NCBI GenBank assembly: GCA_016790425.1
Contig: JAEUPF010000172.1
Span: 1 to 53,736, forward strand
Direction: 5' to 3'
Source: Rubrivivax sp.
Lineage (GTDB): Bacteria > Pseudomonadota > Gammaproteobacteria > Burkholderiales > Burkholderiaceae_C
DNA length: 53,736 bases
Numbering within the stretch: position 1 is the first letter of the stretch; each line of letters starts with the position of its first letter. Of the stretch, positions 1 to 53,736 are shown in pieces. A program made the translations under genes and the position numbers. Under the pieces are notes generated by a model. It did no database searches. It was not told the origin of the DNA and saw nothing but the letters and a program-made list of their open reading frames with translations.

Positions 1-213
1 GAGGGACTGGAGCTGGCCGCGCGCGAGCGTGGCCGCGGTCGGTGCCGCGGCGGCCGCGGATGCGGCCGGGCCGGCCGCGGGCGCGGCGTCCTCGTCGATG
101 CAGTTGGCGCGCACGCCGGCGGCGGCACAGACAGCGACGGCAGCGAAGGCCAGGCGTGCGAACGCAGGCGGCGAACGGGTGAACAGCGGGGTCGGGGGAA
201 CGGGGCGCAGCAT
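1..213 (-). CDS. Exported protein of unknown function, N-terminal part only
   Basis: An open frame reads leftward from an ATG at 213 to the window edge without a stop, giving 71 residues. It begins with a basic and proline-rich stretch, then a hydrophobic run (LAFAAVAVCAAAGVRA) followed by Asn-Cys and an Ala/Pro-rich segment. This looks like a signal peptide ending near Ala-Asn, so the product is probably exported. The mature domain lies outside the window and the family cannot be named. It lies 174 bases downstream of the AEC transporter gene on the same strand. The reading is moderately secure because the frame has typical codon use but is short. Confidence 0.45.
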   Translation of the reverse strand, partial: MLRPVPPTPLFTRSPPAFARLAFAAVAVCAAAGVRANCIDEDAAPAAGPAASAAAAAPTAATLARGQLQSL

Positions 214-387
214 CGTCGAAGCGGGGGCGCGCCGACGGACGGGCGCGCCGCCGCAGTCTGGCCGCCGCCGCGGCCGGCATTCGCCGGATGTCGCGGGCGA
301 AGGCGGCGCTTTTCCGGCACGGCAGGGCCGCCGGCGGCGACGCCGTGCCGGTGCCCGGCAGGGTGCTGGCGCGCGAACCGTGCGGCG

Positions 388-1362
388 TCAGGCCGGCTGC
401 ACGCCGAACAGCCACGCCAGCGTGCTGAAGCTGGCGAAGGCGAGCACGGTGCTCGTGAGGATGATGCGGGCGATGCGGCCGTTGTCGGCTGCGAACCGTT
501 CGGCCAGCAGCGACACGTTGCTGGCGCTGGGCAGCGCCGCGGCCAGCGTCAGCGCCACCAGCTGCGTGGCGGTGAGGTGAAGCCCGAGCGCGCGCACCGC
601 CAGACCGAGCGCGAACACGAGCAGCGGATGCAGGAAGAGCTTCACCAGCGCCACCGGCACGAAGTCCGCCGGCGCGGTGCGCCCGTGCGCATGCTGGCCG
701 GCGCGGTACAGCACGGCGCCGATGGTGAACAGCGCCACCGGGGTGGCCGAATCGGCAAGCAGGCGCACCACCACCTCCACCGGCCCGGCGAGCTTGAAGC
801 CGGCCGCCGAGCCGAGCGCGCCGAGCGCGATGGCCCACGGCAGCGGGTTCGACACCGCGCCGCGCAGCGCCCGCGCCAGCGCCGCACGCGCACCGGCGCC
901 GTGGTCGGCCGCAGCCGAGGCCGCTTCGGCCAGCGCGATGCACAGCGAACTGGTGACGAAGAGGTCGACCAGCAGCGTCGTCATCACCGGCGCCGTGGCC
1001 GCCGGGCCGAGCAGCGCGGCCAGCATCGGCAGGCCCATGAAGCCGGTGTTGGGGAACGCCGCCACCAGGGCGCCGAAGCTCGCGTCCTTCAGGCGCACGC
1101 GCGCGTTGAGCGAGAACGCGACGGTGACGAAGACGATCAGCAGCGCCGCGCCCAGCCACACCGCGAACGCGGCCGGGTTGAGCGACTCGAGCACCGGCGC
1201 GTTGTTGCCGAAGCGGAACAGCATGCACGGCAGCGCGAAGTACAGGACGAACGCGTTGAGCCCGGGAATGGCGCTTTCGGGCAGCACGTGCCGGCGCGCC
1301 GCCACGTAACCCGCGAGCACGAGCGCGAAGAAAGGCACCGTGACGGCGAGGATGGCTTGCAT
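388..1362 (-). CDS. AEC (auxin efflux carrier) family transporter
   Basis: The 324-residue product is hydrophobic throughout, with about ten membrane-spanning segments, and starts directly with one (ILAVTVPFFALVLAGYVAA). Two signatures of the AEC/permease family are visible: AFPNTGFMGLPM near the middle, and LPSASNVSLLAERF near the C-terminus. The family exports or imports small carboxylates and similar anions at the inner membrane; the substrate cannot be told from sequence. The length is normal for the family (300-320). The gene is divergent from sppA with 164 bases between the starts, so its promoter lies in 1363-1526. Confidence 0.88.
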   Translation of the reverse strand: MQAILAVTVPFFALVLAGYVAARRHVLPESAIPGLNAFVLYFALPCMLFRFGNNAPVLESLNPAAFAVWLGAALLIVFVTVAFSLNARVRLKDASFGALVAAFPNTGFMGLPMLAALLGPAATAPVMTTLLVDLFVTSSLCIALAEAASAAADHGAGARAALARALRGAVSNPLPWAIALGALGSAAGFKLAGPVEVVVRLLADSATPVALFTIGAVLYRAGQHAHGRTAPADFVPVALVKLFLHPLLVFALGLAVRALGLHLTATQLVALTLAAALPSASNVSLLAERFAADNGRIARIILTSTVLAFASFSTLAWLFGVQPA

Positions 1363-1526
1363 GGCGCGCGCGAGTATCGCCGCCGCCTGCGCTTCATCGG
1401 CCCGCCCGAGGCTTCGTCGTCGCGCGCCAGGGTTTCGTCGCAGGGGCGCGATGCCGCCCGCCAGCGGTGGCTATCCTTGCCGCCACCGTACCCGCCCAGG
1501 CGCCTTCGACAAGGGGCCGCACAGTC

Positions 1527-3518
1527 ATGGTCACGATCGACTCCTCGCCGCCCTCGCACTCCCGCTCGCCGTTGCGGCGCTTCTTCGGCGGCTTCGCGGC
1601 GCTGCTGGACGGGACGCGGCGGTTGCTGCTGAACCTCGTGCTGCTGCTCGTGCTGGCGGCGCTGGCGGCACTGCTGTGGCAGCGGCTGCACAAGCCGGCG
1701 CTGCCCGACAAGACGACGCTCGTGCTCGACCTCTCCGGCGCCATCGTCGACCAGACGCGCGCCACCAGCCTGCGCAACCGCGTGCTGGCGCCGCTGCGCG
1801 GCCAGGGCAGCGGCGAGGCGCAGACGCGGCTGCGCGACGTGCTGGCCGTGCTCGACGCGGCGGCGCGCGACGAGCAGGTGACGCAGGCGCTCTTGCTGAC
1901 CGACGACCTCGGCAACACGGGGCTGGCCACGCTGCGCGAGGTGGCCGCGGCCGTCGAGCGCTTCAAGGCCGCGGGCAAGAAGGTGGTGGCCTGGGGCAGC
2001 GGCTACGACCAGCGCCAGTACTACCTGGCCGCCTTCGCCGACGAAGTGTGGATGCACCCGATGGGCACCGTGGTGATCGAAGGCTATGGCCGCTACCGCA
2101 CCTACTACCGCGAGGCGTTCGACCGCCTGGGCGTGAGCGCGAACGTCGTGCGCGCCGGCAAGTTCAAGAACGCCGCCGAGACCTTCTCGGCCAGCGGCCC
2201 GAGCCCGGAGACGGTGGAGTCGGACCGGGCGCTGTACGGCTCGCTGTGGGCGAGCTGGACCGGCGGCGTGGAGCGCGCGCGCAAGCTCCCCGCCGGCAGC
2301 GTGATGGCCTACATCGACGGCCTGCCCGGCACGCTGCAGGCCGCCGGCGGCGACACCGCGAAGCTGGCCGTGGCGAGCAAGCTCGTCGATGCGCTGAAGA
2401 CGCGCGACGAGGTGCGCAAGGTTCTCGTAGAGCGCGGCGCCGAGGACACCGCGGCGAAGACGTTCCGCCAGGTGTCGCTGGCCGAGTACCGCGCCCGCAT
2501 CGATCCCAACGAAGGTGCGACGGCCGGCGAGACGATCGGCGTCGTCGTCGCCCAGGGCGAGATCGTCGACGGCCGCGCCGGCCCGGGAACGGTGGGCGGC
2601 CTTTCCACCGCCGAGCAGGTGCGCCGCGCGCGCGAAGCCGAAGACGTGAAGGCGATCGTGCTGCGCGTCAACTCGCCCGGCGGCAGCGCCTTCGGCAGCG
2701 AACTGGTCCGCCGCGAGCTCGAACTCGCGCGCGCCGCCGGCAAGCCGGTGGTGGTGTCGATGGGCGATGTCGCCGCCTCGGGCGGCTACTGGATCTCGAT
2801 GGCCGCCGACGAAGTGATTGCCGACGAGGCGACGATCACCGGCTCCATCGGCGTCGTCGGCATGATCCCCAGCGCCGAGGAGGCGCTCGGCAAGCTCGGC
2901 ATCCACAGCGGCGGCACGACCACCACGTGGCTGGCCGGCGCGATGGACGTGACGCGCAACCCCGACCCGCGGCTGCTGGCGACGGTGCAATCGGCCATCG
3001 ACCACGCCTATGCGCAGTTCGTCGGTCTGGTGGCCGCGCAGCGCAAGCTCACGCGCGAGCAGGTGGACGCGGTGGCGCAGGGGCGTGTGTGGAGCGGCCG
3101 CGACGCGCGCGAGCGCGCGCTGGTGGACCGGCAAGGGAGCTGGGCCGACGCGCTGGCCGCGGCACGCCAGCGCGCCAAGCTCGGTGCAACGCCAAGGTTG
3201 CGCTACTTCGAAGCCGAACCGGGCCGGCTGCAGCGGCTGCTCGGGTGGTTCGGCGTGGAAGAACGGCGCGCGGCGGACGCTGCCGCAGCGCTGACGCTGT
3301 TGTGGGATGGGGCAGAAGGCGCCGCCGAGGGCGGTGGCGGCGCCCCCGGGATTGCGGGTGTTGCCGGCGTGTCGGGTGTTGCGGGCGTTGCGGGCCTGGC
3401 GGGCGTCGGCGGCGCCGACGCACCGGCTTGGCTGGCGGAGCTGGGCTGGCTCGCCGACGTGGCGACCCGGCAGCGGCCGTTCGCCGCGGCCACGCATTGC
3501 TTGTGTTCGGCGCCGTGA
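1527..3518 (+). CDS. sppA: Signal peptide peptidase SppA, long (67K) type
   Basis: This is an inner-membrane serine protease that degrades cleaved signal peptides. From the ATG at 1527 it has 663 residues, with a membrane anchor at about 32-54 (LLLNLVLLLVLAALAALLW) and then two tandem S49 domains. The catalytic pair of long SppA proteins is present: Lys212 in RAGKFKNAAETFS of the first domain and Ser418 in GDVAASGGYWIS of the second, matching E. coli Lys209 and Ser409. An in-frame start at 1467 exists, but AAGGGG sits upstream of 1527. The C-terminal tail (about 608-630) is a Gly-Val-Ala repeat not expected in the family. The stop overlaps the next gene's GTG start. Confidence 0.93.
   Translation: MVTIDSSPPSHSRSPLRRFFGGFAALLDGTRRLLLNLVLLLVLAALAALLWQRLHKPALPDKTTLVLDLSGAIVDQTRATSLRNRVLAPLRGQGSGEAQTRLRDVLAVLDAAARDEQVTQALLLTDDLGNTGLATLREVAAAVERFKAAGKKVVAWGSGYDQRQYYLAAFADEVWMHPMGTVVIEGYGRYRTYYREAFDRLGVSANVVRAGKFKNAAETFSASGPSPETVESDRALYGSLWASWTGGVERARKLPAGSVMAYIDGLPGTLQAAGGDTAKLAVASKLVDALKTRDEVRKVLVERGAEDTAAKTFRQVSLAEYRARIDPNEGATAGETIGVVVAQGEIVDGRAGPGTVGGLSTAEQVRRAREAEDVKAIVLRVNSPGGSAFGSELVRRELELARAAGKPVVVSMGDVAASGGYWISMAADEVIADEATITGSIGVVGMIPSAEEALGKLGIHSGGTTTTWLAGAMDVTRNPDPRLLATVQSAIDHAYAQFVGLVAAQRKLTREQVDAVAQGRVWSGRDARERALVDRQGSWADALAAARQRAKLGATPRLRYFEAEPGRLQRLLGWFGVEERRAADAAAALTLLWDGAEGAAEGGGGAPGIAGVAGVSGVAGVAGLAGVGGADAPAWLAELGWLADVATRQRPFAAATHCLCSAP
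3348..3410 (+). repeat. 9-bp tandem repeat inside the sppA tail
   Basis: Seven imperfect 9-base units of the type GGT-GTT-GCG follow each other in frame. They encode Gly-Ile-Ala, Gly-Val-Ala, Gly-Val-Ser, Gly-Val-Ala, Gly-Val-Ala, Gly-Leu-Ala and Gly-Val-Gly. The array lies beyond the second catalytic domain and lengthens the tail without shifting the frame. Confidence 0.85.
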
Positions 3519-4483
3519 GGGGTGCCGTGGTTCGCGGCGCTCGCGCCCGCCGTCCTGCAGCGCGAGCGCTGGCCGCCGCGGCCGCGCCGCTGGCGCTGAT
3601 GTTGGCCATCACGCTGCCCGCGCGCGCCCAGGACGAAGTGCCCTTCATCACCACGCCCGACCGCGTGACCGTGGCCATGCTCGAACTGGCGGCGGTGACG
3701 CAGCGCGACCACGTGATCGACCTCGGTTCGGGCGACGGCCGCATCGTCATCACCGCGGCCAGGCGTTTCGGCGCCAGCGGCCTGGGCGTGGAGATCGTGC
3801 CCGAGCTCGTGCAGCGCAGCCGCGACAACGCGCGCGCCGCCGGCGTGGCCGGGCGCACCGAGTTCCGCGAGCAGGACCTCTTCGCCACCGACCTCGCGCG
3901 CGCGACCGTTGTGACGATGTACTTGCTGCCCGAAGTGAATCTGCAGCTTCGTCCGCGCCTGCTGGCGCTGGCGGCGGGCACGCGCATCGTCTCGCACGAC
4001 TGGGACATGGGCGACTGGCAGCCCGACCGCGAAATGACGCTGGAAGTGCCCGACAAGGCGATCGGCCGCGAAAAGAAGTCGCGCGTGATGCTGTGGGTGG
4101 TGCCGGCGCAGGTGCAGGGCACGTGGTGCAGCGCCGGCATGGGCGGGGAGCACGGCAGACGGGAGAACCTGCGGCTGGAGATGACGCAGCGCTTCCAGCG
4201 TTTTTCGGCCACGCTGCAAAGGGAGCGCGACACGGGCGCGGCGGGCGCGGCGGGCGGGGCGGGCGCGGCGGGTGCGGCGGGCGGGAGCGCGCCGGCACCG
4301 GTGGTCGTGTTCGACGGCCGCATCGAGGGGCTCGCGCTGCGCACCGAAAGTGCAGCAACGGCGCCGCCGGCGCATTTGCGCGCCGCCCCGGACGGCGCCA
4401 CGCTGCAGTTGGTGCAATTGGCAGGTGCCGGCGCCGCCCATGCCGGCCGGGTTTTCCGTCGCGCCGGCGCGGGGGGCTGCTGA
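3515..4483 (+). CDS. Class I SAM-dependent methyltransferase with an export signal
   Basis: The 322-residue product starts at a GTG whose last two bases are part of the sppA TGA stop (GTGA), so the two genes are probably translationally coupled. An arginine-rich N-terminus is followed by a hydrophobic run and ALPARAQ-type processing site (ITLPARA/Q, about residue 38), a convincing Sec signal peptide. The SAM-binding motif I VIDLGSGDGR lies at about 67-76, followed by an acidic residue after strand 2 (GVEIVPE). This Rossmann core is typical of class I methyltransferases. The acceptor is unknown. The C-terminal third holds a Gly-Ala-Ala tandem repeat. Export of a SAM-dependent enzyme is odd because SAM is cytoplasmic. 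The signal-like segment could instead be an anchor. Confidence 0.8.
   Translation: MRGAVVRGARARRPAARALAAAAAPLALMLAITLPARAQDEVPFITTPDRVTVAMLELAAVTQRDHVIDLGSGDGRIVITAARRFGASGLGVEIVPELVQRSRDNARAAGVAGRTEFREQDLFATDLARATVVTMYLLPEVNLQLRPRLLALAAGTRIVSHDWDMGDWQPDREMTLEVPDKAIGREKKSRVMLWVVPAQVQGTWCSAGMGGEHGRRENLRLEMTQRFQRFSATLQRERDTGAAGAAGGAGAAGAAGGSAPAPVVVFDGRIEGLALRTESAATAPPAHLRAAPDGATLQLVQLAGAGAAHAGRVFRRAGAGGC
4235..4288 (+). repeat. 9-bp tandem repeat in the methyltransferase gene
   Basis: Six 9-base units of GGC-GCG-GCG type, two of them variant, encode a Gly-Ala-Ala run in the C-terminal region. The array is in frame and interrupts otherwise ordinary sequence. Confidence 0.8.
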
Positions 4484-4565
4484 AGCACCGCGCTCGGTGG
4501 CGCACCCCGGGCGGATTCGGGGCGCGCCGAAGGCAAGGGGGCGCGCGCCCCGATGCCAGCCGCCT

Positions 4566-4937
4566 CTACTTGATCGCGAAGTCCTCGAGCTTGCGTCCCG
4601 AGGCGAGCGCAGTGCGCAGCCACACCGGGCGCTTGCCGCGGCCGGCCCAGGTGTTGCCGTTCTCGTCGCGGAATTTCGGCGCCACCTTGCGGCCGCTGGC
4701 CGCAGCCACCTTGCGCGGGCGCCCGGGCTTGCGGCCCGGCTTCTTGCGCGTCGCGCCCTTGGCGGCGGCGCTGCGCGTGCCGCCGAAGCCCAGATCACCG
4801 GCGGTGAGGCCGTAAGTGACGATCGCGCTGCGGATCTTCGCGATCACGTCGGCCACCTCGGCGCGGCGCTGCTTCTCGGCTTCCGCCTGGAGCCCCTCGA
4901 TCTGCTTGAGGATTTGCTGATACGTCTTTTGCGTCAT
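4566..4937 (-). CDS. H-NS family nucleoid-associated protein
   Basis: From the ATG at 4937 the product has 123 residues. An N-terminal charged coiled-coil segment (ILKQIEGLQAEAEKQRRAEV) would mediate oligomerisation. It is followed by a Lys/Arg/Pro-rich linker (KKPGRKPGRPRK) and the DNA-binding signature FRDENGNTWAGRGKRPVWL close to the C-terminus, the hallmark of H-NS proteins of beta-proteobacteria. Such proteins bind AT-rich or bent DNA and silence acquired genes. The start is chosen because GGAAA lies about eight bases upstream of the ATG; a longer in-frame start at 4979 lacks this support. The gene is convergent with the methyltransferase gene and divergent from the glutathione transferase gene. 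Confidence 0.93.
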   Translation of the reverse strand: MTQKTYQQILKQIEGLQAEAEKQRRAEVADVIAKIRSAIVTYGLTAGDLGFGGTRSAAAKGATRKKPGRKPGRPRKVAAASGRKVAPKFRDENGNTWAGRGKRPVWLRTALASGRKLEDFAIK

Positions 4938-5047
4938 TTCATTTCCGGTGTGGGGGAACTCCCTGGCGATGATTGCCACCGCACCCCGTTTGCCAGCTCG
5001 CTTGCTCGCTCGTCATTCGCCGAATCCCGGCTTGCTTGGGGCGCGGC

Positions 5048-5053
5048 ATTCTA
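5048..5053 (-). promoter_or_regulatory. Candidate -10 box for the H-NS-like gene
   Basis: TAGAAT reads on the minus strand 110 bases before the H-NS-like start codon in the 247-base divergent gap (4938-5184). A convincing -35 box is not seen. The same gap carries two GATATTCG direct repeats at about 5059 and 5086, possibly regulatory. Confidence 0.4.
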
Positions 5054-5184
5054 GGCACGATATTCGCGGCGGAAGAGGCGCCGTGGATATTCGGCGACAA
5101 ATCGGCCCGCGACCGCTTTCGGGAGCCGGGGGCGCCGTGCCGGCGAGAGGCCCGGGGCCGCGCATCCCGTGCCATCATCGCGGC

Positions 5185-5838
5185 ATGATCACGCTGCACT
5201 ACTTCCCGGGCAACGCCAGTTTCGCCGTGCACGTTCTGCTGCGCGAAATCGGCGTGCCCTTCGAGATGGAACTCGTCGATCGCGCCAAGCAGGCGCACAA
5301 GGCCGAGGCCTATCTGAAACTGAACCCGAACGGTCTCATTCCGGTGCTGGTCGACGGCGCCCAGGTGCTTTACGAAACGGCCGCCATCGTGCTGCACCTG
5401 GCCGACACGCATCCGCAGGCGGGCCTCGTTCCCGCCGTCGGCAGCGGCGAAAGGGCGCACTTCTACAAGTGGCTCTTCTGGTTGAGCAACACGATGCAGG
5501 CGGCGATGCAGCCGTATTTCTACCCCGAACGCTGGGTCGACGATGGCAACGCGGCGGGCGCGGCGCAGGTGAAGGCGCGCGCGCAGGCGCGGCTGGACGG
5601 CTGCCTGCAACAGATCGATGCGCACCTGGCCAGCCACGGGGGCCCGTGGTTTCACGGCAGCCGCTACAGCGCCGCCGATCCGCTGGTGTTCATGCTGTGC
5701 CGCTGGACGCGCGGATTCACCGGCAGCCGGCCGGCGCGCGACTACCCGGCGATCGGGCCGTATCTGCAGCGCATGCTCGAACGGCCGGCGGTGAAACGGG
5801 CGTTCGAAGTGGAAAGGCTGACGGCGCCGCTCGTGTGA
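5185..5838 (+). CDS. Glutathione S-transferase family protein
   Basis: The 217-residue product has the two-domain GST layout. A thioredoxin-like N-terminal half starts MITLHYFPGNASFAVHVLL, with Ser12 at the usual position of the catalytic residue in bacterial GSTs. The cis-Pro motif NPNGLIPVL and the glutathione-binding LYETAAIV follow at about 48-66. The helical C-terminal half contains the YSAADPLVFML motif at the end of the GST core. It probably conjugates or reduces electrophiles with glutathione in the cytoplasm; the substrate is unknown. The gene is single, divergent from the H-NS-like gene and convergent with the DUF1992 gene, 29 bases away. Confidence 0.9.
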   Translation: MITLHYFPGNASFAVHVLLREIGVPFEMELVDRAKQAHKAEAYLKLNPNGLIPVLVDGAQVLYETAAIVLHLADTHPQAGLVPAVGSGERAHFYKWLFWLSNTMQAAMQPYFYPERWVDDGNAAGAAQVKARAQARLDGCLQQIDAHLASHGGPWFHGSRYSAADPLVFMLCRWTRGFTGSRPARDYPAIGPYLQRMLERPAVKRAFEVERLTAPLV

Positions 5839-5867
5839 AACGAGACGCGCGCAGCACAGCCCGAAAT

Positions 5868-6260
5868 TCAGAGCGAACCGCTGCTGCGCAGCCTCTCCAG
5901 CCGCAGCGCCAGCGCCTGGCGCTTTTCCGACAAGCGCTGGCGCAACGCGCGCACAGCCGCTTCGCCGGAACCGGGCCGGGCGGTCAAGGCATCGAGCTCG
6001 GCCTGCAAGGACGCGATTTCCTGCATCGCCTCGACCTCGGGCGGCACGACGCCGGCGTCCTTGAGGATCTTCATCGGCATGCGCAATTCGGCCGGCGTTT
6101 GCTCGTAGCCGTCGCCCAGGTTCAGCGGGCGGCCGAAACTCGGCGCGCTCTTCAGTTCGCCGCTCTTCTCGCTTTCGGCCAAGTGGCGGCCGATCTCGTC
6201 CTCGACCAGGCGCAGGCGCTGCTCCTTCTTCTCCTGCGCGGTGGGCTTGTCGGCGCTCAC
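5868..6260 (-). CDS. DUF1992 (DnaJC28-like conserved region) protein
   Basis: The 130-residue product contains the DUF1992 core: IGRHLAESEKSGELKSAPSFGRPLNLGDGY, split here as EIGRHLAESEKSGEL and SAPSFGRPLNLGDGY, followed by PAELRMPMKILKDAGVVPPEVE. This region is shared with eukaryotic DnaJC28 and bacterial YhdN-like proteins; the bacterial function is not established. A charged helical segment ends the protein. The start is a GTG at 6260 that overlaps the TGA of the upstream TPR gene (GTGA), suggesting coupled translation. Confidence in the family is high, in the function none. Confidence 0.85.
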   Translation of the reverse strand: MSADKPTAQEKKEQRLRLVEDEIGRHLAESEKSGELKSAPSFGRPLNLGDGYEQTPAELRMPMKILKDAGVVPPEVEAMQEIASLQAELDALTARPGSGEAAVRALRQRLSEKRQALALRLERLRSSGSL

Positions 6261-7621
6261 GCCCGCTCCCCTTCCGAATCGCCGAGCGCCGCCAGCCAAT
6301 GCCGCGTCAGCGGCGTCACGGGCTTGCTCATGCGGCGCTCGTTGACGAGCGCGCGGCCCATGCCGCGGTGGCCGCCGCCGGCTGCGGCAGCCAGCAGCGT
6401 CAGGTCGATCAGGTCGCGTTGCGCGTGGCTGCCGCCGAAACGCTGCGCGAGCGTGCGGATCGGATAGATCTGTTCGCAGGCAGCGGCGGCGGCGCCGCGC
6501 TGCCAGGCGAGCAGCCCGCGCATCAACGGCAGGCCGACTTCGCGTGCCATCAGGTGGTTGCTGCGGCGCGCGTCCTCGGGCGCCATGGCGCGCTCGGCGC
6601 AGCGCGCCACCCACGCCTCCGCGCGATGAACCTCGCCCGCGCCGAGCATCGCCAGCACCGCGTGCACGTCGTTGAAGGCGTAATAGCCGGCGGCGCCCGC
6701 GCCTTCGTGGTCGGCGAGATCCCAGCCTTGCAGCAGCGCCGCGCAGCGCGCGGAGACGTCCTCGCCCAGCAGGTGCAGCCGCCACAGCATCGCCGCGGCG
6801 TCCACGCGCTGCAGCGTGATCTGCAGCGCATCGCCGGACAGATGGCCATCGACCACGCGCAGCACGCCGGCGATGTCCAGCGCTTCGAGCCGGAACAGCG
6901 CCTTGTGCCACCACAGGTGAGCGGCGAAGCCGTTGCCTTCGCTCCACACGCCCTGATGCTGGCGCAGCCACGCGCCGCCTTCCTCGAAGCGGCCCTGCAT
7001 CTCCATCACGTGCGCCACGGCGTGCACGGCCCACGGCGCGCGCGGCTCGATGGCCAGGGCGCGCCGGCCGGCTTCCTCGGCCTGCGGCTGCAGGTTGCAT
7101 TCCTCCAGGCCGAAGGCGTACAGCGCCAGCACATGCGCGTACAGCGGGTCGCCTTCGTCCCACTCGGGCAGCGCGCGCGCCGGGCGGCCGCGCAGGCCGG
7201 CGGCGTCGCCGCGGTAGAAGTCCCACAGCTGCGCCCATTGCAGCGCCAGCGCGTCGCGCGGGTGTTCCACGAGCAGCTCGTCCCAGGTGCGGCAGGCGCT
7301 GTGCCAGCGGCCCTCCAGCACCTGCTGCACCGCTTCGAGGTGCGCGCGTTCGCGCGGCGTGGCGTGCTCGGCGCGGTCGCGCGCCGCGGCCAGGTGCGCG
7401 GCGGCCTCGGGCACCAGCGCCGGCTCGGTGAGGCTCAACAGGAACCCCGCCTTCATCAGGTGCGGCAGCGCCCAGCCGGGGTCGGCGGCGATCGCCGTGT
7501 CGAGGTCGGCGATGGGCACGTCGTAGAACGACATCATCCGCCACAGCGCGCGCTCGGCCGCTTCGCGCGCCGCGGCGCTGCCGCTCGCGCACGGGTTGCC
7601 GCGGGGATCCTGGTGGGCCAT
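6257..7621 (-). CDS. Tetratricopeptide repeat protein, TTC38-like
   Basis: The 454-residue product is made of helical repeats without a signal peptide or membrane segment. It carries motifs that mark the TTC38-like family: an early ALWRMMSFYDVPIADLDTAI region, EPRAPWAVHAVAHVMEMQGR in the middle and HLWWHKALFRLE shortly after. Its role is unknown; TPR scaffolds mediate protein contacts. It overlaps the DUF1992 gene by four bases and follows the amidase gene in the same direction after 60 bases, so the three may be cotranscribed. The start ATG at 7621 is the first in the frame and fits the family length. Confidence 0.85.
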   Translation of the reverse strand: MAHQDPRGNPCASGSAAAREAAERALWRMMSFYDVPIADLDTAIAADPGWALPHLMKAGFLLSLTEPALVPEAAAHLAAARDRAEHATPRERAHLEAVQQVLEGRWHSACRTWDELLVEHPRDALALQWAQLWDFYRGDAAGLRGRPARALPEWDEGDPLYAHVLALYAFGLEECNLQPQAEEAGRRALAIEPRAPWAVHAVAHVMEMQGRFEEGGAWLRQHQGVWSEGNGFAAHLWWHKALFRLEALDIAGVLRVVDGHLSGDALQITLQRVDAAAMLWRLHLLGEDVSARCAALLQGWDLADHEGAGAAGYYAFNDVHAVLAMLGAGEVHRAEAWVARCAERAMAPEDARRSNHLMAREVGLPLMRGLLAWQRGAAAAACEQIYPIRTLAQRFGGSHAQRDLIDLTLLAAAAGGGHRGMGRALVNERRMSKPVTPLTRHWLAALGDSEGERA

Positions 7622-7681
7622 TGCGGCCGGACTTTAGCGCGCCAGGGAAGGCGCCTTGGCGTCGCGCGCGCGCTTCGCGCT

Positions 7682-9109
7682 TCAGGCCGCGGGGGGCTGC
7701 GGCCAAGGCTTCAGCGCATGGGCCGGGCGCAGTTGCTCGAAGGCACGCGCCAGGCGCAGCACGCCCAGGTCGTCGTGGCGCCGGCCGATGATCTGCAGGC
7801 CGATCGGCAACCCGGCGCTGTCGTGCGCGCAAGGCACGCTCGCCGCCGGCTGCTCGCTCATGTTGTAGGGCAGCGTGAAGGCGATGTGCGCCATCGTCGT
7901 CAGCGGGTCGTTGGTGGGGCTGGCCCACTCGGCCGGGTAGGTGACCACCGGCGACACCGGCGAGAGGACGAAATCGAACGGCTGGCACGCGGCCACGGCG
8001 GCCTCGCGCAAGGCGCCGATCTGGCTGAAGCCGTGGAAGAGCTCGGCCGTGCTCGTGCGTTCGCCCACCGCGGCCCAGGCGCGGATGTACGGCAGCACCT
8101 TGTCGCGCCGCGCCGCCGACAGGGCCGAGATGTCGACCCAGCTGCGCACGCGCCAGAAGAGGTTGATGCCCTCGGCCATCTCGGCAGTGAGGAAGGGCTG
8201 CATCGGCTCGACGCTGGCGCCGGCCTGCTCGAACAGGCGCGCCGCGCCGGCCACCGCGGCGGCGGTGTCGGCGCTCGGCGGCAGGCCCCAGCCGGCCTCG
8301 GTGAGCAGGCCGATCTTCAAGCCCTTCAGCCCGTCGAGCCCTTTCCGTCCGTTCACTTCGAGCGTCAGGTCGGCCCAGGCGATGTCCTGCTGCGGCAGGC
8401 TCGTCGTGTCGCGCCAGTCGGCTCGGGCGAGGGCGGCCATCATCAGCGCGGCGTCGGTGACGGTGCGCGTCATCGGCCCGGCGACGCGGCCGATGTAGGG
8501 CGGCTTGATCGGCACGCGGCCGTTGCTCGGCTTCAGCCCGACCACGCCGCACCAGCCGGCGGGCAGGCGGATCGAGCCGCCGATGTCGGTGCCCACGTGC
8601 AGCGGCCCGTAGCCGGCGGCCGCCGCCGCGCCGGCGCCGGCGCTGCTGCCGCCGGGGTTCTTCGACACGTCCCACGGGTTGCGCGCCAGCGCGTGGAAAG
8701 TGGAAAGGCCCGAGCTCAACATGCCGTAGTCGGGCATGGTCGTCTTGGCCAGCAGCACGCAGCCGGCTTCGGCCAGGCGCGCCGCGGGCGGCGCGTCATC
8801 GGCCGCCGGGGTCAGCTCGGTGGCGGCGGTGCCCAGCGGCACCGGCGTGCCCTTCGTGGCGATGTTCTCCTTGATCGTCACCGGTACGCCGTCCAGCGGC
8901 GAGCGCGGCGTGCCGCGCTGCCAGCGCGCTTCGGCCTCCCGGGCCGCGGCGAGCGCGCGCTCCGGGGCGTAGGCGTACAGGGCATGCAGGTGCGGCTCCC
9001 AGCGCGCGATGTGGGCAATGACCGCCTGCGTCACCTCCACGGGCGAGAGGCGCCTGGCGGCGAAGGCGGCCGAGAGTTCGGCGGCGCTGAGGTCGTGCAG
9101 GTCGGGCAT
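7682..9109 (-). CDS. Amidase, amidase-signature family
   Basis: From the ATG at 9109 the enzyme has 475 residues and hydrolyses amide bonds. The complete Ser-cisSer-Lys triad of the amidase signature is present: Lys80 in PVTIKENIATKG, Ser155 in NPGGSSAGAG and Ser179 in VGTDIGGSIRLPAG. The C-terminal LPIGLQIIGRR motif also fits. Substrate specificity cannot be read from sequence. An in-frame start at 9187 would add a Pro/His-rich, repeat-derived leader (GGTTCGTG repeats around 9117-9146), so the later start is preferred. Its position behind an NTF2-like gene and a peptide-type binding protein gene suggests, without proof, that it acts on an imported amide or peptide. Confidence 0.92.
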   Translation of the reverse strand: MPDLHDLSAAELSAAFAARRLSPVEVTQAVIAHIARWEPHLHALYAYAPERALAAAREAEARWQRGTPRSPLDGVPVTIKENIATKGTPVPLGTAATELTPAADDAPPAARLAEAGCVLLAKTTMPDYGMLSSGLSTFHALARNPWDVSKNPGGSSAGAGAAAAAGYGPLHVGTDIGGSIRLPAGWCGVVGLKPSNGRVPIKPPYIGRVAGPMTRTVTDAALMMAALARADWRDTTSLPQQDIAWADLTLEVNGRKGLDGLKGLKIGLLTEAGWGLPPSADTAAAVAGAARLFEQAGASVEPMQPFLTAEMAEGINLFWRVRSWVDISALSAARRDKVLPYIRAWAAVGERTSTAELFHGFSQIGALREAAVAACQPFDFVLSPVSPVVTYPAEWASPTNDPLTTMAHIAFTLPYNMSEQPAASVPCAHDSAGLPIGLQIIGRRHDDLGVLRLARAFEQLRPAHALKPWPQPPAA

Positions 9110-9194
9110 CGTGTGCGGGTTCGTGGGTTCGTGGGTGGGATCGTGCGGCGCCCACGGCAAGCGGGACCGCGGACGAAGCGTCGTCAAGCCGGCG

Positions 9195-9707
9195 TCAGAG
9201 ATGCGTGGCGCGAAAGCGCGCCAGTCGCTCGGCGGCCTGCTTGCGCACGTAGTTGCGCATCGGCGGCAGGGCGCCGAACAGCCGCCCCGGCCAGCCGAGG
9301 GCCTGCGCGGCCCAGGCGCTGAAGTCGAAGCGGTCGACGTGGCGCAGGATGTGCCCGTCGGGGCTGAATTCGAAGGTCGAGTCGACGACGTTGCGCACCG
9401 GCCGGTCGGCGGTGCCGTACAGGTATGTCACCTCCCAATGCGCGCTGCCGCCGAGGCCCTCGACGTGGAAGTCGCCCGCCTGCAGCGACCACATGTCGCC
9501 GCTGCGCTTGCGCGCCGAGCGGCACAGCATGCGCCACATGGCGCCGATCTCGGCGGCGCCATGCAGCGAGAACAGCGGGTCGTCGAACGTCGCCTGCGGC
9601 GCGTACAGTGCCTGCATCGCCTCGCCGTCGCGCTTCTCGAACGCGCCATAGAGGCGCTGCAGCGTGTGCAGGCGGCCGGCGGCGAGGCCGGCCTCTTCGA
9701 GCGTCAT
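9195..9707 (-). CDS. SnoaL/NTF2-like fold protein
   Basis: The 170-residue product has the pattern of a SnoaL-like cone-shaped alpha+beta domain: an N-terminal helix pair (LQRLYGAFEKRDGEAMQALYA), then FDDPLFSLHGAAEIGAMW, and beta strands ending in HILRHVDRFDFSAWAAQALG. Members include small isomerases, cyclases and binding proteins, so no activity can be assigned. Seven bases separate it from the binding-protein gene upstream, which suggests cotranscription. Confidence 0.8.
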   Translation of the reverse strand: MTLEEAGLAAGRLHTLQRLYGAFEKRDGEAMQALYAPQATFDDPLFSLHGAAEIGAMWRMLCRSARKRSGDMWSLQAGDFHVEGLGGSAHWEVTYLYGTADRPVRNVVDSTFEFSPDGHILRHVDRFDFSAWAAQALGWPGRLFGALPPMRNYVRKQAAERLARFRATHL

Positions 9708-9714
9708 GGCGCGC

Positions 9715-11220
9715 TCAGCTCCAGCTCACCGCGCCCATGTCGTTGGCGAAGATCGGCGAGCTGTTCCACAGGCCCTTCAAGCCGCGCTTGAACACCGCCA
9801 CCTGCGCCGGGTTCCAGATGTAGACGTTGACGCAGTCCTCGGCGAGCTGGCGCTGGACCGCCTGCCACAGGCGCGCCTTCTCTTTGGCGTCGCTGGTGGC
9901 GGCGAGCTGGCTCACCAGGCCGCGGAACTTGGCGCTGTCGTAGCCGAAGTAGTAGTTCGGGTCGGCGTAGGCGGTGGCGTAGTCCAGCGGCTCGACGTGG
10001 TTGATGATCGTCAGGTCGAAGTTGCCCTTGAACGGGCCCGAAAGCCACTGCGCCCACTCGACGTTCTCGATCTTCGCGTTGATGCCGACCTTGGCCAGCT
10101 GCGCCGCGATGATCTCGCCGCCCTTGCGCGCGTACGGCGGCGGCGGCAGCGTCAGCGTCACGTTCAGCGGTGTCGCGACGCCGGCCTCCTTGAGCAGCGC
10201 CTTGGCCTTCTCGGGGTCGTAGGGGTACATCTTGGTCAGGTCGACGTACCCGGCGTCGGTGGGCGCGAAGTGGCTGCCGATCGGTTTGCCCAGGCCCTCC
10301 TGCGCACCGTCGATGAACGCCTGGCGGTCGACGGCGTGCGCCAGCGCGCGGCGCACCCGCACGTCGTTGAACGGCGGCTTCCGGTTGTTGATGGACATGA
10401 TGCCCTTGCCGGCGGTGCTGCCCACTTCGACGACGAAGCGCTTGTCGGCCTGGAACTGCTTGAGCGACTGGAACGCCGCGAAGCGCGGCATGCCGTCGAT
10501 GTCGCCGGCCAAGAGCGCCGCCACCTGCGCCGCGGGGTCGTTGATGAAGCGGAAGGTGACCTTGGCGAGCTTGACCTTGGCCGCGTCGCGATACGCGGGC
10601 GACTTCGCCAGCACGACCGCGCTGCCCTTGTTCCACGCCTCGACGACGAAGGGCCCGGTGCCCACCGGCTTGGCTGCAGCCTGCGCAACGCTGCCCGGGT
10701 GCAGGATGACGGCGGTGTTCTCGCCCAGGCGGAACGGCAGCGAAGCGTCGGCCTGGTTCAGCACCAGCGTCAGCGAATGCGGGTCGTGCACGATGACGCT
10801 GGAGATGTTGTCGAACAGCGCCTTCTTCGCCTTGTTCGTGCTCTTGGGGTCCTTGGCGCGCTCGAAGCTGAACTTCACGGCGCTGGCGTCGAAAACGGCG
10901 CCGTCGCTGTACTTGACGCCCTTCCTGAGCTGGAAGGTGCAGGCCTTGCCGTCGGGCGCCAGCGTCCAGCTTTCGGCCAGCAGCGGCGTCACCGCGCCGT
11001 CCATGCCGATCTTCGTCAAGCCTTCGAGCACGTTGTAGTGGACGATCTCGCCGATGGCGGCGGCGGCGCCGGCGGTGGGGTCCAGGCCCGGCGGCTCGAG
11101 CACCATGCCCAGCACGACGGTGTCCTTGCGCCGTTGCGCGAAAGTGGTCGCGGGCCAGGCGGCGGCCAGCGGGGCAGCGGCGAGGCTGCGGATCACTGTG
11201 CGGCGTTTCACGTTCGGCAT
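9715..11220 (-). CDS. ABC transporter substrate-binding protein, peptide/nickel family (SBP 5)
   Basis: From the ATG at 11220 the product has 501 residues. The N-terminus KRRTVIRSLAAAPLAAAWP with cleavage near TFAQ is a signal peptide for the periplasm (a twin Arg is present but a Tat assignment is weak). Family features are the LEPPGLDPTAG entry, the VHYNVLEGLTKIG segment, and the VRRALAHAVDR motif of family 5 binding proteins. It should deliver a peptide or similar ligand to the permease/ATPase genes at 12081-16596, which run in the same direction about 0.86 kb upstream. GAGAGGAG lies just ahead of the start. The split from the rest of its transporter is unusual. Confidence 0.92.
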   Translation of the reverse strand: MPNVKRRTVIRSLAAAPLAAAWPATTFAQRRKDTVVLGMVLEPPGLDPTAGAAAAIGEIVHYNVLEGLTKIGMDGAVTPLLAESWTLAPDGKACTFQLRKGVKYSDGAVFDASAVKFSFERAKDPKSTNKAKKALFDNISSVIVHDPHSLTLVLNQADASLPFRLGENTAVILHPGSVAQAAAKPVGTGPFVVEAWNKGSAVVLAKSPAYRDAAKVKLAKVTFRFINDPAAQVAALLAGDIDGMPRFAAFQSLKQFQADKRFVVEVGSTAGKGIMSINNRKPPFNDVRVRRALAHAVDRQAFIDGAQEGLGKPIGSHFAPTDAGYVDLTKMYPYDPEKAKALLKEAGVATPLNVTLTLPPPPYARKGGEIIAAQLAKVGINAKIENVEWAQWLSGPFKGNFDLTIINHVEPLDYATAYADPNYYFGYDSAKFRGLVSQLAATSDAKEKARLWQAVQRQLAEDCVNVYIWNPAQVAVFKRGLKGLWNSSPIFANDMGAVSWS

Positions 11221-11275
11221 CACGGGCTGCTCCTCTCGTTGGCTCGTCGGCGGGGTCGGTTGCACCGATCCGTGC

Positions 11276-11281
11276 ATTCTG
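11276..11281 (-). promoter_or_regulatory. Candidate -10 box for the binding-protein gene
   Basis: CAGAAT on the minus strand lies 55 bases before the binding-protein ATG. It matches the hexamer found ahead of several other genes in this window. It would give the binding-protein gene its own start of transcription. Confidence 0.35.
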
Positions 11282-11358
11282 CGGCAACGAAAGAGGCGCG
11301 CTTACGGGCCGGTTTTCGGCGCCTCCAAGGGCGCTGTCGCGCACGACGATGCGGGGCC

Positions 11359-11595
11359 ATGTCGCACCCTACCGCCGCCCTGCCGCCGCCCGCGCCGTCG
11401 CTGCTGATGCTGCCTGGCGAGTTGCTGGTGCTGTTCTTCGTGCGCCTCGACGCGGCGGTGGCGGCACTGGCGGTGCCGCCGCCGCAGTTGCTCGAAGGCC
11501 TGCGCGCAGCGCGCGACCTGCTCGGGTTCGAAGGCTTGCAGCGCGATGAGGACGATCGCCTCGACGAGTTGTTGCCTTGGGCGGGGAGTGTTTGA
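11359..11595 (+). CDS. Small hypothetical protein
   Basis: A 78-residue frame starts with ATG and has the strong G/C third-position bias of real genes here. It reads MSHPTAALPPPAPSLLML and then a leucine-rich segment and an acidic C-terminus (RDEDDRLDELLPW). No domain is recognised. It is the only rightward frame in the 860-base gap between the binding-protein and ATPase genes. It could equally be chance coding on the strand opposite an operon leader. Confidence 0.4.
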   Translation: MSHPTAALPPPAPSLLMLPGELLVLFFVRLDAAVAALAVPPPQLLEGLRAARDLLGFEGLQRDEDDRLDELLPWAGSV

Positions 11596-11615
11596 AATTG
11601 GCGCGGTGGTGCTCG

Positions 11616-11660
11616 CTTGATTGACGCTTGTTTGATGACGCTTGTTTGATGACGCTTGCT
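11616..11660. repeat. 14-bp tandem repeat
   Basis: GTTTGATGACGCTT occurs twice head to tail at 11630-11643 and 11644-11657, with a degenerate copy before it (GATTGACGCTT). The stretch is more A/T-rich than its surroundings and lies directly after the small frame's stop. Confidence 0.7.
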
Positions 11661-11685
11661 CGGGTGACGTACGCTGAGGTCGGCG

Positions 11686-11813
11686 CGCCAAGGCCGCCGG
11701 GTGGTCGGCTCCGCTCGTGTCCTCTTCAGGCCGCCTGTGCTCCGCTGGCGCTGCGCAAAGGCGCCCCGATGCCCCCTTTACCTCGCTGAGCCGACCACCC
11801 GGCGTCCTTGGCG
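11686..11813. repeat. Inverted-repeat element, copy 1 (core between 25-bp arms)
   Basis: A 76-base core (11711-11786, beginning CCGCTCGTGTCCTCTTC) is flanked by 25-base arms at 11686-11710 and 11789-11813 that are reverse complements at 24 of 25 positions. The core is repeated in inverted orientation at 11888-11963 with three mismatches. The whole unit is non-coding and could fold as a long stem with the core as loop. Confidence 0.88.
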
Positions 11814-11856
11814 GGCACAGCCGTCGCAGTGCGAGAGATGGCATGCCACCGTGGGT

Positions 11857-11992
11857 GCCGGATCGGGACGATGGGGTGCGCCGCGCCGCGAGGTCAAGGG
11901 GGCATCGGGGCGCCTTTGCGCAGCGCCAGCGGAGCACAGGCGCCCCGAAGAGGACACGAGCGGCGCGGGGCACCCCGTCGGCCCGATCCCGC
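11857..11992. repeat. Inverted-repeat element, copy 2 (opposite orientation)
   Basis: The second core (11888-11963) is the reverse complement of the first at 73 of 76 positions. It has its own flanking arms, 11857-11888 and 11961-11992, which pair at 28 of 32 positions and share no evident sequence with the arms of copy 1. The two cores together could form a 76-bp hairpin around a 101-base spacer, in competition with the arm-to-arm stems. Confidence 0.88.
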
Positions 11993-12080
11993 CACAAACT
12001 TCCGTGCGCATGGAAAGCGCCGATGACAGCGACCGCGAACGGCCGGGTGGCCGCTCCGCCGAGCCCCGGCACGCTGGCGT

Positions 12081-12899
12081 TCAGCGCTGCGGCGCCGCCG
12101 CCAGCAGCCGCTGCGTGTACGGATGCTCCGGCGCGCGGAAGAGGCGATCGGGGTCGCCGCGTTCGACGACGCGACCGTGCTGCAGCACGATCACTTCGTC
12201 GCACACCAGGTCCACCACCGCCAGGTCGTGGCTGATGAAGAGGTACGCGAGGCCGTAGCGGTCCTGCAGATCCTGCATCAGGTTGAGCACCTGCGCCTGC
12301 ACGCTCACGTCCAGCGCGCTCACCGGCTCGTCGGCGACGATGAGGCGCGGCCGCGTGATGAGGGCGCGTGCGATGGCGATGCGCTGGCGCTGGCCGCCGC
12401 TGAACTCGTGCGGGTACTTGGCCAGGTCGCTGGCACGCAGGCCCACCGCGTCCAGCGCCTCGCCGGCGCGCTCGCGCCGCTCGGCGACGCCGGCGCCGTG
12501 CAGCACCGCCAGCGGCTCCGACACCGTCTGCAGCACCGTGCGCCGTGGGTCGAGCGAGCCGTAGGGGTCCTGGAACACCATCTGCAGCTTGGCCCGCTGC
12601 TGGCGCAGCGCCGCGGCATCCAGCGCGTGCAGGTCCACGCCGTCCAGGCGCACCGTGCCTGAAGTGGGCGGTTCCAGCGCCATCACCAGCCGCGCCAGCG
12701 TGCTCTTGCCCGAACCCGACTCGCCGACGATGCCCAGGCTGCGGCCGGCCTGCAGCGTGAAGCTGACGCCGTCGAGCGCCTGCACCTCGGGCGCCGGTGC
12801 GAACAGGTTCTGGCGCGGCAGCCGGTAGCGCTTGCCCAGGTGTTCGGCCACCAGCAGCGGCGCTGCGTTGTCGCCGCCTTGCGTGCGCGAGCCGATCAC
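12081..12899 (-). CDS. Peptide/nickel-type ABC transporter ATPase (OppF/DppF-like)
   Basis: The 272-residue cytoplasmic ATPase has Walker A GESGSGKS, the Q-loop in MVFQDPYGSLDPR, signature SGGQRQRIAIARAL, Walker B LIVADEPVSALDVS and the switch His in FISHDLAVV. QDPYGSLDPR is characteristic of the OppF branch. The start is a GTG at 12899 overlapping the TGA of the upstream ATPase gene (GTGA), which suggests translational coupling and explains the lack of a free ribosome site. It works with the neighbouring OppD-like ATPase and two permeases. Downstream lies the inverted-repeat region rather than another transporter gene. Confidence 0.93.
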   Translation of the reverse strand: MIGSRTQGGDNAAPLLVAEHLGKRYRLPRQNLFAPAPEVQALDGVSFTLQAGRSLGIVGESGSGKSTLARLVMALEPPTSGTVRLDGVDLHALDAAALRQQRAKLQMVFQDPYGSLDPRRTVLQTVSEPLAVLHGAGVAERRERAGEALDAVGLRASDLAKYPHEFSGGQRQRIAIARALITRPRLIVADEPVSALDVSVQAQVLNLMQDLQDRYGLAYLFISHDLAVVDLVCDEVIVLQHGRVVERGDPDRLFRAPEHPYTQRLLAAAPQR

Positions 12900-13915
12900 G
12901 CCACGCCGCCCACGGCTTCTTTCGCCGCTTTTGCCGTGAACACCGCGTCCATGTGCAGGCAGCGCGCGGCGTGACCGGCACCGACCGCGAACTCGGGCGG
13001 CAGCGCGCTGCGGCAATCGTCGGCCACGCGCGGGCAGCGCTCGGCGAAAGGGCAGCCCGCGGGCAGATCGGCCAGCTCGGGCACGCGGCCGGGGATCGTC
13101 GCCAACCGCGTGCCGCGCGCAAGCCCCAGGCGCGGACGCGCCGCGAAGAGGCCCTGCGTGTACGGGTGTGCGCGCTTGGCGAACAGCTCGGCGGTCGGGC
13201 CGCTTTCGACGACAGTGCCGCCGTACATCACGTGCACGCGCTCGACCATGTCGGCCATCACCCCCAGGTTGTGGCTGATCAGCACCAGGCCCATGCCGGT
13301 GCCTTCGCGTTCCTGGCGCACCAGCTCGCTGATGAGGTTGAGCACCTCGCGCTGGATCGTCACGTCCAGCGCCGTCGTCGGCTCGTCGGCCACGAGCAGG
13401 TCGGGCCCGCAGGCGAGCGCGATGGCGATGACGACGCGCTGCCGCTGCCCGCCCGAAAGCTGGTGCGGCCAGGCATCCAGGCGCGCCTTCGCCTGCGGCA
13501 GCTGCACGCGTTCGAGCAGGCGCAGCGCCTCGGCGCGCGCCGCCGCGGCCGACAGGCCCTTGTGCAGCCGCAGCGGCTCGGCGATCTGGTGGCCGATGCG
13601 GTGCAGCGGGTTCAGCGCCGTCATCGGCTCCTGGAAGACCATGCCGATGCGGTTGCCGCGCAGCTTGCACAGCTCGGCCTCGGGCAGCGTCGTCAGCTCG
13701 ATGCCGTCGAAGCGGATCGAGCCGGCCACGCGCGCGCCTTCGGGCAGCAGGCCCATCAACGCCAGCGCCGTGATGCTCTTGCCGCAGCCGGACTCGCCGA
13801 TGAGCCCGAGCGTGCTGCCGCGCTCGAGCGAGAACGAGACCTCGCGCAGCGCATCGGCCGGGCCGCGCTGCGTTTGCAGCGTGACGCGCAGGCGGGAGAC
13901 TTCGAGCAGGGGCAT
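12896..13915 (-). CDS. Peptide/nickel-type ABC transporter ATPase (OppD/DppD-like)
   Basis: From the ATG at 13915 the product has 339 residues. Walker A is GESGCGKS, the Q-loop lies in GMVFQEPMTALNPL, the signature is LSGGQRQRVVIAIAL and Walker B is LLVADEPTTALDVT. The C-terminal extension has the oligopeptide-transporter Cys cluster CPFAERCP, then DDC and AARC, which in relatives binds an iron-sulfur cluster. A longer in-frame start at 14011 would add an Arg/Pro-rich leader and is rejected. It is the partner of the following ATPase and overlaps it by four bases. Confidence 0.93.
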   Translation of the reverse strand: MPLLEVSRLRVTLQTQRGPADALREVSFSLERGSTLGLIGESGCGKSITALALMGLLPEGARVAGSIRFDGIELTTLPEAELCKLRGNRIGMVFQEPMTALNPLHRIGHQIAEPLRLHKGLSAAAARAEALRLLERVQLPQAKARLDAWPHQLSGGQRQRVVIAIALACGPDLLVADEPTTALDVTIQREVLNLISELVRQEREGTGMGLVLISHNLGVMADMVERVHVMYGGTVVESGPTAELFAKRAHPYTQGLFAARPRLGLARGTRLATIPGRVPELADLPAGCPFAERCPRVADDCRSALPPEFAVGAGHAARCLHMDAVFTAKAAKEAVGGVA

Positions 13916-13976
13916 GCGGGAAGGGGCGGCAGCAATGGGGCGGGAACGGCGCGGCTGGCGCGGCACTCGCGCGGCA

Positions 13977-14639
13977 CTAGCGCGGCACCGGGGCGGCCGG
14001 CTCTGCCGCAATCTGCTTCAACGCCTGCTCGAACACCTCGGGCGGCTGCGCCCCTTCGATGAGGTGCCGACGGTCGACGACGATGGCGGGCACGGCGTGG
14101 ATGCCGGCGCGTTGCCATTGCTGCTCGGCGGCGCGCACCTGGGCCGCGTATTCGTCGCCGTCGAGGATCTGCGCGGCACGCGCGGCGTCCAGGCCGACGC
14201 GGGCGGCCAGGTCCAGCAGCACTTCGCGGCTGCCGGGGTTGCGGCCTTCGCCGTGGTAGGCCTGCAGCAGTGCTTCCTTCAGTTGGCGCTGCTTGCCTTG
14301 CTCGCCGGCCCAGGTGAGCAGCCGGTGCGCGTTGAACGTGTTCCATACCCGCGCGCGCTCGCCGAAGGCGAAGCCCACCGCGGCGCCGCGCTCGCGGATG
14401 CGCGCCTGATTGACGCGGATCTGCGCTTCGTCGATGCCGTACTTCGCGCCGAGGTAGGCCACGGTGTCGGCGCCTTCAGCGGGCATGTCGGGGTTCAGCT
14501 CGAAGGGCTGGAAGTGCCATTCGAGCTCGATGCCGGGGGCGACGCGGCGCGCCGCCTCGGCCAGCGAATGCAACCCGATGGCGCACCACGGGCAGGCCAC
14601 GTCGGAAACGAAATCGATCTTCAGCGTGCGCGGGGGCAA
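13977..14639 (-). CDS. DsbA-family oxidoreductase, FrnE-like
   Basis: The 220-residue product has a DsbA-type thioredoxin fold with the active site Cys16-Pro-Trp-Cys19 in VSDVACPWCAIG, then the FQPFELNPDMP segment and the late cis-Pro region HAVPAIVVDRRHLIEGAQ typical of FrnE proteins. No signal peptide is present, so it is cytoplasmic. No ATG or GTG suits the N-terminus; a TTG at 14639 gives Met-Pro-Pro-Arg-Thr-Leu-Lys and has AGGAG ten bases upstream, so it is taken as the start. The gene sits inside a peptide-type ABC transporter operon between permease and ATPase genes, an unexplained association. Confidence 0.88.
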   Translation of the reverse strand: MPPRTLKIDFVSDVACPWCAIGLHSLAEAARRVAPGIELEWHFQPFELNPDMPAEGADTVAYLGAKYGIDEAQIRVNQARIRERGAAVGFAFGERARVWNTFNAHRLLTWAGEQGKQRQLKEALLQAYHGEGRNPGSREVLLDLAARVGLDAARAAQILDGDEYAAQVRAAEQQWQRAGIHAVPAIVVDRRHLIEGAQPPEVFEQALKQIAAEPAAPVPR

Positions 14640-14725
14640 GGGTCGGGCTCCTGGTGGATGCGTGTCGTGCGGGCTCGGCGCGCCGGGTGTGTGCTTCGCG
14701 TGCGCGCCGGTGGGTCGGGCGGGCT

Positions 14726-15637
14726 TCAGCGCTGCCGCGCCAGCTTCGGGTCGAGCAGGTCGCGCAGGCCGTCGCCCATCAGGTTCAGGCCGAGCACGCT
14801 GAGCATGATCGCCACGCCGGGGTACACGGCCAGCAGCGGCGCCTGGAACATCTGCGTCTGCGCTTCGTTGAGCATGCGGCCCCAGCTTGGCTGCGGCGGC
14901 TGCGTGCCCAGACCGAGGTAGCTCAGCGCCGCCTCCGCGAGGATGGCGGTGGCGAACGAGATGCTCGCCTGCACGATCAGCGGGCTGGCGATGTTGGGCA
15001 GCACGTGGTCGATGGTGATGCGCCAGGGCCCCTTGCCGGCGGCGCGCGCGGCGGTGACGTACTCGCGCGCCCACACCGCGTTGGCGCTACCGCGCGCGAT
15101 GCGCGCGAACACCGGGATGTTGAAGATGCCGATGGCGACGATGCTCATCACCAGCCCCGGGCCGTAGATGGCGGTGAGCATGATCGCCGACAGCAGCGCC
15201 GGGAAGGCGAACGTGAAGTCGCTGGCGCGCATCACGAGTTCCTCCACCCAGCCGCGGTTCTCCGAGCGCGAGGCCGAGGCGAGGCAGCCGAGCGCCACGC
15301 CGATGACGAGGCCTATGCCCACCGCGATGACGCCGACGACGATGCTGTTCTGCGCGCCCACGAGAAGCTGCGAGGCGATGTCGCGCCCGAGGCTGTCGGT
15401 GCCCAGCCAGTGCGCCAGTGACGGCGGCAGCAGCTTGTTCGGGATGTCGATCTCGGCCGGCGGGTAGGGCGACCAGAACAGCGACACGAAAGCTGCCGCG
15501 GCCAGCGCGCCGCTGAGCAGCCCGCCGACGACGAAGCTCGGGTGGCGGCGCGCCCGCCACCAGAAGCCACGGGCGCGGCCCGCTGCCGGACCTTCCGCGG
15601 GCGTGAAGGACGCGAAGGACGTTGGGCCCGTGCTCAT
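14726..15637 (-). CDS. Peptide/nickel-type ABC transporter permease (DppC-like)
   Basis: The 303-residue inner-membrane protein has six predicted spans and the DppC-type N-terminus before the first span. Visible family marks are LAHWLGTDSLGRDIASQLLVGA, given here as HWLGTDSLGRD, the permease coupling loop EYVTAARAAGKGPW, and the end segment NLMGDGLRDLLDPK. Its ATG overlaps the stop of the upstream permease as ATGA (15634-15637), indicating translational coupling. It forms the membrane channel with that protein. Confidence 0.93.
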   Translation of the reverse strand: MSTGPTSFASFTPAEGPAAGRARGFWWRARRHPSFVVGGLLSGALAAAAFVSLFWSPYPPAEIDIPNKLLPPSLAHWLGTDSLGRDIASQLLVGAQNSIVVGVIAVGIGLVIGVALGCLASASRSENRGWVEELVMRASDFTFAFPALLSAIMLTAIYGPGLVMSIVAIGIFNIPVFARIARGSANAVWAREYVTAARAAGKGPWRITIDHVLPNIASPLIVQASISFATAILAEAALSYLGLGTQPPQPSWGRMLNEAQTQMFQAPLLAVYPGVAIMLSVLGLNLMGDGLRDLLDPKLARQR

Positions 15638-16596
15638 GCCGAAGCCACGCGCAGCCGCGGGTCGATGACGGCGTAGAGCACGTCGACGACGAAGTTGACC
15701 ACCACCACCACCGCGGCCAGCAGCATCACCACGTCGCGCACGACGATCAGGTCGCGGTTGCTGATGGCCTGGAACACGAGGCGCCCGATGCCCGGCAGCA
15801 CGAAGACGTTCTCGACGACGATGGTGCCGGTGACGAGGTTGGCGAACTGCAGCCCGGCCACGGTGAGCACCGGGATCATTGCGTTGCGCAGCACGTGGCG
15901 CCACAGCGCCTGGCGCTTCGAGAGGCCCTTGGCGCGCGCCGTGCGCACGTAGTCCTCGCGCATCACCTCGATCACCGCCGAGCGCGTGACGCGCGCCAGG
16001 ATGGCCGCCTGCACCATCGCCAGCGAGATGGCCGGCAGGACGAGCGCCTGCAGCCCTTCCCACAGGCTGCCGCCTTCGTCCTCGGTCCAGCCGGGAAAGC
16101 CGCCGGCGCTGACCCATTGCAGGTGCACGGCGAAGAGCAGGATCAGCAGGATCGCGAACCAGAAGTTCGGGATCGCGATGCCCACCTGGCTGGCGGCCAT
16201 CACGCCGACGTCGCCGAGCTTGTTGTGGCGCGCTGCCGCGTACAGGCCGAGGCCCAGCGCCAGCACGACGGTGAGCGCCATCGCCAGCACCGCCAGCGGC
16301 AGCGTCACGCGCATGCGCTCGGCGATCAGCTCGGCGGTGGGCGTGTCGTAGCTGATGCTCTGCGCGGTGCGGCCTTGCAGCCAGCCGCCCACCCAGTCGG
16401 CGTAGCGCGTGGCGGCGGGGCGGTCGAGGCCGAGCTTGGCTTCGAGCGCGGCGATGGATTCGGGCGTCGCCGTCTCGCCGAGGATCACCTCGGCGGCGTT
16501 GCCCGGCAGCAGTTCGAGCACCGCGAAGACCACCAACGAAGCCACGGCCAGCGTGGCGAAGAAGGTGGCGAAGCGCTTGAGGAGGAAGAGGCCCAA
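15634..16596 (-). CDS. Peptide/nickel-type ABC transporter permease (DppB-like)
   Basis: The 320-residue protein begins MGLFLLKRFATFFATLAVAS, the usual first span of DppB permeases, and has about six spans. The large loop after the first span, VLELLPGNAAEVILG, the coupling loop REDYVRTARAKGLSKRQ and the C-terminal YAVIDPRLR all fit. It is the first gene of the leftward transporter operon; the promoter should lie in the 94-base divergent gap to the aldehyde dehydrogenase gene. Confidence 0.93.
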   Translation of the reverse strand: MGLFLLKRFATFFATLAVASLVVFAVLELLPGNAAEVILGETATPESIAALEAKLGLDRPAATRYADWVGGWLQGRTAQSISYDTPTAELIAERMRVTLPLAVLAMALTVVLALGLGLYAAARHNKLGDVGVMAASQVGIAIPNFWFAILLILLFAVHLQWVSAGGFPGWTEDEGGSLWEGLQALVLPAISLAMVQAAILARVTRSAVIEVMREDYVRTARAKGLSKRQALWRHVLRNAMIPVLTVAGLQFANLVTGTIVVENVFVLPGIGRLVFQAISNRDLIVVRDVVMLLAAVVVVVNFVVDVLYAVIDPRLRVASA

Positions 16597-16648
16597 CGGG
16601 AGGAAGCAGAAGGAAGACGGCAGCGGCCGCGCCGCCGGCGCAGCGGTC

Positions 16649-16654
16649 TATGAT
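16649..16654 (+). promoter_or_regulatory. Candidate -10 box for the aldehyde dehydrogenase operon
   Basis: TATGAT lies 36 bases before the aldehyde dehydrogenase ATG in the gap between divergent genes. It is the best sigma-70 -10 match there; the -35 region is not clear. Confidence 0.4.
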
Positions 16655-16690
16655 GCCTCAAGCTCACGCACTTCCTCCTCGGTGGCGGCC

Positions 16691-18151
16691 ATGTCCATGC
16701 AGCACGTTCCCTTCGACAGCACGCAGGTGTTCATCGGCGGCCGCTGGCGCGCCGGCGATTCCGGGCAGACGCTGTCGCTGGCCAACCCTTCCGACGGCAG
16801 TGAGCTGACGCGCATCGCCCGCGGCGGCGCCGCCGACATCGGTGCCGCGGTGGCCGCGGCGCGCGCCGCGCTCGCTGGAACGTGGGGCGCGCTCACCGCC
16901 GCCGAGCGTGGCCGGGTGCTCTTGAAGATGAGCGCCAAAGTGCTGGAGCAGGCCGACGAGCTGGCGCGCCTGGAAGCGCTGGACGTGGGCAAGCCGCTGA
17001 AGCAGGCGCGTGCCGACGCGGTGGCGCTGGCGCGCTACCTGGAGTTCTACGGCGGCGCGGCCGACAAGGTGCACGGGCAGACGATTCCGTTCGCCAACGG
17101 CTACACCGCGCTGACGCTGCGCGAGCCGCACGGCGTCACCGCGCACATCGTGCCGTGGAACTACCCGATGCAGATCATCGGCCGCTCGGTCGGCGCGGCG
17201 CTGGCGATGGGCAACGCCTGCGTGTTGAAGCCCGCCGAGGAAGCTTGCCTCACGGCGCTGGCTTTCGCACGCATCGCCGGCGAGGCCGGCATCCCGGCCG
17301 GGGCGCTGAACGTGGTGCCGGGGCTCGGCGAAGAGGCCGGTGCGGCGCTGGCGGCGCACAAGGGCATCAACCACATCTCGTTCACCGGCTCGGTGGCGGT
17401 GGGCGCGTTGATCCAGACCGCGGCGGCGAAGAACGCGGTGCCGGTGACGCTGGAGCTGGGGGGAAAGAGCCCGCAGCTCGTGTTCGCCGATGCCGACCTC
17501 GATGCGGCGCTGCCTTTCCTCGTCAACGCCGGCATCCAGAACGCCGGGCAGACCTGCTCGGCGGCCAGCCGCATCCTGGTGCAGCGGCCGGTGTTCGACG
17601 AAGTGGTGCGGCGCATGGCCGAGCGCTACGCGGCGCTGCGCATCGGGCCGGCGCTGGACGATCTCGACATCGGGCCGGTGATCTCCGCGCGCCAGCGCGA
17701 GATCGTCATGGGGTATCTGGAGGTCGTGAAGAGCAGCGGCCTGAAGGTGGCCGCGGCGGCGCCGATGCCTGCCTCGCTGCCGCGCGGCGGCTACTACGTG
17801 CCGCCGACGCTGGTGGCCGACGTGGACCCGGCGCACCGCATCGCGCAGGAGGAGATCTTCGGGCCGGTGCAGGCCGTGATCCCCTTCGGCGACGACGCCG
17901 AGGGCGTGGCCATCGCCAACGGCACCGCCTACGGCCTGGTGGCGGGCTTGTGGACGCGCGACGGCGGCCGCCAGTTGCGGCTGGCGCGCCAGCTGCAAGC
18001 CGGCCAGGTGTTCGTCAACAACTACGGCGCCGGCGGCGGCGTCGAGCTGCCCTTCGGCGGCGTCAAGCACTCGGGCCACGGGCGCGAGAAGGGCTTCGAG
18101 GCGCTGTACGGGTTCTCGACGCTGAAGACGATCGCCATCAAGCACGATTGA
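16691..18151 (+). CDS. NAD(P)-dependent aldehyde dehydrogenase
   Basis: The 486-residue enzyme oxidises an aldehyde to a carboxylate. It has the full set of family motifs: the cofactor entry HIVPWNYPMQI, the Rossmann motif FTGSVAVG, Glu255 in TLELGGKSPQLVF, the catalytic Cys289 in NAGQTCSAASR, and the EEIFGPVQAVIPF and PFGGVKHSGHGREKG motifs near the end. It most resembles betaine-aldehyde/aminoaldehyde dehydrogenases, but the substrate is not proven. The start is the first of two close ATGs (16691, 16697). A short-chain dehydrogenase follows in the same direction after 55 bases, suggesting a two-step oxidation. Confidence 0.92.
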   Translation: MSMQHVPFDSTQVFIGGRWRAGDSGQTLSLANPSDGSELTRIARGGAADIGAAVAAARAALAGTWGALTAAERGRVLLKMSAKVLEQADELARLEALDVGKPLKQARADAVALARYLEFYGGAADKVHGQTIPFANGYTALTLREPHGVTAHIVPWNYPMQIIGRSVGAALAMGNACVLKPAEEACLTALAFARIAGEAGIPAGALNVVPGLGEEAGAALAAHKGINHISFTGSVAVGALIQTAAAKNAVPVTLELGGKSPQLVFADADLDAALPFLVNAGIQNAGQTCSAASRILVQRPVFDEVVRRMAERYAALRIGPALDDLDIGPVISARQREIVMGYLEVVKSSGLKVAAAAPMPASLPRGGYYVPPTLVADVDPAHRIAQEEIFGPVQAVIPFGDDAEGVAIANGTAYGLVAGLWTRDGGRQLRLARQLQAGQVFVNNYGAGGGVELPFGGVKHSGHGREKGFEALYGFSTLKTIAIKHD

Positions 18152-18206
18152 AACAAGCGGCGCGCCGCGCGGCGCGACCGTCCACACCATTCGAGGAGTG
18201 AGCCCG

Positions 18207-18986
18207 ATGCGACTCGCAGGCAAGGTTGCCGTCGTCACCGGCGGGGGTTCGGGGTTCGGCGCCGGCATCGTGCGCAAGTTCGTCGCCGAGGGGGCGCGCG
18301 TGCTGGTGGCCGACATCAACGGCGATGCGGCGAAGGAAGTGGCCAGGGAGGTCGCCGGCGCCGCGGGCGACAAGGCGGCGCAGGGGCTGCGCGTCGACGT
18401 GGCCAGCGCCGCCGACGTGCGCGCGATGGTCGACGCCGCCGAGCAGCGCTTCGGCCGCCTGGACATCGTCGTCAACAACGCCGGCGTCACGCATCTGCCC
18501 GCGCCGCTGGAGAACGTGAGCGAGGCCGACTTCGACCGCATCGTCGCGGTCAACATGAAGGCGATCTACTACGCGATGCGCGAGGCGGTGCCGCGGCTGA
18601 AGGCCAACGCGCCGGGCGCCAACGGCATCCGCGGCGTGGTGCTGAACATGGCCAGCACGGCCGGCGTCAGCCCGCGCCCGCGCCTGGGCTGGTACAACGC
18701 CAGCAAGGGCTGGGTCATCACGGCCACGCGCGCCAACGCGGTGGAACTGGCGCCGTTCGGCATCCGCGTCGTGGCGCTCAACCCGGTGGCCGGCGAGACG
18801 CCGCTGCTGAAATCGTTCATGGGCGAGGACACGCCCGAGGTGCGGGCGAAGTTCCTCTCGACGATCCCGATCGGCCGCTTCTCTCAGCCCGAGGACCTGG
18901 GCAACGCGGCGTGCTTCCTGTGCAGCGACGAGGCCAGCATGATCACCGGCGTGTGCATGGAAGTGGACGGCGGCCGCTGCATCTAG
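18207..18986 (+). CDS. SDR family oxidoreductase
   Basis: The 259-residue enzyme has the classical short-chain dehydrogenase pattern: TGGGSGFGAGI for NAD(P) binding near the N-terminus, Asp at the end of strand 2 (VADING), NNAGV, the Ser of NMASTAG and the catalytic WYNASKGW (Tyr-x-x-x-Lys). The acidic residue after strand 2 suggests NAD preference. GAGGAG lies eight bases before the ATG at 18207; a GTG at 18198 is within that ribosome site and is rejected. It is paired with the aldehyde dehydrogenase, so it may supply that enzyme's aldehyde from an alcohol. Confidence 0.92.
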   Translation: MRLAGKVAVVTGGGSGFGAGIVRKFVAEGARVLVADINGDAAKEVAREVAGAAGDKAAQGLRVDVASAADVRAMVDAAEQRFGRLDIVVNNAGVTHLPAPLENVSEADFDRIVAVNMKAIYYAMREAVPRLKANAPGANGIRGVVLNMASTAGVSPRPRLGWYNASKGWVITATRANAVELAPFGIRVVALNPVAGETPLLKSFMGEDTPEVRAKFLSTIPIGRFSQPEDLGNAACFLCSDEASMITGVCMEVDGGRCI

Positions 18987-19011
18987 CGGCGGCGCGCCGT
19001 GCTGGCGGCCT

Positions 19012-19266
19012 TCAGCGGCCGCCGATGTGCCGGTCGGCCGCGGCGAAGAGGTCGGAAGCGAACGACGGGTCGGTGTGGGCGATGCCCGCGGCCACGCGGC
19101 GCAGCGCCGCGGCTTCGTCGAAGCGGCGCATCTGTTCGTTGTGCGCGTGCCAGGCGTCGTAGCTCTTGCGCACGAATTGCAGGACCGCTGCGAAGGCGCT
19201 GGCGGCCCAGGGGGCGCCGCGCGGCACGGCAACGGCTGCCGGGGCCCGCAGGGTGATTTCGCTCAT
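19012..19266 (-). CDS. Small conserved-looking protein of unknown function
   Basis: The 84-residue product has an Ala-rich N-terminus (APWAASAFAAVLQFVRKSYDAW) that may form an amphipathic or membrane-associated helix, then a charged helical part (HNEQMRRFDEAAALRRVA) and ends DLFAAADRHIGGR. No domain is recognised. It is divergent from the LysR gene across 175 bases, the classic layout for a LysR target gene, and has normal codon use. A weak ribosome site (GGAAAGGGAAC) lies before the ATG. Confidence 0.65.
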   Translation of the reverse strand: MSEITLRAPAAVAVPRGAPWAASAFAAVLQFVRKSYDAWHAHNEQMRRFDEAAALRRVAAGIAHTDPSFASDLFAAADRHIGGR

Positions 19267-19412
19267 GGTGACTGTTCCCTTTCCTTGGCTGCTCCGCGCG
19301 GCGAAGCCGGTTGGCTCGTCGGCTGGAGCGGGTGCCGTTCACATCGGCATCCTGTGCCGGGATATTAGGGTTACTACCGATACTCACACGATGAAAGTTG
19401 AGCACGAGTGAC

Positions 19413-19427
19413 ATGAGCAGCGCTCAT
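19413..19427. promoter_or_regulatory. Candidate LysR operator
   Basis: ATGAGC-AGC-GCTCAT is an inverted repeat with 6-base perfect arms, containing the T-N11-A core of LysR-type binding sites. It lies three bases upstream of the lysR -10 candidate, a position suited to autorepression, within the divergent gap shared with the small gene. Confidence 0.5.
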
Positions 19428-19429
19428 AT

Positions 19430-19435
19430 CAGAAT
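19430..19435 (+). promoter_or_regulatory. Candidate -10 box placed for a leaderless lysR transcript
   Basis: CAGAAT is followed by six bases and then the GTG start codon of the LysR gene, so transcription would begin at or next to the start codon. The same spacing is found ahead of radA and the GT25 gene. Confidence 0.45.
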
Positions 19436-19441
19436 CGGCCC

Positions 19442-20404
19442 GTGCCCAGCCCTGCCGCCAACTTCCGCACCCTCGACCTGAACCTGCTGCGCGTGTTCGA
19501 CGCCGCGATGGCCGAGGGCAGCCTGACGCGCGCTGCCGCCACGCTGGCGATGACGCAGCCAGCGGTGAGCCACGCCATCCGGCGCCTGCGCGAGGCGCTG
19601 GGCGACGAACTGTTCACGCGCACCGCGCAAGGCGTGCGGCCCACGGCGCTGGCCGAGAGCCTGTGGCCGCAGGTGCGGCAGGCGCTGGCCACGCTGCGGC
19701 AGGCCATCGCGCCCGGAGCGTTCGACGCCCAACGTGACGCGGTGACGTTCCGCCTGGCGATGGCCGACGCCACCGCGGCGTTGCTGGTGCCGCCGCTGGT
19801 GACGGCGATCGAGGCCGAACACGCCGCGGCGACGCTGCGCGTGCTGCCGCTGACCACGCGCGACCCGCGCCGGCTGCTGCAGGCGCAGGCCATCGACCTG
19901 GCGGTGGGTTCGTTCCCCGAGGTGGCGGCGGCGCTGCGCTCCGAAGGCGGTGAGCCGGCGCTGCGGCAGCGGCCGCTGTACGACACGCGTTACGTCTGCG
20001 TGATGCGCCGCGGGCACCCGCTGGCGCGCCGCGCTGCGCTGACGCTGGAGGCCTACTGCGCCGCGGCACACCTGCAGGTGAGCTTCTCGGGCCGCGGCGT
20101 CGGCGCCGTGGACCAGGCGCTGGCGGCGCTGGGCCGGCAGCGGCGCACCGTGCTGACGGTGAACCAGTTCTTCACCGCCGGGCGCGTGGTGGCGCGCAGC
20201 CACCTGCTCACCGTGCTGCCCGAGAGCTTCCTCGAAGCGACCGGCTACCGCAGCGAGCTGGCCATCGCCGAACTGCCGCTGGCGCTGCCCACCGTGCACG
20301 TGGGCATGCTGTGGCATCTGCGGCACGACGCCGACCCGGCGCACCGCTGGCTGCGCGAGCGCGTGGCGGCGGCAGCGAAGCCGCCCCGCGCGTCGGCGCG
20401 ATGA
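19442..20404 (+). CDS. LysR family transcriptional regulator
   Basis: The 320-residue protein has the N-terminal winged helix-turn-helix of LysR proteins: LDLNLLRVFDAAMAEGSLTRAA, given as NLLRVFDAAMAEGSLTRAA, then AMTQPAVSHAIRRLRE and LFTRTAQGVRPTALA. The C-terminal effector domain is of the periplasmic-binding fold (VCVMRRGHPLAR). The start is a GTG at 19442 with no ribosome site, in keeping with a leaderless message. The likely targets are itself and the divergent 84-residue gene; the SDR/aldehyde dehydrogenase genes beyond are also candidates. The effector is unknown. Confidence 0.92.
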   Translation: MPSPAANFRTLDLNLLRVFDAAMAEGSLTRAAATLAMTQPAVSHAIRRLREALGDELFTRTAQGVRPTALAESLWPQVRQALATLRQAIAPGAFDAQRDAVTFRLAMADATAALLVPPLVTAIEAEHAAATLRVLPLTTRDPRRLLQAQAIDLAVGSFPEVAAALRSEGGEPALRQRPLYDTRYVCVMRRGHPLARRAALTLEAYCAAAHLQVSFSGRGVGAVDQALAALGRQRRTVLTVNQFFTAGRVVARSHLLTVLPESFLEATGYRSELAIAELPLALPTVHVGMLWHLRHDADPAHRWLRERVAAAAKPPRASAR

Positions 20405-20430
20405 ACGCTTTCGCGCCGGCGCGGCCAGCG

Positions 20431-23269
<2,839 letters not shown>

Positions 23270-23286
<17 letters not shown>

Positions 23287-24196
23287 CGCGTGCCCGCGGC
23301 AGGTCGTCTTCCCCGAGCCCCAGCTCGCCGAGCATCGCCAGGTGCGCGGCGCTGCCCAGGTAGCCGGCCAGCGCCTCGTCGATCGCGGCGGCCAGCGCGG
23401 CGGCGTCCTTGCGCACGGCCATCGCGACGTGGTCCTCGTGCGTCTGCTGCGCCTGCTGCGCCGCCGGTGCCGCGCCGGCGCCGGACGCGACGAGCGCGGG
23501 CAGCGCCACCAGCCGGCCCTGCGCGGCCCGCGCCATCGCGCTGACGGCCGGCAGCGAAAGCGCCAGCGCATCGGCGCCGCCGGTGCCGACGATGGCCGCG
23601 CCGGTGCGCACATCGGGCACGACGACGAGGCTGGCCGGCGGCGTGGCGCGGCCGGCGAACTGCGCCTCTTCGACCGAGCTGGCGACCACGGCCACGCGCA
23701 GCGAAGGCGAGGGCCGCACGCTCGCGTAGGTGCCCAGCGCCGGCGGCTGCCCGGCGCGCACCAGCCAGCCCGGGCGCACGCGCAGCTGCGGCCGCGTGAA
23801 GCGCACGCGCTCGCTGCGCGCCGCGGTGACGAAGAGCCCGGCGGCGATGATGTCGAAGCGGCCCGCCTCCAGCTCCGGCAGCAGGCGGTCGAAGTCGGTG
23901 ACGATCCACACCGGCCGCAGGCCCAGGTGCCGGGCGACGGCGCGCGCCACCTCCAGCGACTCGCCGCCCGGCGTCCGGTCGGCCTTGAGCATGGCGTAGG
24001 GCGCCTCGACCGCATAGCCGATGCGCAACTCGCCGCGCGCGCGCACGTCGCGCAGCGAGCTGTCGCCGGCAACCATCCACACAAGCGCCGCCACCACCGC
24101 GGCCAGCCCGGCCACCGCGGCGCCGGCGGCGGCGAACACCCGGGCCTGCGAGCGCAGCGGCGGCCTCACGAGCCCCTCGCGAGGCAAGAGCGACAC
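23270..24196 (-). CDS. Membrane-anchored family 3 solute-binding protein
   Basis: The 308-residue product has an uncleaved-looking anchor (about 19-43, [20 protein letters not shown]) and then a family 3 (amino-acid type) binding fold starting [22 protein letters not shown], with [23 protein letters not shown]. No ABC permease or ATPase lies nearby. Instead the gene overlaps a hybrid kinase gene that has only a small periplasmic part of its own, so it probably acts as the ligand sensor for that kinase, like the fused binding domains of BvgS/EvgS but as a separate protein. The start is GTG at 24196, 19 bases after the aminotransferase stop. Confidence 0.85.
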
Positions 24197-24215
24197 GCCG
24201 CGCGGTCCATCCGGG

Positions 24216-25409
24216 TCAGTCGATGACGGCGGCCATCGCGTTGGCCGTGCGCTCCACGTTGCCGGTGTTGAGCCCGGCCACGCAGATGCGCCCCGAGCGG
24301 ATGAGGTAGACGCCGTACTGCTCGCGCAGCCGGTCGACCTGTGCCGCGCTCAGGCCGGTGTAGCTGAACATGCCGCGCTGGGTGAGGAAGTAGCCGAAGT
24401 CGCGCCCCGGCTTCTTCGCCGAGAGGGTGGCGTGCAGGCTGTGGCGCATCGCCTGGATGCGCTGGCGCATCGCCGCCACGTCGGCTTCCCAGGCGGCGCG
24501 CAGCTTCGCCTCGCCGAGCACGCGCGTGACGATGCCCGCGGCGTGGATGGCCGGGCTGGAGTAGTTGCGGCGCACGGTGGCCTGGAGCTGGCCGTAGACC
24601 CGGTCGGCCTCGGCCGCGTCGGCGCAGACGACCGAGAGCGCGCCGGCGCGCTCGCCGTAGACGCTCATGCTCTTGGAAAACGAGTTGGCGACGAAGAACG
24701 ACAGGCCGCTGTCGGCGAGCAGCCGCACCGCGAACGCGTCCTCGGCGATGCCGTCGCCGTAGCCCTGATAGGCGAGGTCGAGGTAGGGCAGCAGCTCGCG
24801 CCGGCGCAGCAGCGGCACGAGCCGCTCCCATTGGTCGCGGCCGAGGTCGACGCCGGTGGGGTTGTGGCAGCACGCGTGCAGCAGCAGCACGCTGCGCGGC
24901 GGCAGCCGGTCGATCGCCTCGCACAGGGCGTCGAAGCGCACGCCGCCGCTGGCCGCGTCGTAGTACGGGTAGGTGTGGACCGCGACGCCGGCGCCTTCGA
25001 ACATCGCGCGGTGGTTGTCCCAGCTCGGGTCGCTCATCCACATGCCGCTTTGCGGCAGCCAGCGCTTGATGAAGTCGGCACCGACCTTGAGGCCGCCGCT
25101 GGAGCCCACCGTCTGCAGCGTGACGACGCGCCCGGCCTTCAGCGCCGGGTGGTCGGCGCCGAAGAGGAGCTGCTGCACGGCGGCGCGCATCGCCGGTGCG
25201 CCGGCGATCGGCAGATAGGGTTTCGGCCCGCTCTCGGCCAGCATCGCCGCTTCGGCGTCGCGCACGCATTGCAGCACCGGGATGCGGCCTTCGTTGTCGA
25301 AGTAGATGCCGATCGACAGGTTCACCTTGTCGCGGCGCGGGTCCTTCTGGAACTCGTCGTTGAGGCTGAGGATGGGGTCGCCGGCGTAGCGGTCGAGGTG
25401 CTGGAACAT
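24216..25409 (-). CDS. Aromatic/aspartate aminotransferase
   Basis: The 397-residue PLP enzyme belongs to the class I AspC/TyrB group and has their exact length. Lys246 in ANSFSKSMSVYGER binds PLP, as in E. coli AspC. HACCHNPTGVDL holds the conserved Asn of the active site, DLAYQGYGDG the Asp/Tyr pair, and Arg374 in LIRSGRICVAGLNTGN binds the substrate carboxylate. It moves amino groups between aspartate or aromatic amino acids and 2-oxoglutarate. Which substrate dominates (aspC or tyrB) cannot be decided. The binding-protein/kinase pair follows after 19 bases and may be cotranscribed. Confidence 0.93.
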   Translation of the reverse strand: MFQHLDRYAGDPILSLNDEFQKDPRRDKVNLSIGIYFDNEGRIPVLQCVRDAEAAMLAESGPKPYLPIAGAPAMRAAVQQLLFGADHPALKAGRVVTLQTVGSSGGLKVGADFIKRWLPQSGMWMSDPSWDNHRAMFEGAGVAVHTYPYYDAASGGVRFDALCEAIDRLPPRSVLLLHACCHNPTGVDLGRDQWERLVPLLRRRELLPYLDLAYQGYGDGIAEDAFAVRLLADSGLSFFVANSFSKSMSVYGERAGALSVVCADAAEADRVYGQLQATVRRNYSSPAIHAAGIVTRVLGEAKLRAAWEADVAAMRQRIQAMRHSLHATLSAKKPGRDFGYFLTQRGMFSYTGLSAAQVDRLREQYGVYLIRSGRICVAGLNTGNVERTANAMAAVID

Positions 25410-25478
25410 GACGGGGGTGGGGCTCTTGGAGCGGACGGAGGTTCGAAGGAAGGCCGGCGCGGCGAAGGCGAGGGCGCT

Positions 25479-25985
25479 TCAGGCCGCGGCCGGCGCCGGT
25501 GCGGCGAGAGCGGCTTCGATGTCGGCGCGCATCGACTCCGGGGTGTCGCGCGACGAGTAGCGCTTGATGACGCGGCCGTCGCGGCCGACCAGGAACTTGG
25601 TGAAGTTCCACTTGATCGCCTCGCTGCCCAGCAGCCCCGGCGCCTCGGCCTTAAGCCACTGCCACAGCGGGTGTGCGTCGCCGCCGTTGACCTGCACCTT
25701 GGCCATCATCGGGAAGCTGACGCCGTAGTTCATCTCGCAGAACGACGAGATCTCGTCGTTGCTGCCCGGGTCCTGGCCGCCGAACTCGTTGCTCGGGAAG
25801 CCCACCACGACGAGGCCGCGTGCGGCGTAGTCGCGCCACAGTTCCTCCAGGCCCTTGAACTGCGGCGTGAAGCCGCACTGGCTGGCCGTGTTCACCACCA
25901 GCAGCACCTTGCCGCGCTGGCTGGCGAAGTGCGCGTTCTGGCCTGCGATCGACACGGCCTCGAAATCGTAGATGGTGCCGGGCAT
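25479..25985 (-). CDS. Glutathione peroxidase family (thiol peroxidase)
   Basis: From the ATG at 25985 the enzyme has 168 residues and reduces peroxides. The active-site motif VNTASQCGFTPQF has Cys37 in place of selenocysteine, and the catalytic Gln/Trp/Asn partners lie in FPSNEFGGQDPG and IKWNFTKFLV. It fits the bacterial BtuE-like, Cys-type family, which often uses thioredoxin instead of glutathione. CCGGAGGG precedes the ATG at good spacing. The length is typical. Confidence 0.93.
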   Translation of the reverse strand: MPGTIYDFEAVSIAGQNAHFASQRGKVLLVVNTASQCGFTPQFKGLEELWRDYAARGLVVVGFPSNEFGGQDPGSNDEISSFCEMNYGVSFPMMAKVQVNGGDAHPLWQWLKAEAPGLLGSEAIKWNFTKFLVGRDGRVIKRYSSRDTPESMRADIEAALAAPAPAAA

Positions 25986-26186
25986 GGGGCCCTCCGGAAG
26001 TGAGACGCGGGATCGTAGCGCCGCGGCATGCCGATTGCCGTGCACGCGGGCTATCGATGAACCCCACTCGGGCCGGCCGGCGCAAGGCCTGCCGTCCACC
26101 CGCGGAGCGATTGACTTGACCGCGGGCGGCACGGACAGTCGCCTTGTGCCTGCGCCGGCACCCGCTCAACCCGGACGGCTCGGACC

Positions 26187-27146
26187 ATGACGACCCTGCA
26201 CCGCATCGCCCTGCTCGGCTTCAGCGCCTTCGAGTGCCAGGCGCTGGCGTCGTATTTCCGGCTCGCCAGCACGCGCGAGCCTCGCTATGAACTGGTGCAA
26301 CTCATGCTCGGAGCCGACTTCGTCGTCGCCGACGCGGACCATCCGCCCTCGGTGGAACTGGTGCAGGCGGTGCAGCGGCTGCCCGAGACGGTGTTCGTCG
26401 GTGCCAACCCGCCCGAGGGCGCGGTGGCCTGGCTGCCGCGGCCGATCGACCCGCGGCGGGTGCTGCGCGAGCTCGACGCCTTCGCCACCCGCCGCATGCA
26501 GTCTTCGTTGCCGGCGCGCGCCGCGGCACTGGCCCGCCGCCGCGGCGCCGAGGCCGAGGCGCGCCGCCGCACGGTGATCCAGCCGGCGCGCCCCGAGCGG
26601 CCGGCTCCGCCCGAGCATCTGCTGCTGCAGCCGGGCGACCGCGGCGCGGCCGCGGAAGTGGTCGACCTGCCGCTGCCGCTGGAGCTGGCGCCGCAGGGCA
26701 CTGCGCCGGCCGCGGCGCCCGCGGTGGCCGAGGCGCGCCCCAGCAGCGCCGCCAAGGCGCTGATCGTCGACGACAGCGAGGTGGCTCTGCGCTTCCTGCA
26801 GAAGAAGCTGGCGCCGTTCGGGCTGGTGGCCGATTGCGTGCGCCACAGCGACGCGGCGATCGAGCGGCTGGCGCAGCGGCGCTATGACTTCGTGTTCCTC
26901 GACATGGAGCTGGGCGACCGCAGCGCGCTCGACGGCCTGGGCCTGTGCCGGCGCATCAAGCGCAGCGCCAGCGGCGCCAACGTGGTGATGGTCACCGCGC
27001 ACCACAGCGAACTGGACCGTGTGCGCGGCGCGCTGGCCGGTTGCGACGGCTTCCTCGGCAAGCCGCTGGATGCCGACGAACTGGCGCTGTACCTGGCGCG
27101 TTGCGGCGTGCGCGCGCCGGTGGCCGCCAGCGCCGTGCTCTCCTGA
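26187..27146 (+). CDS. Response regulator with C-terminal receiver and degenerate N-terminal half
   Basis: The 319-residue protein ends in a receiver domain (about 188-305) with the acidic pair Asp195-Asp196 (ALIVDDSEV), the phospho-acceptor Asp239 (FVFLDMELGD), Thr270 and Lys292 (FLGKPLDADEL). The first 100 residues have a similar alternation of strands and helices (FVVADADHPP, then VAWLPRPIDPRRVLREL) but lack a full receiver active site, so they may be a degenerate receiver. An Arg/Ala/Pro-rich linker joins the halves. No DNA-binding or output domain is present, so it may work by protein contact. The gene stands alone, divergent from the peroxidase gene across 201 bases in which nothing else is evident beyond a possible TTGACT at 26112. 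Confidence 0.85.
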   Translation: MTTLHRIALLGFSAFECQALASYFRLASTREPRYELVQLMLGADFVVADADHPPSVELVQAVQRLPETVFVGANPPEGAVAWLPRPIDPRRVLRELDAFATRRMQSSLPARAAALARRRGAEAEARRRTVIQPARPERPAPPEHLLLQPGDRGAAAEVVDLPLPLELAPQGTAPAAAPAVAEARPSSAAKALIVDDSEVALRFLQKKLAPFGLVADCVRHSDAAIERLAQRRYDFVFLDMELGDRSALDGLGLCRRIKRSASGANVVMVTAHHSELDRVRGALAGCDGFLGKPLDADELALYLARCGVRAPVAASAVLS

Positions 27147-27190
27147 AGCGCCGGTGCGCAGCCGCAAGCCGTGAGGCCCGGCGCCGGCGC

Positions 27191-28096
27191 TCAGCCGCGC
27201 GCGGCCAGCAGTGAGGCGCCGACGATCAGCGCCGCGCCCAGCGCCAGCGCCGGCGTGAAGGCGCCGGCCCCCAGCAGCACGGCGCTGCCGCCGGCGAACA
27301 CCACTTCGCTGACCATCACCACCGCCGTCACGTTGGCGCTGACGCGCGCGGCGCCGTACTGCAGCGCCAGGTTCGCCGCCACGAACCATGCCGCCAGCAG
27401 CAGCACGCCGGCCAGCCATGCCGTCGTGGGCTCGGGCAGCGGCACGCGCGGGCTGCCGAGCGCCGCCGCCAGCAGCGTGGCGACGACGGCGCCGCCGAGG
27501 AACATCGCCAGCGCCCGCGCCGCCTCGGGTTCCCCGGCGTGGCGGCGCAAGAGGACGTTGGTGAGCGCGAAGGCGAAGCCGCCGGCCAGACCCAGCCACT
27601 CGGCCAGCGTGTGCGGCAAGGGCCAGCGGGCGACGGCGCCGCCGCCCGCATCGGCAGGCCACAGCACGATGGCGGCGCCGGCCAGCGACATCGCCAGCCT
27701 CAGCGCGGCGCCCGGGGTCAGCGGCTCGTGCAGCAGCCAGCGCGCCAGCAGCACGGCCCACAGCGGCATCAGGTAGAACAGCAGCACCACGCGCACCACG
27801 TCGCCGATCGTCACGCCCCAGTTGAAGGTGGCGTTGGTCGCGCCCGAGGCGAGCAGCAGCGCCACCAGCGCGGGCGCCCGCGCGAGCTGCCGCCAGGCCG
27901 AGGGGCGCGCCGCGGTGACGACGAGCACCCCGGCGGCATAGACGATGGCGGTGGCCCAGAGCGGGTGCAGGCCGCGCTCGCCCAGCTCGCGCAACGGCCA
28001 CCACGAAACGCCCCAGGCGAAGGCGTTGAACAGGAGCCCGGCGATCGCCCAGGCGCGCGGGCTGCCGCTGCCCTCGCGGGCCTCCTCAGTGGCCAT
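27191..28096 (-). CDS. DMT superfamily (EamA-type) transporter
   Basis: The 301-residue protein has about ten membrane spans in two EamA-like halves (for example AIAGLLFNAFAWGVSWWP and LAEWLGLAGGFAFALTNVLL). Members export amino acids or other metabolites across the inner membrane; the substrate cannot be assigned. Its start lies inside the end of lplT (11-base overlap), so the two are translated from one message. Confidence 0.88.
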   Translation of the reverse strand: MATEEAREGSGSPRAWAIAGLLFNAFAWGVSWWPLRELGERGLHPLWATAIVYAAGVLVVTAARPSAWRQLARAPALVALLLASGATNATFNWGVTIGDVVRVVLLFYLMPLWAVLLARWLLHEPLTPGAALRLAMSLAGAAIVLWPADAGGGAVARWPLPHTLAEWLGLAGGFAFALTNVLLRRHAGEPEAARALAMFLGGAVVATLLAAALGSPRVPLPEPTTAWLAGVLLLAAWFVAANLALQYGAARVSANVTAVVMVSEVVFAGGSAVLLGAGAFTPALALGAALIVGASLLAARG

Positions 28097-29363
28097 CCGT
28101 GCGTGCGATGGCCAGCAGGTGCTCGACCTCGGCGCGGTGCGTGCGCAGGTTGCGCAGGTGCCAGCGGCGGATCAGCTCCATCGTGCCGGCCACGGCGACG
28201 CCGAAGATCGCGATGGCGCCGAAGGCCGACAGGCCGAAGCGCGTCATGCCGGCGTAGAACGCGCCCAGGCCGAGGATGCAGGCCTGCTCGTTGAAGTTCT
28301 GCACCGCGATCGAGCGGCCGGCGCCCATCAGGTTGTGGCCGCGGTGCTGCAGCAGCGCGTTCATCGGCACGACGAGGAAGCCGCCGAGTGCGCCCAGCAT
28401 CGTCAGGAACGGCGCGGCCACCCACACGTTGTCGATGGCGACCATGCCGATCACGAGCACGCCCATCGCGATGCCCAGCGGGATGACGCCGGTGGCGCGG
28501 TCCAGCCGCATCGCCGCCGTCGCCACGACGGCGCCGACGGCGGTGCCGATGGCCACCACGCCCACCAGGCGCGAAGCCTGCGTCGTGTCGTAGGCCAGCG
28601 CTGCGGCCGCCCAGGCCAGCACGATGTAGCGCAGGTTGCCGGCGACGCCCCAGAACAGCGTCGTCGTCGCCAGCGAAATCTGCCCCAGCCGGTCGTGCCA
28701 CAGCCGCGAGTTGCAATCGGCGAAGTCGCGCACCAGCAGCGCCAGCTTGGGGTTGAACGGAATCAGCGGCGCTTCGGTGCGCGGGATGTACAGGTTGAAG
28801 ATCGCGGCGAGGATGTAGATGAACACGAGCACGCTGATGGCCGCCTCGGGCGGGGTGTCGATGCCGGTGTCCAGCAGCGGGAAGTCGAAGCCCAGCAGCA
28901 TCGCCGCGACGCGCGCGCCGACGAGCTGGCCTCCGAGCAGCACGCCGAGGATGATGGAGGCGATCGTCAGGCCCTCGATCCAGCCGTTGGCCTTGACCAG
29001 CTGCGAAGCGGGCAGGAGCTCGGTGAGGATGCCGTACTTGGCCGGCGAATACGCCGCCGCGCCGAGGCCGACGATGGCGTAGGCGAGGATCGGGTGCGAG
29101 CCGAACAGCATCATCAGGCAGCCGACGATCTTGATGCTGTTGGAGACGAACATCACGCGGCCCTTCGGGATGCAGTCGGCGAAGGCGCCGACGAACGGGG
29201 CCAGCACGACGTAGAAGAGCGCGAACATCGGCACCAGCGCGGCGCGCTGCCATTCGGCAGCGCCGCCGCTGCGCAGCAGCTCGACGGCGGCGACGAACAA
29301 GGCGTTGTCGGCCAGCGAGCTGAAGAACTGCGCCGACATGATGGTGGAGAAGCCTCTTTTCAT
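28086..29363 (-). CDS. lplT: Lysophospholipid transporter LplT (MFS)
   Basis: The 425-residue inner-membrane carrier belongs to the major facilitator superfamily, with about twelve spans. It opens MKRGFSTIMSAQFFSSLADNA, and AAAYSPAKYGILTELLP and NEQACILGLGAFYAG are typical of LplT proteins, which flip lysophospholipids inward for re-acylation. It is divergent from alr, with radA further on, a neighbourhood common in Burkholderiales. No clear ribosome site precedes the ATG. In other bacteria LplT partners the acyltransferase Aas, which is not in this window. Confidence 0.92.
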   Translation of the reverse strand: MKRGFSTIMSAQFFSSLADNALFVAAVELLRSGGAAEWQRAALVPMFALFYVVLAPFVGAFADCIPKGRVMFVSNSIKIVGCLMMLFGSHPILAYAIVGLGAAAYSPAKYGILTELLPASQLVKANGWIEGLTIASIILGVLLGGQLVGARVAAMLLGFDFPLLDTGIDTPPEAAISVLVFIYILAAIFNLYIPRTEAPLIPFNPKLALLVRDFADCNSRLWHDRLGQISLATTTLFWGVAGNLRYIVLAWAAAALAYDTTQASRLVGVVAIGTAVGAVVATAAMRLDRATGVIPLGIAMGVLVIGMVAIDNVWVAAPFLTMLGALGGFLVVPMNALLQHRGHNLMGAGRSIAVQNFNEQACILGLGAFYAGMTRFGLSAFGAIAIFGVAVAGTMELIRRWHLRNLRTHRAEVEHLLAIARTDGH

Positions 29364-29533
29364 CGTCGTCGGCGTGCGCGGCGGCCTTGCGGCCGCCGCG
29401 AAGGGTTCTCCTCGGCGGCGCAGGGCGCGATAGGGGAGGCCGAAAAGCGGGCTTGAAGGGGCCGATGGATTGCGGCGCTTCGAGGCCGGCCGGCCTGCGG
29501 GGCGGCGGTTTATAGCATGCGCATTTGCGGTGC

Positions 29534-29539
29534 CAGAAT
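29534..29539 (+). promoter_or_regulatory. Candidate -10 box for alr
   Basis: CAGAAT lies 60 bases before the alr ATG in the 235-base divergent gap shared with lplT. The following bases (CGCCGC) are identical to those behind the same hexamer ahead of radA. Otherwise the gap holds no recognisable gene. Confidence 0.4.
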
Positions 29540-29598
29540 CGCCGCGCCCCATTTCGAGGCCCCGCGCTTCCGGGGGCTTTCCTCCTTCGCAGCCCCTC

Positions 29599-30732
29599 AT
29601 GCCGCGTCCGATCGAAGCGCTCATCCACACCGCCGCGCTGGCGCACAACCTCGCGCGGGCGCGCGCCGCCGCGCCGGGCGCCCGCCTCTGGGCGGTGGTG
29701 AAGGCCAATGCCTACGGGCATGGCATCGAACGCGCCTACGAAGGGCTGCGCGGCGCCGACGGCTTCGCGCTGCTCGACCTGGCCGAGGCCGAACGCGTGC
29801 GCGCGCTCGGCTGGCGCGGCCCGGTGCTGCTGCTCGAAGGCGTGTTCGAGCCGCGCGACCTGGAGACGGTATCGCGGCTGGACCTATGGCACACGGTGCA
29901 TTGCGCCGAGCAGATCGACTGGCTGGCCGCGCACAAGACGGCGGCGCCACAGCACGTGTTCCTGAAGATGAACAGCGGCATGAACCGGCTCGGTTTCCGG
30001 CCGGCGAGCTACCGCGCCGCGTGGGTGCGGCTGAACGCCCTGCCGCAGGTGGCCGAGATCGGCCTGATGACGCACTTCTCCGATGCCGACGGCGTGCACG
30101 GCATCGAAGCGCAGCTGCAAGCCTTCCGCGCCGCGACGCGCGACCTGCCCGGCGAGCGCACGGTGGCCAACAGCGCCGCCATCCTGCGCCACCACGGCGC
30201 CGGCGGTCTCCTCGCGGGGCCGGACGCCGACGACTGGGTGCGGGCCGGCATCATGAGCTACGGCAGCGCGCCCGACTTCCCCGAGCACGACGCCGCGCAC
30301 TGGCAGCTGATGCCGGCGATGACGCTGCGCACGCGCCTCATCGCCACGCAGCAGCTCGGGCGCGGCGACAGCGTCGGCTACGGCAGCACGTTCGTCGCCG
30401 GGCAGCCGATGCGCATCGGCATCGCCGCCTGCGGCTACGCCGACGGCTACCCGCGCCATGCGCCGCACGGCACGCCGGTGCTGGTGGACGGCGTGCGCAC
30501 GGCCACCGTCGGCCGCGTGTCGATGGACATGCTGGCCGTGGACCTCGCGCCGGTGCCCGGCGCGCGCATCGGCAGCGAAGTGACGCTGTGGGGCCGCAGC
30601 GGCGCGCCGCAGGCGGCGGCCGGCAGCCCCATCCTTTCGATCGATGAGGTGGCACGCTCGGCCGCTACGATCGGCTACGAACTCATGTGCGCCCTGGCCC
30701 AGCGGGTGCCGGCGCGTGCGGTGAGCCAGTGA
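29599..30732 (+). CDS. alr: Alanine racemase
   Basis: The 377-residue PLP enzyme interconverts L- and D-alanine for peptidoglycan. Lys35 in [12 protein letters not shown] binds PLP, and Tyr261 in [12 protein letters not shown] is the second catalytic base. [10 protein letters not shown] and [13 protein letters not shown] also match the family. The ATG at 29599 follows the rule that Alr starts shortly before the first strand ([12 protein letters not shown]). Whether it is the biosynthetic (alr) or catabolic (dadX) type is not settled, but the context with lplT and radA favours the housekeeping gene. Confidence 0.95.
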
Positions 30733-30776
30733 GGTTCGGGCCAGAAAACCACCCGCGCCAGGAGCGAGGAGCGAAC

Positions 30777-31049
30777 ATGGAACGCGGAATCTTCATGACC
30801 ATCGTCGTCGGCCTCGTCGTGGGCGCCATCGCGCGCTTCGTGATGCCGGGCGAACAGAAGATGGGCTGGATCCTCACCTGCCTGCTGGGCATCGGTGGCT
30901 CGCTGGCCGCCGGCTTCATCGGCCAGGTGGTCGGCTGGTACCGGCCGGGCGAAGGCGCCGGCTGGATCGCCTCGGTGGTCGGGGCGCTGGTGCTGTTGTT
31001 CATCGTCGGCAAGTTGAAGGGCGGCTCCGGCAGCGGCTCCTCGTCGTGA
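30777..31049 (+). CDS. GlsB/YeaQ/YmgE family membrane protein
   Basis: The 90-residue protein has three short membrane spans with the family's Gly-rich pattern (IVVGLVVGAIARFVMPGEQ, then GWILTCLLGIGGSLAAGFIG, and GWIASVVGALVLLFIVG). Such proteins are linked to stress responses, without a defined biochemical role. It ends with a Gly/Ser tail. AGGAG lies about seven bases before the ATG. Confidence 0.88.
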   Translation: MERGIFMTIVVGLVVGAIARFVMPGEQKMGWILTCLLGIGGSLAAGFIGQVVGWYRPGEGAGWIASVVGALVLLFIVGKLKGGSGSGSSS

Positions 31050-31093
31050 CCGGCCGCTGAACACGCCGCAGCAGCGGGCGGCAGCCGCGGCAC

Positions 31094-31099
31094 CAGAAT
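31094..31099 (+). promoter_or_regulatory. Candidate -10 box placed for a leaderless radA transcript
   Basis: CAGAAT is followed by CGCCGC and directly by the radA ATG. There is no ribosome site between them. The arrangement predicts transcription starting at the start codon. Confidence 0.45.
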
Positions 31100-31105
31100 C
31101 GCCGC

Positions 31106-32494
<1,389 letters not shown>

Positions 32495-32522
32495 GGCGAG
32501 CGCGCCCGATCGAGCGGACAGG

Positions 32523-32547
32523 AGCCCGACGCGGCGGCGGGCTTCTT
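32523..32547 (+). terminator. Weak hairpin terminator after radA
   Basis: AGCCCG and CGGGCT pair across a 9-base loop and are followed by TCTT. It lies 29 bases behind the radA stop. The stem is short and the T-run poor, so it may be an imperfect terminator. Confidence 0.35.
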
Positions 32548-32636
32548 GTCATCGGCGCAGGATGCCCCCACGTTGCAGGCCAGCCGCCGTTGCGGCGGTG
32601 GTGGTTGCGATCAACCTGCCGGAAGGACCGAAGGCC

Positions 32637-32909
32637 ATGTGGAAGCGCTTGTCCGTGCTGTGGACCGTGGTGCGTGGCGACGCGCGGCTGCTGTGGCGGG
32701 CGCTGCGCCACCCGCGTGCGCCGGGGTGGTTGAAGGTGGGCACGCTGGCGATCGTGGCCTACGTGCTGTGGCCGGTGGACCTGGTCCCCGACTTCATCCC
32801 CTTCCTCGGCGCCGTCGACGACATCGTCCTCGTGCCGCTGGCCATCCGCTTCCTGCTCGACCGCCTGCCCGGGGCGCTGCGCGCGGAGATCTCGCAGCCG
32901 TTGGCCTGA
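32637..32909 (+). CDS. DUF1232 (YkvA-like) membrane protein
   Basis: The 90-residue protein carries the DUF1232 motif YVLWPVDLVPDFIPFLGAVD, followed by DDIVLVPLAIRFLLDRLP. The family is membrane-associated and of unknown function. The start at 32637 is preferred to an in-frame ATG at 32562 because the first residues MWKRLSVLWTVVRGD fit and GAAGGACCGAAGG lies just upstream. The protein is convergent with the GT25 gene, 19 bases apart. Confidence 0.88.
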   Translation: MWKRLSVLWTVVRGDARLLWRALRHPRAPGWLKVGTLAIVAYVLWPVDLVPDFIPFLGAVDDIVLVPLAIRFLLDRLPGALRAEISQPLA

Positions 32910-32928
32910 ACCTCGGCGCCGCGCCATC

Positions 32929-33708
32929 CTAACCGCCGCGGCCGGCGAGCAGTTCACGGGCCGCGCTCGCGATGCCGTAGCCGGCGCGCCGCAGTTCGTT
33001 GCCGATGCGGTAGGCATACGTGCTGCCGCGCTTCCACTTCGCGAACTTGCGGTCGGGCGCGGTGACGATGGTCGAGGCGATCACCTCGTCGTGGCCGCAG
33101 GGCGTGGGCGTGACGAGGCGGAACTTGAGGCCGAAGCGCCAGCCCTGGTCGAACACGTGGTCGTACGGCAGGCTCATCGGCAACAGGCCTGCGACGTAAG
33201 CGGCGGCGGCCTTGCGGTTCATCAGGTACGCGCTCGAGCCGGTGCAGCGCGAAAGCATCACCGCCAGCGAATGCCCCGGCGCCACTTCGAGGTAGGGCAC
33301 CGGCGTGCCCGAGTGCACGGCCGAGAGCTTGGCCACGTCCCAGCGGTCGCGGCGCGCCACGAGGCCTTCCAGCACTGCAGGCAGGCTGGCGTGCAGCAGC
33401 ACGTCGTCTTCGAGCACGAGCGCGAACTCGAACGGGCTGGCCAGCAGCGCGCGCATGACCTCGACGTGCGACAGGTAACATCCCAGCTCGCCCAGCGCGG
33501 GCGTCATGCCGTGCTTGCGCCGGTAGGCGGGCTCGTCCAGCGAGGCGGCCTGCTCAGGCGTCATCGCACGCGCATCGACAGCGGCCAGGCGCGTCCAAGG
33601 CAGCCCGAGTCCATCGAGCTGCGCGCGCACCCGCGCCAGGCGCTCGGGTGCCCGATCGAGGTTGATGACCCATGTGTGCAGGCTGTGCAGGCGGTTCGGC
33701 GGATTCAC
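32929..33708 (-). CDS. Glycosyltransferase family 25 (LPS/glycan type)
   Basis: The 259-residue protein starts, from the GTG at 33708, with the GT25 entry TWVINLDRAPERLARVRAQL. It has ELGCYLSHVEVMRALL and the metal/sugar-nucleotide binding acidic cluster Glu100-Asp101-Asp102 in ALVLEDDVLL. Family members transfer galactose or similar sugars in LPS or capsule assembly in the cytoplasm. No other LPS genes are near. The ATG-less start is preceded at exactly six bases by CAGAAT and has no ribosome site, so the message may be leaderless. The Tyr-rich end is normal for the family. Confidence 0.88.
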   Translation of the reverse strand: MNPPNRLHSLHTWVINLDRAPERLARVRAQLDGLGLPWTRLAAVDARAMTPEQAASLDEPAYRRKHGMTPALGELGCYLSHVEVMRALLASPFEFALVLEDDVLLHASLPAVLEGLVARRDRWDVAKLSAVHSGTPVPYLEVAPGHSLAVMLSRCTGSSAYLMNRKAAAAYVAGLLPMSLPYDHVFDQGWRFGLKFRLVTPTPCGHDEVIASTIVTAPDRKFAKWKRGSTYAYRIGNELRRAGYGIASAARELLAGRGG

Positions 33709-33714
33709 GGCGCG

Positions 33715-33720
33715 ATTCTG
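33715..33720 (-). promoter_or_regulatory. Candidate -10 box placed for a leaderless GT25 transcript
   Basis: On the minus strand CAGAAT is followed by CGCGCC and then the GTG start codon. The spacing is identical to that at lysR and radA. Confidence 0.45.
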
Positions 33721-33745
33721 CTGTCGCGGGCGGCTGCATCCCCGC

Positions 33746-34243
33746 ATGAACGCAGCACTCGGCTGGGGGCTTGCGGCGCTGGCCGTGGCGGCGGGCTTCA
33801 TCGGCTGGGGCTGGCCCGGCGTGGCACTGGCCCTCACCGTCATCGTCTTCTGGCTGCTGCTGCAGTTCAGCCGCTCCCTGCGCGTGCTGCGCGAAGCCTC
33901 GGGCCGGCCGGTGGGCAGCGTCGACAACGCCGTGATGCTGCACGCCAAGCTGCATCGCGGCCTGAGGCTGCCGCAGATCCTCAGGCTCACGCGCAGCCTC
34001 GGGCGCAAGGAGCCGGTGCCACAGGCCGGCGCAACGGGTGCGGCACCGGGCGGCCCGGGCGCAAGCGTCGAGGAACGCTTCTCGTGGGCCGACGCCGGCG
34101 GCGACAGCGTGCTGGCGGTGCTGCGCGATGGCCGTCTGGCCGAGTGGACGCTGACGCGGCGGGCTGCGGGCCCCGGGGCGCCGGCGCCCCCGCCGCAGCC
34201 GCAAGCCGCCACGTCGGGCAGCGGCGACGCCCCCGGAACCTAG
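33746..34243 (+). CDS. Small membrane protein of unknown function
   Basis: The 165-residue protein opens with two close membrane spans (LGWGLAALAVAAGFIGWGW and GVALALTVIVFWLLLQF), then a basic cytoplasmic-like part (SRSLRVLREASGRPVGSVDNAVM, split as VLREASGRPVG and SVDNAVMLHAKL) and a disordered Gly/Ala/Pro tail. No domain is recognised, but similar unnamed proteins are common next to ilvE in this order. It is divergent from the GT25 gene by 37 bases, and its TAG stop is part of the ilvE -10 candidate. Confidence 0.75.
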   Translation: MNAALGWGLAALAVAAGFIGWGWPGVALALTVIVFWLLLQFSRSLRVLREASGRPVGSVDNAVMLHAKLHRGLRLPQILRLTRSLGRKEPVPQAGATGAAPGGPGASVEERFSWADAGGDSVLAVLRDGRLAEWTLTRRAAGPGAPAPPPQPQAATSGSGDAPGT

Positions 34244-34246
34244 AAT
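34241..34246 (+). promoter_or_regulatory. Candidate -10 box for ilvE
   Basis: TAGAAT overlaps the TAG stop of the preceding gene and lies 71 bases before the ilvE ATG. The leader between them contains a GCGCCTC-GAA-GAGGCGC hairpin at about 34280, which could affect translation. Confidence 0.4.
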
Positions 34247-34316
34247 CCGGCCTCAGTCATCCCTTCGCATTCGCTGCCGGCGCCTCGAAGAGGCGCGGCG
34301 GCCCCAGGAGCAAACC

Positions 34317-35243
34317 ATGTCGATGTCCGACCGCGACGGCAAGATCTGGATGGACGGCCGCCTCGTCGACTGGCGCGACGCCAGGATCCACGTGCTGACG
34401 CACACGCTGCACTACGGCTGCGGCGCCTTCGAGGGCGTGCGCGCCTACAAGACGGCCAGCGGCAAGACGGCGATCTTCCGCCTGCGCGAGCACACCGAGC
34501 GCCTGTTCAACAGCGCCAAGATCCTGCGCATGAAGATCCCGTTCACGATGCAGCAGGTGATGGACGCGCAGTGCGAGGTGGTGCGCGCCAACAAGCTGGA
34601 CAGCTGCTACCTGCGCCCGCTGACCTGGATCGGCGACCAGAAGCTGGGCGTCAGCCCCAAGGGCAACACGATCCACCTGATGATCGCCGCCTGGTCCTGG
34701 GGCGCCTACCTCGGCGAAGAGGGCCTCAAGCGCGGCATCCGCGTCAAGACCAGCAGCTACACCCGCCACCACGTCAACATCACGATGACGCAGGCCAAGG
34801 CGGTGAGCAACTACACCAACAGCATCCTCGCCAACATGGAAGCCACCGACGAGGGCTACGACGAGGCGATGCTGCTGGACGCCTCGGGCTTCGTCAGCGA
34901 GGGCGCCGGCGAGAACCTGTTCATCGTCAAGGGCGGCACCGTCTACACACCGGACCTTTCCGCCGGGGCGCTGAACGGCATCACGCGCAACACCGTCTTC
35001 GCGATCTGCAAGGACCTCGGCCTGCCGCTGGTGGAAAAGCGCATCACCCGCGACGAGGTCTACATCTGCGACGAGGCCTTCTTCACCGGCACCGCCGCCG
35101 AGGTGACGCCGATCCGCGAACTCGATCGCATCGAGCTGGGCAGCGGATCGCGCGGGCCGATCACCGAGAAGATCCAGAGCGCCTTCTTCGACATCGTCAA
35201 CGGCCGCAACGCGAAGTACGCCGAGTGGCTGGCGCCGGTGTGA
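34317..35243 (+). CDS. ilvE: Branched-chain amino acid aminotransferase
   Basis: The 308-residue fold-type IV PLP enzyme makes Leu, Ile and Val from their keto acids. Lys161 in TQAKAVSNYTNSI binds PLP (E. coli IlvE Lys160). HTLHYGCGAFEGVRAY at the N-terminus and EGAGENLFIVKGG in the second half are characteristic. CAGGAG lies six bases before the ATG. A CHCC zinc-finger gene follows after 20 bases and is probably cotranscribed. Confidence 0.96.
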   Translation: MSMSDRDGKIWMDGRLVDWRDARIHVLTHTLHYGCGAFEGVRAYKTASGKTAIFRLREHTERLFNSAKILRMKIPFTMQQVMDAQCEVVRANKLDSCYLRPLTWIGDQKLGVSPKGNTIHLMIAAWSWGAYLGEEGLKRGIRVKTSSYTRHHVNITMTQAKAVSNYTNSILANMEATDEGYDEAMLLDASGFVSEGAGENLFIVKGGTVYTPDLSAGALNGITRNTVFAICKDLGLPLVEKRITRDEVYICDEAFFTGTAAEVTPIRELDRIELGSGSRGPITEKIQSAFFDIVNGRNAKYAEWLAPV

Positions 35244-35263
35244 GCGCGGAGGACACAACAGCC

Positions 35264-35497
35264 ATGAGCCACCGCGTCGCCGATCCCGCCACCACCGCCC
35301 CCAAGGCCGTCGTCGAACTGGCCGCCGCCGACCTCGTAGGCCCGGGCGTCGTCCACTGCCCGAATCCGAAGATGCCGCTGTGGAGCACGCACCCGCGCGT
35401 GTTCATCGACGTGGCCACCACGGGCGAAGGGCGCTGTCCGTACTGCGGCACTGCGTACCGGCTGAAGGCCGGCCAGAAGGTGCACGCGGCGCACTGA
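35264..35497 (+). CDS. CHCC zinc-finger protein (NDUFS6-like)
   Basis: The 77-residue protein has the four zinc ligands of the zf-CHCC domain: Cys32 (HCPNP), His43 (THPRVFI), Cys58 and Cys61 (RCPYCGTAYRL). The domain is shared with the mitochondrial complex I subunit NDUFS6; in beta-proteobacteria the small protein usually sits behind ilvE, with unknown function. GCGGAGGA precedes the ATG. Confidence 0.9.
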   Translation: MSHRVADPATTAPKAVVELAAADLVGPGVVHCPNPKMPLWSTHPRVFIDVATTGEGRCPYCGTAYRLKAGQKVHAAH

Positions 35498-35563
35498 GCG
35501 CCCAAGTGCAGCGCGGCGTGCTGCCCCGTGCGGCGGCGCGGGGGCGAAACGCACCAGCCCGGG

Positions 35564-36925
35564 CTAGAGCGCTTCGATGATCTCGCGCCGCTTGCGCTGG
35601 TATTCCTCTTCGGTGATGAGGTTCGCTTCGCGCAGCCGGCGCAGCGTGCGCAGGCGGTTCTCCTGCTCTTCGAGGTAGGCTGCGTCGCGTACGCGTGGCG
35701 GTGCCGCACGGGCCGCGGCCGCTGGTGCGCTGGCGGCAGCGGCCGCCGCCGGCGCAGGACCGCGCGCGGCGCTCGCGCCCACTGCCGCGGCCGATGCGGC
35801 CGATGCGGCTGATGCGGCCGATGCCGCTGCTGCGGCCGATGCCGCTGCTGCGGCCGATGCCGCCGCCGCGGGTGGCGCGGCTGCCAGCGCAGCAGCCGCT
35901 GCCCCCGCGTCCTCGAGCGCGCCGCTCAACGCCCGCTGCAGCCACAGGTTCACCGCCTGCACGCCCGGCGCCGGCGCCGCGGCGCCCGCGGCCAGCCCCA
36001 CCAGCACGCCCGAGCGCAACTGCGAACGCTGCTGCGCCTCGTCGGCGGCGAGCAGGTCGACGATGGCAGTGGCCGGCTGCCGGGCGCCGCGGTAGCCCAT
36101 CGCCAGCGCCGGGCGCCCCGCTTCCGGTGCTGCCACGCCGAGTGCCAGGCGCGCGAGCGGCGTTGCCGCGGCGCCGCCGCCGCCGCCGAAGCCGGCCGCC
36201 CAGCCCGACTCGATGCTCAGCTTGGCGGCCGTGACCACAGCGACGAGCGAGGCGCCGGCGAGCGCACGCGCGCCGACGAAGCGCGCCGGAACCGTGAACG
36301 AGACCGTGCGGCCGCGCACGCGCACGTCGGTGGCGAAGAAGATCTCGGCGTCGATGACGGCGTCGACATCGGTGCCGGCTGGGGCGCCGCCGTCGGTCAG
36401 CGCGTCGCGCAACTGGCGGCGCATCAGTTCGGGCCGGGGCGTCAGCACGATCGCCCGCTCCCACGCGTGCGCCGCGTCGGCGCGGGCGCGCCGCCCCGGC
36501 AGCAGCGCCGTGTGCCCGGAGCCGGGAACGCGGTCGAGGTCGAGGTAGATGTCGAGGTTGAAAGCGTAGAAGCCGCGCCGCGCGAACAGCGACAGGTCCT
36601 CGTTGCCGAGCAGGCCCGACTTCACCTGCGCCGGGTCGCGCACCGCGTTGCCGAAGGTGGCTTCGAAGCGCAGGCGGTCGCCCTCGTCGAACACGCTCAG
36701 CGCGCGCAGGTCGAGGTCGCCGGGCTCGACGATCGGCTCGCGCGGAGGCACGAGCGAGCCGTCGCCGCTGTCGTCGCCCGCGGCGTCGCTTATCTGGAGC
36801 AATGGCGTTGTCTGCGCGAGGGCCGGCAGCGGCGCCACCAGCGCCATCAGCACCATGAGCAAGAACAGCGGGAACAGCGTCGCAAGTGCCCGGCGATGCA
36901 CCGCGGCGAGGGTTCGGTTCTTCAT
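35564..36925 (-). CDS. Exported glucodextranase-C-like protein with C-terminal SHOCT domain
   Basis: The 453-residue protein has a signal peptide (1-37, ending PLPALA/Q). Residues about 45-240 resemble the C-terminal module of glucodextranase: DAAGDDSGDGSLVPPREPI, DLDLRALSVFDEGDRLRFE, GFYAFNLDIYLDLD and AWERAIVLTPRPE. A long Ala/Ser linker (about 339-408) built by 9-bp repeats follows. A SHOCT-like motif ends the protein (415-453, ANLITEEEYQRKRREIIEAL). SHOCT domains are usually on oligomerising or membrane-linked proteins; here it would be extracytoplasmic. It is the last gene of the leftward alpha-glucan locus. The start at 36925 fits the signal peptide. Family assignment is by visible motifs only. 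Confidence 0.78.
   Translation of the reverse strand: MKNRTLAAVHRRALATLFPLFLLMVLMALVAPLPALAQTTPLLQISDAAGDDSGDGSLVPPREPIVEPGDLDLRALSVFDEGDRLRFEATFGNAVRDPAQVKSGLLGNEDLSLFARRGFYAFNLDIYLDLDRVPGSGHTALLPGRRARADAAHAWERAIVLTPRPELMRRQLRDALTDGGAPAGTDVDAVIDAEIFFATDVRVRGRTVSFTVPARFVGARALAGASLVAVVTAAKLSIESGWAAGFGGGGGAAATPLARLALGVAAPEAGRPALAMGYRGARQPATAIVDLLAADEAQQRSQLRSGVLVGLAAGAAAPAPGVQAVNLWLQRALSGALEDAGAAAAALAAAPPAAAASAAAAASAAAAASAASAASAASAAAVGASAARGPAPAAAAAASAPAAAARAAPPRVRDAAYLEEQENRLRTLRRLREANLITEEEYQRKRREIIEAL
35785..35856. repeat. 9-bp tandem repeat coding for the Ala/Ser linker
   Basis: Eight 9-base units, alternating GCGGCCGAT and GCCGCTGCT types, encode Ala-Ser-Ala/Ala-Ala-Ala runs on the minus strand inside the linker between the glucan-binding-like part and the SHOCT motif. 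Confidence 0.82.
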
Positions 36926-37067
36926 CGGCTGGGGTCCGGACAGGAGCGGCGAAGGGTAAGGCAAGGAGGGCCCGCATCCGCTGTGAACGGATGGGGCCCT
37001 GCGGGCTCGACCGGGTCGGAACGGGGCCCGCTCGTGCGAGTGAGGGCGGCCGTGCGCCGCCCGCGCC

Positions 37068-38867
37068 TCAGAAGATCGCCTTCACGAACGCCTTCAGGCG
37101 GTACTGCTTGATGCTCGAGCGCGTGCCGGTCTCGCCCGGGTCGCCGTCGCCGCTGATCCACTGCGTCAGCAGGCCCGTCTCGAAGCCGGCGAGGTTGTAC
37201 GCCAGGCGCACACCGGTGATGCTCTTCTCGTTGTCGATGTTGAGCGCCGCGGTGCGGATGTCGCGCGTGTAGCGGCCGTAGGACAGCGAGCCGTAGAGGT
37301 CACCGAAGAGCTGGTTGCCGGCGGTGAGCGTGTAGCCGCTGTCGCGCGTCTCGCGGTCGTCGGCGGCGCTGACGGCGGAGTACTTGTTCTTGTCGAGCAC
37401 GCGCTTGACCTTGGCGCCCAGTTCGATGCCGCCCATGGCCGGAACGACATAGCCGATCTTGAACACGCCGATGTTCGTGCGGCGGTCGTTGCTGGTGGCG
37501 AAGTAGTTCGCCAGCGCGCTCGTGATGGCCTGGCGGTTGTAGTTGTAGCCGATGCGTGTCAGCTCCAGCGACATCGGGATCTTCGCCACCTCGTAGTTGA
37601 CGAGCACGGTGTGGCCCTTCCAGCCCTGCACCGACTCGGCGGGCGCTTCGTCGAAGTCCATGAAGTCGTTGTCGACCAGGCCGTTGGCGCCGGGTGCGAG
37701 CCCGCTGTCGCTGCGGCAGACGCCGCCGCCGCTGACGAAGCACTTGGCCGACGAAGGCGCCTGCTGGTAGTCCTTGGCCGCGCCACCGAGCCAGATCGAC
37801 TGGCCCCAGCGGTGCCAGGCCGCCTCGGAGCCTTCGGTCAGCAGCACGTCCACCTCGCGGCGCGAGGCGGTGTTGCTGTAGAAGCCGGCGCCGATGTTGA
37901 AGTACTGGTAGTTGACCGACAGGCCCGCCACCGGCAGTGAAGCGAACGCCGCGTCGAGCTTGATCGCCTTGCCGCGCACGTCGGACTTCGGCGAGTTGAT
38001 CCACGGCTGGTCGAACAGCGGCGCCTTGTACGTCGAGCCGTAGAGCGCGCCCTTGAGGTCGATGCCGGCGACGGTGCCTTCGCCCTTGAGCATCGCGACC
38101 TGGCTCTTGGCGAAGGTGCGGCTGGAACGCCCGTTGAGGTCGGTGCCGTCGGTGTCGTCGAGGATGCGGTCGTTGAAGAGCTGGTAGCTGGTGGCCAGCT
38201 TCACCGGGCCGAGCGTGCCCTTCAGCTGGCCGATGTAGACCGCTTCGTTGTACTGCGTCTCGTCGCTGCTGCAGCAGGCGGCGCCCTGGCCGTAGTTGTT
38301 CTGCAGGTAGTTGGGCAGCGACAGGCGGGCGAACTCCCAGCTCGCGCCGGCCAGCGGCAGCGGCCCCTTGAAGTACAGGCCGTTGTAGTTGTCGCGGTCG
38401 ATGTAGCGCACCACGCCGACCGTGAAGGGGTCGAACTGGCCCCAGTCGCTGCTGCCGATGAGCGCCTGGTCGAGCCACTTGTAGCCGGGGGTCAGCAGCA
38501 CGTAGGCCCCGCGCAGCTTCATGAACTTGCTCTGCGTGGGCCGCGCGTTGGTGTCGGTGAAGCCTTCGTTGTTGGCGAAGCCGAAGTTGGTCCAGTAGGA
38601 AGCGGAGCTGCGGCTTTGCAGCCGCACGCCGGCTTCGACCTGGCGCGAGATGGTGGCCTTGATGCGCAGCTCGAACTCGGTCCACTGGCCCTGGTCGGAG
38701 CCGGTGGCCGTGTCGGCGCTGCTGTCGCTGGCGCGGCGCTGGTCGCCGTCGAGGAACTTGATGTAGATGTTCGAGCCGCTGAAGTCGAGCTTCTGCGCCA
38801 TGGCGCCGCTGGCGGCCAGGGCCAGCATCGCCGCGGCGGCGAGGGGCTTGAGAGCTTGGGGTTTCAT
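37068..38867 (-). CDS. Outer-membrane beta-barrel protein of the alpha-glucan locus
   Basis: The 599-residue protein has a clear signal peptide (MKPQALKPLAAAAMLALAAS, cleavage after AMA/Q) and alternating amphipathic strands rich in Tyr, Gly and Asn. The last residue is Phe (AFVKAIF), the typical outer-membrane barrel ending. It shows no plug or TonB box. Between the two glucodextranase-C-like genes it is a good candidate for a porin for maltodextrins, replacing LamB. I do not recognise LamB sequence motifs. The family could not be named. A GGGCGGC/GCCGCCC hairpin lies just behind its stop (37044-37062). The 142-base gap to the next gene holds nothing else obvious. Confidence 0.72.
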   Translation of the reverse strand: MKPQALKPLAAAAMLALAASGAMAQKLDFSGSNIYIKFLDGDQRRASDSSADTATGSDQGQWTEFELRIKATISRQVEAGVRLQSRSSASYWTNFGFANNEGFTDTNARPTQSKFMKLRGAYVLLTPGYKWLDQALIGSSDWGQFDPFTVGVVRYIDRDNYNGLYFKGPLPLAGASWEFARLSLPNYLQNNYGQGAACCSSDETQYNEAVYIGQLKGTLGPVKLATSYQLFNDRILDDTDGTDLNGRSSRTFAKSQVAMLKGEGTVAGIDLKGALYGSTYKAPLFDQPWINSPKSDVRGKAIKLDAAFASLPVAGLSVNYQYFNIGAGFYSNTASRREVDVLLTEGSEAAWHRWGQSIWLGGAAKDYQQAPSSAKCFVSGGGVCRSDSGLAPGANGLVDNDFMDFDEAPAESVQGWKGHTVLVNYEVAKIPMSLELTRIGYNYNRQAITSALANYFATSNDRRTNIGVFKIGYVVPAMGGIELGAKVKRVLDKNKYSAVSAADDRETRDSGYTLTAGNQLFGDLYGSLSYGRYTRDIRTAALNIDNEKSITGVRLAYNLAGFETGLLTQWISGDGDPGETGTRSSIKQYRLKAFVKAIF

Positions 38868-38910
38868 GGTTCTCCTCGGTCGTGTCGTGGTTTGGGATCT
38901 GCTTGCGAAC

Positions 38911-39702
38911 TCACTTGCGGACCATCTTCAGCATGGCCATCTTCTTGCTTTCGCCGTTGGGGCCGCACTCGTAGGCCAGCATCTCGGCCTGCTTGGCGTC
39001 GGCGCCGTCGAGCACGTCCATCACGTGCGGGTCGCAGTCGCCGTCGTTGCCGCCGCCGAAGCGGTGCTGGCCCTCGTACTCGTTGACCTTGCGCGTCAGG
39101 AAGTCGGTGGCGGCCGGGAAGCCCTCGTTGGACTGCATCACCACCTGGTAGCCCCAGCCGTCGACGTTGCCGTCGCCGCCGAGGTCGGCCAGCGGGATCG
39201 AGCCGGTGATGGTGCGGCCGCGGCCGCGCGTGAGGTTGGGCACCAGCACGTCCTTGGCCAGCGCGCCGAGCTTGGCGTCGGCCTCGCTGGTGACGCGCGC
39301 CTTCTTCTGCGGCGACAGCACGATCACCTTGTTCCACTCGTGCCCGGGCGCGAACTTCACGTTCAGGCCGGTCCACGTGTCGGCGCGGCCGCCGGGGGCG
39401 CCGGTCTTGACGAAGACGAAGATCATCTGCACCGCGAAGCCCCCGCCCATGCCCCACGGGTCTTCGAGGTTGGAGGCGACGTCGACCGAGAAGTCGACGT
39501 TCGCGCCGCTCTTGACGGCGCTGAACTTGACGATGTCGAACGAGCCGCTCTTGTAGACGCCGTCGGTGGGGTAGGTGTAGTTGCCAGGCCCCTTGTCGTC
39601 GCCGCGCGGGTCGGTGAACTCGACGGCGCCGGCATGGGCGCCGACGAGCGCCAGGGCGGCCGCCGCCGCCAGCGTGCGCAGGATGGGTTTGACGCGATTC
39701 AT
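38911..39702 (-). CDS. Exported glucodextranase C-terminal-domain-like protein
   Basis: The 263-residue protein has a signal peptide (RTLAAAAALALVGAHAGA) and then almost entirely one module: VEFTDPRGDDKGPGNYTYPT, GSFDIVKFSAVKSGANVDFS, EDPWGMGGGFAVQMIFVFV and HEWNKVIVLSPQKKARV. These match the pattern of the module at the C-terminus of glucodextranases and some pullulanases, thought to bind glucan or the cell surface. No catalytic domain is attached. GAGGAG precedes the ATG. It lies between malG and the barrel gene, suggesting periplasmic or surface glucan capture. Confidence 0.85.
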   Translation of the reverse strand: MNRVKPILRTLAAAAALALVGAHAGAVEFTDPRGDDKGPGNYTYPTDGVYKSGSFDIVKFSAVKSGANVDFSVDVASNLEDPWGMGGGFAVQMIFVFVKTGAPGGRADTWTGLNVKFAPGHEWNKVIVLSPQKKARVTSEADAKLGALAKDVLVPNLTRGRGRTITGSIPLADLGGDGNVDGWGYQVVMQSNEGFPAATDFLTRKVNEYEGQHRFGGGNDGDCDPHVMDVLDGADAKQAEMLAYECGPNGESKKMAMLKMVRK

Positions 39703-39773
39703 GCGGGTTCTCCTCTGGGTGGGTCTTCGGGAAAGGGACGTGAAGCGCGGCGCAGCCCTCTGAGGAGCGCGTC

Positions 39774-40646
39774 TCACTTGACGCTGCCGGCGGTGAGGCC
39801 GGACACCAGGTACTTCTGCAAGAACATGAACAGGATCACCACGGGCAGCGAGACGATCACCGAACCGGCGGCGAAGAAGCCCCATTGCGAGCTGAAGCCG
39901 CCGACGAAGAAGCGCAGCCCCACGGGCGCGGTGTAGTTGGCCTCGCTCTCCATGAACACCGAAGCGAGGATGAACTCGTTCCACGCTGTCATGAACGAGA
40001 ACAGCGCCGTGATGGCGATCGCCGGCTTGGCCAGCGGCAGGATGATGCGCAGGAAGATCGTCTGCGCGCTGGCGCCGTCGATGCGGGCGCTCTCCTCGAT
40101 GTCGATGGGGATGGTGTCGAAGTAGCCCTTCAGCATCCAGACGCTGAAGGGGATCGCGGTGGTGGCGTAGACGATCACCAGGCCGAGGAAGTTGTTGCCC
40201 AGCCCCAGCCACTTGACGATGATGATGAACAGCGGGATCAGCATCAGCGTGCCCGGGAACATCTGCGACACGAGGAAGGCGAGCATGCCGCCCTCGCGCC
40301 CGGGGAAGCGGAAGCGGCTGAAGGCGTAGGCGGCGGTGCAGGCGAGGAAGACGCCCAGCAGCGTCGTCAGCGCCGACACGACGACGCTGTTGAGCAGCCA
40401 GCGGCCGAACGGCTGCTCGGTCAGCACGTCGGTGAAGTTGCGCAGCGACAGGTGCGCCGGCCACGGCAGGATGCCGCGCGCGCGCTCGAGGAAGCCGGGA
40501 TCCTTCGGCAGGTCCACCAGGCCCACGCTCTGCTGCCCGGAGAAGGCCAGCGCCAGCACCCACAGCACCGGGTACACGGTGAGCAGCGTGAAGCTGATCA
40601 GCGCGGCGTGCAGCCACAGCGGGTTCTTCGGCCGACCGAGCGCCAT
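39774..40646 (-). CDS. malG: Maltose/maltodextrin-type ABC transporter permease (MalG-like)
   Basis: The 290-residue inner-membrane protein has six spans and the coupling loop EESARIDGASAQTIFLRIIL (184-203), which meets the ATPase. TAAYAFSRFRFPGREG and MTAWNEFILASVFM are typical of MalG permeases, and the C-terminus GLTAGSVK matches the MalG tail that reaches toward the ATPase. It pairs with the upstream MalF-like protein, 15 bases away. Confidence 0.92.
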   Translation of the reverse strand: MALGRPKNPLWLHAALISFTLLTVYPVLWVLALAFSGQQSVGLVDLPKDPGFLERARGILPWPAHLSLRNFTDVLTEQPFGRWLLNSVVVSALTTLLGVFLACTAAYAFSRFRFPGREGGMLAFLVSQMFPGTLMLIPLFIIIVKWLGLGNNFLGLVIVYATTAIPFSVWMLKGYFDTIPIDIEESARIDGASAQTIFLRIILPLAKPAIAITALFSFMTAWNEFILASVFMESEANYTAPVGLRFFVGGFSSQWGFFAAGSVIVSLPVVILFMFLQKYLVSGLTAGSVK

Positions 40647-40661
40647 CTCTCGCTTCGCTCC

Positions 40662-42680
40662 TCAGTAGCTCTCCGTGGCGCGCGTGAGGCGGGTCTGGAA
40701 GTACCCGTACACGAGCAGGATTACGAAGATCACCGTCGAGTAGGCCGCAGCGTAGGCGTACTGATATTGCTCGAACGCAATCTTGTACGCCTTCGTCACC
40801 AGGATCTCGTTGGCGCCGCCCGGCTCGCCGCCGGAGACGAGGAAGATGATGTTGAACATGTTGAAGGTCCACACCACCGAGATCACGACCGCCGGCACCA
40901 GAGTGGGGCGAAGCAGGGGCAGCGTGATGCGCCGGAACTGCTGCCAGCGGCTGGCCCCTTCGACATCGGCCGCCTCGTACATGTCGCGCGGGATCGACTG
41001 CAGCGCGCCGAGGATGACGACCATCATGAACGGAAAACTGAGCCAGCCGTTGGTGACCAGGCCGGTCATGAACGAGCTGACGACGCCGTCGAACCAGCGC
41101 ACCGGCGCGAAGCCGAACATCTGCAAGGCCTGGTTGATGACGCCGAACTGCGGGTGGAACATGCCGCGCCAGACCAGCGCGGTGATGTAGTTCGGGATCG
41201 CCCACGGCAGGATCAGCAGCACGCGGTAGACCGTCTTGCCGCGCAGGCCCTCGGTGTTCAGCGCCAGCGCGAGCAGGAAGCCGAAGCTGACCCCGACGGT
41301 GACGTTGGTGACCGTCCAGATCACCGTCACCGCCAGCGTCCAGTAGAAGTTCTGGTAGTTGACGACGGTGCCTTCGGCGCTCGTCCGGACGATCTCGAAG
41401 TCGCCGAGGATGTTGACGAAGTTCGCCAGGCCGACCCAGCGGTCGCGGAAGGGCAGGTTCTCGTTGAACAGCGTCGTGTCGGTGAACGCGAGCGTGATGC
41501 CGTAGAAGAAAGGGAAGAAGACGAGCACCAGCATGCCCAGCATCGCCGGCGCCACGTAGGCGTAGGCGAGCCGGTTCGCGCGCACGGCGCGCGCGCTGCG
41601 CGCGGCCAGGCCCTGCACGAAGAAAAGCAGCACCGCCAGACCGACGACGTCGATGGCGGCGAAGGCCTGCGTCAGGAACGAGCGGTGCGAGGCCGCGGCG
41701 CGATTGGCCTTGTCGAGCCGCCGCCCCTCGGGCGAGACGAGGCGCAGCGGCCGGCCGTAGGCGTCGGTGTCCCAGGCGCTGGCGCTGTCGCGGACGGAAG
41801 CGCCGGCGGCTTCCGGGGCCGGGGCGGCCGGCGCGGCCGGGAGGGCGGGGGCGGCGGCACCGGCCGGCGCGCCGCTGCCCAGGTACGTGGCGGCGGCAGC
41901 GGCCTGCAGCGCCGCCACGGCGCCGTCGCCGGCGGCGGTGTCGGCGGCCATGCGGGCCAGCTGCTGTTGCTGGAACCACGCCGCGCCGGCCAGCAGCAGC
42001 GCCACCGCGATGCCGCGCCCGACGTCGAAGCGCCGCGCGCTGGCCGGCGGCAGCAGCGCGCCAAGCACGAGCGCGGCGGCGAGCAGCGCGACCGCCAGCG
42101 GCCACGGCGACGGAGCGGCGGAATCGGCCTGGCCGGCAGCGGCGAGCTCGGCACCGGCCAGCCGCAGCCGCGCCTGCACCATGCCTTCGATGCCGTCTGC
42201 GGCGCGCAGCGGCACGCTGACGACGAGATCGCCGGCGGCGTTCCTGGGGTGCTCCACGCGCATCGTCTTCTTGCGCGGCGCGCCCTCGGCGGTGTTGGTC
42301 TCGTCGGCCGCTCGCAGCTCCTGCGCCAGGTCGAACAGCGCCTTCTCCTCGCGCTTCAGGGCGCGCGGCGCGTCGTCGGCGGCCACGGTGGAGGCGCGCA
42401 GCTCGCGCCCGGCGATGACGCGTACCTCGCGCAGCGAGCCGTGCTCGCGCTGCCACAGGGCCAGCCGCCGGGCCGTTGCGGCCTCGTCGGCGCCGGCCAG
42501 CGAGGCGGCCACCGCGTTGGCCAGCAGCATCGCCGCGCGTTCGCGCTGGCCGGCAGCGAGGTCGCCGGCAACGCTCGCATGCAGCCAGCCGCTGGCGGCC
42601 AGCACGACGGACAGCGCCACGGCGAGGCCGAGCGGCAGCGGCGTTGCCAGGCGCGAACCGAGGCGCTTCAACCAGTCCAT
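40662..42680 (-). CDS. malF: MalF-like ABC permease with a large extra N-terminal membrane module
   Basis: The 672-residue protein is far longer than a usual sugar permease of about 300. The C-terminal half (from about 365) is a standard MalF-type permease: YAYVAPAMLGMLVLVFFPFF, ILPWAIPNYITALVWRGMF and coupling loop EAADVEGASRWQQFRRITL. The first 360 residues are extra: a span at about 14-34, a 150-residue extracytoplasmic part (LREVRVIAGRELR, VVSVPLRAADGIEGMVQARL) reminiscent of sensor input domains, two spans at about 193-212 and 222-238, an Ala/Pro-rich stretch and another span at about 339-358. No frameshift is needed, and one ATG starts the whole. The P2 insertion of E. coli MalF lies elsewhere, between later spans. 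Confidence 0.9.
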   Translation of the reverse strand: MDWLKRLGSRLATPLPLGLAVALSVVLAASGWLHASVAGDLAAGQRERAAMLLANAVAASLAGADEAATARRLALWQREHGSLREVRVIAGRELRASTVAADDAPRALKREEKALFDLAQELRAADETNTAEGAPRKKTMRVEHPRNAAGDLVVSVPLRAADGIEGMVQARLRLAGAELAAAGQADSAAPSPWPLAVALLAAALVLGALLPPASARRFDVGRGIAVALLLAGAAWFQQQQLARMAADTAAGDGAVAALQAAAAATYLGSGAPAGAAAPALPAAPAAPAPEAAGASVRDSASAWDTDAYGRPLRLVSPEGRRLDKANRAAASHRSFLTQAFAAIDVVGLAVLLFFVQGLAARSARAVRANRLAYAYVAPAMLGMLVLVFFPFFYGITLAFTDTTLFNENLPFRDRWVGLANFVNILGDFEIVRTSAEGTVVNYQNFYWTLAVTVIWTVTNVTVGVSFGFLLALALNTEGLRGKTVYRVLLILPWAIPNYITALVWRGMFHPQFGVINQALQMFGFAPVRWFDGVVSSFMTGLVTNGWLSFPFMMVVILGALQSIPRDMYEAADVEGASRWQQFRRITLPLLRPTLVPAVVISVVWTFNMFNIIFLVSGGEPGGANEILVTKAYKIAFEQYQYAYAAAYSTVIFVILLVYGYFQTRLTRATESY

Positions 42681-42748
42681 CGCTGCAGCGCAGGGTTGGC
42701 CGGTGTCTCGCGCTCAGGCGGCGTGATCCGACCCGCCCTCGGCCCGCC

Positions 42749-44014
42749 TCACTTGCCCCGGCGCAGGGCGGCGACGCTTTCCTGCACGCTGCCGGCTGCT
42801 TCCTTCAGTGCGGCCTCGACGCTGGCGTTGCCCTTCACGATCTTGTTCATCGCCGTCGTCGCGGGCGACCACACCATCGTCATCTCCGGGCGGTTGGGCA
42901 TCGGCTCGGCGTTCTCCAACTGGGCGCGAAACGCCTGCAGCACGGGATCGCCGCTGACCTTCGGGTTGGCGTACACGGCCTTGTTGGTGTGCAGCTGCCG
43001 GCCCTCGAGCGCCAGCACCAAGCCCGCTTCCTCGCCGACGAGGTAGCGCGCGAAGTCGTAGGCCACCTCCTTGTTCGCCGAGCTGGCCGCGACGTAGGCA
43101 CCCTCGATCGTCATCCACGGGCGCAGCGGCTTCTTCGTCGCGTCGAGCACCGGCAGCGGCGCGAAGCCGACGTTGATCTTCTTGTCGATGTCGCCGACGA
43201 ACCATGGCCCGTTGATGACCATCGCCGCCTTGCCCTCGTTGAACATCGAGGCGATCAGCGCCTCGCTCGGCTCGGCGGGCAGCACGCCGTCCTTGGACCA
43301 CTTCATCATCTGGTTGAGCGAGGCCACGTTGGCCGGGCTGTCGAGGACCAGCTTGCCGTCCTTGTCGAACACGGCGCCGCCGAAGGCGTTCATCAGCGCC
43401 GAGTGGAAGTAGAAGTTCGTGTACCAGTAAGCCAGCCCGTAGCGGCCGCTGGCGGCGTTGGTGAGCGACTTGGCCAGCTTCACCATCTCGTCGGTCGTCT
43501 TCGGCGGCGCCTTGACGAGGTCCTTGTTGTAGATGAGCGTGGGCATCTTGTAGTTGATCGGCAGCCCCCACACGCCGCCCTTGTAGGTCATTGCCGCCAG
43601 CATGCCGGGCAGCAGGCTGTCGCGCGTGGGCTTGTCGAGGAAGAAGTCGATCGGCTCGACGGTCTTGCCGGCCTCGATCCAGCCGCCCAGGCGGTCCTGC
43701 GCGTAGATGAAGACATCAGGGCCCTTGCCGCGCGGCACCGCGGCGCTGATCTTGTCGGCGTAGGCGTCGTACGGGATCGCCAGCGTCGTCACCTTGAAGC
43801 CCTTGGCGGCGGGCGTCTTCGCGAAGTTGTCGACCACCTTCTCGAACGCGGCCTTCTCGGCGGCGCGGTAGGCGTGCCAGACGACGAGTTCCTTGGGCCC
43901 CGCCTGCGCGAAGGCGCTGCCGGCGCCGGCGAGCAGGCCCGCGGCGACCGCCAGGCCGAGCGCGAGGCGCCGGGGGCGCGAGAGGCCAAAGGCAAGGTAG
44001 GCGGGCTTGTTCAT
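42749..44014 (-). CDS. malE: Maltose/maltodextrin-binding protein (MalE-like)
   Basis: The 421-residue periplasmic protein has a signal peptide (SRPRRLALGLAVAAGLLAGA, cleavage near AFA/Q at 36) and a family 1 sugar-binding fold: KELVVWHAYRAAEKAAFEKV, PDVFIYAQDRLGGW, GVWGLPINYKMPTLIYNKDL, EGKAAMVINGPWFV. Aromatic residues in these motifs normally stack on glucosyl units. Two ATGs lie close (44020, 44014); AGGAG suits 44014 better. It is placed between malK and malF in the leftward operon. Confidence 0.92.
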   Translation of the reverse strand: MNKPAYLAFGLSRPRRLALGLAVAAGLLAGAGSAFAQAGPKELVVWHAYRAAEKAAFEKVVDNFAKTPAAKGFKVTTLAIPYDAYADKISAAVPRGKGPDVFIYAQDRLGGWIEAGKTVEPIDFFLDKPTRDSLLPGMLAAMTYKGGVWGLPINYKMPTLIYNKDLVKAPPKTTDEMVKLAKSLTNAASGRYGLAYWYTNFYFHSALMNAFGGAVFDKDGKLVLDSPANVASLNQMMKWSKDGVLPAEPSEALIASMFNEGKAAMVINGPWFVGDIDKKINVGFAPLPVLDATKKPLRPWMTIEGAYVAASSANKEVAYDFARYLVGEEAGLVLALEGRQLHTNKAVYANPKVSGDPVLQAFRAQLENAEPMPNRPEMTMVWSPATTAMNKIVKGNASVEAALKEAAGSVQESVAALRRGK

Positions 44015-44076
44015 CGTCATCTCTCCTGGCTGGCTTGTTGCGTGGCGGCGGGCAGCGGGCGGTTCGTCGAGGGGCG

Positions 44077-45198
<1,122 letters not shown>

Positions 45199-45223
45199 CG
45201 CCGTCCTTGCGCTCCCGTGTCTG

Positions 45224-46855
45224 TCAGCGATCGGCCGGCACGATGATGCGCACCGACTTCGGCGGCAGCGTCATGCGCAGCCGGCCTTGGCCGACGGTGG
45301 CCGCCTCGCCGCTCAGGCGGTCGCGCGCCGCCGGCGCGGCCCACGCCGGTGGCAAGGCGACATCGGCGGCGAGCGCCTCGTCGTCGCGGTTGGCGAGCAC
45401 GATCACGGCGTCGCCGCTGGCGGCATCGCGGCGCATGAAGGCGAGCACGCGGTCGGCCGGCTGCGTCAGCATCGTGTAGTCGCCGCGGCGCAGGGCCGGG
45501 TGCGCGAGGCGGATGCGGATCAGCCGCCGGTAGTGCTCGCGCATCGCTTCGTCGCGCGGCACGCCGCGGCCGGGCAGGATGTCGCGCCCGCCCCAGGGCA
45601 TGTCGTTGCGGTTGAACGGCCACTCGTGCCCGCCGCGCGCGACCTCTTCGCCGTAGTAGACCACCGGCATGCCGAGCGAGGTCATCTGCAGCGCCACGCA
45701 CAACGCGAAGCGCTGGCGGTCGCCTTGCAGGTTGGCCAGCATCATCGGTTCGTCGTGGCTGGAAAGGTAGTGCGCCAGCACGTACCCGGCGCGCACCTGG
45801 TGCCGGCTGCGCAGGTAGGCGGCGTAGGCCACGCTGCGGCCGCGGCCGGTGACCCAGCCTTCGCAGCTGCCCTTGAAGCTGAAATCGAAGCCGGCGTCGA
45901 CCTCGTCGCGCTGGAAGAAGGCATCGAGCGACTGTGCCGTGCCACCCCAGTCTTCGGCGAGCAGGAAGAACCCGGGGCCGAGCTCGGCGCGCGTGCGCCG
46001 CCGGTGCTCCTGCCAGACCGCGCTTTCCACATGCTTGTAGGTGTCGAGGCGGAAGCCGTCGACGCCGGCGCGGCGGGCGAGCGCGATGTTGGCATCGATG
46101 AGGTGGTCGCGGACCTCGGGCAGGTCGGTGCGGAAGTCGGGCAGGCCGCCGACGGCGCACGTCACCGGGTTGGCGTCGCAGTTGCCTTCGCCCACGCGCA
46201 GCCACGGCACGCCGGCGGCGGTGCGGCGTGCCGTGTAGGCGCTCGTGTAGCCGGCATGGTTGACGACCACGTCGAGCAGGACCTTGATGCCGCGCCGGTG
46301 CGCTTCGTCGACCAGGCGCTTGAGGTCGTCTTCGTTGCCGAAGTGCGGCTCCATCTGCGTGAAGTCGGCGATCCAGTAGCCGTGGAACGGTTCGTGCACG
46401 AAGCTGCCGGCGCCGGGCGCCTGTGCCGGCATCCCGCGCGCCTGTTGCAGCTGCACGGGGTTGATCCACAGCGCGGTCACGCCCAGGCTCTTCAGCTCGT
46501 CGAGCTGCGCCGCGAGGCCCTTCAAGTCGCCGCCGTGCCAGCCGCCGGGATTGCGGCGGTCGACGCCGCGGTTGTTGGCCGGGTCGCCGTCGGCGAAGCG
46601 GTCGATGAGGACGAAGTACAGCACTTCGTCGGCCCAGGTGCGCGAAGCCAGCGGCGGCGCGTCGGCCACTGCCGCGGGCGATGGCTTGTCGGCCGCGCTG
46701 GCCGGCGCCGGGGCGCCGGCGCCCGGCGCCGCGCAAGCGCCCAGCAGCGACAGCACGCCCGGCAGGATGAGCCGCCAAGCCCCGGCGACGATGCCGTGCA
46801 GCGGCAACGACCGCCCGCCGGCGGCCGCCATGCCTGTACCACCGCGCTGGAGCAT
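45224..46855 (-). CDS. GH13 alpha-amylase family lipoprotein
   Basis: From the ATG at 46855 the enzyme has 543 residues (an in-frame GTG at 46867 would add four). A signal with lipobox LLGAC makes it a lipoprotein. All four GH13 regions are present: LLDVVVNH; GFRLDTYKH with nucleophile Asp; FLLAEDW with acid/base Glu; YLSSHDE with the third Asp. Counted from the GTG these catalytic residues are Asp275, Glu305 and Asp372. The short C-terminal beta domain follows. It should cut alpha-1,4-glucans outside the cytoplasm and supply the importer. Exact specificity (amylase, neopullulanase, cyclomaltodextrinase) is open. It is the first gene of the locus. Confidence 0.92.
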   Translation of the reverse strand: MLQRGGTGMAAAGGRSLPLHGIVAGAWRLILPGVLSLLGACAAPGAGAPAPASAADKPSPAAVADAPPLASRTWADEVLYFVLIDRFADGDPANNRGVDRRNPGGWHGGDLKGLAAQLDELKSLGVTALWINPVQLQQARGMPAQAPGAGSFVHEPFHGYWIADFTQMEPHFGNEDDLKRLVDEAHRRGIKVLLDVVVNHAGYTSAYTARRTAAGVPWLRVGEGNCDANPVTCAVGGLPDFRTDLPEVRDHLIDANIALARRAGVDGFRLDTYKHVESAVWQEHRRRTRAELGPGFFLLAEDWGGTAQSLDAFFQRDEVDAGFDFSFKGSCEGWVTGRGRSVAYAAYLRSRHQVRAGYVLAHYLSSHDEPMMLANLQGDRQRFALCVALQMTSLGMPVVYYGEEVARGGHEWPFNRNDMPWGGRDILPGRGVPRDEAMREHYRRLIRIRLAHPALRRGDYTMLTQPADRVLAFMRRDAASGDAVIVLANRDDEALAADVALPPAWAAPAARDRLSGEAATVGQGRLRMTLPPKSVRIIVPADR

Positions 46856-46956
46856 TGCCACGTCCACCCCTGGCTTCCGGCAGCGGGACGAAGGCGCTTA
46901 TCCTCTGCCGTCAGGCACTGTGCTTCAGGCGGCGGGCGCGGGATTGAGGTAGCTCA

Positions 46957-46970
46957 AGAGGCCGGCCTCT
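46957..46970. promoter_or_regulatory. Palindrome upstream of the alpha-glucan locus
   Basis: AGAGGCCGGCCTCT is a perfect 14-base palindrome 102 bases upstream of the amylase ATG. It could be an operator for the locus. The rest of the 352-base gap (46856-47207) shows no gene, only this palindrome, the terminator at 47114 and a GCAGCGGC/GCCGCTGC hairpin at about 47163-47183. Confidence 0.3.
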
Positions 46971-47113
46971 GGCGCGATCGCTGTGCTGTCGGCGCAACTT
47001 GAGGCAGCCCGGCGCAGCTCGGCGCGAATCGGCGTATCGGGCTGCGGTCCAGGAGTCAAACGCAGGCCAGGGCGTGTCCGCGAGCCTGGCGAAAAGAGGC
47101 ACCTCGGAAAGAA

Positions 47114-47141
47114 GAAAGGCAGGGTTCGCACCCTGCCTTTC
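47114..47141 (-). terminator. Rho-independent terminator of the KPA-repeat gene
   Basis: GAAAGGCAGGGT and ACCCTGCCTTTC form a perfect 12-bp stem with a 4-base loop. On the minus strand the stem is followed by TTCTTTCC. It lies about 67 bases behind the KPA-repeat gene and would also shield the alpha-glucan locus from read-through. Confidence 0.75.
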
Positions 47142-47207
47142 GTTGTGTGCCCTCTGCCGAAGCAGCGGCTTTGCGGCCGCTGCATCCGGGTGAGCGCCGG
47201 CTTCGAA

Positions 47208-47459
47208 TTACTTCGAAGCGGCCGGGGCAGCCGGCTTGGCCGGCTTGTCGGCGGCGGCCGCCGGCTTGGCGGGCTTGTCCGCAGCGGGCTTGGCCGGCTT
47301 GTCCGCGGCCGGCTTGGCCGGCTTGGCGGGCTTGCTGGCGGCCGGCTTGGCCTCGCTGGCCTTGGCGCCCGGGGCGGCGGCGGCGTGCGAAGCGGCCTGC
47401 GCCGTGAACGTGGCGGCGGCGAAGGCCGTGGCGACGAGGGCGGCGAAGATCTTGCTCAT
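47208..47459 (-). CDS. Secreted Lys-Pro-Ala repeat protein
   Basis: The 83-residue product has a signal peptide (MSKIFAALVATAFAAATFTA, cleavage near QAA/SHA) followed by a low-complexity basic tail of repeated Ala-Ala-Asp-Lys-Pro-Ala-Lys-Pro units, on a 24-base period in the DNA. The tail resembles histone H1-like tails, but the export signal argues for the periplasm or surface, where it might bind acidic polymers. The function is unknown. The gene is single, divergent from the TPR gene, and has a strong terminator, so it is probably well expressed. Confidence 0.75.
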   Translation of the reverse strand: MSKIFAALVATAFAAATFTAQAASHAAAAPGAKASEAKPAASKPAKPAKPAADKPAKPAADKPAKPAAAADKPAKPAAPAASK

Positions 47460-47612
47460 GTGAAAGGTCTCTTTCGAAAGATGTGGGAAAGGTCGACAAA
47501 GAAAGCCGGGCGCTGGGCCCGACCGCGCTTTAACGGGCTCGGCGGAGGGCCGTTGACAGGCCCGGCGCCCGCAGGGGTATCCGCTGCGGCCACGGCGATC
47601 AGGGCCTGGGGC

Positions 47613-48794
47613 ATGGCGGCCACCGTCGGCGCGGCGGTCGTTGTCGCGGCCGGCGCGGTGCGGGCCGCCGAGCCGCGCACGCCCGCTGCCGATGCCGAGG
47701 TGCTGGAGCGCGTGCCGGCGCGCGCCAGCGACCCGCAGGCGCGCGCGCTGGTTGCCTTGCGCGAGACCTGGCGGCGTGACCCGGGCGACGCCGCGGCGGC
47801 GCTGGCGCTGGTGCGCCACTGCCTGGCGATGTTCGCCTCCGACGGCGATCCGCGCCGCCTGGGCTGCGCGCAGGCCGCGCTGGGCCGGTGGTGGGCGCTG
47901 GCCGACCCGCCGGTCGATATCCGCATCCAGCGCGCGGTGGTGCTGCAATTCAGCCATCGCTTCGACGCCGCGCTGGCGGACCTCGATGCCGCGCTGCGCG
48001 CCGATCCGCAGGCCCACGAAGCGTGGCTGTGGCGTGCCGCGATCCTGATGGTGCAGGCGCGCTACGCCGAGGCGCGCCAGGCCTGCGAACGCGCAGCGCC
48101 GCTGACCACGCCGCTGGCGGGCATCGGCTGCCGCGCGCAGGTGGATGCCACCACCGGCGCCGCCGACGCGGCCGTGCGCGCACTGCGCACCGCGCTCGCG
48201 GCGAGCGAAGGCAGCGCCCTGGCAAGCCGCGCCGAGCGTGCCTGGGTGCTGACCCGCCTGGCCGAGACGGAAGACCGCCGCGGTAATGCCACCACCGCCG
48301 AAGCCGCGTACCGCGAAGCGCTGGCCATCGACGGGCGCGACTTCTACCTGCTCGCGGCCTACGCCGACTTCCTGCTCGACCAAGGCCGCGCCGCCGACGT
48401 ATTGCGGCTGCTGGCCGGCCGCGAGCGCGTCGACGTGCTGCTGCTGCGCCTGGGACTGGCCGCCGAACGTGCGCACGACCCGGCAGCCGCGGCGCACCGG
48501 CGCGAACTGGCGGCGCGCTTCGACGCCGCGCGGCGGCTGGGCGAAGCGCTGCACGAGAAGGAGGAAGCCCGCTTCGCGCTGGCGATGCTGGGTGACGCGA
48601 AACGCGCGCTGGCGCTGGCGCGCAGCAACTTCGCGGTGCAGCGCGAACCGGCCGACGCGCGCGTGCTGCTCGAAGCGGCGCTGGCTGCGCGCGACAAGGC
48701 GGCCGCGCAGCCGGCGCTGGCGTGGCTGGCCGCCTCGGGCATCGAGGCGCCACGGCTGCGCGCGCTGGCGGCCGAGCTGGAGAAGCTGCCGTGA
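47613..48794 (+). CDS. Exported tetratricopeptide repeat protein
   Basis: The 393-residue protein has a hydrophobic N-terminus (AATVGAAVVVAAGAVRA/AE) that is probably a signal peptide, and then TPR-like helical repeats (RFDAALADLDAALRADPQAHEAWL, in parts RFDAALADLDAALRADP; TTAEAAYREALAIDGRDFYLLA, in parts AEAAYREALAIDG). An alternative TTG start at 47553 with GGAGGG just before it would add 20 residues including an Arg, improving the signal; the choice is open. The stop overlaps the GTG start of the HupE/UreJ-type gene as GTGA, so the two proteins are made together and probably act together. Confidence 0.82.
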   Translation: MAATVGAAVVVAAGAVRAAEPRTPAADAEVLERVPARASDPQARALVALRETWRRDPGDAAAALALVRHCLAMFASDGDPRRLGCAQAALGRWWALADPPVDIRIQRAVVLQFSHRFDAALADLDAALRADPQAHEAWLWRAAILMVQARYAEARQACERAAPLTTPLAGIGCRAQVDATTGAADAAVRALRTALAASEGSALASRAERAWVLTRLAETEDRRGNATTAEAAYREALAIDGRDFYLLAAYADFLLDQGRAADVLRLLAGRERVDVLLLRLGLAAERAHDPAAAAHRRELAARFDAARRLGEALHEKEEARFALAMLGDAKRALALARSNFAVQREPADARVLLEAALAARDKAAAQPALAWLAASGIEAPRLRALAAELEKLP

Positions 48795-50017
48795 GCGGCG
48801 CCAGCACCGTCAGCGCCGTCAGCGCCGTCAGCACCGTCAGCGCGGTGAAGCCGACCGTCCCCCTGCGCGGGCTCATCGCCGCACTGCTGCTGTTGCTGCT
48901 GCTGGCCGCCGCTGCGCCGGCCCGTGCGCACGCCACCTCCGAGGCGTATCTGAGCCTTTCGGCGCGCGCCGGCAGCGCAACGGTCGTGGCGCGGCTGGAC
49001 ATCGCCTTGCGCGACCTGGACGAAGCATTGGCGCTGGACGCCGACGGCAACGGCGAGATCACCTGGGGCGAGCTGCGCGCCGCGCATGCGGCCATCGCCG
49101 CCTACGCCGGCGCGCGCGTGCAGCTGGCAGCCGACGGGCACGCCTGCGCGGCCAGCGTCGCCGGCGAGCAGCAGGTGGTCGAACATGGCAGCGGCATGTT
49201 CGCCGTGCTGCCGCTGGCTTTCGAATGCGCCGCGCCGCCGCGCGAGCTGGCGCTCGACTACCGCCTCTTCGCCGACTCCAACCCGCTGCACCGCGGCCTG
49301 CTCAAGCTCGACAACGCCGCGGCGACGACCCGCAGCGCCGTGCTCGACCCGACGGCCACGCAGCCGCAGCGCTTCACACTCGCCCAGACGGAGGGCTGGC
49401 GAACCTTCGCCACCTACGTCGGCCAGGGCGTGTGGCACATCTGGATCGGCATCGACCACATCCTCTTCCTGGTGGCGCTCCTGCTGCCGGCGGTGCTGTG
49501 GCGGCGCGAAGGGCACTGGCTGGCGGCGGCGAGCTTCACGGCGGTCTTCTGGGACGTGCTGAAGGTCGTCACCGGCTTCACGCTCGCGCACTCGATCACG
49601 CTGACGCTGGCCACCCTCGGCTGGGTGACGCTGCCCTCGCGGGCGGTGGAATCCGTCATCGCCGCCTCGGTGGTGCTGGCGGCGGCGAACAACCTGTGGC
49701 CGCTGGTGGGCGGCCGACGCTGGCTGGTGGCTTTCGGTTTCGGGCTCGTGCACGGCTTCGGCTTCGCCGGCGCGCTGGCCGAGCTCGGGCTGCCGCAAGG
49801 GGCGCTGGCCCTGGCGCTGTTCGGGTTCAACGTCGGCGTCGAGCTGGGGCAGCTGGCCATCGTCGTGCTGTTCCTGCCGCTGGCTTTCGCGCTGCGCGGC
49901 ACGCGCCTGTACCGGGGCGCGGTCTTCATCGGCGGCTCGGCGGCGATCGTCGCCGTCGCCTCGCTCTGGTTCGCCGAGCGCGCGTTCGGCGTTCAGCTCA
50001 CGGGCTGGTTCGGCTGA
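48791..50017 (+). CDS. HupE/UreJ-type membrane protein with an EF-hand loop
   Basis: From the overlapping GTG the protein has 408 residues. A short Ser-Ala-Val repeat precedes a signal-like span (about 26-46). A periplasmic domain (about 47-205) contains a canonical EF-hand loop, Asp83-Ala-Asp85-Gly-Asn87-Gly-Glu89-Ile-x-x-x-Glu94, suggesting calcium binding. The C-terminal part is a HupE/UreJ-like bundle of spans with GVWHIWIGIDHILFL (His216, Asp222, His223) and FGLVHGFGFAGAL. HupE/UreJ relatives take up nickel or cobalt. The metal here is unknown. It is coupled to the TPR gene and overlaps the convergent DUF4198-like gene by 25 bases. Confidence 0.86.
   Translation: MSGASTVSAVSAVSTVSAVKPTVPLRGLIAALLLLLLLAAAAPARAHATSEAYLSLSARAGSATVVARLDIALRDLDEALALDADGNGEITWGELRAAHAAIAAYAGARVQLAADGHACAASVAGEQQVVEHGSGMFAVLPLAFECAAPPRELALDYRLFADSNPLHRGLLKLDNAAATTRSAVLDPTATQPQRFTLAQTEGWRTFATYVGQGVWHIWIGIDHILFLVALLLPAVLWRREGHWLAAASFTAVFWDVLKVVTGFTLAHSITLTLATLGWVTLPSRAVESVIAASVVLAAANNLWPLVGGRRWLVAFGFGLVHGFGFAGALAELGLPQGALALALFGFNVGVELGQLAIVVLFLPLAFALRGTRLYRGAVFIGGSAAIVAVASLWFAERAFGVQLTGWFG
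48803..48847 (+). repeat. 9-bp tandem repeat at the start of the HupE/UreJ-type gene
   Basis: Five 9-base units of AGC-GCC-GTC type encode Ser-Thr/Ala-Val runs directly after the start codon and before the signal-like span. They lengthen the N-terminus without obvious purpose. Confidence 0.85.
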
Positions 50018-51129
50018 ACGGCGCGGTCGCCGCCGCCCCTTGGCGGCACCGCTGGCGCGCCGCTTCGGGCTGCGGCGCCGACGTCAGTGGCCGCAGCGGC
50101 CGCATCGGCAGGATCGGCCGCGTCAGCCGCGTCAGCCGCGTCGGCCGCATCGGCCGCATCGGCCGCATCGGCCGCATCAGCCGCATCGGCCACATCGGCC
50201 ACATCGGCCGCCGCGCCTTGCACCGTGAAAGCGTGCGTGGCGAAGCGGCTGTGCCACTGGCCCGGGCGCCCGGGCACGGGCCGCAGGTCGGTGGCGCGCA
50301 GCACCCAGCGGCCGGCGAACGGCACCGGCACGCTGGCGCGTCCTTCATCGTCGGTGCGGCGCCAGAGGCCGAGGCGGCTGTGCTCGCCGCGCAGCTCGAC
50401 GGCCTGGCCGGCCAACGGGGTGCCGTCGCGCAGCACGCGGAAGTCGATGACCTGGCCGGCGCGCAGCGGCGCCTTCGCGCTGCGGATCTCGATGTCCATC
50501 GCCATCGGCGCAGCCAGCGGCGCCACCGTCCCCGCCGCCGCGCCCGCCGCCGTGCCAGCCGCCACGCCGGTCCCCGCGCCGGCGCCAGCCCGCGTGCCCG
50601 TGAGGTCGAACGTGATGCGCGCGTGCTTGGCATAGCGCTCGCGCCAAGGCAGGCCCTGCCGGCGCCATTCGAGCCACAGCGCGCGCACGTCTGCGGGCGC
50701 GGCGATCTCGTGCAGGTACACCGGCACGAGGCGCTCCGGCAGCTCGATCTCGAAGTGCCCGGTCTGCACCCAGCAGCTTTGCACCGCCGCCCCGGCGACC
50801 GCCGCGCTTGCCTGCAAGGCGAGCGCCGAGGCCGGCGACTGCGGTGCTGGCAGCAGCGGCGTGCGCACGCCGGCGGCATCGGCGCAGCCTTGCTCGACCA
50901 GCGAACCGGCCGCGATCGGCGTCTCGCCGGCGGGGAACTGCGCGCCGCTGGTGAGTGCCAGCGCGATGCGCCCCGGCGGCGCCGGCCGCGCTTCGAGCCA
51001 GGTGTCGTGTGCGTCGGCCGCGCCGCCGCCGACGGCCAAGGCCAGCGCGACGGCCGCTGCCGCTGCGCGCGCGCCGCGCTCGGCGGCCGGCGCATCGCCG
51101 CGCGGCGGCTGCGAAGAAGAGGCCTTCAT
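49993..51129 (-). CDS. Exported DUF4198-like protein with Ala-Ala-Asp repeat tail
   Basis: The 378-residue protein has a signal peptide (about 20-41, ALALAVGGGAADA) and a mature start HDTWLEARP, the usual opening of DUF4198/NikM-like periplasmic proteins. Later strands (PLRAGQVIDFRVLRDGTPLA, GRASVPVPFAGRWVLRATDL) look like an Ig-like or carboxypeptidase-regulatory fold. DUF4198 proteins are often tied to nickel or cobalt uptake, which fits the convergent HupE/UreJ-type gene. The tail is an Ala-Ala-Asp repeat that is unrelated to the family. The gene follows glk in the same direction after 57 bases. Family call is by motif only. Confidence 0.75.
   Translation of the reverse strand: MKASSSQPPRGDAPAAERGARAAAAAVALALAVGGGAADAHDTWLEARPAPPGRIALALTSGAQFPAGETPIAAGSLVEQGCADAAGVRTPLLPAPQSPASALALQASAAVAGAAVQSCWVQTGHFEIELPERLVPVYLHEIAAPADVRALWLEWRRQGLPWRERYAKHARITFDLTGTRAGAGAGTGVAAGTAAGAAAGTVAPLAAPMAMDIEIRSAKAPLRAGQVIDFRVLRDGTPLAGQAVELRGEHSRLGLWRRTDDEGRASVPVPFAGRWVLRATDLRPVPGRPGQWHSRFATHAFTVQGAAADVADVADAADAADAADAADAADAADAADAADPADAAAAATDVGAAARSGAPAVPPRGGGDRAVQPNQPVS
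50098..50205. repeat. 9-bp tandem repeat (12 units) coding for an acidic tail
   Basis: Twelve head-to-tail 9-base units, consensus GGCCGCATC with variants GGCCACATC and AGCCGCGTC, encode (Asp-Ala-Ala)n on the minus strand. It is the longest such array in the window and a likely site of length variation. Confidence 0.9.
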
Positions 51130-51186
51130 CTCGCGCCTGTACGCAGCCGGCGCCGCGGCGGATGAAGCGGATCGCCGAGCGTGGTC

Positions 51187-52317
51187 TCAGCCCGACAACG
51201 CGTGCTGCGCCAGCGCCGTCGCGGCGCCGGCGAGCGCCGCGTTCGTGTCGACGATGAGCCAGGTCGGGATCGCGGCGAGGTAGGGCGCCAGCCGCCCCTT
51301 GGCCTCGAAGCGTTGACGAAAGCGCGACTGCTCGAACAGCGTGCCCAGCCGCGGCACGATGCCGCCGCCGATGTAGACGCCGCCGCGCGCGCCCAGCGTC
51401 AACGCCACGTTGCCGGCAAAGCCGCCGAGGAGGGCGCAGAAATGCTCGAGCGTCTGGCGGCACAGCGCATCGGCGCCCGCGCTGCCCGGGGTGGCGATGC
51501 CGGCGGCGACGATGGCGTCCGGCGCCAGCAGCGCCGGTGCCGCGGCGCCGGCCATGCGCGCCACCGCCTGGTGCAGGCCGGGCAAGCCCAGGCCCGACAG
51601 CAGCCGCTCGGCCGAGACATGCGGATGCTGCCGCCGCACCTCGGCCAGCAAGGCGCTTTCGACATCGTCGGCGGCTGCGAGCGTCGCGTGCCCGCCTTCG
51701 CCCGGAAGGGCCAGCCAGCGCGTCGCCGCGGCGCCGGCGGTTTGCCCCGGCGGCGCCGCCGGCGCTGCAACGAGCCCGGCGACACCGAGGCCCGTGCCCG
51801 GCCCGACCACCGCGCGCGTGCCCAGCGGCAGCATGCGCTGCGCGGCGCCGTCGCCGATGCGCCGCAGCTGCGTCGGCGCCAGGCCGGGCAGCGACAGCGC
51901 CAGCGCCTCGAAGTCGTTGAGCAGCAAGAACGCGTCCAGCCCGAGCGAACGCTGCACCTCGGGGCGCGCCAGCCGCCAGCCGGCGTTGGTCATCTCGACG
52001 ACGTCGTCGACGACCGCGGCGGCCACTGCCCAGGCCGCGGCGCGCGGCGCGCGCCAGGCCGGCCCTGCCTGCGCGGCACGCTCAGCCAGGTAGGCCTGCG
52101 CCGCGGCCACCGGGCCGGCATGGTCGGCGACGCGCAGTGTCTGCAGGTGCGTCACTGCCGCTCGTTCGCCGGCCTCGGGCCCTGACTCTTCCAGCCAGCC
52201 GAAGCGCGCGTGCGTGCCGCCGATGTCGGCCACCAGCCAGGGCCGCCGCGGCGCAGCCGGCCCGGGCGCGGCCGCAGGCGAGGAGGCGGACGAGGGTGAT
52301 GTGGCGTGGTTGGCCAT
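51187..52317 (-). CDS. glk: Glucokinase
   Basis: The 376-residue enzyme phosphorylates glucose with ATP in the cytoplasm. The phosphate-binding motif LVADIGGTHARFGW, the substrate loop LLLNDFEALALSLP with its catalytic Asp, the VGPGTGLGVAGL motif and GEGGHATLA mark it as a Glk-family kinase, and GGVYIGGGIVPRLG is the second nucleotide-binding segment. Residues 5-25 are a disordered Ser/Ala/Pro leader. The frame stays open upstream through a 9-bp repeat, but ATG 52317 is the best start. It can trap glucose released from the alpha-glucan locus 4 kb away. Confidence 0.94.
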   Translation of the reverse strand: MANHATSPSSASSPAAAPGPAAPRRPWLVADIGGTHARFGWLEESGPEAGERAAVTHLQTLRVADHAGPVAAAQAYLAERAAQAGPAWRAPRAAAWAVAAAVVDDVVEMTNAGWRLARPEVQRSLGLDAFLLLNDFEALALSLPGLAPTQLRRIGDGAAQRMLPLGTRAVVGPGTGLGVAGLVAAPAAPPGQTAGAAATRWLALPGEGGHATLAAADDVESALLAEVRRQHPHVSAERLLSGLGLPGLHQAVARMAGAAAPALLAPDAIVAAGIATPGSAGADALCRQTLEHFCALLGGFAGNVALTLGARGGVYIGGGIVPRLGTLFEQSRFRQRFEAKGRLAPYLAAIPTWLIVDTNAALAGAATALAQHALSG

Positions 52318-52321
52318 AACC

Positions 52322-52375
52322 AGGAAGCGAGAGCAGCGGGAGCAGCGGAAGAACCGGGCGAAGCGGGCGAAGCGG
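52322..52375. repeat. 9-bp repeat array just upstream of glk
   Basis: Six 9-base units run from AGGAAGCGA through GAGCAGCGG (twice) and AAGAACCGG to GCGAAGCGG (twice). The array ends five bases from the glk start on the minus strand and lies within its leader. It is in frame with glk but lacks a start codon that fits the family. Confidence 0.7.
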
Positions 52376-52503
52376 CGAGAACCCGGCCAGCCCGCCGGCA
52401 AGCCCCGAACCCGATGGTAGGTCGGCCGCCTGCGGCGGCGCGTGCTGTGAGGGATGCCCGTGCCGCAGTGCCTGGTTCCCCTGCTGCACCGCAACGCGCT
52501 CGA

Positions 52504-52509
52504 TAGAAT
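52504..52509 (+). promoter_or_regulatory. Candidate -10 box for the riboswitch-metH transcript
   Basis: TAGAAT lies directly before the SAH riboswitch, so transcription would start at about 52516, at the 5' edge of the aptamer. CTGCTG at the right distance upstream is a weak -35. Confidence 0.55.
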
Positions 52510-52516
52510 TCCGCCC

Positions 52517-52680
52517 CTGCCCGAGGAGCGTTGCAACGCGCTGCCGGCGATGCCGCGGAAGTCGCAAGACGACTCGACGCCGTGGCACCCGGCGGTTCGC
52601 CAGGCTCGGGGCGCCGCTCGCAGTCCTGGCCAAGCGTGTCTGGCCGGGCGCGGCGGCCGGCAACGGCGCTCGGCATCCCT
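52517..52680 (+). ncRNA. S-adenosylhomocysteine (SAH) riboswitch
   Basis: The leader of metH matches the SAH riboswitch pattern. CCCGAGGAGCGTTGCAAC (52520-52537) is the conserved 5' strand, CCAGGCTCGGG (52600-52610) the central strand, and CAACGGCGCTCGG (52661-52673) the 3' strand. CCCGAG pairs with CTCGGG (52605-52610) and GAGCG (52526-52530) with CGCTC (52667-52671). The intervening segments are variable hairpins, as in known examples. SAH binding turns on methyl-cycle genes when SAH accumulates. The GAGGTGA ribosome site of metH starts about ten bases after the last strand. Confidence 0.9.
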
Positions 52681-52701
52681 TCGAGGTGACCGGGCCCCCA
52701 C

Positions 52702-53736
<1,035 letters not shown>

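What the first reader, a model, noticed from the sequence alone, without database searches (positions are those of the whole stretch)
35564..46855. Eight-gene alpha-glucan locus that combines a Sus-like surface set with a MalEFGK importer
Seen: one leftward run codes for a lipoprotein GH13 enzyme, MalK, MalE, MalF, MalG, a glucodextranase-C-like exported protein, an outer-membrane barrel protein and a second glucodextranase-C-like protein. Known: Bacteroides Sus systems pair surface amylase and glycan-binding proteins with an outer-membrane channel, while proteobacterial mal systems use LamB. Inference: this is a beta-proteobacterial analogue in which the two glucodextranase-C-like proteins act as glucan-capture parts for a non-LamB channel feeding an ABC importer. 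No regulator is nearby.
Basis: partly seen in the sequence, partly recalled or inferred. Interest (0 to 1): 0.75.

Follow-up and report, generated by a model that had tools for sequence, protein, structure and literature searches.

The report
Eight-gene maltodextrin uptake operon, new barrel
A rare and well-conserved set of eight genes in Rubrivivax-like bacteria probably brings starch-derived sugars into the cell through an outer-membrane channel for which no solved relative was found by sequence, with two exported sugar-binding-type proteins and a maltose-type pump that carries an extra sensor-like part.

Summary
In detail: eight leftward genes (GH13, malK, malE, malF, malG, Glucodextran_C protein GDC1, barrel, Glucodextran_C protein GDC2) lie at the stated coordinates. 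They are a unit: 11 of 11 other complete barrel loci keep the same order and strand, and 2 contig-cut loci hold the matching part. Barrel and GDC1 occur in the same genomes (7 of 120 relatives; 2 of 349 of the order). The barrel has no PDB sequence relative and a weak Porin_4 match. Pullulanase, amylase, glucokinase or starch-synthase genes near some other copies support alpha-glucan. 'Sus-like surface set' is weak: no canonical lipobox in GDC1 or GDC2, a plausible one in about 5 of 12 GH13s, no TonB receptor among the eight. The better model resembles Klebsiella Cym or mal: passive channel, glucan binding probably periplasmic, MalEFGK import. Substrate, location and channel function are inferred. 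New variant of a known kind.

The parts
45224..46855 (-). GH13 hydrolase (closest solved chains: alpha-amylases, then neopullulanases and cyclomaltodextrinases), exported; lipobox LGAC in this copy
   Evidence: Pfam Alpha-amylase 7.5e-48 and Malt_amylase_C 1.7e-8; PDB 4e2o 5.1e-64, 5a2b 5.5e-59; lipobox survey; catalytic Asp, Glu, Asp in 12 of 12
44077..45198 (-). MalK-like ABC ATPase
   Evidence: ABC_tran, OB_MalK, TOBE_2
42749..44014 (-). MalE-like solute-binding protein with signal peptide
   Evidence: SBP_bac_1 2e-39; MalE model 1.7e-58, below cut-off; among the nearest solved non-fusion chains 1elj (maltodextrin-binding) and 2zyk
40662..42680 (-). MalF-like permease, 672 aa: core from about residue 365, no P2 loop, four extra N-terminal hydrophobic segments and a periplasmic domain (about residues 35-192) modelled like sensor domains
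39774..40646 (-). MalG-like permease
   Evidence: BPD_transp_1 1e-20; MalG model 4.7e-52, below cut-off
38911..39702 (-). GDC1: exported single-domain Glucodextran_C protein, no lipobox
   Evidence: PF09985 1.6e-56; glucodextranase 1ug9 2.1e-12
37068..38867 (-). Outer-membrane beta-barrel, 599 aa, C-terminal Phe; no solved relative found by sequence
   Evidence: Porin_4 weak, in 6 of 14 members; no NCBIfam match; no meaningful PDB sequence match; beta-barrel by low-confidence model; C-terminal F in 14 of 14
35564..36925 (-). GDC2: exported Glucodextran_C domain, Ala/Pro-rich linker, C-terminal SHOCT tail
   Evidence: PF09985 5.7e-21 and SHOCT 1.4e-6

Best explanation
A co-inherited alpha-glucan oligosaccharide uptake operon. 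Malto-oligosaccharides enter through the dedicated barrel (a passive outer-membrane channel in place of LamB). GDC1 and GDC2 bind the glucan through their Glucodextran_C domains, most likely on the periplasmic side next to the channel, keeping it from leaving and presenting it. The GH13 enzyme trims it. MalE hands the products to MalFGK. The SHOCT tail of GDC2 probably holds it in an oligomer or at the envelope. The sensor-like N-terminal domain of this MalF either takes the place of the missing P2 loop in docking MalE or senses ligand. Shown: gene content, order, conservation, domain calls, the missing P2 loop, the added N-terminal region, no canonical lipobox in GDC1 and GDC2. Inferred: channel function, substrate, side of the membrane, every binding step, the role of the MalF domain.
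For: Same order and strand in 11 of 11 other complete loci and the matching part in 2 of 2 cut loci; barrel, extended MalF and two Glucodextran_C copies in the same 7 of 120 genomes; barrel and GDC1 in the same 2 of 349. Substrate: amylase-type GH13 with all catalytic residues in 12 of 12 and maltodextrin-binding-type MalE; near the operon in other loci: pullulanase (L017, L019), amylase (L017, L021, L023), glucokinase (L019, L023, L024), a nucleotidyltransferase and a starch synthase (L020) (10 chosen neighbours). Glucodextran_C fused to GH13 in 3 of 3 scanned enzymes of the same genus. No LamB in the 7 barrel genomes. Precedent for a passive non-LamB porin: CymA. No canonical lipobox in GDC1 or GDC2.
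Against: No functional data. The window's own flanking genes have no glucan link. PF09985 also sits on a GH53 galactanase (one passage), and one GDC1-like protein is away from glucan genes, so the domain alone does not prove alpha-glucan. In the MalE alignment to maltose-binding protein some sugar contacts appear to differ (my reading with recalled residue numbers). The barrel model is poor (mean pLDDT 54.8). That LamB and barrel never meet is no better than chance (11 and 7 of 120; 0.64 expected). The held genome is 82 % complete.
Confidence: 0.62

Rival explanations
1. Sus-like surface capture: GDC1, GDC2 and the GH13 lipoprotein sit on the outside of the outer membrane and feed glucan into the barrel.
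For: Plausible GH13 lipobox in this window and 4 other loci; Glucodextran_C occurs on exported GH13 enzymes.
Against: No canonical lipobox in GDC1 or GDC2; GH13 lipobox missing or badly placed in 7 of 12 loci; no TonB-dependent receptor among the eight. TonB receptors beside a GDC-tailed amylase do occur in the same genus, in another locus type. Surface export without a lipid anchor was not testable.
Confidence: 0.15
2. The system imports a different glucan or cyclic sugar (cyclodextrin, isomalto- or dextran-type) and the GH13 linearises or cuts it.
For: Glucodextran_C is named for a dextran enzyme; 2zyk (cyclodextrin-binding by recall) is among the nearest solved relatives of MalE and cyclomaltodextrinases among those of GH13.
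Against: The linked enzymes that were identified are amylase and pullulanase; no cyclodextrin-forming or dextran enzyme was seen, but only 10 neighbours were scanned there.
Confidence: 0.17
3. The barrel is a general or structural porin that happens to lie in a glucan import locus.
For: Weak Porin_4 match in 6 of 14; Foldseek gives mixed barrels, no single family.
Against: Barrel linked to the importer in 13 of 13 other loci and not found in 368 of 369 and 347 of 349 sampled genomes, the exceptions being operon carriers.
Confidence: 0.06

Closest known systems
Klebsiella oxytoca Cym system (CymA porin, CymE binding protein)
   Same: Dedicated non-LamB, non-TonB passive outer-membrane channel used with a periplasmic alpha-glucan binding protein (passages; that Cym has a MalFGK-like importer is recalled)
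   Different: The barrel matches no solved chain by sequence (that CymA, 4V3G, is in that file was not checked); no Glucodextran_C proteins mentioned in what I read; extended MalF here
Enterobacterial maltose system (LamB, MalEFGK)
   Same: MalE, MalF, MalG and MalK homologues in one operon
   Different: Barrel is not LamB; no P2 loop in MalF; against LamB mal loci of the same genus MalK 48-52, MalE 30-36, MalF 33-39, MalG 34-35 % identical (4 loci)
Bacteroides Sus system (recalled)
   Same: Glucan-binding-type proteins and a GH13 enzyme with an outer-membrane barrel
   Different: No SusC/TonB receptor, no SusD, no lipidated binding proteins; import by an ABC transporter
TonB receptor plus GDC-tailed GH13 loci of the same genus (G007, G053)
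   Same: Glucodextran_C domain in an alpha-glucan-type locus
   Different: Domain fused to the enzyme; TonB receptor beside it, and in G007 a tryptophan-halogenase-family gene

Membership tests
MalEFGK-type importer | Binding protein, two permeases, one MalK-like ATPase in one gene run | tested here: met
   (NCBIfam maltose models matched below their cut-offs)
MalEFGK-type importer | MalF P2 periplasmic loop (enterobacterial form) | tested here: not met
   181 residues (66-246) of the E. coli chain fall between two matched stretches that are 41 residues apart here; the first stretch is weak. Loop-less MalF is known elsewhere
LamB maltoporin system | LamB-family porin | tested here: not met
   Barrel members do not match PF02264; no LamB in the held, 82 % complete genome
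Sus system | TonB-dependent SusC-type receptor | tested here: not met
   None among the eight proteins
Sus system | Lipoprotein glycan binders | tested here: not met
   No canonical lipobox in 14 GDC1 or 13 GDC2, by inspection
Sus system | Surface exposure | not testable with these tools
   Needs cell experiments
Cym system | CymA-family porin | tested here: inconclusive
   No sequence match to the PDB chain file, presence of CymA in it not checked; fold not decidable from the weak model
Glucodextran_C (PF09985) | Match over Pfam's cut-off | tested here: met
   191.8 and 75.5 bits against 22
GH13 | Catalytic Asp, Glu, Asp in the conserved regions | tested here: met
   Aligned columns hold them in 12 of 12 loci; my earlier patterns alone found region I in 4, II in 12, III in 7 and IV in 12 of 12
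Cache sensor domain (MalF N-terminus) | Sequence match to a Cache family model | tested here: not met
   No Cache hit in 10 of 10 members at E up to 5
Cache sensor domain (MalF N-terminus) | Fold: long helix plus alpha-beta periplasmic domain between two TM helices | tested here: inconclusive
   pLDDT 75-92 per ten-residue block for residues 21-170, whole model 62.3; Foldseek E 0.0066 and above to sensor-kinase and chemoreceptor domains

The most novel reading that the evidence does not exclude
A new outer-membrane glucan channel family works as a trans-envelope complex with two Glucodextran_C proteins, and the importer itself carries a periplasmic sensor (Cache-like) domain in MalF that gates transport or signals glucan status, in place of the P2 loop and of a local regulator.
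Probability: 0.2. Interest if true: 0.75.

Novelty: new variant of a known kind. Interest (0 to 1): 0.5.

Why it matters
Gram-negative cells are known to take up alpha-glucans through LamB, CymA or TonB receptors (CymA; the rest recalled). One genus here holds three locus types (LamB beside malKEFG, TonB receptor beside a GDC-tailed amylase, and this barrel), so the outer-membrane step can be compared in close relatives. If it is a channel, the barrel would be a new specific porin family, and the extended MalF would be a natural test of what the P2 loop does.

Tried and rejected
Sus-like surface display: rejected as the main reading for lack of lipid anchors on GDC1 and GDC2 and of a TonB receptor. 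LamB/barrel mutual exclusion as evidence: dropped, since 11 and 7 of 120 would overlap 0.64 times by chance. Barrel fold: the model (22 strand elements by my count, mean pLDDT 54.8) is too weak for a strand number or a nearest relative. Plasmid copies: none by tblastn. Literature: PF09985, Glucodextran_C or DUF2223 in two papers; searches listed nothing that I recognised as this operon, by titles and abstract starts; nothing further is claimed about absence from print. Papers: PMC8760340, PMC11186346, PMC8447715, PMC5286417 seen as passages; PMC2246101 as passages and sections 9 and 10; all others as search listings. One search's terms were too broad to be of use.

Full report
Observation. Pfam gives GH13, MalK-type ATPase, solute-binding protein, two permeases, two Glucodextran_C proteins and a weak Porin_4 match for the barrel. 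GDC2 also has a C-terminal SHOCT motif.

Is it a unit? The barrel was found in 7 of 120 relatives: 6 of 72 of the same genus (own genome included; genus count read) and one genome of another family. A scan of genome contigs gave 11 loci, all titled MAG: Rubrivivax, Burkholderiaceae, Burkholderiales and one Gammaproteobacteria. After duplicates, 13 loci other than the window remain; 11 hold all eight genes in the same order and strand, and 2 (L018, L020) are cut by contig ends and hold the matching part. Median identities to the window: MalG 89.5, MalE 84.0, MalK 80.9, GDC1 79.1, GH13 73.3, barrel 69.1, MalF 66.6, GDC2 55.4 % (11 to 13 loci each). Pairwise identities of barrel, GDC1, GDC2 and MalF correlate (r 0.51 to 0.79; kinship alone can give this). 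A barrel profile found only the own genome among 369 of the class and 2 of 349 of the order; a GDC1 profile found the same 2 of 349. The genome samples overlap.

Substrate. GH13 is nearest to alpha-amylases, neopullulanases and cyclomaltodextrinases, with catalytic residues in 12 of 12. MalE is related to maltodextrin-binding proteins. Near the operon in other loci lie pullulanase (L017, L019), alpha-amylase (L017, L021, L023), glucokinase (L019, L023, L024), or a nucleotidyltransferase and a starch synthase (L020); I chose these 10 neighbours, so this is not a survey. In the window the flanking genes have no glucan link: GT25, class IV aminotransferase, TPR, HupE, DUF4198. In the held genome other alpha-amylase-family matches lie on contigs C78 (three) and C110 (one).

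Glucodextran_C elsewhere. PF09985 rings in 7 of 398 genomes of the phylum and in 2 of 14 control genomes, Thermus composti and Deinobacterium chartae. Of the 7, two have the operon, one has a standalone GDC1-like protein (53 % identity) among genes that look unrelated, and four have 883-955 aa frames with a GH13-like match close by on the same strand (not scanned with Pfam). In relatives it rings in 31 of 120: the 7 barrel genomes with two copies each, and 24 others, one cut at a contig end (G068) and the rest in frames of 717-1630 aa. Three of these 24 genomes were scanned: all three are GH13 plus Glucodextran_C, and the TonB-like receptors beside two of them were confirmed. Against specificity: the domain is also on a GH53 galactanase (PMC8447715, one passage).

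Barrel. Porin_4 matches 6 of 14 members, OMP_b-brl_3 and CBM_6 one each, weakly; NCBIfam none; PDB sequences none but a chance-level hit to a succinate dehydrogenase (E 0.46). AlphaFold with 12 sequences gave a poor model (pLDDT 54.8); the Foldseek matches listed are outer-membrane barrels of many families. All 14 end in Phe. So: an outer-membrane barrel, channel function inferred.

MalF. A solved E. coli MalF chain matches residues 353-407 (weakly) and 449-666, with 181 chain residues (P2) lacking here. The first about 360 residues hold four hydrophobic regions in 10 of 10 members, one more being called in L022, and a part modelled at pLDDT 75-92 (residues 21-170) as long helix plus alpha-beta domain; the whole model has pLDDT 62.3. 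After MalF itself, the Foldseek hits listed are mostly extracellular domains of sensor kinases and chemoreceptors, best E 0.0066; that these are Cache domains is recalled. Pfam finds no Cache model. Among the matches listed, MalF of this full form occurs in just the 7 barrel genomes of 120. Extra periplasmic parts on Mal permeases are known: P2 in MalF and a 500-residue region in Thermotogales MalG.

Location. GDC1 (14) and GDC2 (13) have signal peptides by inspection and no canonical lipobox. Cys does occur in the first 60 residues of GDC1 in L014 and L018 and of GDC2 in L019, L024 and L025; I judged none canonical, L018 and L024 being the nearest. The GH13 pattern search hit 7 of 12; in two (L017, L021) the Cys is followed by more hydrophobic sequence, so 5 of 12 are plausible lipoproteins. 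This argues for periplasmic or freely secreted proteins, not a conserved surface set. No signal-peptide program was available.

Other routes in the genus. LamB is in 11 of 120 relatives, none with the barrel, which chance also allows; the LamB control rang in E. coli and Bacteroides ihuae, 2 of 14. Five LamB loci were looked at: G024, G063, G050 and G038 of the genus and G103 of another family. In the four of the genus MalK, MalE, MalF and MalG are 48-52, 30-36, 33-39 and 34-35 % identical to those here, a separate transporter line, and an exported protein with a SHOCT tail is adjacent in these four, not seen in G103 (SHOCT by Pfam only in G024). Its tail is 63 and 77 % identical to that of GDC2 in L015 and L021, and 44-59 % to the window's.

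Verdict. A new variant of MalEFGK-based alpha-glucan uptake, with a new barrel family, standalone Glucodextran_C proteins and an unusual MalF; it probably works like Cym or mal rather than Sus.

Noticed in passing
window 40662-42680, residues 1-360: MalF with a sensor-like N-terminal periplasmic domain and no P2 loop; the same full-length form in the 7 barrel genomes of 120.
   Followed up: partly
L079 297-1196; L091 2039-2944; L092 12-662; L093 3478-4212: Exported SHOCT-tailed protein beside four LamB mal loci of the same genus; its tail resembles that of GDC2.
   Followed up: partly
L035 8823-9614: Standalone GDC1-like protein (53 % identity) in another genome of the phylum, next to genes that read as rph, hrcA and grpE (names by eye), away from mal genes.
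   Followed up: partly
L077, L081: GDC-tailed GH13 enzyme beside a TonB-type receptor (both loci) and a tryptophan-halogenase-family gene (tested in L077) in the same genus.
   Followed up: partly
L023 16308-18146: Glucokinase fused to an RpiR-type regulator (HTH_6 and SIS) near the operon.
   Followed up: no
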